Shown: in pieces, positions 1-64,000 of the stretch
How the letters are laid out: each line of letters opens with the position of its first letter
Position numbering within the stretch: the stretch's first letter is position 1
DNA from: Zygnema cylindricum
Lineage: Eukaryota; Streptophyta; Zygnematophyceae; Zygnematales; Zygnemataceae
Direction: 5' to 3'
NCBI GenBank assembly: GCA_037447655.1
Contig: JBBHKE010002973.1
Location: forward strand, 97,111-161,110
Length of the DNA stretch: 64,000 bases
Position numbers and translations under genes: made by a program
Notes under the pieces: generated by a model
Databases searched by the model: none
The model's input: only the letters and a program-made list of their open reading frames with translations
What the model was told of the DNA's origin: nothing

Positions 1-147
1 AGTTTTACACAAATTACTGTGGTACGGGGGACAAGAAATTGCCCTTTCGTGAATTGAAAATCGCCAGGAGCCCTTCGTTTGGGCTAAAAAAGAAAGAATT
101 CTATTCACATGCGACAAGGTTCGTTGCAAATATACAACCGAGATTTA

Positions 148-1102
148 GGGTACGTCCCCATGTATTAAAGTATCGACTTTAATCCGTCGTTTTCACCGAA
201 AACGCAGTTCCGTACGAGAAAAACTTTAGCCGTACAAAAAAAACAATTCTTTAAAAGTACAGCAAACCTCAAGTCGATACTTTGAATGTACTTCATGTTT
301 GTCGCCATGTGAACGCATTTTGGCGTTTTCCATTTTTCGACCCCCGGGTAAGAGAATCCAGCCCGTCAAAAAACTTCATCAAAAATCACCTCGCGACCTG
401 ATTTCAGGGAAAGTACCGCCCAAACAACGAATGAAAAATGACCAACGCACGCGCCACACGAGTGGGAAAATTTTAGGACGAGGGAGAGTACTCACTATTT
501 TTCTCCCTGCCTGTCACGTGCATGTACGGAAAAGACGAGGATGTACGGAAAAATATCTGCAAGGGTCTCGGACCTCCAATTTCATTTATGGGTCCTCGGT
601 AGAATTTTGCATCGTCTTCGCCTCTCCCCTCTCCCTCTCACACTATCACTTTTATCTCACACTTTTTAGAATGAGGCACGACAAAACTGGTATGAAATGA
701 AAGATATTTGAAAATTAATTCTTTCGACTACCTTTATGTATATTTTTGTGGCAAGTAGAGCTAAAAAGGTTGAGAAAACGAAATCGGGTATCCATGGCCG
801 AAAGTTCTTGAATCTGTGACGTCACAAGTGAGCGTGACGTTACAATGTTACAAAACCCTAAACTTCTGCCATGTCACAAAATTACAAAATTGTAGACGTC
901 TACAACTATCGCTGTTTTTGTTGGCGTCAACAATTTCGTAGTCGTCGTCAACCGTCACAAAATTGTACCTACGTCTACACCCGTCACATTTCAAACTTCC
1001 GATTTTATTTTCGCACATAGGGACGCTTTTCAAAGTAGGTCGGAACACTTCACTACAGTCCAAAATACTTTTTCAAAGTATAACTTACATGGGGACGTAC
1101 TC
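148..1102. mobile_element. Harbinger-like MITE (non-autonomous DNA transposon)
   Basis: The ends form inverted repeats: GGGTACGTCCCCATGTA at the left and its near complement ending GGGGACGTACTC at the right. TTA lies directly outside each end (145-147 and 1103-1105), as expected for PIF/Harbinger target-site duplications. A second inverted subterminal motif (cacatagggacg near 1013) has a counterpart in the related element at 7175-7951. No coding region is supported inside. Superfamily assignment is inferred from the TSD and the GGG terminus. Confidence 0.6.
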
Positions 1103-1105
1103 TTA

Positions 1106-2060
1106 CCTTTATTCGACGCAAAGAATACAAGCAGCGGTGAAAACTGTACGGACATGTGGAAAGGAACCGAGTCAGTCCAAGAAAGCGACGAAAGAGAAAG
1201 TCGGTGGGAGGAGAGGACCGTTTGTGACTTTTCGCTCGTTCGCTGCCCGGATCTGAATCGTTTTTTTTTTTTTTTTTTTTTTTTTGTGTGCAACAAAAAG
1301 CAGTATCGGGAAATTTTTTGCCGTCGACGAATTAAAAAAAATATAAACGACTGGATTTGTACTTTTAGAAACCTGACTCTATGAGTACGTCATCATTTTT
1401 GTTTAAACGATACGCTACACTGGGAGTCAAAACCAAACCGACATTTTGTCTTTATCGGAGAAAATGAAAACCAGCATATCCGCCCATAAACCCGTCGACA
1501 ACTGGCATAAATCTTGGCAGAGACCCCAGCGTCGCCTGCTGCCAATCATTTTCGCAAAAATCACAAAAATCGTACGTGCGCAATCGTTTTTCCGACATCC
1601 AAAGATCCAATCGGCCTCAAATTCGGCCAAATGGCACAAAGATAATTGTTCACAAACTTTTCTTTTGTCTTTTGAGAGAGACAAACTTTGTGCTGACGTG
1701 GCGCTATCCCGCGAAACGATGCCTTCCAGTAATTTGTACGGAATATTTCCACAAAATATAATCTCGTGGTGTCCTCCCAACCGTCCGATAACATTCAACT
1801 CGACGGAAGGCGAACAGAACGGCGAACCGACGTTTTTTGGACCGAACTTCTTTTCCAGCCAGCTGGCGAAGAGTACAGAAAACTGTCGGTCCTCTGTATT
1901 TCAGCCATCCGTACGAGAGTCGCGGCAAATCAGGATGCAGGCCGTACCTTCCTTCGTCGTTTCCGCAAACAAAAATAGTAAAATACACATTGTTTCGATC
2001 CTTTCACGGTTCACGTGGAGATCCTTTGGGGGACCCAGCCGACACGATCCGTACCATACA
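1106..2060. other. Intergenic stretch, no gene recognised
   Basis: I see a homopolymer of about 24 T (1260-1284) and otherwise unremarkable sequence. The open frames here, including a 239-codon one on the plus strand, show no recognisable motif and overlap frames of similar length on the other strand, so I do not call them. Confidence 0.5.
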
Positions 2061-2067
2061 CGTTCCG

Positions 2068-2182
2068 TACCGTACGGCATTCTAATCTGCGAAGTACAAA
2101 TAGCACAATACCTCAATCTTTATCCGTACTGTACAATCTGTACCGTACGGCATCCTAATCAATGAGGTACAAATAGCGCAAT
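2068..2182 (+). repeat. Direct repeat upstream of the LysM-like gene
   Basis: Two copies of a roughly 42-bp sequence containing gtaccgtacggcat and gtacaaatag lie 73 bp apart (about 2068-2109 and 2141-2182). They are 220-330 bp upstream of the start codon at 2401. A duplicated regulatory element is possible but not shown. Confidence 0.45.
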
Positions 2183-2277
2183 GCCGCGATCTCAGAAGGC
2201 ACCGAACTATTAACTGCGGCAGAAAGAGACTTTGAAATTTTCCAATATTAGACGACAAGACAAAAGTCACGCCTACT

Positions 2278-2294
2278 CTCCTCTCTCTCTCTCA
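2278..2294 (+). promoter_or_regulatory. Pyrimidine patch in candidate core promoter
   Basis: A CT-rich run (ctctcctctctctctct) lies about 110 bp upstream of the start codon at 2401. Such Y patches are common near plant transcription starts. No clear TATA box is visible. Confidence 0.3.
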
Positions 2295-2400
2295 ACTTTT
2301 GCCGCCGGCTTTACAAAACTCGTGACCGTGAGTTTCTTTTGCGAACTTGACGTCCGAAACTTGACGTTCGGCTCCGACCGGTAACTTTCAACCGTCAAAA

Positions 2401-2974
2401 ATGGCTCGCCGACAAGCGTCAGTGGTTCTGTTGTTTCTGGCGGCTGCCGTTTGGGGAGCAGTCCACGTGGCAGCTGAGGAAAGTGAGGTCCACGTGGCAG
2501 TTGAAGAAGGAAACGTGGCAGGGATGGATCGATGGAGTCAACTGGAAACGAAAAATAACAAAGGTGAGGGGTGGAGAGAGGGAGAGAGAGAGGGAGAGGG
2601 AGAGAGTGAATGTGATCTTTTTCTGTTTGCCTCTTATTCTTTTTTCGTAGTAATAAGTATTCTCCAGTTTTCAGTTCGCTTCCTTTACCGTTTCCTTGTC
2701 TTGACAGTTTCAGTTTCCGTGTAACGCAGATCTCCGTGGCGGTTTCCGTCGTCTTCTAGCGTGCAGCTACACCTACAGGTGGCAGAGAGGTGACACGTGT
2801 CAGTCTGTGGTGGCCAAGTTCTGCGGCATGAGAGGTGGCTCCACGTGGCAAAGCTGTTTGGGAGTGAGCGCCGGATATTGCATTGGAACCGGCGCCAATT
2901 GGATGGTCAACACCCCAATCTGCGTCAAATCGTGTATTTCGAGTGGGAGAAAACTGGTCACGGGATGTGTCTGA
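2401..2974 (+). CDS. Secreted cysteine-rich LysM-like protein, two exons
   Basis: The gene has exon 1 at 2401-2563, a GT-AG intron at 2564-2729, and exon 2 at 2730-2974. The splice joins phase 1 to phase 1 and gives an uninterrupted 135-residue protein ending in TGA. The first 24 or so residues (MARRQASVVLLFLAAAVWGA...) form a signal peptide with probable cleavage after VHVAA. A short repeated VHVA(A/V)EE segment follows. Exon 2 encodes eight cysteines and a pattern that resembles LysM: an aromatic, GDTCQSV, a central WQSC, and a closing TPICV. LysM domains bind chitin or peptidoglycan-type glycans, so an extracellular carbohydrate-binding role is plausible. The start has a good context (A at -3, G at +4). 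AATAAA at 3362 may be the polyadenylation signal. The spliced model is well supported by frame; the LysM assignment is moderate, and another cysteine-rich secreted family is possible. Confidence 0.55.
2564..2729 (+). other. Intron of the LysM-like gene
   Basis: It begins GTGAGG after AAG and ends ACGCAG. It contains a gag-rich microsatellite (2574-2608) and a T-rich second half. Removing it keeps the reading frame. Confidence 0.6.
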
Positions 2975-3477
2975 ACATAGTTCCATGTTGGATGTGTGTC
3001 AGTTCCGTTGGGAGGTGTGTTAAGAGATACTCTAGTTGAGTCTGTTGTTATGCTGGGATTCATGTTAGTTACGTTCCGTTACGACTTCTGACGCGGTGGC
3101 AGTTATGTTCTGTCAGAAATTTTGTGATATTAGGAGTAGTTTTAGAAGTGGCAATATTTTTCCGTTGGGAACTCTATTGGAAGTTTTTTTTGTGAGTTTT
3201 CGATTAGAGTATTCTCTTGGTAGTTTCCTATTTAAGCGTTCCATTAAGGATTGTATTTGTACTTAAGTTGGGAAAAGAAAATAATCGAGATAGTTTTTTT
3301 GGATTTGGTTGTAGATTTCATTTTGATATGGGCACAACGTACCAGCTGGTTTAGTTTAATGAATAAATGCATATATAGTTTTGCTATTAGCTACATTTCT
3401 AAATTTGCGGAAGTAGGGAATAAAAAAAACATTTAACGTATTATTTAGAATCTTGGACCTGACAACAATTCTTTAAT

Positions 3478-3795
3478 GAGAGTTGTACATTTGTAATTTG
3501 TACATTTGAAATCTGGACATTCGCAAATTTGCTTGCCTCAATTTCGTTTAGCTGAATTTTGCTAATCTCATCTTTGTACCTATTAAATTAGAATTTGGAA
3601 ATTCGCACACTTGCATATTTAAAATTCGGTTATTTGAAAATTTCGTTTGAGATTTTCCTATCTGAAATTCGTAATTTAGATTTGCACATTTGAAATTTGT
3701 CCATATGCAAATTGTACATTTGGAATGTTACGCATTTGAAATGTGGATGTTTGTAAATTTGAAATTTGTACGTTTACATCTGAAATTTGTTTTGC
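3478..3795. repeat. Degenerate AT-rich repeat (aaatttgtacatttg-like)
   Basis: Short variants of catttgaaatttg and aatttgtacatttg recur many times in both phases across this stretch. They are too diverged to give a fixed unit length. The surrounding 2990-5690 region has no gene I can support. A few minus-strand frames at 4286-4912 look codon-like but match nothing I recognise. Confidence 0.4.
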
Positions 3796-5704
3796 AATCC
3801 CGATGGAATATGCTCAATGGAAGTCAAGAATCACGCTAATATCAAATTTTACATTTCCTTAGTTTTCTGTTTACATCCTAGCCGAACATGTACGAATGAG
3901 AAAGCAACGATTTAAGAGAAATCAATGTCGAGGATTAATAAACCAAAATTTTCCCGTTTTATGAATTTGAAAATATAAATGAAGGAGTTTTATTCGTTGA
4001 AACATTTTAAAGTACATTGTGAATCGATATTTGAGTGAAAGGAACAAAATTTTGCGTTTATAACTAAAATTTTATTGCGATTGTCAACCACTTACAAAAA
4101 TGTTTTAAGAAAAAGGTAATTAGTAGTAAAAGAAAAAAAATACGTTTGCCTGATAAGATTGCGTAGAAAATTGAAAATATTATTTTAAATTAAATGTATA
4201 TATAAAGTAAATAGTTATAAATTAAGAGAAAAAAAGGTGTGCATCAAATATTTAGGATAATTGTGAGGCTTTTAACCATTCTCACTTAAATATTAGGATG
4301 GCCTATGTTGCGGCATTTTCCGGCAAGCATTTCAACTACAAAGGGAGAGATGGGAGATGTAGGATTGCTAAGGTTGGGAAAGGTCCTTGAGGTGGTACGG
4401 AAATTCCTTTTGAAAGAGGCGTTGGTCGGAGCCATCGTCTCTCTCGTACTCCATACAAAGTTGAGCCCAAGCTTGGGCGGACGACTCGATGGTGTGAAAA
4501 ATATGAGATTCTTAGGCAAAACAGTCGCGCCAATAAGATGAGATTGGAAACAACCTCGTCTTCTTCAGAGATTCGTCATCTTCTTCGGAGAGGGCGCCGA
4601 GGAGGTGCAAGTAGGCGGTTTGATCTTTCCATTTAGATAGATTGAAATAATATATTATAAATTATAATAATTATATTGACTATTCCACTCCTTCGAAGTA
4701 CTAGCATGGGCCTTTGCGGATGCGTCATCGGCGAATTTTGTGGCAAGGAGAGGGAGGTGTTGGGGAAGGCACCAAAGTGGGACTATGGTAGAAAGGAAAT
4801 AGTTGTAATGTCTAAAGTAAGACAAAACGCCATGCTTCGAATCAATAGAAATTGTAGCCATTAAATTCTCAAAGGTGATCGTGACCGTGAAAAGTGTGTG
4901 GCTGGTGTTCATAACCTAGTGGAGGCGGAGAAGTGGAAGCATAACAGGGGTTGTAGAGGTAGTTGCCATGCTCAAAGGTTAAGGCAACGAAAAAAGAAAA
5001 ACATCTACAAAGGAAACAAGACAAAAAGGAAAGGGTCTTGTTTCGGTTTTCAGTATAGTGTTTTGCAAATACTAAAAAGTGCTAATACACATATTTGACG
5101 TGACGTCACTTTATGGAGACACAACATCTAACGAAGTGTCCATACTAGAATGAACCAAGGGAGCGATGACCAAAAGTGAGGAGTGCTAATTAAAAATCAA
5201 GTTAAAGGCTAAAACAATACTGGTGATTGAGTTACGAAAACGAAATACTAATTAGTTAATACTACTTACAAGAACCGAAATTAGAGTGCCAAGAGCTACG
5301 TTGAACAAACACTATTTCGTGGTCAAGACCCGGAGAAAGAAAAGAGGTCCCATGTTAATTTAGTTTTAGCTAATAGATTCACTTTGTAGTTCCCATATTA
5401 CATCATGGGGTTTCTCATTTCAACTGATTTTAGATTGCTTCTATATTAATGTAAAATTTGCTTACCGCTTACTTATTTTAAAATATATTTTTTTCTAAGC
5501 ATTTATTGACACTTTCTAGCATGAAGTACACATTTTTAGCACTTTCATATCATTTACCAGATAAAATTAAGTATAAGAAAATTGAAACTGTCACTTAAAT
5601 TTAAAAGTAGTTGTAGAAGTAGCTTGTTATCAATTGACAGGAATAAACTCGTGGGTCAAAATTTTGGAAAACCTTGAAACTTTTAGCCATACTCTTTTAG
5701 ATCT

Positions 5705-6150
5705 AATCTTTTAGGGTTTTGGCCGCACAAAATTATCCAAATTGTTTACAAAAAAAAAAAATAAGAAAAGAACCATCAAACCAATGACGTTTGAAAAATG
5801 GCATGGTCCACAATTTTAACGGTGAGTAATAAAACTACAAAGTTTTCAGGAACTTTGAAACGGTTCCAGGTTTTTAGGGTTTTAGAGATTTCCAAAAACT
5901 GAGATATCTAGGGATTCTAACAGGGTTTCAGGTTTTTAAAAAGGGGTTTTTAGGGTTTTTCAGAAGAATTCTAGGCTTTCTACAACGGATTTCAGGTTTC
6001 ACTTAGGGTTTCGGAGTTTTCGGGCTTAGGTTTAGGTTTAAGTCTAGAACTTAGTGTGAGGGTTTCAGTTTTAGGGTTTCTAGTTCAGGGTTAGCGGTTT
6101 AGGCTAAAGGGTTTAAAGTTGAGGGTTCAGGATTCAGGATTAGGGTTTGA
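5705..6150 (+). repeat. Degenerate interstitial telomere-like repeats
   Basis: TTTAGGG, the usual plant telomere unit, occurs exactly near 5710, 5873, 5948 and 6070. Many one-base variants (ttagggtt, tttaggct, gggttcagg) lie between 5700 and 6150. The array is far from perfect, so it is an old interstitial block or a telomere-like low-complexity sequence. Confidence 0.45.
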
Positions 6151-7170
6151 CCTAAAAGGTTGAAGCGGCAGCAATGTCTGAATCCGCCTTCAATTCGTTT
6201 TCAAAAGAGTTCGAACCTTCGCAAGTTCACTATAAGAGACAAATCTCCCTAGAAAGGACAATCCGGCGCGCGCTGACTGGATTTGTCACGTCACGCTGGA
6301 CCGGGAACAGCTGCCAAAAAATAGAAAAATAAATAAATAAATAAAAAAAAAGCGATATCGAAACTACCAAAGCAGAAATCCGCCACCTCGTTTCTTGCAA
6401 TGTGCTGTTTCTGCTCCCATTAATAGTCATCATTGGTCGACAGCTGTCCATGGCGACCATTCGGTCGCCCGAGTTTGTCGTTATGCTAAAAGGTCAAATG
6501 CTCTAGTGCCGAATCTTGTCGAATATTTATGACTTCTCCATGCTTTCTAGTTTCAGTTTGTCGGAACCTAAACAGCGATTCGAAGTGTTAAAATATCGAG
6601 GTCAGCAATTTCTTTTGGGAATTGCTAATCGCAGAGACAGTTTTTTCTGCGCGCAGGTACTTCCGTCATCTTGTCAAAAATTGTACATTTTAAGTACAGA
6701 TTAGTACAAGCTGCGTACCTTTGAGTTTATGCTTGACGGTCAATCCGTCGAACAACTTTGACTTGCGAAATATTGTAACGACCGGTTGAAAAACTGCCGC
6801 GCTTGCGAACGTCGACCGTCATAAAAAAACAACAATTCACACGGCCGGCCAAGGTTTACTGCAACAAAACTGCGGCAACCACATGTAAATAAAATTGCTG
6901 CGCGCAGTCACTTTCTCACTTCACTTTCTTCACTTCATCAACTTTGGATGTGCTGATACGTTCGGCCAGCGTACGGAAAAAGCTGTTTTCTTCGGTTGAT
7001 GTCGGTGCCCGTATACTATTGTCGGTGCACTAGGTTAGGATTGCGAACAAACGGGTCCATACTACTAATTGCAAACGCTTGGTGTATACGCTTTGCGAAC
7101 TTTTGTGCGGCGTTTTTGCCGTGTGAATCCGTACTAAACGCACTAGGAGTTGCACGGCCTGAGCCTGCGC
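6151..7170. other. Intergenic stretch, no gene recognised
   Basis: Only short frames without motifs are present. An aaataaataaataaat run lies near 6325. Nothing else stands out. Confidence 0.4.
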
Positions 7171-7174
7171 CTTA

Positions 7175-7951
7175 GGGTATGTCCCCATGTACTTGTAACT
7201 TAGCGAACTTACTTTGTATTTTAGCGCAGATCCGGCGGACCCGCTTTTCAAGTGTCCCTATGTGTAAGAACGTATCGTAAGTTACGTTTGTGACGATTGT
7301 ATACGTCGACAATACTTGTGACGGTTGTCAACGTCTACAATATGTGTTGTCGGACGTTATTTTTTGGAACTCATTGAGTGACGTCGCATGTCTTACCGTG
7401 ACATTGTAGACGTACCGCCTTTCACCCTGTACCGTTTCACAGTTGAGAAGTTGCTCTTTGCCTTTGCGTCTCTTGTCCAGTCGACGTGAAATGGCATCAG
7501 AATTTCCAGACTTCTGCAAAAAAAAATCCGTACTAGACAAAAACGGACAAAACCAAACAAATTGTGTAATTTTCTTTGTCGTATTAAATGCAAACGGACA
7601 AAACATAGCGACTTCCGTACTTTCTTTTGTCTTTGAAAATCGTGTGAAATACTTCAAAAATTACGGCACGTGCGAATATGTGTTCCTATTTTTTTATGTA
7701 AAATCCCTAGTTTTAAATCACATCGCGCATCTGTTTTAAAGATAAGGTTGAAGATGACGTTTTTTGTCGTCGAAGTGGGTCGAAAAAAACAAGACGACAA
7801 TTTTTCGTACATTCTAAGTTCGAGGGTGATGCAAATTGTACTCTACAAATTTGCGATTCCTTTGTACCGTTGGAACTTAGGAAGTTCGACGCTAAGTTTT
7901 ACAAGAAAACGACAGAAAAAAACCCTTACTTATGCACATGGGGACACACCC
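7175..7951. mobile_element. Harbinger-like MITE, second copy
   Basis: The terminal inverted repeats GGGTATGTCCCCATGTA (left) and ACATGGGGACACACCC (right) are flanked by TTA at 7172-7174 and 7952-7954. The ends and the subterminal gtccctatgtg motif match the element at 148-1102, while the interiors differ. No transposase is encoded, so it would depend on an enzyme supplied elsewhere. Confidence 0.6.
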
Positions 7952-8089
7952 TTAGATTTGAGCTCTGCAGTTAGCGACTTTGCCACGCATGGTGAATGCG
8001 CACGAAAAAAAGTAAAATGCGCACATAAAGGAAAAATAAAATACGCACTTAAAAGACAATATTCCTGCGTGATCGTACTTGAAATCTCT

Positions 8090-8311
8090 CGTGCATGAGC
8101 ATACAACCGTGTGTAACATGCATCACACCCAGCTAGCGTTGATAGTAATCACCAGAAAATGTATGAATCCCACTTATGTCCGATGGTCAAGACCATGACC
8201 AAAGTACAAAGAATATATACCAACCGAAATATCAATGAATTAGCCCAAGAAAGCAAGCAAACAAAAAAAAGTACAAAGACAAGTCCAGTAGGTAAAGATG
8301 AAAAACGATGG
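8090..8311 (-). repeat. Gypsy LTR-like fragment, copy 1
   Basis: About 222 bp starting cgtgcatgagcatacaac match 9260-9482 with scattered substitutions. On the minus strand the segment contains a TATA-like tatatatt, so it may be promoter sequence of a gypsy LTR. It could be a solo-LTR remnant. Confidence 0.4.
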
Positions 8312-9205
8312 CATTCATTATTTGCGTTAGAGGCCACTAGGCCCTGAAGTCTTCAATATTCCCTACAAGAGTCCCACTAGCACACAACACACTCTCCTTA
8401 ACCAATTGAAGCCGCCGAGAAAACCGGCACTCCTGAAGTTAGAAGAATAGTGAGACAATCGACGGAAACGACGCACCAGCAATTATAAAACATAAGATTC
8501 ACACGCCAGAATTCATAGACCACGGCAAGTGAGACACAGTCATGAAGGAAACCTTGCAGGTTGGCTTGCGCTAGTAGATTAGGTAAGGGCTTTAGTACAG
8601 AAAAGAGAGATAAAAAAGCTCAGAGACAACAGCTAGCCAAAGACTAAGGATCCACAGAGCGCAACCCTAACTCAAAAACTAACTCATACCATATATGCTA
8701 CCGAAAATGCCAACTGAAACAAAAAGGTTCGACAAATCCGGAGAATACAGATTTTCTAGGAAACGACAACTCTCCAATGTTGGATTCTCGTGGTGTAATT
8801 TGCAACTATTGATATGCAGCCACATGGCTTTTATCCTATGTTGTTGCCTATCGTAATGCTAAACTAATTCTTGAATGTCTTTGAGCAAGCACGTTTCTAT
8901 GTGTAAACCCTGCCAGTTTCTAGAGACGGCCGATGCGTGGCCGCTCGGAATGCCTTACATCTACACCTCGAGGATAAAAACCCTCCCTACGCTGCCAAAA
9001 ATAATGCATGAACCTCCGAGGGTTCACGACTTAGCCATCTGTCACGTTTGGAGCTGTTTGAGTTCCTCACAACCGATGCAGAACCGGAATCCAGTTCCAC
9101 ATCGATTTCCCGTTGTGTCGTACGTGAATGTAGTATGGCCTTTGATCATATTGTACCTTCAGCTATACGCCAGATTACAAACCTATCACGTCAAATACGC
9201 GCCAA
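8312..9205. other. Unassigned sequence between two LTR-like fragments
   Basis: I recognise no coding sequence here. A 125-codon plus-strand frame at 8875-9252 has no identifiable motif. The position next to gypsy-1 suggests LTR or flank sequence. Confidence 0.3.
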
Positions 9206-9482
9206 TTAGTATAGGATTCAACAATAATACCCGTCGACACCTTACGGCATGACAGCTGCCGTGCATGAGCATACAACCATGTATAACATGCAACACACCT
9301 GGTTAGCGTTGACAGTAAACATCTGAAAAGGTATGAATCCCACTTATGTCCGGTGGTCAAGACCACGACCAGCGTACAAAGAATATATACCAACGGAAAT
9401 ATCAATGAATCAGCCCAAGAAAGCAAACAAACAAATAAAAATACAAAGACAAGTGTTGTACGTAAAGATGAAAAAGGATGTT
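9206..9482 (-). repeat. Probable 3' LTR part of gypsy-1
   Basis: The segment from 9260 repeats the 8090-8311 fragment and follows the integrase-PHD frame directly. Its outer end (9205-9255) resembles 24554-24605 at the 5' end of gypsy-2: both carry a ccaattagtata...caataata stretch. This is what the two LTR ends of one family should share. A minus-strand tatatatt near 9380 is a candidate promoter. Full LTR borders are not resolved. Confidence 0.4.
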
Positions 9483-9494
9483 GCAGGGGAGCTG

Positions 9495-10840
9495 GTAAGG
9501 ACAACAGGTAGGTCGCGACATCCATGGCAAAACCACTATCCAGCTGGAATAGCGTGGAGAGGTGGAACCAAGCACTCCATATGAAATCCTACATTGCAAT
9601 AGTCATACAGAAGCTTCGTCGTTTCTCCATCAGACCGCCGACACAAATGACACTCGGTGGCCTCAGTAATCAGAATCCGCCACGGATCCATGCTGCGGGA
9701 AAGATCAGGTAGGTAGTAGGGGGCACAATTTTTTGAATGTTCTCGCAAAGTTCGCGTGTCAGCCCCTTGTAGGCTTAATAATCCATTGGAGTCGATCTTT
9801 GTGATCCTCAATATGTGAGCCAAGACATGCGTGTCGAGTGTGTCAAATGTTTGCCGACGCAAATATACATAGTCCCCCACCCGATAGGGTTTTTGTTGTG
9901 GTCGGTAACTGCCACTGCGAGTTGTTGCAAACTGTAAGTAGTCGCGATATTGAGCAATCTGCAAGTTTCCAAAGGCCATTAGAATTTCCCTAGGAAAAAG
10001 CAAAGCCCGGTTGGTTAGTTCTTCCAAAAAAAGAGAATTAGACATAAACGGCAAAGGAAAACTAGCGACTTTCTGTATATTTCTACCTAGTAGTGGCTGT
10101 CGACCAAATAACACATAACAGGGACTAAAATTTGCTAAGCTGGCCTGTACAGACATGCGATAACCCATGACAATATAACCCAATGATTTATCCCACACAG
10201 TGATCTGTTTCTCCAAACAATGTTTACGCAAATCCCGATTAAATGTTTGCACCGCCCTTTCGACCAAACCGTATGCCTGGGGATGATATCGACTTATTCG
10301 ACGGTGATCGATCAACACCTCGTCCAACATCTCTTGAAATTCGCCACGAAACTCGCTTCCCTCGTCTGTAAGGACTTCTGCTGGAGCTCCATATCGGAGG
10401 AGCACATGCTCCTTGAAAGCGGTTGTGGTGAGTTTCGCAGTTTTGTGCGGGAGGGCCACAACTTCCACCCATTTGCTGAAATTCCCGATCATGATCATGA
10501 TGTATTGCTTGTCCCTTGGTGAGTCGGGAAAAGGACCTGCGGAATCACACAACCACCTGTAGAAGAGACCTCCGATAGGCAAAGGTTGAAGTGTAGTCTG
10601 ACGGTTAGAGAATGAGGTCCGCAACCGGTGACATGTGCTACATCCTTTTAACACAACCACCACGTCAGCTTGCATGCCTGACCACCAATAACGTGCCTGT
10701 ACCAAACTCAAAATACGTTTGGTACCCTAATGTCCCAGATCAGTATGAATCTGATCTATAAGCAATAGGCGATCTGTTGGCCGAGGAACATGCCGATGAC
10801 TTCCATCTGCGAGGAGACGAATAAGGGAACCTCCCATCCA
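9495..10840 (-). pseudogene. Gypsy-1 integrase with C-terminal PHD finger (two stops)
   Basis: This is the 3' end of a Ty3/gypsy pol, which inserts element cDNA into the genome. The largest open piece (10711-9536, 391 codons) starts in the HHCC zinc domain (CSTC). The catalytic triad follows: D in LCDSAGPF, D in LTDEGSEF and E in GLVERAVQ. A PHD-finger-like module ends it: CHLC, then YDYC, GFHMEC and PPL. An in-frame TAG falls after IPAG, and the frame continues with WFCHGC, the expected last cysteines. The third zinc-ligand cysteine is a tyrosine here. A second stop lies near 10728 in the zinc domain. The PHD module may play the targeting role that chromodomains play in chromoviruses; this is inference. 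Confidence 0.75.
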
Positions 10841-10984
10841 TAAGTAATTTTGAGCTCTTTTACAAACACGCTCCTCCTCTCCTGGTAAGGTGCATGCTCG
10901 AAAGGACTGAGTGGATGAAAAGAGAACAAGAGCGCTGTTCCGCCATGGATCGTGTTTTGTTTTTTGAACTATGGGGCCCGAAAA

Positions 10985-12245
10985 ACTCTAAACCAGGTGT
11001 GCTCCAGCAGACATCGATGCAACTGGTACGTCATCAAAATCGTGTCGCACTCCATTAACGGCAGAATTGGGTAAGGGGTTTCGAGAAAGATCGTCGACAT
11101 TCAAACTGAGGAGCCCGGGTCGATGGATGATCTCCATATTGTATTCCTGCAAAATAAAAACCCAGCGGGCTAATTTGCCGGATAGTTTGTCATTGGTCAT
11201 GAGCCAATGCAATGGTTGATGGTCACGAATTAAATAAAAAGCTTACAAAATAAAGGGAAATGCAATTCCCCAAGAAACCCCCCTTTATAACTATATCTGT
11301 AGTTCGACTCCTTAATTATTACCGGTGGCATGTTCCATATTCTTCGCCCGAGCTCATTGCGTCAGGATGGCTACGATATCATTTACCAAAGTCACATTCC
11401 ACACCAAAATAAATATATGATTTGGTGGACGAAGAATGGGAGTGTTGGACAGTGCTTTCTTTAATCCCTGGAATGCCTCAATCTGCGGGGGTCCCCAAGT
11501 TAACGGCACTGATTTTTTCAAGAGGTCATTTAGTGGGGATGCGAGCGTGCTGAAACAAGGAACAAACCTCCGATAATAATTTGCAAAACCTAAGAGAGCA
11601 CGTAGGCTCGTTAAATCTGTTGGGGCCGGTAGTTTACTAATCGCTTCTACCTTGGCTTCTAGAGGAGTGATTCCCTCGGATGAGATAAAATGCCCGAAAT
11701 ATGGTACCTCTTCGGACCCGAAGATGCATTTGGCAAGATGGCATTTGAGACCCACCTTTTTCAACTCCTTTAATACCCACTCTATATGTGCTGTGTGTTC
11801 CTCTATAGAGGCTGAAGCGATGATTAAATCGTCAATGTAGCAGCGGGCAAACTTACATCCCCCTAAGACTGAGTCCATAACAATGTGAAATACGGCAGTG
11901 CATTTTTCAAGCCAAAGGGCATAACTCACCATTCCCAACGCCCATCACTTCCCCAAAATGTAGTCTTATGTCCGTCTTTTTCCTCTATTTCAATTTGGTT
12001 AAACCCCTGTTGTAAATCTAGAATGCTAAAATATTTAGCCCCTTTGATCAAAAGTGTCCTCTGCCAAAGGCATTGGATGTCGGTCCTGGATTGTACGAGA
12101 ATTCAGTTCTCGATAGTCCCCGCACATGGGACTTTGTGTGAAATTCCCCTATGCGTCTTTTTTACGAGGCGTGAGGATAAGCGCCGCAAAGGTGGAGTCG
12201 GACCTAAAAATCAGTCTTGCCTCTTCTAACTCTGTGCATGGTTTG
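10985..12245 (-). pseudogene. Gypsy-1 reverse transcriptase and RNase H, broken
   Basis: The minus strand reads a Ty3/gypsy RT: ILDLQQGFNQ near 12005, CYIDDLIIAS (the YxDD active site) near 11840, then LGFANYYRRF and the RNase H tether PLHWLMTNDKLSGKLARW at 11212-11160. The frame is broken between 11938 and 11990 and again at 11215-11353, where the RNase H core is degenerate. Similarity to gypsy-2 stops near 12250. The element is truncated here, close to the assembly gap. Confidence 0.75.
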
Positions 12246-12663
12246 TCCACTTAAAGTGTGTTTCAGGGTACACGCCCCTGATAGCTCTTGACTTAAGAGC
12301 ATGTTAGGTCCTGGCTGTAGGTTACGGAAACCGTCTCCTGTGAAAACTAGTTTCCCCGATTTATAAAATCGTAAGATCTAAATGTTGTCCCCAAATTGGT
12401 TTAACTTTATCTCCTTTTTCTGCCTGTNNNNNNNNNNTTTCGCGTTCTTTATGACGCCTTCATAAATACTGCCAGTGCTAACATTGGGCCGAATTAGTCT
12501 GCCGGTGCTTCGTACGGCTCTAGCACCTTATCCAAAAGCCGCCAAACGTCAATTGCAGTGCAGTTAACGGTGCACCGTGTTAGTGTAACCTAATGCTGTA
12601 GAGAACCCTAAGGTTCTTGCTTAGGTTTTTACTGTACACAGCTGAAAAACCGGTACAACAATG
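12246..12663. other. Unassigned sequence around an assembly gap
   Basis: Ten N mark a gap at 12428-12437. Sequence on either side does not continue the gypsy frame and matches none of the other elements here. The join between gypsy-1 and the following LTR should not be trusted. Confidence 0.6.
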
Positions 12664-13486
12664 AAGGGTCAAAGTTGACCTTTTGTACAGGAGCTCTCTG
12701 GGAGAGAGGGTCTAATCAATCAAATTTTTCTAAGTCCTATCTCTCTCTAAAACTCATCTACTGAAGTAAGGCACCAATCATAATAGTGTACCGTACATAA
12801 AGGTACATGTGCCGATGTACTTTATGTACGGATATTGTACAACATGGCCAAAAAGTCGACACATGTCATTTTTGGATTCGTTCTTGGAATCCCAGGAGAT
12901 GTCGTAATCCAATGTGATTGTGCCACGTGGCAATTGACGTGACGTCAACCGCAAACCGCCGAAAACCTATTCCACGATCTCGGCATGCTTCGTGGCCGTC
13001 TGATTAAGCCGGGTTACAATCGTGACCGTCATAAATACTTCCGCAGTATTTCTTGCGCTTTCTAAAGAAATGCGCATTATTCGTTTTGAATGTTCCGTAC
13101 GCCGTACTTTACAAACTGTATCTATGTTTAAAGATCCCGTTAAATGAAATATATTACGTGTTAACATTTAATTAACTATCAAACCATACACCTCCAAGCA
13201 TGATGGCAAACTAAATGGCTAAGGCTACAGGCTAAGAGTGGACGGTAGGTACCCGGTTCAAATTCTGGGTCCGTCAATTTATATTTTGGTAAATCTACCA
13301 AAATCTACAACCCGTAACTCTATCTTTAATCAGCATAGGCAACCATGGCTCTAGCTCCCTCTTCAACCTTCAGTGACTACGACAAATGTGGGAGCTGAAG
13401 AGAGAAGTTAGAGGCAGACTGCCTCTGCTTCTTTTCTGCATTTTGCAAAACCTAGAAAATACTAAAATAACTTTTTTATTTCTACA
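12664..13486 (-). mobile_element. Copia LTR fragment inserted in gypsy-2 integrase
   Basis: The segment has the same modules in the same order as the complete copia LTRs: a ggtcaaagttgacc start, the aagtcctatctctct block, the tRNA-like module, the gcaaccatggctctagct block, and the TTTCTACA terminus. The right border joins gypsy-2 integrase at accacttgtagaag, which matches gypsy-1 at 10551. The left part of the LTR is missing or replaced. The tRNA-like module has an A-box-like TGGCTAAGGC at 13216, a B-box-like GGTTCAAATTC at 13255 and TTTT at 13284. Confidence 0.6.
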
Positions 13487-13840
13487 ACCACTTGTAGAAG
13501 AGACCTCGGATAGGCAAAGGTTGAAGTGTTGTCTGGCGGTTAAAGAAGGAGGTCCACAACCGGTCATATGTGCTACATCCTTCTAACACGGCCGCAACCT
13601 TCGCCTGCATGCATGACCACCAATAACGTGCCTGTACGAAACTCAAAGTCCGTTTAGTACCATAATGTCCCAGATCAGTATGAATCTGATCGATAAGTGA
13701 TAAGCGTTCTGTCGGCCGAGGAACATGCCGATGACTTCCATCTGCGAGGAAATGGATAAATGAACCTCCCATCCATAAGTAATTTTGAGCTTTTTTACGA
13801 ACACGCTCCTCCTCTCTTGGTGTGGTGCCTTTTCGAAAAG
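13487..13840 (-). pseudogene. Gypsy-2 integrase N-terminus, truncated
   Basis: The frame at 13772-13482 reads MGGSFIHFLADGSH, IHTDLGHYGTKR and WWSCMQAKVAAVLEGCSTYDR. This is the HHCC zinc domain of a gypsy integrase, with its last cysteine changed to tyrosine. The frame ends where the copia LTR at 12664-13486 was inserted, so the catalytic core is absent from this copy. Confidence 0.7.
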
Positions 13841-15400
13841 ACTAGGTGGATAAAAATAGGACCAGAGCGCTGTCCTGCCATGGATCGTATTCAGTTTTGT
13901 GAACTCTGGGACGCGAAAAAATTGTAGACCAGGTGTGCTCCAATAGACAGCGATGCAAGTGGTTCGTCATCAAAATCTTGTCGCACTCCATTATCGACAA
14001 AATTGGGTAAGGGGTTTCGGGAAAGACCATCAGCAATCAAACTGAGGAGCCCGGGTCGATGGATGATCTCCATATCGTATTCCTGCAAATTAAGAGCCTA
14101 GCGGGCTAACTTGCCAGATAGTTTGTCATTGGTCATGAGCCAATGCAATGGTTGATGGTTAGTAAGAAGAGTAAAAGGCTTGCCATAAAGGTAATGGCGG
14201 AAATGCACAATTCCCCAAACTGCGGCCAAGCACTCCCCACTACTATAGTTCGACTTTGCTTTATTGTTGCTTCGACTAGCATAAGCCACCACATATTCCT
14301 CACCTGTAAGCTCACGCTGAGTTAGGATGGCGGCGATTACAGGCTTACCAAAGTCTGTCCGTAGGCAAAATGGTAACTTAGGATTCGGTGGACCGAGAAT
14401 GGGACCGGTGGAGAGTGCTTTTTTTAATCCCTGGAATGCCTCAATTTGCGGGGGTACACAAGTAAACAGCGCTGATTTTTTCAAGGGTTCATTTAGTGGG
14501 GATGCGAGCATGCTAAACCCAGGAACAAACCTTCGATAATAATTAGCCAAACCTAGGAATGCACGCAGGCTTGTTAAATCTCTTGGGGCCAGTAGTTTAC
14601 TGATCGCTTCTACCTTGGCTTCTAGCAGAGTAATTCCCTCGGATGAGATAAAATGCCTGAGATATGGTACTCTTTCAGCCCCGAAGATGCATTTGGCAGG
14701 ATGGCATTTGAGACCCACCTTTTTGAACTCTTTTAATACACATTCTATATGTGTTGCGTGTTCTTCTATAGAGGCTGAAGCAATGATTAAATCGTCAATG
14801 TAGCAACGGGTAAACTTTCATCCCCTTAAGATTGAGTCCACAACCTTTTGGAATACGGCCAGTGCATTTTTCAAGCCAAAGGGCATAACTAACCATTCCC
14901 AACGCCCATCACTTCCCCAAAATGCAATCTTATGTCAGTCTTTCTCCTCTATTTCAATTTGGTTAAACCCCTGTTGTAGACCCCGAATGCTGAAATATTT
15001 AGCCCCTCCGATGTGATCAATAATGTCCTCCGCCAAAAGCATTGGATGACGGTCCTGGATTGTACGGGAATTCAGTTCTTGATAGTCCCCGCACATGCAA
15101 CGTACTGTGAAATTCCCCTCGGCGTCTTTTTTACAAAGCATGACGTTAGGCGCCGTAAAGGTGGAGTCAGACCTATAAATCAATCCTTCCTCTTCTAACT
15201 CTGGGCATCGTTTGTCCAATGCTTCCTATTCGCTTTGTGATAGACGATGCTTGGGTTTGAATATGGGTCTTTCATCTTCCAAGTCAATGGACATTCGGTA
15301 AGTGGTGTGTCGACCTAAATCTTTCATGGAGTAAGCGAACGCGTCTTTGTGTTGGTTTATGACATTGTCTAACAGTTCGTGTTCCGGTTTCCTTAGTCAC
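13841..15400 (-). pseudogene. Gypsy-2 reverse transcriptase and RNase H, broken
   Basis: Reading from 15400 down, the frame gives EEEGLIYRSDSTFTAPNVML, a fingers/palm region with GLQQGFNQ, and CYIDDLIIAS near 14790. The thumb and RNase H follow at 14718-14098 (ALLTNHQPLHW-type motif and LTQRELTGEEYVV). A tether with HRPGLLSLIADGLSRNPLP is at 14088-13891. Several frameshifts split it. It matches gypsy-1 closely enough to be the same family. It should copy element RNA into cDNA in a virus-like particle; this copy cannot. Confidence 0.75.
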
Positions 15401-15840
15401 CTCCCAAATTTTCAGGTTGGTTTTTCAAGTGCGTTGATGGTAATGGTTTCAATGACCTGTACAAACGCTAGTTGTTCATCCGTTATTAGGGAATATCCCA
15501 ATTCATACTCAGTTAAAAGCTGATGCAAACAATTCACTGCATGATGCCAACTTCTAAATGGAAATGTAGCTGTCTAGTGTGGTGTTGCGCGTACCGGCAT
15601 CTGAGACCTAGCCCCTGTGTATGCAAGGATGGACCAACTCATGTGACCGGGTTCCAAGAAATCGTAAATAGTGTAATTTGTGTCAAACTTGGAGGAAGGA
15701 AAGAGAGAAAGCTGAAAAGTTGTACCCCGGAGAAAAGGTGAGGATTTTGATGCAGTCTGTTTAAATGGTATATTCCCCCCCCCAGCTGGTTGAGACACAT
15801 GATTCTGTGCATATCGACCAGCTACAAACCCTATGCCCAA
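15401..15840 (-). pseudogene. Linker between methyltransferase and RT in gypsy-2
   Basis: The open piece at 15840-15574 begins right after the methyltransferase C-terminal segment. It contains a glycine- and serine-rich linker (QPAGGGN) and a hydrophobic motif FLEPGHMSWSILAY. Gypsy-3 has the same region at about 44900-44500. I recognise no domain. It is most likely spacer of the polyprotein. Confidence 0.4.
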
Positions 15841-17103
15841 GACAAATGAGAGTGATTGGGGATCTATGACCTGACGAAGTAATGTGCAGCGTTGCCGCTT
15901 AATGAGTCTTGGGGCAGCAGTGGTGCCTGGGATGAAATGGAGTAGGTGTTTTCGCTTTGCAGCGGTAATTTTCTTCTAGACTGCCCGTATGCGTGTTCTG
16001 AAGCATACCAGGTCCGTTATGTGAATATGCGTGAGAGTTTGTGTATGGGACTAATGTAGGAAGTGCACGTAACGGTTAGCCATTGGTGTTAAGACAAAAT
16101 GCAGGAGGATAGTCTAACTAGACACATGTCTGTACCTTATGAAGTGGAGAAGTGCTTCTTGAATGGAAATTTTAGGTGGTCAAACAACGAGGTTAGCTTC
16201 TCGGAGCCGGCCTATGTCAACCAAATTTGTCCACTTGAAACGAACTCGACGTGCCAACGATCCATGACGTGCAGCGTCGATAATTAGTGGCGGTCCAATT
16301 GATGATTCAATGCGTTTCTAGTATGCGAGAACTGTAGGTCTGGGTCATTATGAGTTACGACGTTTTCTAAGACGTATCCAAAGGGGTGGTTTAGTGACTG
16401 AAAGAAATGGATAAGACGCACTACCTCAAAGAACAGTTAAGTGCGCGGATCTGCTAAACCTAAACCTAACCCTTCCTAGCTCAAGACATACCGTGACATT
16501 CCCATCCTGCGAAAATGAGGTCGATTCGTTCTAACTCTGCCAAATGTTGATTACCTATGAGACGGATATACTGTGGTAAAACTAAATGCATGTTGTGAAA
16601 AGCGGACTGCGGTAAGAGGTGAGGGTATCGTTCATGTAAGATTTGACAGTTGTGCCACTTAGCGCGTCTTGCCAAAGGGTCAATATCTATAGAAAAATAC
16701 TGCTTGATTAGAATACCGTTCCTAAGGCAAGAGAGAAGTGTGGTACCTATTCCTGCAAAAAGGTCTAAGATAACGAGACCTTTTAGGTTAGGTTGTAAGC
16801 TGACCGATTTCCATTTAATGGGGGAAAACCCGAAAGGATCTATTGCAATAGCGGGTGGATCCGGAATACTGAATAAAGGAATTGGTACTGTGAACATATA
16901 CAATCTGTCAAAATTTGAAGAGTCAATAATAAAACCTGGGGTGCCAAATAATTCCGGCATTCTCGGGGGGTCTGGTAAGATTTCTTCCGCTGTTAAAGAT
17001 TCAAAAATATCAACACCTATGCCAACTGCAGCATAGGCTGGCAAGACAAACGCCGAATGAGCGTAGTAGGCATGGGTTGCCTGGCCGAGATACATGGTAA
17101 GCA
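15841..17103 (-). pseudogene. Cytosine-C5 DNA methyltransferase domain inside gypsy-2 pol
   Basis: The domain would transfer a methyl group from SAM to cytosine in DNA. Motif I reads LVILDLFAGIG (D codon at 16765), followed by IDIDPLARRAKWHN with the acidic SAM-ribose region. Motif IV reads AGWECHGMS, with the expected catalytic cysteine at about 16498-16496. After a stop and a frameshift, ADPRT follows. Motif VI reads GYVLENV (ENV at 16367-16359). A later segment reads IIDAARHGSLARRVRFKWTNL, like motif VIII in DNMT3/DRM and phage enzymes. A C-terminal TTAAPRL...LLRQVID segment resembles motif X. The usual P of PCQ is E. It sits between the protease (on the far side of copia A) and RT, in the same orientation, so it belongs to the retrotransposon. 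The host copia insertion lies at its N-terminal edge. Inactive as it stands. Confidence 0.8.
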
Positions 17104-17108
17104 AACTT
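17104..17108. repeat. Target-site duplication of copia A, left
   Basis: AACTT here is repeated at 23560-23564 directly outside the other end of copia A. The 5-bp length is typical of Ty1/copia integration. Confidence 0.8.
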
Positions 17109-18157
17109 TGAAACTCTGAGACCTCCATAAGTCCTCAGAGTGGACAGCTTCCAAGAAGCCTCTAGGATAATCCTGACCCCTTTGTGTTTAAGCAAAAATA
17201 ACTGCCACCCTGACAGACAAAAACTCTGACCAACTTCACCCCTGTGAAGACAAGACTCCCCTGAGTCGATAGCAAAAAGAATCTCTGAATTTGCTCCCCT
17301 GAGCAGTAAGTTATGGAGGGTCAAAGTTGACCTTTTGTACAGAAGCTCTCTGGGAGAGGGGATCCTATCTTCTAATTTTTCTAAGTCCTATCTCTCTCAC
17401 AGACTCTATCTACTGATGTACGGAACCAATCAGAATTGAGTTTCGTACGCAAAAGTATAGCTGCCGGTGTACTTTATGTACGGATATTGTACGACATGGC
17501 CAAAATGTCGACACATGTCAAATCCGGATTCGGTGCCATAATCTCCGCAGATTCCACAATGCAACGGAATTTCGCCACGCGTCATCCGATGTGGCGATGG
17601 CCACAAACCGCCGAAATCTTCCTCTGCGATCTCGGCGCTAATCCCGGCCGTCCGATTAAATTCGGCTTTAATCGTAGCCGTAATAAATACATGCGCGGTA
17701 TTTGTTTCATTTACGAAACAAATGCGCGGTACTGATTTGTGTCCGTACCGTAAGTCGTACATTATATATTACTGGATCTATGTATCCCGTAATTCATTTC
17801 AGTTAAATGGTTTATCGCTTGTATACATATGTAAATAATTATCAAACTATATGCTAGGTAACACTACCGCTAGATTAAACGGCTAAGGCTACCGGCTACT
17901 TCGTGTCTGCTGGCCGGCAGGTACAAGGATCAAATCCTGCCGCCGGCACATACATTTTAATTAAATATATAAACCCTAATATAAAATTCCCGTAAACCTC
18001 AGGATAGCCAAGGTAGCCATGGCTCTAGCTTCCTCTCCAATTTCTCAGTGACTGCGACAAATTTGAGAGTCGCAGAGAGAATTTAGAGATAGACTGCCTC
18101 GACTTCTATATTTCTTTGCAGACCTAGAAAATACTAATAAAACCATTAGTTTGTACA
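17109..18157 (-). repeat. Copia A 3' LTR
   Basis: The 1049-bp repeat begins TGAAACTC and ends TTTGTACA on the plus strand. It pairs with 22512-23559. On the plus strand, antisense to the element, it contains a tRNA-like module: A-box-like CGGCTAAGGC at 17880, B-box-like GGATCAAATCC at 17927 and TTTT at 17955. Confidence 0.85.
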
Positions 18158-18170
18158 CTCCCCTTATTTT

Positions 18171-20900
18171 CTAGTCAATCTTTAATTTCAGACCACACTT
18201 CTCCCTGCAAAAAATTAGCTTAGGGGAAGGCACAGGTTTGGTCATCATATCTGCTACCATCTCACTATCTGGTCTGTACTCTAAACTGATTATTTTGTTT
18301 TCTACTTTCTCTCTAACAAAGCTGAGTCTGATGTCCATGTGTTTGGCTTTAAAATGGTGTTTAGGATTGGCAGAAATAGCAATTGCTGCCTGATTATCAC
18401 AAAATATTTTCTGCACACCACTCTTAAGGTGACCAAGCTCACCAAGCAAAGACTTGACCCACATCAATTCTTTTACAGCAGAGCAAGAGGCCATATACTC
18501 AGCCTCCATGGTGGACTGAGCAATAACCTTTTGCTGTTTGCTACTCCAACAGCAAGCCCCATCACCCACATATAATACATATCCAGAAGTACATCTCCTC
18601 ATTGGAGCATCACCATAACTGGCATCACTCCAAGTAGTGATGTCAGTATTCTCCCCACCCAAATGAAACCATAGATCTCTAGTTCCTACCAAGTATCTAA
18701 GGACTCTCTTAGCTGCCTCCCAATCCTTCTTAGTGGGAGCATTTAGACTTCTACTCAGCACTCCTACAGCTGCAGCTAAATCCGGCCGGGTACAATTCAT
18801 AAAATAGATTAGACTTCCCACTACTTGCCTGTAAGGAATAGTCTGCATGAACTTCTGTTCTTCAGGAGATAATTCCTCGTCTAAGACTATGACTCCTTCT
18901 TCCTCACTCCCCTCACTTCCCTTCTTCAATTCCATTGGAGTTGTACAACTATTAGCTTTATCCATTTGAAATTTTTCAAGCATGTTCCCTATTGCTTCCT
19001 TTTGAGTCAATCTTATAATTTTCCTTTTTCGGTCTCTCTCTACTTGAATTCCCAAAATATATTTTGCTTCCCCCATATCCTTCATTTCAAATCTCCCCTT
19101 AAGATCGGTTTTCAGTTTATTAATTTTTTCCATTGATTTACTTAAAACAAGCAAATAATCAACATAAATTGCAATAAATATAAAACCTTCCTCATCTTCG
19201 AAAACATAGATTGAGTGATCTGAGCTGATCCGGATATATCCTAGACCGGTAAGAAACTCATCAAGCTTCTTATTCCACTGTCGGGGCGCCTGTTTCAAAC
19301 CATAAAGAGATTTAATCAGCCGGCATACCTTACTCTCCTCTCCTTCTTCCACAAACCCTTTGGGTTGTCGCATGAAGATCTCCTCTTCTAATTCTCCATG
19401 CAAAAAGGCTGTTTTGATGTCCATCTGGTGCACTTCCATGTCTTCCGCCGCTGCTAAACTGAGAAGTATGCGGACGGAGGGAAATCTGACCACCGGGGCA
19501 AAGGTTTCCTCGTAGTCAATTCCTTCATTTTGTGTAAATCCCTTTGCCACTAATCTGGCCTTGTAGCGCTCGATTGTGTTATCTAGGTTCAGTTTTAGTT
19601 TGAAAACCCACTTACAACCGATTGGTTTTCGGTTAGGTGGACAGTCCACCAGCTCCCAAGTATCGGCTGCCATGATTGAAGCCATCTCCTCATTGATGGC
19701 TGTCTTCCACCGGTTTCTTTCTGGACAAGTCATCGCCTCTCGATAAGTTTGAGGTTCATCTTGATGAGATAATTTAGTTACCTTGTTATTAACCTGTTTT
19801 TCTTGCAGTCTTTTGCTACTTCTCCTCCCTCCCTCAAAATCTGAGGCCGGAATAGATGGTTCTCGTGGATTCTTTCGAACAAACTCGGCTTCTCCCCTAT
19901 CCCTTGATTCCGAATCAATTTCCACCACGTCTTCCGCTTCGAGTAGAGTTGTCACTGGAGTTTCCACAGCCGAGTCCTTTTCGGTCTGATTTGTTCCTGC
20001 AAGAATGTCATCGTCTCTAAAACCTGGATAGTTAGGAAGCTCAAAGTCATCATAATTTTCTGACTCAAATCTGATTTTTACTGACTTTGTATATTTGAAG
20101 GGATCCACAGACTTTCCTTCATCCATAACTACTAGATGCTTTACTAAGATTATATCTTCTCTTTTTAGATCATAAACTCTATATCCTTTAACATCCTCAT
20201 CATATCCTAATAAGTATCCCGGTTTTCCTTTAGGATCTAGCTTCCAATTGGACCGATCAGTATCTAGACTGAATACTTGACTGCCGAAAACCTTTAAATG
20301 AGATAAGTCTGGTTTCCAGCTTGTCCATCTCTCATAAGGTGTTTGATCTTTTATAGCTGAAGTAAGAACTCTATTTTTGAGGTAATTAGCACAGTTCATT
20401 GCTTCTGCCCAAAACCTTTTTCCTATCTTCTTATCCGACAACATACTTCTAGCACTATCACTTAGTGTTCTATTTAACCTTTGAGCTACCCCATTCTGTT
20501 CAAGATTTTCTGGCACTGTCTTTTGGTGTTGAACCCCATCTTCCCTCAAAAAATCCTCAAACTGGTTAGAAGTATACTCTCCACCATTGTCACTCCTTAC
20601 TCTCTTGATTGGAGTTTCATGGAGTTTTTCGCTCCATGCTTTATATTGTCTAAAACAGTCCTCAGCCTCTGACTTGTTTTTCAAAAAATATACTCGGGAA
20701 TACCGAGACCAATCATCAGTTATAGTCATCATAAATCTCTTCCCCCCCGGTGAGGGCACTCTAGCTGGTCCCCAAATATCTGTGTGTACTAGATCTAGAA
20801 GTTTTTCTCCCTTGTAGGTGGCTGTTTTTGGAAAGGGTAATCTGTGTGCTTTACCTTGAGCACACCCACTACAATCAGTTATATCATCACTCTCACTGAA
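18171..20900 (-). pseudogene. Copia A integrase, reverse transcriptase and RNase H
   Basis: An 862-codon open stretch (20759-18171) follows an in-frame TAG near 20900. Integrase has ITDDWSRY (D at residues 15-16) and RSDNGGEY (D57). The expected catalytic E of VAERxNR is Q93, encoded at 20483-20481. RT begins near [22 protein letters not shown]. Its active site is YVDY at residues 532-535 (19166-19155) where copia enzymes have YVDD. RNase H keeps SDAS, MEAEY and CDNQAA. So the frame looks long and healthy, but two catalytic sites are changed and upstream stops separate it from gag. It would have processed element RNA to cDNA and inserted it. Confidence 0.85.
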
Positions 20901-21138
20901 CTAAATCCCTTCCACCACTCCCATCTTTTTCATCTCTCTTAACTTATCTAGATTCACATGCCCAAGCCTCTTATGCCACATCATAATATCATGAACACCA
21001 GCATAATAAAGTTTCTTCGTTTCATTACTTAAGATCAGCCTAAACATCCCATGGCTACCTTTCTCAGCAATGAAATAGACATCCTCCTCAAAACTAGCAG
21101 TAAAGACTCCTTCCCTAGTGCTAGTGAAAAAACCCTTA
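20901..21138 (-). pseudogene. Copia A pre-integrase zinc region, frameshifted
   Basis: The minus strand reads DIMMWHKRLGHVNLDKLREMKKMGVVEGI and then TAG, where related elements have glutamine or lysine. This is the GAG_pre-integrs/HHCC region (MWHKRLGH...CSGCAQGK) that precedes the integrase core. A frameshift near 21140 separates it from the protease. Confidence 0.75.
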
Positions 21139-21790
21139 TCATCTAATTAATGATGTAGAGATAAGGTTTTTGTTCAGCTCCGGAATAAACAATACATCGG
21201 AGAATGTTAATATGGATGTCTTTCCTTCTACTAACACTTTCAGATCTACCGATCCTACAAGAGTAGTGGTGACTATCCTCCCATCCCCGTACTCTATCTC
21301 TACGGTGGGAATCTTTCTTATCTTAGTGAACAGGTGTCTATCCTTACACATGTGCATTGAGGCACCTGAATCTATAATCCAGCCTGCTTCACCTTTCAAT
21401 CCACCGTAAGCACATTTCTGCCTTCGTGGAATTTCAACCTCAGTTTTCGCCTCCAACTCCTCATCCAAAAGGAGCTCATCGTCCTCGTCCTCGGATTCCG
21501 CCTCAAGTACCTGTGTGACAAGGGCCTTTTTCTTTCCTCTCGGGGTACCACCGGTCTGCCCCTCCTTTAACCGAAGCTCGGTTAGCTTGGTGCACTCTGC
21601 CATATAGTGCCCCGGTTTCTTACAAAAATGACATAAACCTTTGGGAGCCCTTGGTTCGAACTCGCCAACCTGTTTTTTCTGCTCCCTACCCCCATAATTT
21701 CCGACTGGTTTTCCGAGAATCCTTGTTCCTCCAATCGGTCGCTGTTGCCAAGGCTTGGCCACTTTTTCCTCCCCTTCGGATCTCAATCGT
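21139..21790 (-). pseudogene. Copia A zinc knuckle and aspartic protease
   Basis: The frame contains CHFCKKPGHYMAEC, a CCHC nucleic-acid-binding knuckle. An acidic linker follows (SEDEDDELLLDEE), then IIDSGASMHM, the copia protease active site with DSGA. It then runs through VPT..YGDGRI into DVLFIPELNKNLIST. It is in a different frame from the upstream gag, so a frameshift lies near 21700. Confidence 0.8.
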
Positions 21791-22507
21791 ATTCTCTCGA
21801 ACGAGAATCATCCCTACCACTGAGTTCCATATCCACCTTGAGTCCGGCAAGTCCTGCACACGGTTGACTATGTTCTCGAACTCATCAGGTAACTTCATTA
21901 GTAAACAGTTAACTTTTTCTTTTTCACTAAAAACTTTACGCGCACTCTCTAGCTCCATGAAGAGTGTAGCAAGCTCATTGCAAAAATCCAACATATTTCC
22001 CCCTTTGTATACATACTCCTTAACTTTCTGATCAGCCAACTGTTGTTGTTGAATCGTACCACTTCGGTACATCTCTATGAGAGCCATCCAAAGATCGGAT
22101 GCCCTCTCTACCTGCAAATGAGGACATGCAAGTCCTTGAGTGAGATGGCGTAGGATGAAGTGCTTTGCCGCCATATTGTTGAAGTCCCAGGTTTCAGTAT
22201 CATTCTCCTCGTTCCTCGGAATAGGTGACATGAATGCTAAACTAGTTGCTATTGGTGTGGTCGCCTCCTTCTCCTTTCCTTTGTCCACCACCTCTCCTTC
22301 CTTTGTTTCCTCCGTTGAACGTGAATCCTCTTTCCTGGTGAATCTGCTTCCTTTAAACCCTGGAGGAATTCCAAGAATTGATGGACGCCCCAATCGTCCA
22401 CTCACTATCCCCCAAAACCTTTTTTCGCATAGAGCTCCTATCATCATACTTTCCCAGTATATGAAGCCAGTTCCATTAAAGATTGGTACCCTAGAGGGTG
22501 GGCCCAT
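21690..22507 (-). pseudogene. Copia A gag
   Basis: Gag starts MGPPSRVPIFNGTGFIYWE at 22507, only 5 nt after the 5' LTR, with the start codon inside the primer-binding site. The body has the UBN2-type pattern DLWMALIEMYRSG, QQQQLADQKVKEY, LLMKLPDEFENIV and W.W.SVVGMIL. It forms the virus-like particle shell. The frame runs 280 codons and then shifts before the zinc knuckle. Confidence 0.8.
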
Positions 22508-22511
22508 AACC
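22493..22511 (-). promoter_or_regulatory. Copia A primer-binding site, half-tRNA type
   Basis: On the minus strand the sequence directly after the LTR is GGTTATGGGCCCACC. It is the exact complement of the anticodon arm of plant initiator tRNA-Met (GGUGGGCCCAUAACC, recalled from the conserved tRNA), not of its 3' end. The ATG of gag is the complement of the CAU anticodon. The same site occurs in copia C and D, with small changes in B, E and F. Confidence 0.75.
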
Positions 22512-23559
22512 TGAAACTCTGAGACCTCCATAAGTCCTCAGAGTGGACAGCTTCCAAGAAGCCTCTAGGATAATCCTGACCCCTTTGTGTTTAAGCAAAA
22601 ATAACTGCCACCCTGACAGACAAAAACTCTGACCAACTTCACCCCTGTGAAGACAAGACTCCCTTGAGTCGATAGCAAAAAGAATCTTTGAATTTGCTCC
22701 CGTGAGCAGTAAGTTATGGAGGGTCAAAGTTGACCTTTTGTACAGAAGCTCTCTGGGAGAGGGGGTCCTATCTTCTAATTTTTCTAAGTCCTATCTCTCT
22801 CACAGACTCTATCTACTGATGTACGGAACCAATCAGAATTGAGTTCCGTACGCAAAAGTACAGCTGTCGGTGTACTTTATGTACGTATATTGTACGACAT
22901 GGCCAAAATGTCGACACATGTCAAATCCGGATTCGGTGCCATAATCTCCGGAGATTCCACAATCCAACGGAATTTCGCCACGCGTCATCCGATGTGGCGA
23001 TGGCCACAAACCGCCAAAATCTTCCTCCGCGATCTCGGCGCTAATCCCGGCCGTCCGATTAAATTCGGCTTTAATCGTAGCCGTAATAAATACATGCGCG
23101 GTATTTGTTCATTTACGAAACAAATGCGCGGTACTAATTTGTGTCCGTACCGTAAGTCGTACATTATATATTACTGGATCTATGTATCCCGTAATTCATT
23201 TCAGTTAAATGGTTTATCGCTTGTATACATATGTAAATAATTATCAAACTATATGCTAGGTAACACTACCGCTAGATTAAACGGCTAAGGCTACCGGCTA
23301 CTTCGTGTCTGCTGGCCGGCAGGTACAAGGATCAAATCCTGCCGCCGGCACATACATTTTAATTAAATATATAAACCCTAATATAAAATTCCCGTAAACC
23401 TCGGGATAGCCAAGGTAGCCATGGCTCTAGCTTCCTCTCCAATTTCTCAGTGACTGCGACAAGTTTGAGAGTTGGAGAGAGAAGTTAGAGATAGACTGCC
23501 TCGACTTCTATATTTCTTTTCAGACCTAGAAAATACTAATAAAACCATTAGTTTCTACA
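22512..23559 (-). repeat. Copia A 5' LTR
   Basis: The 1048-bp repeat matches 17109-18157 and ends TTTCTACA. The antisense tRNA-like module has CGGCTAAGGC at 23282, GGATCAAATCC at 23329 and TTTT at 23357. Confidence 0.85.
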
Positions 23560-23564
23560 AACTT

Positions 23565-24540
23565 TGCAGTTTGGAAAATTGTTTGGTCTATACGAAAATG
23601 TTTGATGATGCATATCAACCCCCCCCCCCTACTCGGAAAATGACGTCTTCGCCGACCAAGCACTCATAATCACTACAATTGGTGACCAAGGCGTGAGCGT
23701 ATATTTCTGTGAAATCGGATTGTGATTGACACTAAAATTGAAAACAGAGTGGTTCTTTTGTCATACCTAGGACTGGTTCTGTGGTTCTTGCAGAAGTCAA
23801 CAAACGAGTGGTAGTGGGTTGTAGTGTATCTGCGGTAAGACATATTTTCTTGGCAAAATCTTATCTGAGGATAATGGGTTTCGCCCCTGTGTCCAAGAGA
23901 GGTAAAGCTGGGGCCACCCCATTAACTGTGAACAAACCTAACTTGTTATCCAAAAACCTGATGTGTGGAGTAAGAATGGAACGCTCTTTGAGAGTAATCG
24001 CTTGAAGAGATAGGGTACTACGATGGTTTTGAAGCACTTGTAATGCATGTGCAGATTGAGTTAAATCTGAGGATTTAGCCTCGTTATTCGATTCGGGAAG
24101 CATAGTGGACAGTATTGCTAACTGTTCTATGACCTTATAAGCATCTTATATACTCCCCTCTAGAATGGTTAAGGCCTCAGCAGTGATGCTAAAGGTTGTT
24201 TCCGGGATAAGGGTTTTAGGTTCTTTAGCGAAAGATAATGGTATGCAAGTGTTAATGGATTTAGACTCACGATTATGATCGGGAGTCCTTTTGAAAAGAG
24301 CTGCTCGCTGTTGGACGGTTGACTCTCGGAGAGATTGCCCAAGAAAAGAGGGTATATGGACTGCGGTTCGGGCCATTCCATTAATTGCAGTTTGACCTGC
24401 GCCATAAGCGGGGCAAACTGCTCCTTCATCATGGCCGCCATGGTTGCCTGCATCTCTGCTTTGTCTCAGTCCCTTCTACTGATTTTGGTGGGAGTGTCCT
24501 TCTCTTCCCCTTTCGGTGGAGTGACCAATTTAGCCGAGCA
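23565..24540 (-). pseudogene. Gypsy-2 gag-like N-terminus and aspartic protease
   Basis: From 24453 down the strand reads MQATMAAMMKEQFAPLMAQV, a short gag-like region with no zinc knuckle I can see. After frameshifts comes a retropepsin-like segment, LFTVNGVAPALPLLDTGAK, with the LDTGA active site near 23905. The last part before copia A matches gypsy-3 where it runs from protease into methyltransferase. The protease would cut the polyprotein. Confidence 0.65.
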
Positions 24541-24905
24541 AGCAGGTATACCAATTAGTATAAGAATCAACAATAATACTCGTTGACGTCTTGCGGTATG
24601 ACATTGCATAATTTGCGATGGAAAAACCATCAACCTAAAAGCGCATATCATCGTGACGTAACGATTTTACTTGCCTGAAATCTTGGAATCATGTTGCACT
24701 GTTGGTAGGGCTACGGACCGTACATTAGGGTTAGATTCTATGACCAAAAGAACCAATCTCAAGAATCTCGATCGATCTCTGCCACAAGAGTAAGCTCCCA
24801 CGTGTGACAACTCACCCTTGTAAAAAAACGCGAAAACTTGATCCTCATAAAATCCTACCTTGAGCATTTAATCGATTTCATTCGCTGCTGCGTTTAGGCG
24901 TAGAG
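24541..24905 (-). repeat. Probable 5' LTR and primer site of gypsy-2
   Basis: The border near 24554 resembles the outer end of the LTR-like segment at 9205-9255. TGGTATACCTGC directly inside it is a candidate primer-binding site, though I cannot assign the tRNA. The outer LTR limit is lost before the repeat array at 24.9 kb. Confidence 0.35.
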
Positions 24906-24911
24906 TAAGGG

Positions 24912-27693
24912 TGAACTTCCATTAGAGGAAAAGTGGGGTTGTTTGATGGACGCCGTACGATTTCGTACAGATTCGTACCATTTTTTTTTTTGTCAGACGA
25001 AACATGTCTACTGGATGGCTCAAATATTATAGGCGTAAATGTCGACCGTTGGATTTTTCACTTTTTTAGATTCGTGAAGAAATCACGCACATCGTCCAGT
25101 GTGAAGAGACTCTCATCAGGAGGAGAGTTTCTTCACACAAGTCGCGTACCATTGGTTAACGTGAAAATTAAAAAAAAAAAATCCACCACGAACAGGCAAT
25201 GTGAATCAAACACGTCGTACACGCCATGTGCCTTCTGCCATGTGCCTTCCGCCACGGTGTATGTAGGTCGACCGAAATATCTTCGCACGCTCCTTTTGAC
25301 ATTCGCTAACCTTAAAAGTTTGCGGCGCCTTTTTGACATTCCGTTCCAAAATTTTGATTTTCAATTTCAAAATTAAAATCTGGTCGCAAAATTTTTGTAT
25401 GAGTCATTAACTACCGCCACCTGTACAAATATTACGTACAGATTTTTCAGCTTGAAGAATATTTCTAGATTTTAAAAATCTGAAAACAAACCTACGTGGT
25501 GCCAATCATAACTGAGAAACGATGTCTACTGGCACGACATAATGGAAGGCCATGCCAGTAAACACTAGAAATAAACGTATCCTCATGTTTACTCGGACCG
25601 CCTAATGGAGAACAAGCCTAATTCGTCGACCTCAATACGGGTAAAGTTCCATTAGGGGAAAAATGTCGTTGTTTACTGAAAGTCGTACTGTTTAGTACAG
25701 TGCCGTACCAGAAAAAATAAAATGTCAGAACAACAAGCTTACTGGATGAGGGATTTGATTCTCCACGTTTATTGGCGTAAACATGGACCGTCTGATGCAT
25801 AATCGGATACGCCATCGTTTGACACTTCTAGTTCCCAACAAGTGACCCGGAGTAGGTCAATTTTTAGCACCAAAACGAATAGCATCGTGCCTCGTGGAAA
25901 AGTGAACAAATATCGAAGACAACCGCGCGACGAGGTGGGTACACGTCGCCTATGACATGTGCCTTCCGCCAGGGAGGATGCGAGGCCACCGGAAGCCGCA
26001 AGAAAATCTTTGACGGAGGATATTGTTTCACGCTTCTGTTGCCATCCACTAACAATTCTGACATTTTTGTACGCTTTTATAAATCTTAAGTTTCCTCCGC
26101 CCGTACAGATTTTATTCAATACCTCGTACTAGTCATTGTTTACCTTCGCTGGTACAAATATATGGTCACAATTTGATGTCAGAGATTAAGTTACCAGAAT
26201 CTTATTCAACTATTACGTGGACCAATCAAAGTGTTCCACGCAAATAAAATGTTGGTTACTGACCCGATACAATGGAACGATGGCTAAAGGTAAGGTTCCA
26301 TTAGGGAAAAAATGTCGGTGTTTACTGATGGTGGTACTGTTTCGTACAGTGCTTTACCAAAAAATTAAAATGCCAAAAAAACAAGCCTACAGAATGAGCG
26401 ATTTGATTCTCCACGTTTATGGGCGTAAACGTGGATTGTTGGATGCATAATCGGATACGCCATCGTCTCACACTTTCAGTTCGGAACAAGTGACCCAGAG
26501 TAGGTCAATTTTAAGCTTCTGAACGAATATCATCGTGCCTCGTGGAAAAATGAACAAATATCCACGACGATCGCGTGACCAGGTGGGTACACCTCGCATA
26601 AGACATATGAAAACGCCAAGGAGGATGCGACAATATCGCAAGCCGCAAGAAAATCTTTGACGGAGGATATTATTTCACGCTTCTGTTGCCATCCACTAGC
26701 CATTCTGACATTTTCGTACGCTTTTACAAATCTTAAGTTTCGTACGCCCGCACAGATTTTATTCAATACGTCGTACGAGTCACTTTTTACCTTCGCTGGT
26801 ACAAATATAAGGTCACAATTTTATGTCTGATATTCTTTGAAGATTACCAAAATCGTATCTATCTATTACGTGGACAAATCAGAGTGTGCCACGCAAAAAC
26901 AATGTTTGTTAATGACTCGACAAAATGGAACGATAGCTATAGTAAAGGAATTTATGACGTTTACTGAGACCGCCTAATGGAACAGCGCTCTTAGGGTAAG
27001 GTTCCATTAGGGAATAAATGTCGTTTTTTACTTAAAGTTGTACTGTTCCGTACAGTGCCATACCAAAAAAAATAAAATGTCAAAACAACAAGCCTACTGA
27101 ATAAGGGATTTGATTCTCCACGTTTATGGGCGGAAACTAGGACCGTCGGATGCATTATCGGATACGCCATCGTTTGACAATTTCATTTCGCAATAAGTGA
27201 CCCAGAGTAGGTCAATTCTTACCGTTTGAACTAATAGCATCGTGCCTCGTGGAAAAGTGAACAAATATCCATGACGACCACGCGACCCGGTGGGTACACG
27301 TCGCATATGACATGTGCCTTCCGCCTAGGAGGATGTGAGGCTACTAGAAGCCGCAAGAAAATCTTTGAAAGGAGGATACTGTTTAACGCATCTGTTTCCA
27401 TCCACTAACCATTCTGACATTTTTGTACGCTTTTACAAATCTTAAGCTTCGTCCGCCCGTGCAGATTTTATTCAATACGTTGTACCAGTCACTTTTTACC
27501 TTCGCTAATAAAAATATGTGGTCACAATTTGCTTTCATAGATTTTTTCAAGATTTCCATAATCGTATTCATCTATTACATGGACCAATCAAATTTTTCCA
27601 CGGAAATAAAATGTCGGTTATTGACCCACACAATGGAAAGATGGCTTCAATAAACAATTTTTTGACGTTTACTGAGACCGCCTAATGGAACAA
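24912..27693 (+). repeat. Tandem array of four TIR-bearing units
   Basis: Four head-to-tail copies start near 24912, 25640, 26290 and 27002 and are 650-730 bp each. Intact units begin GTTCCATTAGG and end CCTAATGGAAC, which are inverted complements. Internal landmarks repeat in order: gtttact, cgtac-rich hairpin, gatttgattctccacgtttat, gatacgccatcg, cgtggaaaagtgaacaaat, ccgcaagaaaatctttga. The first unit is most diverged and the second lacks its last 40 bp. The last is cut by copia E. They may be non-autonomous DNA transposons amplified in tandem, or a satellite derived from one. Confidence 0.6.
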
Positions 27694-28745
27694 TGTAGAA
27701 ATTAATGGTTATTTTTAGTATTTTCTAGATCTAAAATGAAAGGCAGAAAAGAAGCTGAAGCAGTCTGCTTCTAACTCCTCTCTTCAGCTCCCACACCTGT
27801 CGCAGTCACTGAAAGTTGAAGAGGAAGCTAGAGCCATGGTTGCCTATGCTGCTTAAGAGATAAAGTGACAAGTGGTAGATTTTGGTAGATTTACCAAAAT
27901 ATACTTGATCGACCCATGATTTGATCGTGGTACCTGCCGTCCGTCATGTCTCAAATAGACAATAGCTTTATCCTAAAGACTAAGAATCGGTGGTGAGACC
28001 TATAGGGTTTGACAAATATATAAACCGTGAAGCGTGAACTAATTCATTTAACTGAAACTATAGACGTCGCACATGGATACAGGTTTATAAATTACGAAGC
28101 GATATGGTTCCGAAACGGATACCACGCATTTTGTTTCGACAACAAAACAAAAAACATGCAACGATTTATGACGGCTACGATTAAAACCCGGTTTTGATCA
28201 GACGGCCGCAAAAGATGTCGAGATCGCAAAATAGGATTTTGGCGGTTTTCGATTATCGCCACATCAATTGACACGTGACACGACCACATTGGATTACGGC
28301 ATCTTCGGGAATTAGAGGATTGAATCCAGATATGACATGTGTCGACTAGTTGGCCATGTCGTACCATGGCCGTATAGAAAGTACACCGACCCCAGTACCT
28401 TTCTGTACGACACAGTATTTTGATTAGTGTCGTACTTCAGTGGATAGAGTTTTAGAGAGAAAAAGGACTTACGAAAATTTGGTAGATAGGATCCTTTCTC
28501 CCAGACAGCCTATGTACAAAAGGTCAACTTTGACCCTCCATAACTTACTACTCAGGGAAGCAAATTCAGATATTATTTTTGCTATCAACTCAAGGGAGTC
28601 TTACCTTCACAAGAGTGGAGGTGGTCAAAGTTTTTGTTTGCCAGGGAGGCAGTGTTTTTTGTTGAAACACAAAAGGGTCTGGGTTATTATAAAGGCTTCG
28701 TGTGAGCTGCTTACTCAAAGGGCCAATGGAGGTCTCAGAGTTGCA
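27694..28745 (+). mobile_element. Copia E 5' LTR (truncated element)
   Basis: The segment begins TGTAGAAATTAATGG and ends TTGCA next to a primer-binding site. It is colinear with the copia C LTR on the same strand but more diverged. The minus-strand tRNA-like module is degenerate near 27905-27985. The left end sits in the last unit of the tandem array. Confidence 0.75.
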
Positions 28746-28865
28746 AGTTATGGGCCCACCATCTAAGGCGCCCATCTTTAATGGAACTGGATTCATATAC
28801 TGGGAGAGTATGATGACAAGATCTCTATGTGAGAAAAGGTTTAGGGGAATAGTGAGTGGACGGGT
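28746..28865 (+). pseudogene. Copia E gag fragment
   Basis: The primer-binding site reads AGTTATGGGCCCACC (one change). The gag starts at 28750 with MGPPSKAPIFNGTGFIYWE and stays open through CEKRFRGIVSGR. The sequence is then replaced by the copia B LTR. No continuation of this gag is found beyond copia B. Confidence 0.7.
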
Positions 28866-29921
28866 TGTAACTTTGAGACCTCCATAAGTCCTCAGAGTGG
28901 ACAACTTCCAAGAAGCCTCTAGGATAACTCTGACCCCTTTATGTTTCAGCAAAAACAACTGCCACCCTGGCAGACAAAAACTCTGAACACTTGCACCCCT
29001 ATGAAGGCAAGACTCCCCTGAGTCGATAGCAAAAAGAATCTTTGATTTTGCTCCCCTGAGCTGTAAGTTATGGAGGGTCAAAGTTGGCCTTTTGTACAGA
29101 AGCTCACTGGGAAAGAGGGTCCTATCTCCTTATTTTTCTGAGTCCTATCTCTCTCACAAACTCTATCTACTGATGCACGGAACCAATCTGATTACAGTTC
29201 CGTACGCAAAAGTACAGGTGCCGGTGTACTTTATTTACGGACATTGTACGACATGGCCTAAATGTCGACAGATGTCATATCCGGATTCGGTGCCATAATC
29301 TCCAGAGATACCACGATCCAATGTAATTTCGCCACGTGTCATCCGATGTGGCGATGGCCACAAACTGCTGAAATCTTCTTCCGCGATCTCGGCGCTAATT
29401 TTGGCCGTCTGATTAAATTCGATTTTTAATCGTAGCCGTAATAAATACATGCGCGGTATTCGTTTCACTAAAGAAATAAATGCGATGTATTGATTTTTTG
29501 TCCGTACCGTAATCTGTACTTATACATTACTGGATCTATGTATCCCGTAAACAATTATAGTTAAATGATTTATCCTATGTATTTCTGTTTTAATAAATAT
29601 CAAACCATACACTACGTAACATTAGTTCTAAACTTAATGGCTAAGGCTACCGGCAAACTGCTGTCTGCCGGCCGGTAGGTACCAGGATCAAATCCTGTGG
29701 CCGGCACATACCTTTAAGTAAATAAACCCCTAACTAATATAAATTTCCCGTAAACCTCTGGATACCTTAGGTAGCCATGGCACTAGCTCCCTCTCCAATT
29801 TCTCAGTGACTACGACAAGTTTGAGAGTTGGAGAAAGAAGTTAGAGGTAGATTGCCTCGGCTTCTTTCTATATTTCTATTTAGACCTTGAAAATACTTAA
29901 AATGGACCATTAATTTCTACA
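28866..29921 (-). repeat. Copia B 3' LTR
   Basis: It begins TGTAACTTTGAG and ends TTTCTACA. The antisense tRNA-like module is the clearest of this subfamily: TGGCTAAGGC at 29638 and GGATCAAATCC at 29685, with the T-run reduced to TTT. Confidence 0.8.
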
Positions 29922-29934
29922 CTCCGCTTATTTT

Positions 29935-31942
29935 CTAGTCAATATTTAATTTCAGACCACACTTCTCCCTGCGGAAAATTAGCTTAGGGGAAGGCACACG
30001 TTTGGTCATCATATCTGCTACCATCTCACTGTCTGGTTTGTACTCTAAACTGATTATTTTGTTTTCTAATTTCTCTCTAACAAAGCTGAGTCTGATGTCC
30101 ATGTGTTTGGCTTTAAAATGATGTTTAGGATTGGCAGAAATAGCAATTGCTGCCTGATTATCATAAAAACTTTTCTGCACACCACTCTTAAGGTGACCAA
30201 GCTCATCAATCAAAGACTTGACCCACATCAATTATTTTACAGCCGAGCAAGAGGCCATATACTCAGCCTCCATGGTGGATTGAGCAATAACTCTTTGCTG
30301 TTTGCTACTCCAACAGCAAGCCCCATCACCCACATATAATACATATCCAGAAGTGCATCTCCTCATCGGAGCATCACCATAACTGGCATCACTCCAAGTA
30401 GTGATGTCTGTATTCTCCCCACCCAAATGCAACCATAGATCCCTAGTTCCTATCAAATATCTAAGGACTCTCTTAGCTGCCTCCCAATCCCTCTTAGTGG
30501 GAGCATTTAGACTTCTACTCAGCACTCCTACAGCTGCAGCGAAATCCGGCCGGATACAATTCATAAAATAGATTAGACTTCCCACTACTTGTCTGTAAAG
30601 AATAGTTTGCATGAACTTCTGTTCTTCAGGAGATAATTTCTCGTCTAAGACTATGATTCATCCTTCCTCACTCCCCTCACTTCCCTTCTTCAACTCCATT
30701 GGAGTTGTACAACTATTAGCGTTATCCATTTGAAATTTTTCAAGCATGTTCCCTAATACTTCCTTTTGAGTCAATCTTATAATTTTTCTTTTTCGGTCTC
30801 TCTCTGCTTGAATTCCCAAAATATATTTTGCTTCCCCCATATCCTTCATTTCAAATCTCCCCTTAAGATCGGTTTTTCAGTTTATTAATTTTTTCCATTG
30901 ATTTACTTAAAACAAGTAAATCATCAACATAAATTGCAATAAATATAAAACCTTCCTCATCTTCGAAAACATAGATTGAGTGATCTGAGCTGATCCGAAT
31001 ATATCCTAGACCGGTAAGAAACTCATCAAGCTTCTTATTCCACTGTCGAGGGGCTTGTTTCAAACCATAAAGAGATTTAATCAGCCGGCATACCTTACTC
31101 TCCTCTCCTTCCTCCACAAACCCTTCGGTTGTCGCATGAAGATCTCCTCTTCCAATTCTCCATGCAAAAAGGCTGTTTTGATGTCCATCTGGTGCACTTC
31201 CATGTCTTGCGCTGTTGCCACAATGAGAAGTATGCGGATGAAGGGAAATCTGACCACCGGGGCAAAGGTTTCATCGTAGTCAATTCCCTTGTTTTGTGTA
31301 AATCCCTTTGCCACTAGTCGGGCCTTGTAGCGCTAGATTGTGTTATCTGGGTTCAGTTTTAATTTGAAAACCCACTTACAACCGATTGGTTTTCGGTTAG
31401 GTGGACAATCCACTAGCTCCCAAGTATCGGCTGCCATAATTGAGGCCATCTCCTCATTGATGGCAGTCTTCCACCGATTTCTTTCTCGACAGGTCATCGC
31501 CTCTCCATAAGTTTGAGGTTCATCTTGATGAGATAGGTTAGTTACCTTGTTATGAACCTTTTTTTCTTGCAGTCTTTTGCTACTTCTCCTTCCCCCCTCA
31601 AAATCTGAGGCTGGAATAGATGGTTCTCGTGGATTCTTTCGAACAAACTCGACTTCTCCCCTATCCCATGATTCCGAATCAATTTCCACCACGTCTTCCG
31701 CTTCGGGTAGAGTTGTCACTGGAGTTTCCACAGCCGAGTCCTTTTCGGTCTAATTTGTATCTGCAAGAATGTCATCTTCTCTAAAACCTGGATAGTTAGG
31801 AAGCTCAAAGTCATCGGAATTTTCTGACTCAAATCTGATTTTTACTGACTTTATATACTTGAACGGATCCACCGACTTTCCTTCATCCATAACTACTAGA
31901 TGCTTTACTAAGATTATATCTTCCCTTTTTAGATCATAAACT
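29935..31942 (-). pseudogene. Copia B reverse transcriptase and RNase H, broken
   Basis: Pieces in order on the minus strand are: [16 protein letters not shown] (31731-31333), AKGFTQNKGIDYDETFAPVVRFP (31314-31081), then LYGLKQAPRQWNKKLDEFLTGL with an intact YVDD (31117-30863). MKDMGEAKYILGIQ, the RNase H SDASYGDAPMRR, STMEAEYMA and FYDNQAA follow. At least three frameshifts and several stops separate them. The catalytic YVDD is kept here, unlike copia A. Confidence 0.75.
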
Positions 31943-32941
31943 TGTTGAAATAAGTAGTTTTTGTATTTTCTAGTTTAAAATAAAATTAGCATAAACATAT
32001 ATAAGAAATGATGGAAGCCTGCCTCCATCTCTTCTCTCTTTCCCCCATACTTTTTGTAGTCACTGAAGGAGAGAGAGAGCGATGGAGCCATGGCTGCCCC
32101 TGCTCCATAGGAAGGACTAAAGAGTGACTTAAATCACTCTCAACAAAAGGTTGAGTCCGGCAGGACTCGAACCCCCGACCAGTAGAGCGCGGCGTAGCCG
32201 TTAGCTCTAACCAGTCTGTCGTAGAAGTCCCTTAGATGATATAGGGTTTCATTCATAAACTATTGTATAGTACCGAAATGATCTAACTGGAATATGAAAC
32301 GAAACAAACATAGAACTTGTTAAGGTTTAGTGCAAACGTCATTTCGCACGAAACAAATGAAACAGACACTTTGAACCGTCGACATTTAATGTCAGATTTA
32401 ATCCGACGGCGCACGTCGTCACCGAGATCGCGGAATGGTCACTTTGGATTTTATGGACGTGGCATGACGTGGCTCCGCGTGGAAGGATGACATTCGGTCA
32501 CGGGAATTCCGGAGGAAATACGAACAAGTGGAAAAATGACACGCGTCCACTCAAGAGCATTGTCGTACACCGGCCGTACAGAAAGTACATCCGCCATAGT
32601 ACCTTTCTATACTCTACAGTAATACGATTGGTTCATACTTTAGTAGATAGGGGTTGTGAGAGGGATTTAGGACTTAGGAAATATTTGGTAGATAGACACC
32701 TCTCTCTAAGAGAGCTTTGTATAAATTGGCATTTTTTGCCGACTCATAACTTATCGCCTGGTTGGCCGTTTTCAGTGATTCTTTTTGCTACAGACTCAAG
32801 GGAGTCCAAGCTGCACAGGGGTGCTGTCAAATTGTCAGTGTGCCTTCTTCGGCAGAATTGGTCGTGGCTTAAAGTGGGTTAGTTAAATAGTATCTAGAGG
32901 CTTCCTGTATTCTGTAGTCCAATGGAGGACACAGAATTGCA
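31943..32941 (+). mobile_element. Solo copia LTR in copia B pol
   Basis: The 999-bp sequence begins TGTTGAAATA and ends AATTGCA. It is flanked by a perfect AAACT duplication (31938-31942 and 32942-32946). Its removal restores the pol sequence of copia B. Module order matches other copia LTRs but the sequence is clearly a different subfamily. It presumably arose by LTR-LTR recombination of a full element. Confidence 0.85.
32145..32213 (-). ncRNA. tRNA-like Pol III module in the solo LTR
   Basis: On the minus strand TGGTTAGAGCTA (A box, D-arm like; 32213-32202) is followed by GGTTCGAGTCC, a perfect B box (32173-32163). TTTT (32148-32145) closes it. The 5' acceptor half of a tRNA is missing, so it is not a working tRNA gene. 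It runs antisense to the LTR, as in the other copia LTRs. Transcription is untested. Confidence 0.5.
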
Positions 32942-32946
32942 AAACT

Positions 32947-34140
32947 CTATATCCTTTAACTTCCTCATCATATCCTAATAAGTATTTCGGTTTTCCTTTT
33001 GGATCTAGCTTCTTATTGGACCGATCAGTATCTAGACTGAATACTTGACTGCCGAAAACCTTTAATTGAGATATGTCTGGTTTCCGGCCTGTCCATCTCT
33101 CATAAGGTGTTTGATCTTTTATAGCAGAAATAAGAACTCTATTTTTGAGGTAATTAGCACAGTTCATTGCTTCTGCCTAAAACCTTTTTCCTCTCTTCTT
33201 ATCTGACAACATACTTCTAGCACTATCACTTAGTGTTCTATTTAACCTTTCAGCTACTCCATTTTGTTCTGGGTTTTTTGGAAGTGTCTTTTGGTGTTAG
33301 ACCCCATCTTCCCTCAAAAAATCCTCAAACTGGTTAGAAGTATACTCTCCACCATTGTCACTCCTTATTCTCTTGATTGGAGTTTCATGGAGTTTTTCGC
33401 TCCATGCTTTATATTGTCTAAAACAATCCTGAGCTTCCGGACTTATTTCTTAAAAAATACACTCGGGAATACCGAGACCAATCATTAGTGATAGTCATCA
33501 TAAATCTCTTCCCTTCGGTGAGGGCACTTTATCCGGTCCCCAAATATCTGTGTGTACTAGATCTAGAATTTTTTCTCCCTTATAGGTGGTTGTTTTAGGA
33601 AAGGGTAATCTGTGTGTTTTACCTTGAGCACATTCACTACAATCACTTATATTATCACTCTCACTGAACTTAATCCCTTTTACCACTCCCATCTTTTTCA
33701 TCTCTCTTAACTTGTCTAGATTCACATGCCCAAGCCTCTTATGCCACATCATAAAATTATGAACACCAGCATAATAAAATTTCTTCGTTTCATTACTTAA
33801 AACGAGCCTAAACACCCCATGGCTACCTTTCTCATCAGTGAAATAGACATCCTCCTCAAAACTAGCAGTAAAGACTCCATCCCAAATGCTAGTAAAAAAA
33901 CCCTTATCATCTAATACAGTTGTAGATTTGAGGTTTTTGTTCAGCTTCGGAATAAATAATACATCGGAGAATGGTACTATGGATGTCTTTCCTTCTATTA
34001 TCACTTTCCGATCTATCCATCCTACAATAGTAGTGGTGACTATCCTCCAATCCCCGTACTCTTTCTCTACAGTGTGAATCTTTTTTATCATAGTGAAGAG
34101 GTGTTTATCCTTACACATGTGCATGGAGGCACCTGAATCT
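32947..34140 (-). pseudogene. Copia B protease tail, pre-integrase and integrase, broken
   Basis: The frame at 34124-33498 contains SMHMCKDKHL, DVLFIPKLNKNL and MMWHKRLGHVNLDKLREMKK. It continues to CSECAQGKTHRLPFPK and LVHTDIWGP. Fragments of the integrase core follow to 32950, including VAERLNRT with its catalytic E intact. A frameshift at 33498 and several stops break it. Confidence 0.75.
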
Positions 34141-34145
34141 ACAAT

Positions 34146-35270
34146 TCAGCTTGCTTCACTTATCAATAAACTGTAAGCACATTTCTGCCATCGTGGAATT
34201 TCGACCTCGTTTTTCGCCTCCAACTCCTCACCTAAAAGGAGCTCATCGTCCTCGTCCTCGGATTCCGCCTCATGTACCTCTGTCACAAGGGCCTTTTTCT
34301 TTCCTCTAGAGGTACCACCAGTGTGCCCATCCTTTAACCGAAGCTCGCTTAGCTTAGTGCACTCTGCCATATAGTGCCCCGGTTTCTTACAAAAATGACA
34401 AACCTTTGGGAGCCCTTTGTCCGAACTCGTCGATCTGATTATCTGCTCCCTCCGCTCATAGTTTCCGACCGTTTTTTGGGAATCCTTGTTCCTCCAATTG
34501 GTCCTAGTTGCCAAGGCTTGGCCACTTTTTCCTCCCCTTCGGATCTCAATCGTATTCTCCCGAATGAGAATCATCCCTACCACTGAATTCCATATCCATC
34601 TTGAGTCTGGCAAGTCCTGCACACGGCTGACTATGTTCTTGAACTCATCGGGTAACTTCATCAGTAAATAGTTAACCTTTTCTTTTTCAATAAAATCTTT
34701 TCCTGCACTCTCTAGCTCCATGAAGAGTGTAGCAAGCTCATTGCAAAAATCCAACATCTTCCCCCCTTTGTATACATACTCCTTAACTTTCTGATCAGCC
34801 AACAGTTTTTGCTGAATCGTACCACTGCGATACATCTCTATGAGAGCCATCTAAAGATCGAATGCCCTTTCTACTTGCAAATGAGGACAAGCAAGTCTTT
34901 GAGTGAGATGGTGTAGGATGAAGTGTTTTGCCGCTATATTATTGAAGTCCCAAGTTTCAGTATCATTCTCCTCGTTCCTCGGAATAGGTGGCATGAATGC
35001 CGAACCAGTTGCCATTGGTGTGGTCTTCTCCTTCTCCTTTCCTTTGTCCACCACCTCTCCTTTCTTTGTTTCCTCCATTGAAGGTGGATCCTCTTTCTTG
35101 GTGAATCTGCTTCCTCCAAACCATGGAGGAATTCCAAGACTTGATGGACGCCCAAACCGTCCACTCACTATCCCCCAAAATCTTTTTTCGCATAGAGCTC
35201 CTATCATTATACTTTCCCAGTATATGAAGCTTGTTCCATTAATGATTAGTACCATAGAGGTTGGGCTCAT
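34146..35270 (-). pseudogene. Copia B gag and zinc knuckle
   Basis: Gag starts at 35270 in the usual place, 5 nt after the 5' LTR. The two open pieces (35270-34851 and 34850-34146) are in one frame, separated by TAG where related copies have tryptophan (DLWMALIEMY). CHFCKKPGHYMAEC is present. The primer-binding site has decayed to GGTTATGAGCCCAAC. Confidence 0.75.
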
Positions 35271-35274
35271 AACC

Positions 35275-36020
35275 TCAAACTATGAGACCTCCATAAGTCC
35301 TCAAAATAGACAGTTTCTAAGAAGCTTGTAGGATAACCCTGACCCCTTTGTATTTCAGCAAAAACAATTGCCACCCTGGCAGACAAAATCTCTGTCCACG
35401 TGCACCTCTGTGAAGGCAAGACTCCCTTAAGTCGATAGCAAAAATAATCTCTGAATTTGCTCCCCTGAGCAGTAAGTTATAGAGGGTCAAAATTGACCTT
35501 TTGTATAAAAGCTCTTTTGGAGAGATGGTCCTATCTCCTAAATTTTCTAAGTCATATCTCTCTCACAGACTCTATCTACTGATGTACGGAGCCAATCACA
35601 TTACACTTTCGTACACAAAAGTACAGTTGCCGGTGTACTTTTTGTACGGACACTATACGACATGGCCTAAATGTCGACACGTGGTATATTCGGATTCGCT
35701 CCCTTAATCCTCGGAGAAGCCGCGATCCAATGTCATTCCACCACGTGTTATCCGATGTGGCGATGACCAAAAACCGCCGAAATCTTCTTCCGCGATCTCG
35801 ACGCTAATTTCGGGCGTCCGAATAAATTTACATTTAATCGTAGCCGTAATAAAAACATGCGCGGTATTCGTTTCGCTAAAGATATATTGCGCCGTATTTG
35901 TTTCTTATCCGTACCGTAATCCATACTTTTACATTACTAGATCTATGTCTCCCATAAACTGTTTGAGTTAAATAAACTATCATATATATTAATGTGTAAT
36001 TAAATATCAAACCCTATAGT
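35275..36020 (-). repeat. Copia B 5' LTR, first part
   Basis: It begins TCAAACTATGAGACC and runs colinear with other LTRs. It stops at the copia C insertion (target ATAGT at 36016-36020) and resumes at 42454. Confidence 0.75.
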
Positions 36021-37068
36021 TGTAGAAATTAATGGTTTTAAAGTATTTTCTAGGTCTGAATAAAAATAAAAAAGCCGAGGCAGTCTACCTCTAACTTCTC
36101 TCTCCAACTCTCAAACTTGTCGCAGTCACTGAGAAATTGGAGAGGAAGCTAGAGCCATGGCTACCTAGGCTATCCTGAGGTTTACGGGAAATTAATTTTA
36201 GTTAGGGGATTATTTACTAAAAGTTATGTGCCGGCTACAGGATTTGATCCTGGTACCTGCCGGCGGACAGACAGTAGATAGCCGGTAGCCTTAGCCGTTA
36301 AGTCTAGAAGTAATCATACATGATATATAGTACGATAATTAATTAAACATTAATTCGTAGGAAAAATCATTTAACTATAATTGTTAACGGGATACATAGA
36401 TCTGGTAGCGTCAATGTACGAATTGCGGTACGGATAAGAAATCAATACCGCGTATTTATTTTGTAAGCGAAACAAATACCGCGCATGTAATAATTACGGC
36501 TACAATCTAATGCGAGTTTAATCAGACGGCCGAAATTAGCCCCGAGATCGCGGAAGAAGAATTCGGCGGTTTGTGGGCATGGCCATATCGGATGACACGT
36601 GGCGATGTTGCATTGGAGCGCAGCATCTTCGAGGATTAAAGGAGCGAATCCGGACATACCACGTGTGGACATTTAGGCCATGTCGTACAGTGTCCGTACA
36701 TAAAGTACACCGGCAGCTGTACTTTTGCGTACGGAACTCTAATCTGATTGGTTACGTACATAAGTAGATAGATTCTGTGAGAGAGATAGGACTTAGAAAA
36801 ATTACAAGATAGGACCCTCTCTCCCAGAGAGCTTCTGTACAAAAAGTCAACTTTGACCCTCCATAACTTACTGCTCAGTGGAGCAAATTCAGAGATTCTT
36901 TTTGCTATCGACTCAGGGGAGTCTTGCCTTCATAGGGGTGCAGGTTGTCAGAGTTTTTGTTTGCCAGGGTGGCAGTTGTTTTTGCTGAAACACAATGGGG
37001 TTAGGATTATCTTAGAGGCTTCTTGGAAACTGTCCACTCTGAGGACATATAGAGGTCTCAGAGTTTCA
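36021..37068 (+). repeat. Copia C 5' LTR
   Basis: It begins TGTAGAAATT and ends GTTTCA. The minus-strand tRNA-like module has A-box-like CGGCTAAGGC (36297-36288), B-box-like GGATCAAATCC (36250-36240) and a TTTT just beyond (plus-strand aaaa near 36220). Confidence 0.85.
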
Positions 37069-38415
37069 GGTTATGGGCCCACCCTCTAGGGTAATAATAT
37101 TTAATGGAACTGGCTTCATATACTGTGAAAGTATGATGATATGAGCTTCATGCGAAAAAAGGTTTTGGGGGATATTGAGTGGACGGTTGGGGCGTCCATC
37201 AAGACTTAGAATTCCTCCAGGGTTTAGAGGAAGCAGATTCACAAGGAAAGAGGATTCACCTTCAACGGAGGAAACAAAAGAAGAAGAGGTGGTGGACAAA
37301 GGAAAGGAGAAGGAGGCGACCACACCAATAGGAACTGGTTTGGCATTCATGTCACCTATTCCGAGGAACGAGGAGAATGATACTGAAACCTGGTACTTCA
37401 ACAATATTGCGGCAAAGCACTTCATCCTACGCCATCTCACTCAAGGACTTGCATGTCCTCATTTGCAGGTGGAATGGGCATCCGATCTTTAGATGGCTCT
37501 CATAGAGATGTAGCGAAGTGGTACGATTCAGCAACAACATTTGGCTTATCAGAAAGTTAAGGAGTATGTATACAAAGGGGGAAATATGTTGGATTTTTGC
37601 AATGAGCTTGCTACACTCTTCATGGAGCTAGAGAGTGCGGGAAAAGATTTTAGTGAAAAAGAAAAGGTTAACTGTGTACTGATGAAGTTACTTGATGAGT
37701 TCGAGAACATAGTCAACCGTGTGCAGGACTTGCCGGAATCAAGGTGGATATGGAACTTAGTGGCAGGGATGATTCTCATTCCAAAGAATATGATTGAGAT
37801 CCGCAGGGGAGAAAAGAGTGGCCAAGCTTTGGCTACAGCGACCGATTGGAGGAACAAGGATTCCTGGAAACTAGTCGGAAACTTTGGGGGTAGGGAGCAG
37901 AAAAAACAGGCTGACGAGTTCGAACTAAGGGCTCCCAAAGGTTTATGTCATTTTTGTAAGAAACCGGGGCACTATATGGTAGAGTGCACTAAGCTAACCG
38001 AGCTTCGGTTAAAGGAGGAGCAGACCGGTGGTACCCCGAGAGGAAAGAAAAAGGCCCTTGTCACATAGGTACTTGAGGCGGAATCCGAGGACGAGGACGA
38101 TGAGCTCCTTTTGGATGAGGAGTTGGAGGCGAAAAATGAGGTTGAAATTCCACGAAGGCAGAAATGTGCTTACGGTGGATTGAAAGGTGAAGCAGGCTAG
38201 ATTATAGATTCAGGTGCCTCTATGCACATGTGTAAGGATAGACACCTGTTCAGTAAGATAAGAAAGATTCCCACCGTAGATAGAGTACGGGGATGGGAGG
38301 ATAGTCACCACTACTCTTGTAGGATCGGTAGATCTGAAAGTGTTAGTAGAAGGAAATACATCCATATTAACATTCTCCGATGTATTGTTTATTCCGGAGT
38401 TGAACAAAAACCTTA
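37069..38415 (+). pseudogene. Copia C gag, zinc knuckle and protease
   Basis: A GGTTATGGGCCCACC primer-binding site directly follows the LTR. Gag begins at 37073 with MGPPSRV. One frame is kept through TETWYFNNIAAKHFI, LADQ-like QKVKEYVYKGG and CHFCKKPGHYMVEC to IIDSGASMHM. It is interrupted only by stop codons (near 37142, 37490, 37511, 38066 and 38198). A frameshift follows at about 38280. Confidence 0.8.
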
Positions 38416-41343
38416 GATGATGAGGGTTTTTTCACTAGCACTAGGGAAGGAGTCTTTACTGCTAGTTTTGAGGAGGATGTCTATTTCATTGCTGATAAAG
38501 GTAGCCATGGGATGTTTAGGCTTATCTTAAGTAATGAAAAGAAGAAACTTTATTATGCTGGTGTTCATGATATTATGATGTGGCATAAGAGGCTTGGGCA
38601 TGTGAATCTAGATAAGTTAAGAGAGATGAAAAAGATGGGAGTGGTGGAAGGGATTCAGTTCAATGAGAGTGATGATATAAGTGATTGTAGTGGATGTGCT
38701 CAAGGTAAAGCACACAGATTACCCTTTCCTAAAAGAACCACCTATAAGGGAGAAAAAATACTAGATCTAATACACACAGCTATTTGGGGACCAGCTTAAG
38801 TGCCCTCATCGAGGGGGAAGAGATTTATGATGACTATCACTGATGATTGGTCTCGTTATTCCCGGGTGTATTTTTTGAAAAACAAGTAAGAAAATCAGGA
38901 TTGTTTTAAACAATATAAAGCATGGAGCAAAAAACTCCATGAAACTCTAATCAAGAGAGTAAGGAGTGACAATGGTGGAGAGTATACTTCTAAACAGTTT
39001 GAGGATTTTCTGAGGGAAGATGGGGTTCAACACCTAATGACAATTCTAAAAAATCCGGAACAGAATGGGGTAGCTGAAAGGTTAAATAGAACACTAAGTG
39101 ATAGTGCTAAAAGTATGTTGTCAGATAAAAAGATAGGAAAAAGAGTTTGGGTAGAAGCAATGAATTGTGTTAATTACCTCAAAAATTGAGTTCTTATTTC
39201 AGCTATAAAAGATCAAACACCTTATGAGAGATGGACAGGCCGGAAACCAGACATATCTCACTTAAAGGTTTTCGGCAGTCAAGTATTAAGTCTAAATACA
39301 TATCGGTCTAATTGGAAGCTAGATCCTAAAGGAAAACCGGGATACTTATTAGGATATGATAAAGATGTTAAAGGATATAGAGTTTATGATCTAAAAAGGG
39401 AAGATATAATCTTAGTAAAACATCTAGTAGTTATGGATGAATGAAAGTCTGTGGATCCCTTCAAATATACGAAATCAGTAAAAATCAGATTTGAGTCAGA
39501 AAATTCTGATGTCTTTGTGCTTCCTAACTATCCAGGTTTTAGAGAAGATGACATTCTTGCAGGAACAAATCAGACTGAAAAGGACTCGGCTGTGGAAACT
39601 CCAGTGACAACTCTACTCGAAGCGGAAGACGTGGTGGAAATTGATTCGGAATCAAGGGATAGGGGAGAAGCCGAGTTTGTTCGAAAGAATCCACGAGAAC
39701 CATCTATTCCGGCCTCAGATTTTGAGGGGGGGAGGAGAAGTAGCAAAAGACTGCAAGAAAAACAGGTTAATAACAAGGTAACTAAACTATCTCATCAAGA
39801 TGAACCTCAAACTTATGGAGAGGCGATGACTTGTCCAGAAAGAAACCGGTGGAAGACAACCATCAATGAAGAGATGGCTTCAATTATGGCAACCGATACT
39901 TAGGAGCTGGTGGATTGTCCACCTAACCAAAAACCAATCGGTTGTAAGTGGGTTTTCAAATTAAAACTGAACCCATATAACACAATCGAGCGCTACAAGG
40001 CCCGACTAGTGGCAAAGGGATTTACACAAAAGGAGGGAATTGACTACGAGGAAACCTTTGTCCCAGTCGTCAAATTTCCCTCCGTCCGCATACTTCTCAG
40101 CCTAGCAGCAGCGGAAGACATGGAAGTGCACTAGATGGACATCAAAACAGCCTTTTTGCATGGAGAATTGGAAGAGGAGATCTTCACTCGACAACGCGAA
40201 GGGTTTGTGGAGGAAGGAGAGGAGAGTAAGGTATGCCGACTGATTAAATCTCTTTATGGTTTGAAACAGGCGCCTCGACAGTGGAATAAGAAGCTTGATG
40301 AGTTTCTTACCAGTCTGGGATATATCCGAATCAGCTCAAATCACTCAATCTAGGTTTTCCTAGATGAGGAAGGTTTTGTATTTATTGCAATTTATGTTGA
40401 TGATTTGCTTGGTTTTAGTAAATCAATGGAAAAAATTAATAAACTGAAAACCGATCTTAAGGGGAGATTTGATATGAACGATATGGGGGAAGCAAAATAT
40501 ATTTTGGGAATTCAAGTAGAGAGAGACCGAAAAAGAAAAATTATAAGATTGACTCAAAAGGTAGCAATAGGGAACATGCTTAAAAAATTTCAAATGGATA
40601 AAACTAATAGTTGTACAACTCCACTGGAGTTGAAGAAGGGAATTGAGGGGAGTGAGGAAGAAAGAGTCATAGTCTTAGACGAGGAATTATCTCCTGAAGA
40701 ACAGAAGTTCATGCAGACTATTCCTTACAGACAAGTAGTGAGAAGTCTAATCTATTTTATGAATTGTACCCGGCCAGATTTAGCTGCAGCTGTCGGAGTG
40801 TTGAGTAGAAGTCTAAATGCTCCCACTAAGAGGGATTGGGAGGCAGCTAAGAGAGTCCTTAGATACTTGATAGGAACTAGGGATCTATAGTTGCATTTGG
40901 GTGGGGAGAATACTGACATCACTACTTGGAGTGATTCCAGTTATGGTGATGCTCCGATGAGGAGATGCAATTCTGGATATGTATTATATGTGGGTGATGG
41001 GGCTTGCTGTTGGAGTAGCAAACAGCAAAAGGTTATTGCTCAATCCACCATGGAGGCTGAGTATATGGCCTCTTGCTCTGCTGTAAAAGAATCGATGTGG
41101 GTCAATTCTTTGCTTGGTGAACTTGGTGACCTTAAGAGTGGTGTGCAAAATTTGTTTTGTGATAATCAGGCAGCAATCGCTATTTGTGCCATTCCTAAAC
41201 ATCATTTTATAGCCAAACATATGGACATTAGACTCAGTTTTGTTAGAGAGAAAGTAGAATATAAAATAATCAATTTAGAGTACCGACCAGATAGTGAGAT
41301 GGTAGCAGATATGATGACCAAACCTGTGCCTTCCCTTAGCTAA
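38416..41343 (+). pseudogene. Copia C integrase, reverse transcriptase and RNase H
   Basis: Fragments in order: MWHKRLGHVNLDKLREMKK, CSGCAQGKAHRLPFPK, integrase core with RSDNGGEY and VAERLNRT, then the linker FEGGRRSSKRLQEK. RT motifs are [34 protein letters not shown] and YVDDLLGF. RNase H has SDSSYGDAPMRR, STMEAEYMA and CDNQAA. Many single nonsense changes occur (for example near 38798, 39187, 39442, 39903, 40132, 40351 and 40888). The catalytic residues I can see are unchanged. Confidence 0.8.
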
Positions 41344-41400
41344 TTTTCTGCAGGGAGAAGTGTGGTCTGAAATTAAAGATTGACTACAAATTGAGGGGAG

Positions 41401-42448
41401 TGTAGAAATTAATGGTTTTAAAGTATTTTCTAGGTCTGAATAGAAATAAAGAAGCCGAGGCAGTCTACCTCTAACTTCTCTCTCCAACTCTCAAACTTGT
41501 CGCAGTCACTGAGAAATTGGAGAGGATGCTAGAGCCATGGCTACCTAGGCTATCCTGAGGTTTACGGGAAATAAATTTTAGTTAGGGGATTATTTACTAA
41601 AAGGTATGTGCCGGCTATAGGATTTGATCCTGGTACCTGCGGGCCGACAGACAGTAGATAGACGGTAGCCTTAGCCGTTAAGTCTAGAAGTAATCATACG
41701 TGATATATAGTACGATAATTAATTAAACATTAATTCGTAGGAAAAATCATTTAACTATAATTGTTAACGGGATACATATATCCGGTAGCGTAAATGTACA
41801 AATTGCGATACGGATAAGAAATCAATACTGCGCATTGATTTCGTAAGCGAAACAAATACCGCGCATGTAATTATTACGGCTACGATGTAGTGCGAGTTTA
41901 ATCGGAAGGACGGAATTAGCGCCGAGATCGCGGAAGAAGAATTCGGCGGTTTGTGGACATCGCCACATCGGATGACACGTGGCGATGTTGCATTAGAGCG
42001 CGGCATCTTCGAGGATTAAAGGAGCGAATCCGGACATACCACGTGTGGACATTTAGGCCATGTCGTACAGTGTCCGTACATAAAGTAGACCGGCAACTGT
42101 ACTTTTGCGTACGGAACTATAATCTGATTGGTTCCGTATATCAGTAGATAGAGTCTGTGAGAGAGATAGGACTTAAAAAAATTAGAAGATAGGACCCTCT
42201 CTCCTAGAGAGCTTCTGTACAAAAGGTCAACTTTGACCCTCCATAACTTAGTGCTCAGGGGAGCAAATTCAGAGATTCTTTTTGCTATCGACTTAGGGGA
42301 GTCTTGCCTTCACAAGGGTGCTGGTGGTCAGAGATTTTGTCAGCCAAGGTGGCAGTTGTTTTTGCTAAAACACAAAGAGGTCAGGATTATCCTAGAGGCT
42401 TCTTGGAAGCTGTCCACTGTGAGGACTTATGGAGGTCTCAGAGTTTCA
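41401..42448 (+). repeat. Copia C 3' LTR
   Basis: It follows a polypurine tract, aaattgaggggag. It begins TGTAGAAATT and ends GTTTCA. The tRNA-like module on the minus strand has its A-box-like part at 41677-41668, B-box-like part at 41630-41620 and T-run at 41602-41599. Confidence 0.85.
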
Positions 42449-42453
42449 TTAGT

Positions 42454-42775
42454 TAGTAATACTAGGTCTAGACTTAAACAAAAATGCTATCAGCTACCGG
42501 CTGCTTGCCGTCCGGTAGGTACCACGATCAAATCTTGGGGGCATCACATATTCTTTTAGGAAATAAACCCCTAACAGTAAATAAACTAATATATATATTT
42601 CCCGTAAACCTCTGGATAACCTAGGTAGCCATGGTTGAAGCTTCCTTTCCAATTTCTCAGTGAATGCGATAAGTTTGAGAGGTGGAGAGAGAAGTTAGAG
42701 GTTGACTGCCTCGGCTTCTTTATATATTTCTAGTTAGACGTATAAAATACTTTAAACAGACCATTAATTTCTACA
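42454..42775 (-). repeat. Copia B 5' LTR, second part
   Basis: It continues the LTR interrupted at 36020, including a decayed tRNA-like module (cgatcaaatct near 42525, then tttt). It ends ATTTCTACA. The next base begins gypsy-3 sequence. Confidence 0.75.
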
Positions 42776-43220
42776 TCTCTAACTACCGTCTGCTAACAAT
42801 CCAACTAGTGATCCACTTAACCATAGGTAATTTTTAGCTATTTTCTTTACTCGTTCCTTCTCCTTCGATGTAGTGCTTGGTCGAAAAAAGTTTGTGACGA
42901 GAGGAAAAAAATTATTGCTCCGTCCCTCCATAGATCTGGGGCAGAACAAGAGTTGGGCAGCGGAGCTAAAGAATGTGTAATATAAAACCCTACTGACATA
43001 TTTGCTAAGTCGTCATCGAAATCTTGCCGGACTCCATTGTTTGTGGTCCTTGGCAAAGGATTTTGGGACATGCCGTTTGCATTGAGGCTAAGTAATCATG
43101 GACAATGAATTATTTCCACATCATATTCTTGTAAAATTAATGCCAATCGCACTAATTATCCCGGCAGTTTATCTTTCGTCATCAGCCATTGTAAAGGTTG
43201 ATGGTTGGTTAGAAGTGTAA
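42776..43220 (-). pseudogene. Gypsy-3 RNase H tail and start of integrase, truncated
   Basis: The strand matches gypsy-2 across the tether before integrase: SQNPLPRTTNNGVRQDFDDD at 43071-42847. It then reaches the start of the integrase region, where copia B sequence begins. The integrase core and any PHD finger of this copy are missing. Confidence 0.65.
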
Positions 43221-44400
43221 ACGATTATCCGTAAAAGTAGTGGCGAATGTATACAATACCCCAAACTGCCGCCAGACATTCTCCTTCATAACTACTATAA
43301 TTTGACTCTGTACGATTATTACTTCTGCTTGCGTAAGTGACCACGTATTCTTCTGATGTTAGTTCACGCTGAGTTAAGATGGTCGCAAGCCCAGGCTTTC
43401 CAAAGTGTATTTGTAGGCAGAAAGGTAATTTGTGATTAGGAGGTCGGAGGATGGGAGCTCTAGAGAGGGCATCTTTCAACTTTTGAAAAGCCAAAAATTT
43501 ATCAGGTCCCCATACAAAATTGACCTCTTTTTTGAGTAGATCGTTCAATGGTGAAGCGATAGTGCTAGCACTAAGGACAAATCTGCGATAATAATTAGCT
43601 AATCCTAAGAATGCTCGAAGACTTGTGAGACCAATGGGAGTTGGCAATTTGCTAATAGCCTCGGTTTTTGCTTTAAGTGGTGTGACTCCCTTGGAGGAAA
43701 TGAAATGTCCAAGGTAAGGCACACCCTCGGACCGGAAAGTACATTTAGTTGAATGACATTTTAATCCGACCTTTTTCAGTTCAGTTAAGGACCCATTCGA
43801 TATGAGCTCCGTGAACTTCAATTTTGACAGAGGCGATAATCAAATCATCAATATAACAATGTGCAAACTTGCAACCACCGAAAACTAAATTCATTACTTT
43901 TTGAAAAATTACGAGGGCGTTTTTAAGTCCAAAAGACATCACAGACCATTCCCAACGACCATCACTACCCCAAAAGGCGATTTTTGCCTATCTTTCTCCT
44001 CTATTTCAATTTGGTTAAAACCTTTTCGTAAATCAAAAGAACAGAAATATTTAGCGCCTCTTACATGATGAAATATTTCTTCGGCCAATGGCATAGGATA
44101 TTGATCTTGTATGGTTCTAGCATTCAGTTCACAATAATCGCCGCATATTCGACGATCGGTAAAGTTTCCTTTGGCATCTTTTTATCGGGGCATGACGGTG
44201 GGTGTTGCAAAGAAGAGTCCGACCGATAAATAAGACATGCTTCCTCCAATTCGGCGCAGCGTTGGTCCACTAGTTCTCATTCCGTTTCGGATGAGCGGTG
44301 TTTTGGCTTGAAAATGGGACGATTGTCTTTGGGATCTATAGACATTTTATACGTGGTATGGCGACCAAAATCATTCATAGAGAAAGCAAAAGCGTCGATA
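43221..44400 (-). pseudogene. Gypsy-3 reverse transcriptase and RNase H, broken
   Basis: The C-terminal piece at 43821-43225 reads VGLKCHSTKCTF, VPYLGHFISSKGVTPL, LGLANYYRRF and an RNase H with LTQRELTSEEYVVTYASR and ECLAAVWGIVYIRHY. Upstream the CYIDDLIIAS active site lies near 43845. A TAA-like break near 43790 and frameshifts near 43985 and 44180 disrupt it. Confidence 0.75.
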
Positions 44401-44889
44401 TTTCGCACAATCACTTTTTATAGTATATCATGTTCAGATTGAGAGAGATTAGAGCCAAATTTCCATTAAAGAGCTTCTAAACCTTTAATCATCATTGCTT
44501 CCATGGCTTGTGCAAAAGCTAGTTGTTCATCCGCGATAAGTGACTGACTTAATGGGTAAACAACCGGTGTTTCCTGTAAGCAGTTTGTCTAATGGTGCCA
44601 GCTGGGAGTAAGAAAGGTTGTGGTCCAGTGACAAGGTGTTGAAATATGACTAGAGGGATCAGATTAGGCAACAGTATATGCTGGAATGGACCATGACATA
44701 TGACTAAGATTCAAGAAATCGTAGATGGTGATTTCAGGGGAAGGTTTTATAGGGAATGGAAAGAGAAAAATTTGAGAACTTGTCCCTCTAAAGGTGACTA
44801 GAGATCATGTAGGTATGTGTTTAGAAATTGATGATGCATCCCCCCCCCGCAGCAAGTTGAGACGAATGGGTTTGTGCTTAACGACCTGT

Positions 44890-46200
44890 TGTTAATCCGA
44901 GGCCTTAGACAAATGAGAGAGATTCAGGGTCCATGATACAACCTAAATGGAAGCACCGTTGTCGTTTTGTGAGACCATGGGCAGAAGTAGTGTTGGGAAA
45001 GAAATGCATAAGGTGTTCTTGTTCTTTAGGTTCATCTAGGCCGCGTGTGTGAATATTTTTGAGCAAGCTGGGCCCATCACCAGAGAAAGCGTGAGAGTGT
45101 GGATAAGACACTAGAGTAGATAGAACTTTGAGTGGCTGACTTGAGATGTTAATGTTGTAATTCGGCGGGTGATCAGGCTACAGGCATGTTTGGACTCAGT
45201 CTGAATATGTGTAAAAGGGGGTCTAACACAAAGATTTCCTTCTCTAAGGGGACCAATGTCAATCAAGTTGGTTCATTTATATCAGACCCGATGAGCTAAG
45301 GACCTGTGACCAGTTGCATCAATGATAAGAGGAGGACCAATTAATGATTCTATCCGCTTGTAATCAGCTTACAGTGTAGGTCGAGTATCGTTATAGGCTG
45401 CCACGTTTTCTAAAATATATCCCAATGGTCGATCTAATGATTGCAAAAAATGCATGATACGAAGAATAATTTAGTGCGAGGGTCAGCTAAGCCGAGACCT
45501 TTGCCTGCTCGTGACATTCCTTGACACTCCCAACCGGCAAAGAGAAGATCGATTGGTTCCACAATGAGAAGGTGTTGATTATCTATCAAACGAATATCTT
45601 GAGGTAAGGCTGTATGCACGTGAGCAAAGGCAGATTTAGGGAAAAGAAGTAGATATTGTCCGTGTAAAATATTAAAGTGATGTGTTTGGGCTTTCGGAGC
45701 TAAAGGGTCAGTGTCAAATGAGTAGTAGCGCTTGATAAGTAATTTGTTGCGAAGGCATGAGAGTAGAGAGGTACCTATGCTTGCGAATACGTCTAAAATG
45801 ACCAGACCATCTTGATGAGGTTTGACCTGAATTGGTTTCCAATTAATGGGAAGAAAACCGGAAGGATCTACAGAAATGAGAGGAAGAGGTGGAACTCGAG
45901 ATAATGGAATTTGAAGTGTGTGTTTGTAGATGTGATCAAACTTGCGAGAATCAATAATGAAACCTGGATTATCAAAAGATTTAGGCAAAGAGGGACTGTC
46001 GGGCAAAATTTCCTCTGCGGATAGAGAATGAAAAATTTCAAATCCCACCAAAAATCCGAATATGCAGGGACAGATTGGGTTGTGTGAGCCATAATGGGTA
46101 TGGATTGTCGTGCTGAAATTAGCGGGAGACAGATTTTCTTTTTCGGATAATTGGTAGGAGGGTAGGAAAAAGTCTCAACGTACATATCAACGCCGACTCC
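44890..46200 (-). pseudogene. Cytosine-C5 DNA methyltransferase domain inside gypsy-3 pol
   Basis: This is the better copy of the domain. The 205-codon frame (46051-45434) has motif I LVILDVFASIG (D at 45793), a second acidic element SFDTDPLAPKA, and motif IV AGWECQGMSRAGKGLGLADPRTKLFF with the expected catalytic Cys at 45526-45524. After a frameshift come GYILENVAAYND (ENV at 45410-45402) and IIDATGHRSLAHRV. The last part (45111-44905) reads EHLMHFFPNTTSAHGLTKRQRCFHLG, resembling motif X. The second G of motif I is S here, probably decay. It follows the protease directly and precedes RT, as in gypsy-2. Two copies in the same position show the domain is part of the element, not a chance insertion. 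Confidence 0.85.
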
Positions 46201-46800
46201 TACTCTAAAAATCACATCTTGCCCCACTAAACACTTCAAATCACTACATTTGGTGACCAATGCGTGAGCACGGACTTTCGCAAAATCAGATTATGTACCA
46301 TTTTGAAACCTAAAACAGAGTGGATCCTTTGTAATGCCCAAAACTGGTTTGGTAGTTCCCACTGATGTGAGTAAGCGTGTTGTGTTGGACTGAAGTTTAT
46401 CAGCTGTCAGACCTAGTTTTAGTGCAAAAGATGACCCCAAAATAAGTGGTTTAGCACCAGTGTCCAAAAGTGGTAATGACGGTGTGACACCATTGACTGA
46501 AAATGCCCCCTTTCCATTATCCAAAAAATTGATGTGTGGGTCAAGTGAACTTTGCTCTTCGGCAGAGATTGGCTTAAGAGCTTACAAATTGCGATTCATC
46601 TGCAAAGCTTGTAATGTTGCAGATGGGATGGATGAGGCGCTAGGTTTAAGATTGGGAGAATAGAAAATCATAGTAGATAGAATACACAATCTTTCCTTAA
46701 CCTCATGATTGCCCTGGATAGAGCAGTCAAGAATAGTGAGTGCTTCCGCCATAATGGTGGAAGCGGCTTCGGGCAAGTTAGTTACAGTCTCTTTAGAGAA
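46201..46800 (-). pseudogene. Gypsy-3 gag-like region and aspartic protease
   Basis: The frame at 46524-46291 reads AFSVNGVTPSLPLLDTGAK, PLILGSSFALKLGLT and VLGITKDPLCFRF, a retropepsin with LDTGA. The next frame begins VTKCSDLKCLVGQDVIF and passes into the methyltransferase domain. The upstream 46776-46582 piece resembles the gag-like segment of gypsy-2. The 5' end is not recognisable beyond about 46800. Confidence 0.65.
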
Positions 46801-47067
46801 TGATAATTGAATGGAGACAACGATCGAGGAGGGTGGGGGGAGTGAGGTGAGGGAGGGATATGGTAAATAAAGAAAGAAAATTTAAAAAAAATCATAAGGT
46901 TTTATGAGACTGTGGCGAAGGAAGGAGTGGGGGGGGAGGTAACGGTAGAGGAGGGTGAGGGAAGTGAGGCACGGAGAAGGATAGGTAGGAAGAGGGAGAT
47001 AGCAAAAGGTAATCGGAAGGTGAATGATGATAAAACGACCTATATGTCCCCTCAACTTTGGGTAGCG
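46801..47067 (+). other. Purine-rich flank, possibly 5' end of the pogo-like element
   Basis: The sequence is unusually G- and A-rich (gaggagggtgggggg and similar). It ends with tagcgacgag, which contains half of the 8-bp arm of the palindromes around the transposase at 60-63 kb. Copia F was inserted immediately after. Confidence 0.3.
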
Positions 47068-47072
47068 ACGAG

Positions 47073-48138
47073 TGTAACTCTGAGACCTCCATAGGTCCTC
47101 ACAATGGACAGCTTGCAAGAAGCCTCTACGATAACCGTGACCCCTTTGTGTTTCACCAAGAATAACTGCCACCCTCGCAGACAAAAACTCTGACCACCTT
47201 CACCCATGTGAAGGAAATACTATTTTGAGTCGATAGCAAAAAGAATATCTGAATTTGCTCCCTTGAGCAATATGTTATGGAGGGTCAAAGTTGACATTTT
47301 GTACAATAGCTATCTAGGAGAGAGGGTCCTATCTACCAAATTTTTCTAAGTCCTATCTCTCTCTAAAACTCCATCTACTAATGTACGGCACCAATGATAT
47401 TACACTGCCGTACACAAAGGTACAGCTGCCGATGTACTTTATGTACGAATATTGTACGACATTGCCTAGATGTCGACACATATCATTTTCGAATTTGGTC
47501 CCGTAATCCTCGAAGATGCCGCAATCCAACGTAATCGTGCCACGTGTCATCCGATGTGGCGATGACCACAAATCGCCGAGTTTCTCTTCTGCTATCTCGA
47601 CTTTCTTCCCGGCCGTCCGATTGAATGCATATTTAAATCATAGCCGTAATAAATACTTGCGAGGTATTCATTTCGTTATAGAAACAAAATGCGCGGTACT
47701 CGTTTCTTATCCATACCGCAATCCGTACTTTTACATAACTAAATCTATGTATCCCGTAAATAAATGCCGTTAAATGAATTATCCTACGTGGTAACTTTTG
47801 AATAAATAACAAATCCTGTAGCATGTAACACTAGTCCTAAACTTAATGGATAAGTCTGCAGGCTACCAGCGCCCTAACGGTCGGCAGGTACCATGATCAA
47901 ATCCAAGGTCCTTCATCATCCTTTTTAGCAAATAAATTACCTATCCGTAAATCAACTAATATATTTCCCGTAAACCTCTGGTAAGACTAGGTAGACATGG
48001 CTCTTGCTTGCACTCCAACTTCTTAGTGACTGCAACAAGTGTGGGAATTGGAGAGAGAGGTTAGAGGCAGACTGCCTCCGCTTCTTTTTGTATTCAATTT
48101 AGACCTAGAAATTATTCAAATATCCATCGATTTATACA
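47073..48138 (-). repeat. Copia F 3' LTR
   Basis: It begins TGTAACTCTGAG and ends TTTATACA. The antisense tRNA-like module has TGGATAAGTC at 47847, TGATCAAATCC at 47894 and TTTTT at 47922. Confidence 0.8.
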
Positions 48139-48151
48139 CTCCCCTTATTTT

Positions 48152-50870
48152 TTAGTCAATCTTTAATTTCAAACCACACTTCTTCTTGCATAAAATTAGC
48201 TTAGGGGAAGGCACAAGTTTGGTCATCATATGTGCTACCATCTCGCTATCTGGTGGGTACTCTAAACTGATTATTTTGTTTTCTACTTTCTCTTTAACAA
48301 AGCTTAGTCTAATGTCCATGAGTTTAGCTTTAAAATGATGTTTAGGATTGGCAGAAATAGCGATTGCTGATTGATTATCACAAAACAAATTCTGCACACC
48401 ACTCTTAAGGTCACCAAGCTCACCAAGCAACGACTTGACCCACATCAATTCTTTTATAGCAGAGCAAAAGGCCATAAACTCAGCCTCCATGGTTGACTGA
48501 GCAATAACCTTTTGCTGTTTGCTACTCCAACAGCAAGCCCCATCACCCACATATAATACATATCCAGAATTGCATCTCCTCATCAGAGCATCACCATAAC
48601 TGGCATCACTCCAAGTAGTGATGTCAGTATTCTCCCCACCCAAATGCAACTATAGATCCCTAGTTCCTATCAAATATCTAGGGAATCTCTTAGCTGCCTC
48701 CCAATCCTTCTTTGTGGGAGCATTTAGACTTCTACTCAACACTCTTATAGCCGCTGCTAAATCGGGCGGGGTACAGTACATAAAATAGATTAGGCTTCAC
48801 ACTACTTGCCTATAAGGAATAGTCTGCATGAAATTCTGTTCTTCGGGACTTAATTCCTCGTCTAAGACTAAGACTCATTCTTCCTCACTCCCCTCACTTC
48901 CCTTCTTTAACTTCATTAGAGTTGTACAACTATTAGTTTTATCCATATGAAATTTTTCAAGCATGTTCCCTATTGTTTCATTTTGAGTCAATCTTATAAT
49001 CTTTCTTTCTCGGTCTCTTTCTAATTCAATTCCCAAATTATATTTTGCTTCCACCATAACCTTCATTTCAAATCTCCCTTTAAGATATGTTTTCAATTTA
49101 TTAATTTTTTCCATTGATTTACATAAGAGAAGCAAATCATCAACATGAATTGCAATTAATATAACACCTTCCTCATCTTCAAAAACATAGGTTGAGTGAT
49201 CTAAGCTGATCCGGATATATCCCAAACCGGTAAGAAACTCATCAAGCTTCTTATTCCACTCTCGAGGCGCTTGTTTCAAACCATAAAGAGATTTAATCAG
49301 TCGGCATACCTTACTCTCCTCTACTTCCTCCACAAATCGTTCGGGTTGTCACATGAAGATCTCCTCTTCAAATTCTCCATGCAAAAAGGTTGTCTTGATG
49401 TCCATCTAGTGCACCTCCATGTCTTCCGCTGGTGCTAGGCTCAAAAGTATGCGGACGAAGGGAAATTTGACAACCGGGCCAAAGGTATCTTCGTAGTCGA
49501 TTTCTTCTTTCTGTGTAAATCCTTTTGTCACTAATCGGGCTTTATAACGCTCAATGGTGTTATCCATGTTTAGTTTTAATTTTAAAACCCACTTACAATC
49601 GATTGGTTTTTGATTGGGTGGAGAGTGCACTAGCTCCCAAGTATTGGCTGCCATAATTGAGACCATCTCCTCATTGATGGCTGTCTTCCACCCGGTTCTT
49701 TTCTGGACAAGCCATAAGTTTGAGGGTCATCTTGATGAGATAGGTTTGTTACCTTGCTATTAAACTATTTTTCTTCCAATCTTTTGCTACTTCTCCTTCC
49801 CCCCTCAAAATCTCTAGCTGGAATAGATAGTTCTCGTGGGTTCTTTTGAACAATCTCGGCTTCTCCCCTATCACTTGATTCCGAATCAATTTCCACCACG
49901 TCTTCCGCTTCGGGTAGAGTTACCGTTGGAGTTTTTGCAACAAAGTCCTTTTCGGTCTGATTTGTTACTATAGGAATATCATCTTTTCTAAAACTTGGAT
50001 AGTTAGGAAGTTGAAAGTCATCGGAATTTTCTGACTCAAATCTGATTTTTACTGACTTTGAATACTTAAAGGGGCCAAACAAACATTCCTACATCTATAA
50101 CTACTAGATGTTTTACTAAGATTATATCTTCTTTTTTTAGATCATAAACTCTATATCGTTTAACATCCTCATCATATCCTAATAAGTATCCCGGTTTTCC
50201 TTTAGGATCTAGCTTCTAATTAGACCGATCTGTATCTAGACTGAATACTTGACTGTTGAAAACCTTTTAGTGAGATATGTTTGGTTTCTGGCCGGTCCAT
50301 CTCTCATAAGGCATTTGGACTTTTATAGGTGAAGTAAGAACTCTATTTTTGAGGTAATTAGCATAGTTCATTGCTTATGCCCAAAACCTTTTTCCTATCT
50401 TTTTATCAGACAACATACTTTTAGCACTATCACCTAGTGTTCTATTTAACATTTCAGCTACCCCATTCTGTTCCGGGTTTTCTGGAACTGTCTTTTGGTG
50501 TTGGACTCCATCTCCCCTCAGAAAATCCTCAAACTGGTAAAAAGTATCTTATCCACCATTGTCACTCTTTACTCTCTTGATTGGAGTTTCATGGAGTTTT
50601 TCGCTCCATGCTTTATATTGTCTAGAACAATCCTAAGCTTTTGACTTTTCTTTCAAAAAATACAACGTGGAATACGAAAAAACAATCATCAGTGATAGTC
50701 ATCATAAATCTCTTCCCCCCCAGTGAGGGCACTTTGGCCAGTCCCCAAATATCACTGTGTACTAAATCTTGAATTTTTTCTCCCTTATAGGTGGTTGTTT
50801 TAGGAAAGGGCAATCTATGTGCTTTACCTTGAGCACATCCACTACAATCACTTAGATTCTAACTCTCACT
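48152..50870 (-). pseudogene. Copia F integrase, reverse transcriptase and RNase H, decayed
   Basis: Pieces include RNase H at 48649-48152 (SDASYGDALMRR, STMEAEFMA, CDNQSA) and RT at 49333-48875 (LYGLKQAPREWNKKLDEF, active site HVDD). RT N-terminus is at 49666-49406 and the acidic linker at 50082-49765. Integrase scraps lie at 50813-50600 and 50560-50440, with E kept in VAEMLNR. Numerous stops and frameshifts make it non-coding. Confidence 0.75.
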
Positions 50871-52371
50871 GAGCTAAATTTTCTTCTTTTCATTGCTTAA
50901 AATCAGCCTAAACATCCATTGGCTACCTTTTATATCGGTGAAATAAACTTCCTCCTCAAAACTACCAGTAAAGACTCCTTTCCTAGTGCTAGTAGCAAAA
51001 CACTTATCATCCAGTACGATGTAGAGATGAGGTTTTTGTTCAGCCCCAGAATAAACAATACATTGAAGAATGTAACTATGGATGTCTTTCCTTCTACTAA
51101 CACTTTCCGATCTTTCGATCCTACAAGAGTAGTAGTGAGTATCCTCCCATCCCCATACTCTTTCTCTACAGTGGGAATCTTTCTTATCTTAGTGAACAGG
51201 TGTTCATCCTTACACATGTTAATAGAGGCATCTGAATCTACAATCTAACCTGTTTCACCTTTCAATCCACCGAAAGCACATTTATGCTTTCGTGGAATTT
51301 TCTACCTCGTTTGTTGCTTCCTACTCCTCATCCAATAAGAGCTCATCGTCCTCGACTTCGGATTTCACCTCATGTACATGTTTCACAAGGGCTTTTTTCT
51401 TTCCTCTCGGGGTTCCACTAATCTGCCCCTCCTTTAACCGAAGCTTGGTTAGCATAATGCACTTCGCCAAATAGTGTTGTGGTTTCTTACAGAAATGACA
51501 TAAACCCTTGGGAGCCCTTGGTCCAAGCTTGTCCGTCTGATTTTTTTGCTCCCCCTCTGTAATTTCCGACCAGTCTCCGAGAATCCTTGTTCCTCCAATC
51601 GGTCCCAACTGCCAAGGCTTGCCCACTCTTTCCTCCTCTTCGGACCTCAATTATATTCTCCTGAACGATTATCATTCCCACCAGTGAGTTCCTTATCAAC
51701 CTTGAGTCCAGCAAGCCCTGTACACGGTTGACTATGTTCTCTAACTCATGGGGTAACTTCATTAGTAAATAGTTAACCTTTTCTTTTTCACTAAATTTTT
51801 TTCCAGCACTCTCTAACTCCATGACAAGTGTAACAAGCTCATTGCAAAAATCGAACATCTTCCCCCCTTTGTATATATACTCATTAACTTTCTAAACAGC
51901 CAACTGTTGTTGCTGAATCGTACCACTTCAGTACATCTCTATGAGAGCCATCCAAAGATAGGATGCCCTTTCTACCTGCAAATGAGGATATGCAAGCCTT
52001 TGAGTAAGATGGTTGAGAATGAAGTGCTTAGTTGCCATATTGTTGAACTACCAGGTATCAGTATCATTCTCCTCGTTCTTTGGAATAGATGACATGAATG
52101 CTGAACCAGTTGCTATTGGTATGTTCGTCTCATTTTTCGTTCCTTTGTCCACTTTCTCCCCTTCCTTTATCTCCTTTGTTGAAGATGGATCTGCTTTCCT
52201 TGTAAATCTGCTTCCTCCAAACCCAAGAGGGATTCGAAGACTTCATGGACGCCCCACTTGTCCACTTTCTATCCCCCAAATCCTTTTCTCGCATAGAACT
52301 TCTATCATCATACTTTCCTATTATATGAAGCCATTTCTATTAAAGATAGATACCATAGAGGGTGGGCCCAT
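50871..52371 (-). pseudogene. Copia F gag, zinc knuckle and protease, decayed
   Basis: Gag sequence begins at 52371 beside the primer-binding site (AGTTATGGGCCCACC). It shows ELESAGKKFSEKEKVNYLLMKLP at 51858 onward, CHFCKKPQHYLAKC as the zinc knuckle at about 51500, and MCKDEHLFTKIRKIPTVEKEYGDGRI at 51217-50930. Part of the pre-integrase region is deleted near 50880. Confidence 0.7.
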
Positions 52372-52375
52372 AACT

Positions 52376-52509
52376 TGTAACTATGAGACCTCCATAGGTC
52401 CTCAAAATGGACAGTTTGCAAGAAGCCTCTAAGATAATCCTAACCCCTTTGTGTTTCAGCAAGAATAACTCCCAACCTAGTAGACAAAAACACTAACCAC
52501 CTTCACCCT
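52376..52509 (-). repeat. Copia F 5' LTR, first part
   Basis: It begins TGTAACTATGAGACC and is interrupted at the ACCCT target of copia D. It resumes at 58727. Confidence 0.75.
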
Positions 52510-53400
52510 TGAAATTCTGTGGTCTCCATTGACCCACAGAATGAGCAGCGTATGTAAAGCCTCTAGGATAATATTTGCCCCTTCTACTTTCCCGCTGAAT
52601 AAGCGCCGCCCAGGCACACAAATATTCTGACCACTCTCACCCTTGTGAGGACAAGACTCCCCTGAGTCAAACGCAAAAAGAATCACTGAATTTGCTCACC
52701 CGAGCAGTAAGTTATGGCTGGTCAAAGATGACCTTTTTAGTTACAAGCTCTCTTAGAGAGAGAGGTACCTAAATATTACTAAGTCTCGGTCTGCCTACTC
52801 ACGACTACCTACTATTAAACCCTAGTCCAATAGAAACACTATAAAGTACAAGAAAGTACAATGGGCGATGTACTTATTGTACAACCATTGTACCACAAGG
52901 TCTACAAGGTGACACCTGTCATATCGGAAGCCATGGTTCCTCCTCCCATCTTCTCCGGTATCAAATAATGTGGCGCCACGTGGCACCCCGTGACGCTATA
53001 TCCGTATGCCGCCAAAAAGCTCACTTCGCGTGGCGGCTATAATGCCGACCGTCCGATCAAAACATATTTTACACGGTTCAGATTCGCGTACATGCAGAAA
53101 TTGCTCCTTTTGGTTAGTCTGCTGTTAATTAGTTGTTTCGTTAATGTTTATATATTTATGAAACCCGTAACGTGTATCGTTTCGTAAAGCCTTAATTTTT
53201 AAGGCGTAAGGCTATAAATAATCTAGAGGTCATAGGTTCAAATCTAGACCTAGGCATCATTTTAGCCAAAATACCCTAAACTGCAAAAACTGCCACTTTC
53301 TAAATATGGCGGCAGCCATGGCGCCACTTTGATCCTCACTCTCTTTCTTTAAAGCGAAACTAAAATAGGGAAGTGAACTATTAATTACCTATTTTCAACA
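52510..53400 (-). repeat. Copia D 3' LTR
   Basis: It begins TGAAATTCTG and ends TTTTCAACA. The B-box GGTTCAAATCT is at 53235 and a T-run at 53260. The A box is damaged here (aatttttaagg instead of aatggttaagg). Confidence 0.85.
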
Positions 53401-53413
53401 CTCCCCTTAATTC

Positions 53414-55282
53414 CTAGTCACTTTTCAATTTTAATCCACAGTTTTCTCTGCAATAAATGAACTTCGGGGAAGGCACTACTTTTGTCATCATGTCTGCAAT
53501 CATTTCTCTATCAGTTTTATGAACCAGTTTAATAATTTTATTTTCTACCTTCTCTCTGACAAAGCTTAGTCTAATATCCATATGCTTAGCTTTGAAGTGA
53601 TGTTTCGGATTAGCTGCAATCGAGATAACAGCTTGATTATCACAAAAAACATGTTGAGTTCCAGACTTCATGAACCCAAGTTCTTCAAGAAGAGATTTAA
53701 CCCACATTAATTCTTTGGTGGCAGCACAGGAAGCCATGTATTCAGCCTCCATAGTGGATTGAGCAACTACTTTTTGTTGCTTGCTACTCCAACAACATGC
53801 ACCGGATCCAATTTGCAACACATATCCAGTCGTACACCTCCTTAAAGGCACATCTCCATTACTGGCATCACTCCAAGTGCTGATGTCAGTTGTCTCCCCT
53901 CCCAAATGCAACCATAATTCCCTTGTCCCCACCAGATACCTCATCACCCTTTTGGCAGCCTCCCGGTCTCTCTTTCTTGGTTCATTTAGATTTCTACTAA
54001 GGACACCTACAGCTGCAGCTATATCCGGACGGGTACAGTTCATAAAATAAATTAAACTGCCTACAATCTGCCAATAAGGGATATTTTCCATAAATTTTCT
54101 TTCTATCTCGTCCATCTCATCATTAATGATGAATATTCCTCCCTCTTCACTCCCCTCACTCACTTTTTTCAAATCCATGGGAGTAGTACATCCGTTTGCT
54201 TTCTCCATTTGAAATTTTTCTAGCATATTACCGATTGCTTCTTTTTGAGTGAGTCTTATAATTCTATTCCCTCTATCTCTCTCCATTTGAATTCCCAAAA
54301 TGTACTTTGCTTCGCCAAGATCTTTCATATCAAAATTGCTTCTAAGATCCCGTTTTAGTTTGTTAATTTTATCTAAGGACTTGCTTAAGACTAACAAATC
54401 ATCCACATAAATAGCAATAAATATCACTCCATTCTCATCCTCAAATAAATATATAGAGTGATCTGAACTAATTCTGATATACCCCAAACCGGTCAGAAAT
54501 TCGTCGAGCTTTATATTCCACTGTCGCGGGGCTTGCTTAAGCCCATAGAGTGATTTTATCAGTTTGCAAACTTTGTTTTCTTCCCCACTTTCCACGAATC
54601 CTTCCGGTTGCCTCATGTAAATTTCTTCTTCCAACTCTCCGTGCAAAAAGGCAGTTTTAATATCCATCTGGTGGATTTCCATATCCTCCGCTGCGGCTAT
54701 ACTTAAAAGGATTCTAACAGAAGGAAATCTGACTACAGGTGCAAAGGTTTCTTCGTAGTCTATCCCCTCTTTCTGTGTATAACCTTTTGCAACTAACCTA
54801 GCTTTGTACCTCTCAATGGTATTATCCGGGTTTAATTTAAGTTTAAACACCCACTTACATCCGATCGGTTTTCGGTCCGGTGGACAATCTACCAACTCCC
54901 ATGTATTGGCTTCCATGATAGAGGCCATTTCTTCATTTATAGCTGTGATCCACCGGCTACTTTCTGGAGTGTTGATGGCCTCTAAGTATATTTGAGGTTC
55001 ATCTGGGTGAGACATCTTTGTGAGTTGGTTATTTACTTGTCTTTCTTGATGTCGTTTACTACTTCTTCTTCCCCCTTCAAAATCGGACGCCGGTATGGAA
55101 GGAATCCTTGGGTTTCGTTTTGGGAGATTTTCAGCTTCCCTATCTTCCAATTCCGGTGTCTCATCAAGTTCCTCATCGGTTTCCACTTCGTATTGTGGCG
55201 TTGCCTCGGATGTTGTCCTTTCCTCCTTCTCCTTTGGTAGATCTGCAGATTTTTCTTTTTCTCCCTCTTCCTTCTTCTCATT
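53414..55282 (-). pseudogene. Copia D reverse transcriptase and RNase H
   Basis: The 590-codon open frame (55186-53414) contains the linker FEGGRRSSKRHQERQ and [22 protein letters not shown]. It also has [36 protein letters not shown], and an intact YVDD in IAIYVDDLLVLS. RNase H keeps SDASNGDVPLRR, STMEAEYMA and CDNQAVISI. It lies in the same frame as the upstream protease-integrase part, separated by one TAA at 55283-55285. It should be functional in sequence apart from that stop. Confidence 0.85.
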
Positions 55283-56869
55283 TTAAAAGTCAAAGTCAGA
55301 AAATTGATCCGTTTCAAATCTGATTTTGACTTCCTTATTATATTTGAATGGATCAAGGGACTTCTCTTCATTCATCACCACTATGTGTTTTACCAAAATT
55401 TTATCTCTCTTTTTCAAGTCATACACTCGGTATCCTTTTGTGCTCTCATCATATCCTACAAGATATCCCGGTTTCCCTCTTCCCTCTAACTTCCATTTAG
55501 TCTTATCGGAATCCAAACTGTAGACTTGACTTCCGAACACTCTCAAACTAGACAAATCAGGCTTTCTTCCTGTCCACCTCTCATACGGAGTTTCCTCCTT
55601 ATTTGCTGAAGTTAAGACTCTATATTTGATGAAATTAGCATAGTTCATAGACTCAGCCCAAAACTGCAGCCCTATCCTCTTATCACTTAACATACTTCTG
55701 GACATATCTCCTAAAGTTCTATTCACTCTTCCTGCTACTCCATTTTGTTCCGGATTATAGGGAACTGTTTTCTCATGATGAATTCCTTCTTCTTTAAGAT
55801 ATTCTTCAAAATCCCTTGAGGTGTATTCTTTCCCATTATCACTTCTTATCTCTTTTATTGAGGTTTCATGTAGCTTTTCACTCCATACTTTATACTCTTT
55901 GAAACATCTTAATACCTCTGACTTATGTCTGAGAAAGTATACCTTCGTGTATCTAGACCAATCATCTGTGATAGTTAACATCCATCTCTTCCCCCCATGT
56001 GAAGCATACCTAGCAGGTCCCCAAACATCAGTGTGAACTAGATCTAATACTTTCTCTCTCCTAAATGTGGTTGCCTTTGGAAATGGAAGTCTATGAATCT
56101 TCCCTTGGGCACATCCACTACAATCATCAAAGGTCTCATCATCTTCAAAAGTAATACCCTCCACTATTCCCCTTTTTTTCATTTTCTTTAATCTATCTAG
56201 ATGCACATGCCCCAACCTTTTATGCCAAAGCATCATCTCACTTGCACACAAGTAGAGAACACTCTTTTCATTGCAAAGTACAATTCTGAACATTCCTTGA
56301 CTGCCCTTCTCAGCTATGAAATAAACCTCATTATCAAAGCTTGCTGTGAAGATTCCTTTCCTAGTTCCTGTTTCAAACTCCTTTTCATGTAGGACAGCTG
56401 TTGAGACTAGGTTCTTGCTAAGTTGTGGAATGTAAAGAACGTCTGAGAGTGTTACAATTGAGGCCTTTCCATCAACTAGAACCTTCAAGTCAACAGTTCC
56501 AACAAGACTTGTGGTTTCTACTCTACCATCTCCGTACTCTATCTCAACTGTTGGGATCTTTCTCAGTTTAGTGAACCACCGCTTATCTTTGCACATATGC
56601 ATTGAAGCCACTGAGTCTATGATCCACCCATCCTCGGGTGGATCCCTCTTACCTCCGAAAGCACACTTTTGTCTCCGTGGAATGTCGACATGCTTTTCAG
56701 TGTTTTTCGGATTAAGGAGAAGCTCCTCAAGCTCCTCTTCAGGTTCAGGCTTTTCTTCCACTTCCTCATCAAGAACTTGAGTCAGGAAAGCCTTTTTCTT
56801 TCCTCCGTCCTTTGAGGTTCCTTGACCATCTTTCAGTCGAAGATATGCAAGTCTGACACAATCTGCCAT
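55283..56869 (-). pseudogene. Copia D protease and integrase
   Basis: The 528-codon open stretch starts at the end of the zinc knuckle. Protease has IIDSVASMHM, where the usual DSGA reads DSVA. Pre-integrase has MLWHKRLGHVHLDRLKKMKKR and CSGCAQGKIHRLPFPK. Integrase has ITDDWSRYTKVY and IRSDNGKEYTS, but the third catalytic residue is G (VAGRVNRT, codon 55732-55730) instead of E. Two catalytic sites are therefore changed in an otherwise open frame. It ends with TAA at 55283. Confidence 0.85.
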
Positions 56870-57826
56870 ATAGTGTCCCGGTTTCTTGCAGAAGTGACAT
56901 AATCCTCCTCGAGAAGTTCCTCTCCCCTGTCTATCAAATCTGCCACCTCCTTGTCCTCTTCCACCAAAGTTTCGATATGGATCTTTCCCTCTCCCCTCAT
57001 CACGCTTCCGCCAATCAGCTCATGCAGACAATGCTTGAACACTTGGACTCCCTCTCCTAAGCTCTATGGTGCTTTCTTTCACTTAAATCATTCCCATTGT
57101 GTCATCCCAATTCCAATTGCTATCTCCTATGTCCTGCAATCGGTTAATGATATTCTCATACTCTTCAGGTAGTTTCATCATTAATGTGTTCACTCTTTGT
57201 CTCTCAGACCATGAGTTACCTGCACTCTCTAACTCTCCAAACAATGCTCCTAAATCATTGCAATAATTATCCATACTTCCTCCCTTATAAGTATAAGCTG
57301 CAATCTTATTTTCTGCCAACTGTTGCTGCTGCAATGATCCACTCTTATATTTGTTAACTAGTGATATCCAAATCTGAGATGACGATTTGACATGCATAAG
57401 GGGAATGGCAATGCCCTTTGCTACACTTTTAAGAATTAAGAGCTTAGCAACCTTGTCTTTGTAGTTCCACTTTTCATACTCTGATCTTTCGGTCTGAACC
57501 CTTGTCGTTGCTGTTGGTGGTGCTGCTGCCGGTATCGCCTTCGGCAATGGTGTTACTTGAGTTGCAACTCCTTCCTTTTCTCCTTCCATGACAATCTCTT
57601 CTCCGTCCTCATCTTCATCCTCGGTGATGGTGGCAGCTGTTCTACCAACTGTAGAGGCGGAGGTGCCAGAAAAACGTGTCCCTCCAAACCCAGGTGGAGG
57701 TGGGCATCGAATTTGTCCAGACACTATGCCCCATAGATGCTTCTCAAATAGTTCTCCCTCCATCATCATTTCCCAATAAAGAAAGTCTGATCCATCAAAT
57801 ATTGGCACCCTAGAGGGTGGGCCCAT
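56870..57826 (-). pseudogene. Copia D gag and zinc knuckle
   Basis: Gag starts at 57826 (MGPPSRVPIFDGSDFLYWE), 5 nt after the LTR. It stays open for 247 codons to a TAA at 57085-57083, and continues in frame with a second stop (TGA) near 57020. CHFCKKPGHYMADC, the CCHC knuckle, runs into the next open stretch. Motifs are typical of UBN2 gag: QQQQLAENKIAAYTYKGG, MKLPEEYENIINRLQ and WNWDDTMGMI. Confidence 0.85.
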
Positions 57827-57830
57827 AACC
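57812..57830 (-). promoter_or_regulatory. Copia D primer-binding site, half-tRNA type
   Basis: GGTTATGGGCCCACC follows the LTR on the minus strand, identical to copia A and C although the LTRs are unrelated at most positions. It fits the initiator tRNA-Met anticodon arm and includes the gag ATG. Confidence 0.75.
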
Positions 57831-58721
57831 TAAAATTCTGTGGTCTCCATTGACCCACAGAATGAGCAGCGTATGTAAAGCCTCTAGGATAATATTTGCC
57901 CCTTCTACTTTCCCGCTGAATAAGCACCGCCCAGGCACACAAATATTCTGACCACTCTCACCCTTGTGAGGACAAGACTCCCCTGAGTCAAACGCAAAAA
58001 GAATCACTGAATTTGCTCACCCGAGCAGTAAGTTATGGCTGGTCAAAGATGACCTTTTTAGTTACAAGCTCTCTTAGAGAGAGAGGTACCTAAATATTAC
58101 TAAGTCTCGGTCTGCCTACTCACGACTACCTACTATTAAACCCTAGTCCAATAGAAACACTATAAAGTACAAGAAAGTACAATGGGCGATGTACTTATTG
58201 TACAACCATTGTACGACAAGGTCTACAAGGTGACACCTGTCATATCGGAAGCCATGGTTCCTCCTCCCATCTTCTCCGGTATCAAATAATGTGGCGCCAC
58301 GTGGCACCCCGTGACGCTATATCCGTATGCCGCCAAAAATCTCACTTCGCGTGGCGGCTATAATGCCGACCGTCCGATCAAAACATATTTTACACGGTTC
58401 AGATTCGCGTACATGCAGAAATTGCTCCTTTTGGTTAGTCTATTGTTAATTAGTTGTTTCGTTAATGTTTATATATTTATGAAACCCGTCACGTGTATCG
58501 TTGCGTAACGCCTTAATGGTTAAGGCGTAAGGCTATAAATAATCTAGAGGTCATAGGTTCAAATCTAGACCTAGGCATCATTTTAGCCAAAATACCCTAA
58601 ACTGCAAAAACTGCCACTTTCTAAATATGGCGGCAGCCATGGCGCGACTTTGATCCTCACTCTCTTTCTTTAAAGCGAAACTAAAATAGGGAAGTGAACT
58701 ATTAATTACCTCTTTTCAACA
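57831..58721 (-). repeat. Copia D 5' LTR
   Basis: It is 891 bp long and pairs with 52510-53400. Its outer-left dinucleotide has changed from TG to TA. It carries the best-preserved tRNA-like module of this family. Confidence 0.85.
58511..58584 (+). ncRNA. tRNA-like Pol III module in copia D 5' LTR
   Basis: CGCCTTAATGGTTAAGGCG forms a D-arm-like hairpin containing the A box TGGTTAAGGCG (58517-58527). GGTTCAAATCT (58556-58566) matches the B box at 9 of 11 positions, and TTTT follows at 58581-58584. The spacing suits a Pol III type 2 promoter. There is no acceptor stem, so it is not a normal tRNA. It is antisense to copia D. Confidence 0.5.
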
Positions 58722-58726
58722 ACCCT

Positions 58727-59657
58727 TGTGAAGGCAAGACTCCCTTGAGTTGATAGCAAAAAGAATCTCTGAATTTGCTCCCCTGTGCAGTAAGTTATAG
58801 AGGGTGAAAGTTGACCTTTTGTACAGAAGCTTTTTGGGAGAGAGGGTTCTATCTACCTTATTTTTCTAAGTCTTATCTCTCTCTAAAATTCTATCTACTA
58901 ATGTATGGCACCAATCATATTACAATGTCGTACACAAACGTACAACCATCGATGTACTTTATGTGCGAATATTGTACGACATGGCCTAAATGTCGACACA
59001 TGTCATTGCCTGATTCGGTCGCGTAATCCCCGAAGATGCCGCGATCCAACGTAATCGTGCCACGTGTCATTTGATGTGGCAATGACCAGAAAATGCCGAG
59101 ATTCTCTTTCGCGATCTCGACTTTCTTCTCGGCCGTTCGATTGAATGCAGATTTCAATCGTAGCCGTAATAAATACTTTGGCGGTATTCATTTCGTAAAA
59201 GAAACACAATGTGCGGTACTCGTTTCTTATCCATAGCGTAATCCGTACTTTTACATTACTGGATCTATGTAGCCGTAAACATTCGTTGTTAAATGAATTA
59301 TCCTACGTGGCAACATTTAAATAAATATCAAACCCCATCGTATGTATCACTTGTCCTAGACTTTACGAATAGGTCTACCGGCTACCCGTGCCCTAACGGT
59401 CGGTAGGTACCAAGATAAAATCCTGGATCTAACATCATCTTTTTTAGCAAATAAATTACCTATTTGTAAATCAACTAATATATTTCCCGTAAACCTCTGG
59501 CTAGCCTAGGTAGCCATGGCTCTAGCTTCCTCTCAAACTTTTCAGTGATTGGAACAAATGTGGGAATTGGAGAGAGAGGTTAGAGGCAGACTGCCTCGGC
59601 TTCTTTCTGTTTTCAATTTAGACTTAGAAAATATTATAAGATCCATTGATTTCTACA
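58727..59657 (-). repeat. Copia F 5' LTR, second part
   Basis: It resumes directly after the copia D target duplication and ends ATTTCTACA. A decayed tRNA-like module lies near 59365-59455 (aagataaaatcc, then tttttt). Confidence 0.75.
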
Positions 59658-59662
59658 ATGAG

Positions 59663-60580
59663 AGCATCGAGGATGGCGAAGAACCGTCGTAAGACAACTC
59701 CATCCATGAAATTATGCAACCCACGAACATTGCGGTGTGGAAGAATGAGGATGATCCCATCACCGAGGACGAGCAAACTCCGGATAGTGAGGAAATGCAA
59801 CGTGAGGAGGAATTCGATGACGACGACGACGTGTTCGGGTCGCCTCCCACGCCGAATACAGAGAGAGCCATTGTAATGGCTTCCTCACATCCTCAACCTC
59901 CATACTCGGTTAAGTATCCGGATTGGTATTTTCCTCCTCCCACGGGAGAGGAGGAAATGGATAGTTTTGTGCCTCGACCCGAACATTACCTTCCGGTCGC
60001 TGAATGGCCTGAACATTTGCGGTATGTTGAACCCCAGCCCCTAAACCCGGATATGAATCCCTTTTCGCAAATTCTAGAAATCCCCCCCGATGTCACCGCA
60101 CATCTCACATGGCTTTTTATCTCGATTGAGGACCGAGGCTCGACTTTTGCCCACATAAGGCAATTTGATCCATCGGATCACCGGCTAACTTGGGTTGTTC
60201 GAGGGGAGGACCGTTTTTGGGTTAATGTTCCGGAGTTGTTACGTCATCATCCTCCGTAGGATCCACGGCTATACAACATCCTAAAATATTGTAAAGTAAC
60301 TCCCAAGGTACTCGCTCTCCGAGATGCTCGTACGTCGATATTGTAAATGTTTCGCAATGTCAAAGTGCAACCCTCTCGTTTATGGGAAATACAAAGGGCT
60401 CGGCCGCTGATTAGGCCATTATCACCACCGAGAGGAGAGGATTTGCCATTAATAACCGCGGCACTAACTCAACAAGTAGCGGCTCAACAAGAACAAATGA
60501 GAGCCGATCGAGAGCACTTGATGAGGCTCACACGGGAATTGTCAAAAAAAAAAAAAACGGTAGTTGGTATGTATTTTTGA
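59663..60580 (+). pseudogene. Unrecognised acidic reading frame, two stops
   Basis: A single frame runs from about 59714 to 60580 with TAG at 60257 and TAA at 60344. It encodes an acidic stretch (EEFDDDDDVFG), a proline- and aromatic-rich middle (YPDWYFPPPTGEEEMD) and a C-terminal helix likely to form a coiled coil (QQVAAQQEQMRADREHLMRL). I do not recognise a family. It may be an upstream exon or gene of the following transposon, or sequence the transposon landed in. Confidence 0.4.
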
Positions 60581-60676
60581 CTCCAGCAAAATTAACTCCT
60601 CTACTCTATCACTTGCCATTTTTCACCCACTCATTTTTTTTGTTTTTTTTTGTTTCTCTTGTGGTTTGATAGACAT

Positions 60677-60864
60677 AGCGACGACTTCACCTCGTCGCTG
60701 GACCAGCGACGACTTTCTCTCGTCGCTGAATGTTGTATATGCATCAGTTACCTAAACCAACGTTGACTTTTTTTCGTCGCTAAATCTTCAAATGGCACCA
60801 GATATCTGAACCAATGACGACCATCATTCGTCGCTGAATTTAGCGATGACTGCTGGTCGTCGTT
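60677..60864. repeat. Five 23-bp palindromes, left cluster
   Basis: Units lie at 60677-60699, 60704-60726, 60759-60781, 60813-60835 and 60842-60864. Each has 8-bp arms (consensus AGCGACGA / TCGTCGCT) around a 7-nt loop whose sequence varies. Three are followed by GAA(T/C), the inverse of the ATTC that precedes the right-cluster units. Confidence 0.7.
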
Positions 60865-60954
60865 GAACTGTTTTTCCTTTATAATATATACTTTTTCCTA
60901 TATGAATAAGGACTGACATGTTTTTCTTGTTTTTTTTTTCTTTCCTCTTGTTGC

Positions 60955-62833
60955 AGAATACCAAAAGACAAGTCGGTGGTGGAAGGGCAGGGTTGCGACA
61001 TTGAGAAACATACAGGCGGCGACACACACCTTGTCAACTGCTGGATTTGGAAGAAGAAGTGTGGTGGCGACAAAGGCACTGCCAGGTAGAGGGAGGAAGG
61101 AATTTCCGTGGCTCACAATGGTGCACTCGGAGTTGGTGGAGGAGTTCTACCAGTTCAAGAAGGCGGGTGTGAAAATGTCTCAAACTATTGTGGGGACCAT
61201 GGCAGTTCATATCATTAAACGTATGAAGAAGGAATATGCGAGGTTGTTTCTCAACAAAACGGGAAAAAAAATCAAAATGAAAATGACAAAACGATGGACT
61301 CAACGTTTTTGCGAAAAACAAAATATTGTCACTAGGGCTCGAAAAGGAAAGTTACAATTAAGCTCGAAGAAGGAGGAGTACATTGAAAAAACAGTAGCAT
61401 ATCAAATGGGAGAGTTAAAACGGCGATTTTTATCGGGTATGCTTTTTGTACTTTTACACAACTCATTGATATGTGTTGTGATATATGTTACATGTATTAT
61501 TTTTTATGTTTTTGTCAAGGGTTATAAATGAAAATATGCGAATGAAAGTTGTTGCCTCTACCATCATACTTATGTGTGTTGTTCATTTTAAACATTTTTA
61601 AGTGTTATTGTGATATTAGGTCGCTACAACGAGGATCAAGTCGAAAACATGGACGAGACCCACGACATTATAAATATGGATAACAAAAGGACGTTGGATT
61701 TTTGCGGGGACAAGGTGGTTAAATACGCGGACGTTGCGGGAGGCGAAGAGTCGATGACTTAGATAGTTCGACTCATGGGAGGAGTGAACGTCTGAATTGT
61801 ATCTCCTATGTTAATCTTCGCCAACAAGCTCTGTAGTTACCCGATAAAATGCATCCACGATGACATACCAAATGAGTTTCCTTCCCTATGTATATTTTCC
61901 TCGTAAATATTGACGATATTATCTTCCTCATTCTCTCTTGTATTCCACACCAAAAATAATAAATATAGGGATTTGTGTTGTTTATAGTGCTTCTTCCCCA
62001 TCCCCTTCTCACCCTCTCTCTCCCTCCCTAAATATCTTTCCCCCCCTCTCTCCCACTCCCTGTACTTCTCGCCTCCTTCCCTCTCCTTTTCCCTCAGCGT
62101 CCCACTCTCTTATTCTCCCTATGCCATACCCATCTCCCCTTCATGTAACTCCTTCCCTCTCTCTCTTTTGTAAGAGTTTGTTATCATACCGGGCCTAAAG
62201 GTTGGAATGACAAGACGATCTTCCCGCAATGGATCGCTGGGCCAAGGTGATTCCAAGGAGATCGTGATGGGCGAGAAAAGGTTATTTTTGTGGACAATTG
62301 TGGCGGTCACAATATGTCCAAGGAGTTGAACGTCGCTTTACTCACAAAGAGAACAACCCTCCACTTTTTCCCACCTTGTGCAACACATTTAGTGCAACCC
62401 GCCGATACATTTGTAATCTCAAAAATAAAGGAGGTATGGTCGAGAAAGTGGGAAGATTGGAAAATGAAGGGGATAGAGAGCCACAAGTGGTCTTTACCTA
62501 GGGGCCAAAAAATGGTCGGGTAAGTTAGTTGGACCGGGGAAGTCATTTTTCTTGAAGTTGGCACGCGATTCAATTCGCGAGGTGAATGAAATGAAAGACA
62601 AGAATGGCATGGGGTATGCACAGATGGCGATGATCCAATGTTGATTGTCATTAAAGGATGGGAAATGGGAGGAGAGTATGCTTACGCAAAATTTGCAAAC
62701 GATAATCATGAAATGGCGAAACCATTTCGAGGGCGACGAGGTGCCACCTCTTTCGGCTCCCGCACGGGATTTACTCCAACTCCTTCGAGAGGCCGACATT
62801 CTAGAGGATGAAGCTAGTCATGGCGAAGACTGA
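60955..62833 (+). pseudogene. Pogo-like (Tc1/mariner) DDD transposase, degenerate
   Basis: The enzyme would cut and paste its transposon. An exon from about 60957 to 61436 gives SRWWKGRVATLR and PWLTMVHSELVEEFYQ. A CENP-B/Tc5-type DNA-binding segment follows: MTKRWTQRFCEKQNIVTRAR. A GT-AG intron (61437-61619) is supported because splicing keeps the frame. The next exon has ENMDETHDIINMDNKRTL (first D) and KYADVAGGEESM, then stops TAG near 61760 and TGA near 61794. After a second, CT-rich intron (about 61890-62175) come HTGPKGWNDKTIFPQW, VIFVDNCGGHN (second D), FFPPCATHLVQPADTFVI (third D) and KIKEVWSRKWEDWK. The tail (KSFFLKLARDSIREVNEMKDKNG, HFEGDEVPP) ends at TGA 62831-62833. Several stops show it is dead. 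Confidence 0.75.
61983..62170 (+). repeat. Pyrimidine-rich tract in second transposase intron
   Basis: The stretch is almost wholly C and T (ccctctctctccctccc and similar) and precedes the exon that resumes near 62178. It may serve as an extended polypyrimidine tract or be a microsatellite expansion. Confidence 0.4.
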
Positions 62834-63170
62834 GAGGACTATGGTGATTTTGAGGCACTTTATAGAGATGTGGTTTTATAAGGAGAGGTGGTAAAATGGA
62901 TAATGGTCGTTTGCAAAAAATTATACTAATAGTGTGGCTTTGTTTAGCTTTTTTTTGTAGCTTTATACTGATAGATTAACATTTGTACTTTTCTTTTACG
63001 GTATGCAGTATACATTGTATTTTTTTCTTTCACGTTGAATATTATCTATCCCTTTTTGTTTTTTTGTTTTCATATTTTGTCACGCAAGTTGGATGGCCAA
63101 AATAATGGATGAAATGTATTTGTAGTGATGGTGTAAAAACGTATCCTAAATTGCAGTGTCATTCTGCCAT
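62834..63170. other. 3' flank of transposase, no gene
   Basis: T-rich sequence with no coding motif separates the transposase stop from the right palindrome cluster. Confidence 0.4.
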
Positions 63171-63172
63171 TC

Positions 63173-63625
63173 AGCGACGACACATTGTCGTCGCTGATTG
63201 GCCAAATATGAAATATACCATTCAGCGACGACATAGCTTCGTTACTGGATGGCATAAGTTATAGTATGCCAAAAAGATAAAAAGGATAAGAGTACCAGAG
63301 ATATAAAGTAGAGAGCCTATTTGAGAGAAAGGGATGGATAAATAAATAAAGAATGGGATAGTGACAGATAGGAAGCGAAAGAACCAAAAGGCTGGATTTT
63401 AAGGATGTAAAAAAAAAGTTTGAAATATAAAAAAATAAGTTGGAGAATATGAGGACTAGAGGGACGGGTAGTGTTATTAAGGTAAATATTAAACAGAGAT
63501 GGAAAATAAGAGAGAAATAATCATGGGATGGAGAAATGGGTTCCGACTACTTGTGTCGACACAGTGTTGGTGCTGAATGGTGAAAAATTAAAAATGCCAT
63601 TCAGCGACGAGACATTCTCGTCGTT
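63173..63625. repeat. Three 23-bp palindromes, right cluster
   Basis: Units lie at 63173-63195, 63224-63246 and 63603-63625, with the same 8-7-8 layout as the left cluster. Each is preceded by CCATTC. A further arm, attcagcgacga, starts at 63651 but runs into the mirror-image junction. Orientation is opposite to the left cluster, which suits subterminal inverted repeats of a DNA transposon. Confidence 0.65.
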
Positions 63626-64000
63626 GACTAGCAAGATAGAACAACATCACATTCAGCGACGATACCGATCAGTTGCTGCTCTTACAGAGCAGCGACTTAC
63701 CGTAAAAATTAAAAAGTGGTAAGTCGTGGTTGTGACACAGCTGTGTTCATCAGCCTTGGGTAAAGAGGTAGGGTACTAATAAAGAGAGAATAAAAGGTAG
63801 AGACAAATTATAAATGGAATTATTGTGATGGGCAGGGAGATCAGGAGTATAAGAGGTTGAATAAAAAAATATAAAGTTTGAAAAAAAAATGTAGGAATTT
63901 TAGGTCGGAAAACCAAGAAAGCGAAGGATAGACAGTGATAGGGTAAGAAATAAATAAATAGGTAGGGAAAGAGAGTTTATCCGAGAGATGAAATATAGAG
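63298..64000. repeat. Mirror repeat: two 335-nt arms, reversed but not complemented
   Basis: Reading 63298-63632 left to right gives the same bases as reading 64000-63666 right to left, with all 335 positions identical. The unmatched centre is 63633-63665 and the symmetry point is 63649. The right arm reaches the last base of the window, so it may continue. The left arm carries a palindrome in the orientation of its neighbours and is probably the native one. Confidence 0.95.

Follow-up and report, generated by a model that had tools for sequence, protein, structure and literature searches.

Mirror-image blocks beside scaffold gaps in a draft assembly of Zygnema cylindricum are almost certainly a software artefact

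The window, meaning the whole stretch of 64,000 nucleotides analysed here, corresponds to positions 97111-161110 of scaffold C2234 in the draft assembly of Zygnema cylindricum, which comprises 352,776,454 bases (352.8 Mb) in 2,689 contigs. It is rich in LTR-retroelement sequence and includes Ty1/copia frames of the RVT_2, rve, SH3_retrovirus and copia gag types, a content that together with the genome size would suggest a eukaryote. A copia-type element with RVT_2, SH3_retrovirus, rve and copia gag frames occupies 17313-23109 on the minus strand. The copia frames at 18171-22531 are flanked at 17313-17706 and 22716-23109 by copies of an LTR-like repeat that is also present at 12661-13061, and flanking positions of this kind would fit LTRs. 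A further minus-strand frame at 9536-10711 is integrase-like (rve, Integrase_H2C2), and its end shows a weak PHD-finger match of 19.7 bits against a Pfam cut-off of 24. The minus-strand translation of 11969-12146 resembles, by eye, a fragment of a Ty3/gypsy-type reverse transcriptase. Close to the end of the window, 63057-63665 belongs to an interspersed repeat family, contains four copies of the CATTCAGCGACGA motif in short hairpins, and has relatives that extend well past 63665.

The last bases of the window form a mirror, that is, a pair of arms in which one strand repeats its own letters in reverse order without complementing them. The initial annotation had claimed a perfect 335-nt mirror at 63298-64000, and a position-by-position comparison confirms the claim with coordinates exact to the base, since 63298-63632 is identical to 63666-64000 read backwards at 335/335 positions. 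In other orientations the same two arms agree at 0/335 positions as reverse complements, 99/335 in direct alignment and 96/335 as complements; an inverted repeat or hairpin is rejected on the complementarity of 0/335. The arms are of mixed sequence with all four bases present. Mirrors that form H-DNA are homopurine-homopyrimidine, and a homopurine H-DNA mirror is rejected for 335-nt arms of this composition. The 33-nt spacer between the arms (63633-63665) is asymmetric, with the first inward mismatch at the pair 63633/63665. A continuation of the comparison past 64000, which the initial annotation had proposed, finds that the mirror goes no further; it ends outward at 64000 because 64001 is an N, the first of 7,211. 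The 5 kb preceding the window is free of N, and N is therefore not a mask laid over everything outside the window.

An exact-mirror-match search across the whole window detected two more long mirrors that were absent from the initial annotation, at 11969-12427 and 12438-13061. Mirror arms of 178 and 223 nt abut the two sides of the only N-run in the window, 10 N at 12428-12437. The second mirror pairs 11969-12146 with 12250-12427 at 178/178 positions, and the third pairs 12438-12660 with 12839-13061 at 220/223 positions in near-continuous runs of 111, 50 and 56 nt. The features are listed below by position, with genuine and false as judged from the comparisons that follow.

11969-12249, plus strand: genuine arm (11969-12146) and spacer (12147-12249) of the second mirror, repeated collinearly within the window at 14933-15218
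12250-12427, no strand: second false block, a reversed copy of 11969-12146 adjoining the 10-N run on its left
12428-12437, no strand: scaffold gap of 10 N
12438-12660, no strand: third false block, a reversed copy of 12839-13061 adjoining the 10-N run on its right
12661-13061, plus strand: spacer (12661-12838) and genuine arm (12839-13061) of the third mirror, an LTR-like repeat with collinear copies in the window
63298-63632, plus strand: left arm of the terminal mirror, genuine, part of an interspersed repeat
63633-63665, plus strand: spacer of the terminal mirror, genuine, the final real bases ahead of the false block
63666-64000, no strand: false block, a reversed and non-complemented copy of 63298-63632 adjoining the gap of 7,211 N from 64001 onward

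The two arms of a mirror can be told apart by their relatives elsewhere in the genome. A genome search with 63201-63700 gives at least 58 matched stretches from 146 candidates, of which 40 were scored, and none of the 57 other stretches among those scored passes query base 465, which is position 63665. Nine relatives, the best of the scored list, are collinear with the window up to 63664 or 63665, and past 63665 they have a common continuation in 36/36 pairs. The right arm shows weak matches to that continuation, the best of 37 nt with an E value of 0.055. The initial annotation had placed the boundary at 63666 and advised distrust of any annotation from there on; the boundary is exact. It had also proposed that the arms be searched against the genome; left arm plus spacer return many matches, while a search with 63666-64000 over the 352.8 Mb finds no match besides itself (1 candidate). 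A real duplication is rejected on the self-match of the right arm and on the nine relatives, which differ from the window beyond 63665.

The same asymmetry is present at the internal gap. The stretch 11969-12249 has 39 other scored matches (40 of 275 candidates scored), all of which reach query position 279 or 281 of 281, and 12250-12427 has no genome match besides itself. On the other side of the gap, 12661-13061 has 39 other scored copies at 96-99% identity (40 of 6,759 first-look candidates scored); the abundance and identity of this LTR-like repeat suggest recent activity. In a BLAST comparison within the window, none of the three gap-side arms has a match besides itself. Where tested, these alignments show that the far arm and spacer are genuine and that the gap-side arm is false.

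The association with gaps extends along the scaffold. In 303 kb of C2234 (92111-395300) there are four gaps, and a mirror arm touches the N-run at 8/8 edges, a count that includes the terminal mirror itself and comes from a sample picked by the window alone. The arms at the eight edges measure 178, 223, 335, 215, 72, 363, 30 and 69 nt. The 215-nt arm is exact and opens the far side of the 7,211-N gap (scaffold positions 168322-168536 and 168670-168884). The 30-nt arm sits in a repeated stretch and has mirror matches at several further places. The 69-nt arm belongs to a 138-nt string at a gap edge, C2234:249080-249217, which is its own mirror and has no spacer. Once the eight arms are masked, 294,464 called bases of C2234 remain, and no exact mirror among them is longer than a 27-nt CT-rich run, simple repeats aside; this search took exact matches of at least 16 nt and required a run to contain 9 or more different 3-mers. 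When 16 gap flanks were each shuffled 20 times at constant mononucleotide composition, no gap-touching arm scored above 9. A chance origin is excluded by these shuffle scores and by the 27-nt limit on residual mirrors.

One gap-side arm leads to other scaffolds. The block 12438-12660 has five other genome matches, spread over five scaffolds (all 6 candidates were scored). On an artefact origin, each match would be expected to fall within a mirror arm beside an N-run, and 5/5 do. At the five gaps concerned, nine of the ten edges were read, all but the far edge of the gap on C819, and an N-touching mirror arm is present at 6/9, a biased sample because every place was located through a reversed block. 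No mirror arm is found at the left edges of the C2614 and C370 gaps, where 1,437 nt of flank were read in each case, or at the left edge of the C220 gap, where only 268 nt were read; these three edges count against an artefact. Pooled over six scaffolds, 14/17 edges have a mirror arm that starts at the first base beside the N. Five gaps carry mirrors on both sides, built independently from unrelated local sequence. The arm plus spacer spans 49-401 nt over the 14 positive edges and 348-401 nt in 7/14. Three arm pairs are imperfect (220/223, 153/154 and 282/285), a further point against an artefact, and the final contig text was therefore not the source of those blocks.

The initial annotation had left open an artefact or a feature of no known mechanism, and separate tests support the former. 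Judged from the assembled letters, the mirrors are almost certainly a systematic software artefact of the draft assembly. The gap-edge pattern, the self-only matches and the differing continuation of the relatives lead to the reading of 63666-64000, 12250-12427 and 12438-12660 as reversed copies that were in all likelihood written by software. Reversing a sequence and leaving it uncomplemented is an operation on text, and we know of no polymerase, ligase or transposase that acts on a strand in this way. The step responsible would be contig-end extension, partial gap filling or scaffold writing. In such a step, a piece from the contig's own end may have been placed in the wrong orientation, reversed without being complemented; alternatively, a piece stored on the other strand may have been complemented and not reversed. 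The overhang beyond the contig end would then have been output as new sequence beside the gap. The misplaced unit is probably a read, because the upper limit of arm plus spacer (401 nt) would fit one, and a read placed backwards would overlap the contig end over the length of the spacer and project beyond it over the length of the arm. The mismatches of the third mirror would be accounted for if the read came from a sister copy or an allele, because the scored copies of that repeat are 96-99% alike.

Other explanations start from particular aspects of the same observations. The right arm of the terminal mirror runs to the exact last base of the window, as would be expected if the assembly were sound and the end of the window file had been altered or reflection-padded, whether accidentally or for testing. 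The final window base is, however, also the final base ahead of a gap, and reflection at an edge would give no asymmetric spacer. The scaffold letters are identical to those of the window, although both come from the same source. The pattern also occurs inside the window at 11969-13061, elsewhere on the scaffold and on five other scaffolds, where it goes with N-runs rather than with the ends of the window. A window-edge effect is rejected on the like pattern within the window and on other scaffolds, and an altered file is very improbable. Another alternative is the assembly, at contig ends, of fold-back chimeras from library preparation or of molecules with missed hairpin adapters, which are known in general to turn reads back onto their own sequence near contig ends. 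Such molecules are expected to give reverse-complement arms, against the 0/335 observed, and this origin has next to no probability.

The mirrors could also be real genomic features produced by an unknown polarity-reversing process, with gaps arising because the assembler stalls there. They are exact or nearly exact and recur over six scaffolds, and the few mismatches can be read as divergence. Yet the arm meets the N-run to the base at every positive edge, and assembly should sometimes succeed across a real feature; away from the four gaps, the 294,464 bases of C2234 contain no comparable mirror. The five gaps with independent, unrelated mirrors on both sides and the lack of a known mechanism also stand against real features, which are judged extremely improbable. 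The corresponding claim about the organism, that a genuine process lays single-strand-reversed copies of hundreds of bases at many loci and that assembly stops at them, is given a vanishingly small probability. We return to a software artefact as the preferred reading.

Among known systems, the closest likeness is to misassembly at contig ends and gap edges by faulty extension, gap filling or scaffolding, which likewise places false sequence beside N-runs, unsupported by other repeat copies. What sets the present case apart is that the false sequence repeats the contig's own end in reversed, non-complemented form. Fold-back and hairpin read chimeras share the turning back of a local copy on itself, but their arms are reverse complements. 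Mirror symmetry is common to the present arms and to H-DNA mirror repeats; the latter are homopurine-homopyrimidine, as the HSeeker abstract (PMC13404959) also states, whereas the terminal mirror is 335 nt of mixed sequence. A limited literature search found no description of reversed, non-complemented sequence at gap edges.

The practical consequence concerns annotation. False blocks of 30-363 nt lie at 14/17 gap edges, in a small sample that was partly picked through such blocks. They resemble unique sequence, truncate repeat annotation, and would resist read mapping; no annotation should be placed on the blocks at 12250-12427 and 12438-12660. Mirror symmetry abutting N-runs offers a cheap test for a like error in other assemblies. 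As for the organism, the terminal mirror is almost certainly not a real feature and carries no biological novelty or meaning; as a mirror that is almost certainly a computer error, it tells nothing about the DNA of Zygnema cylindricum.
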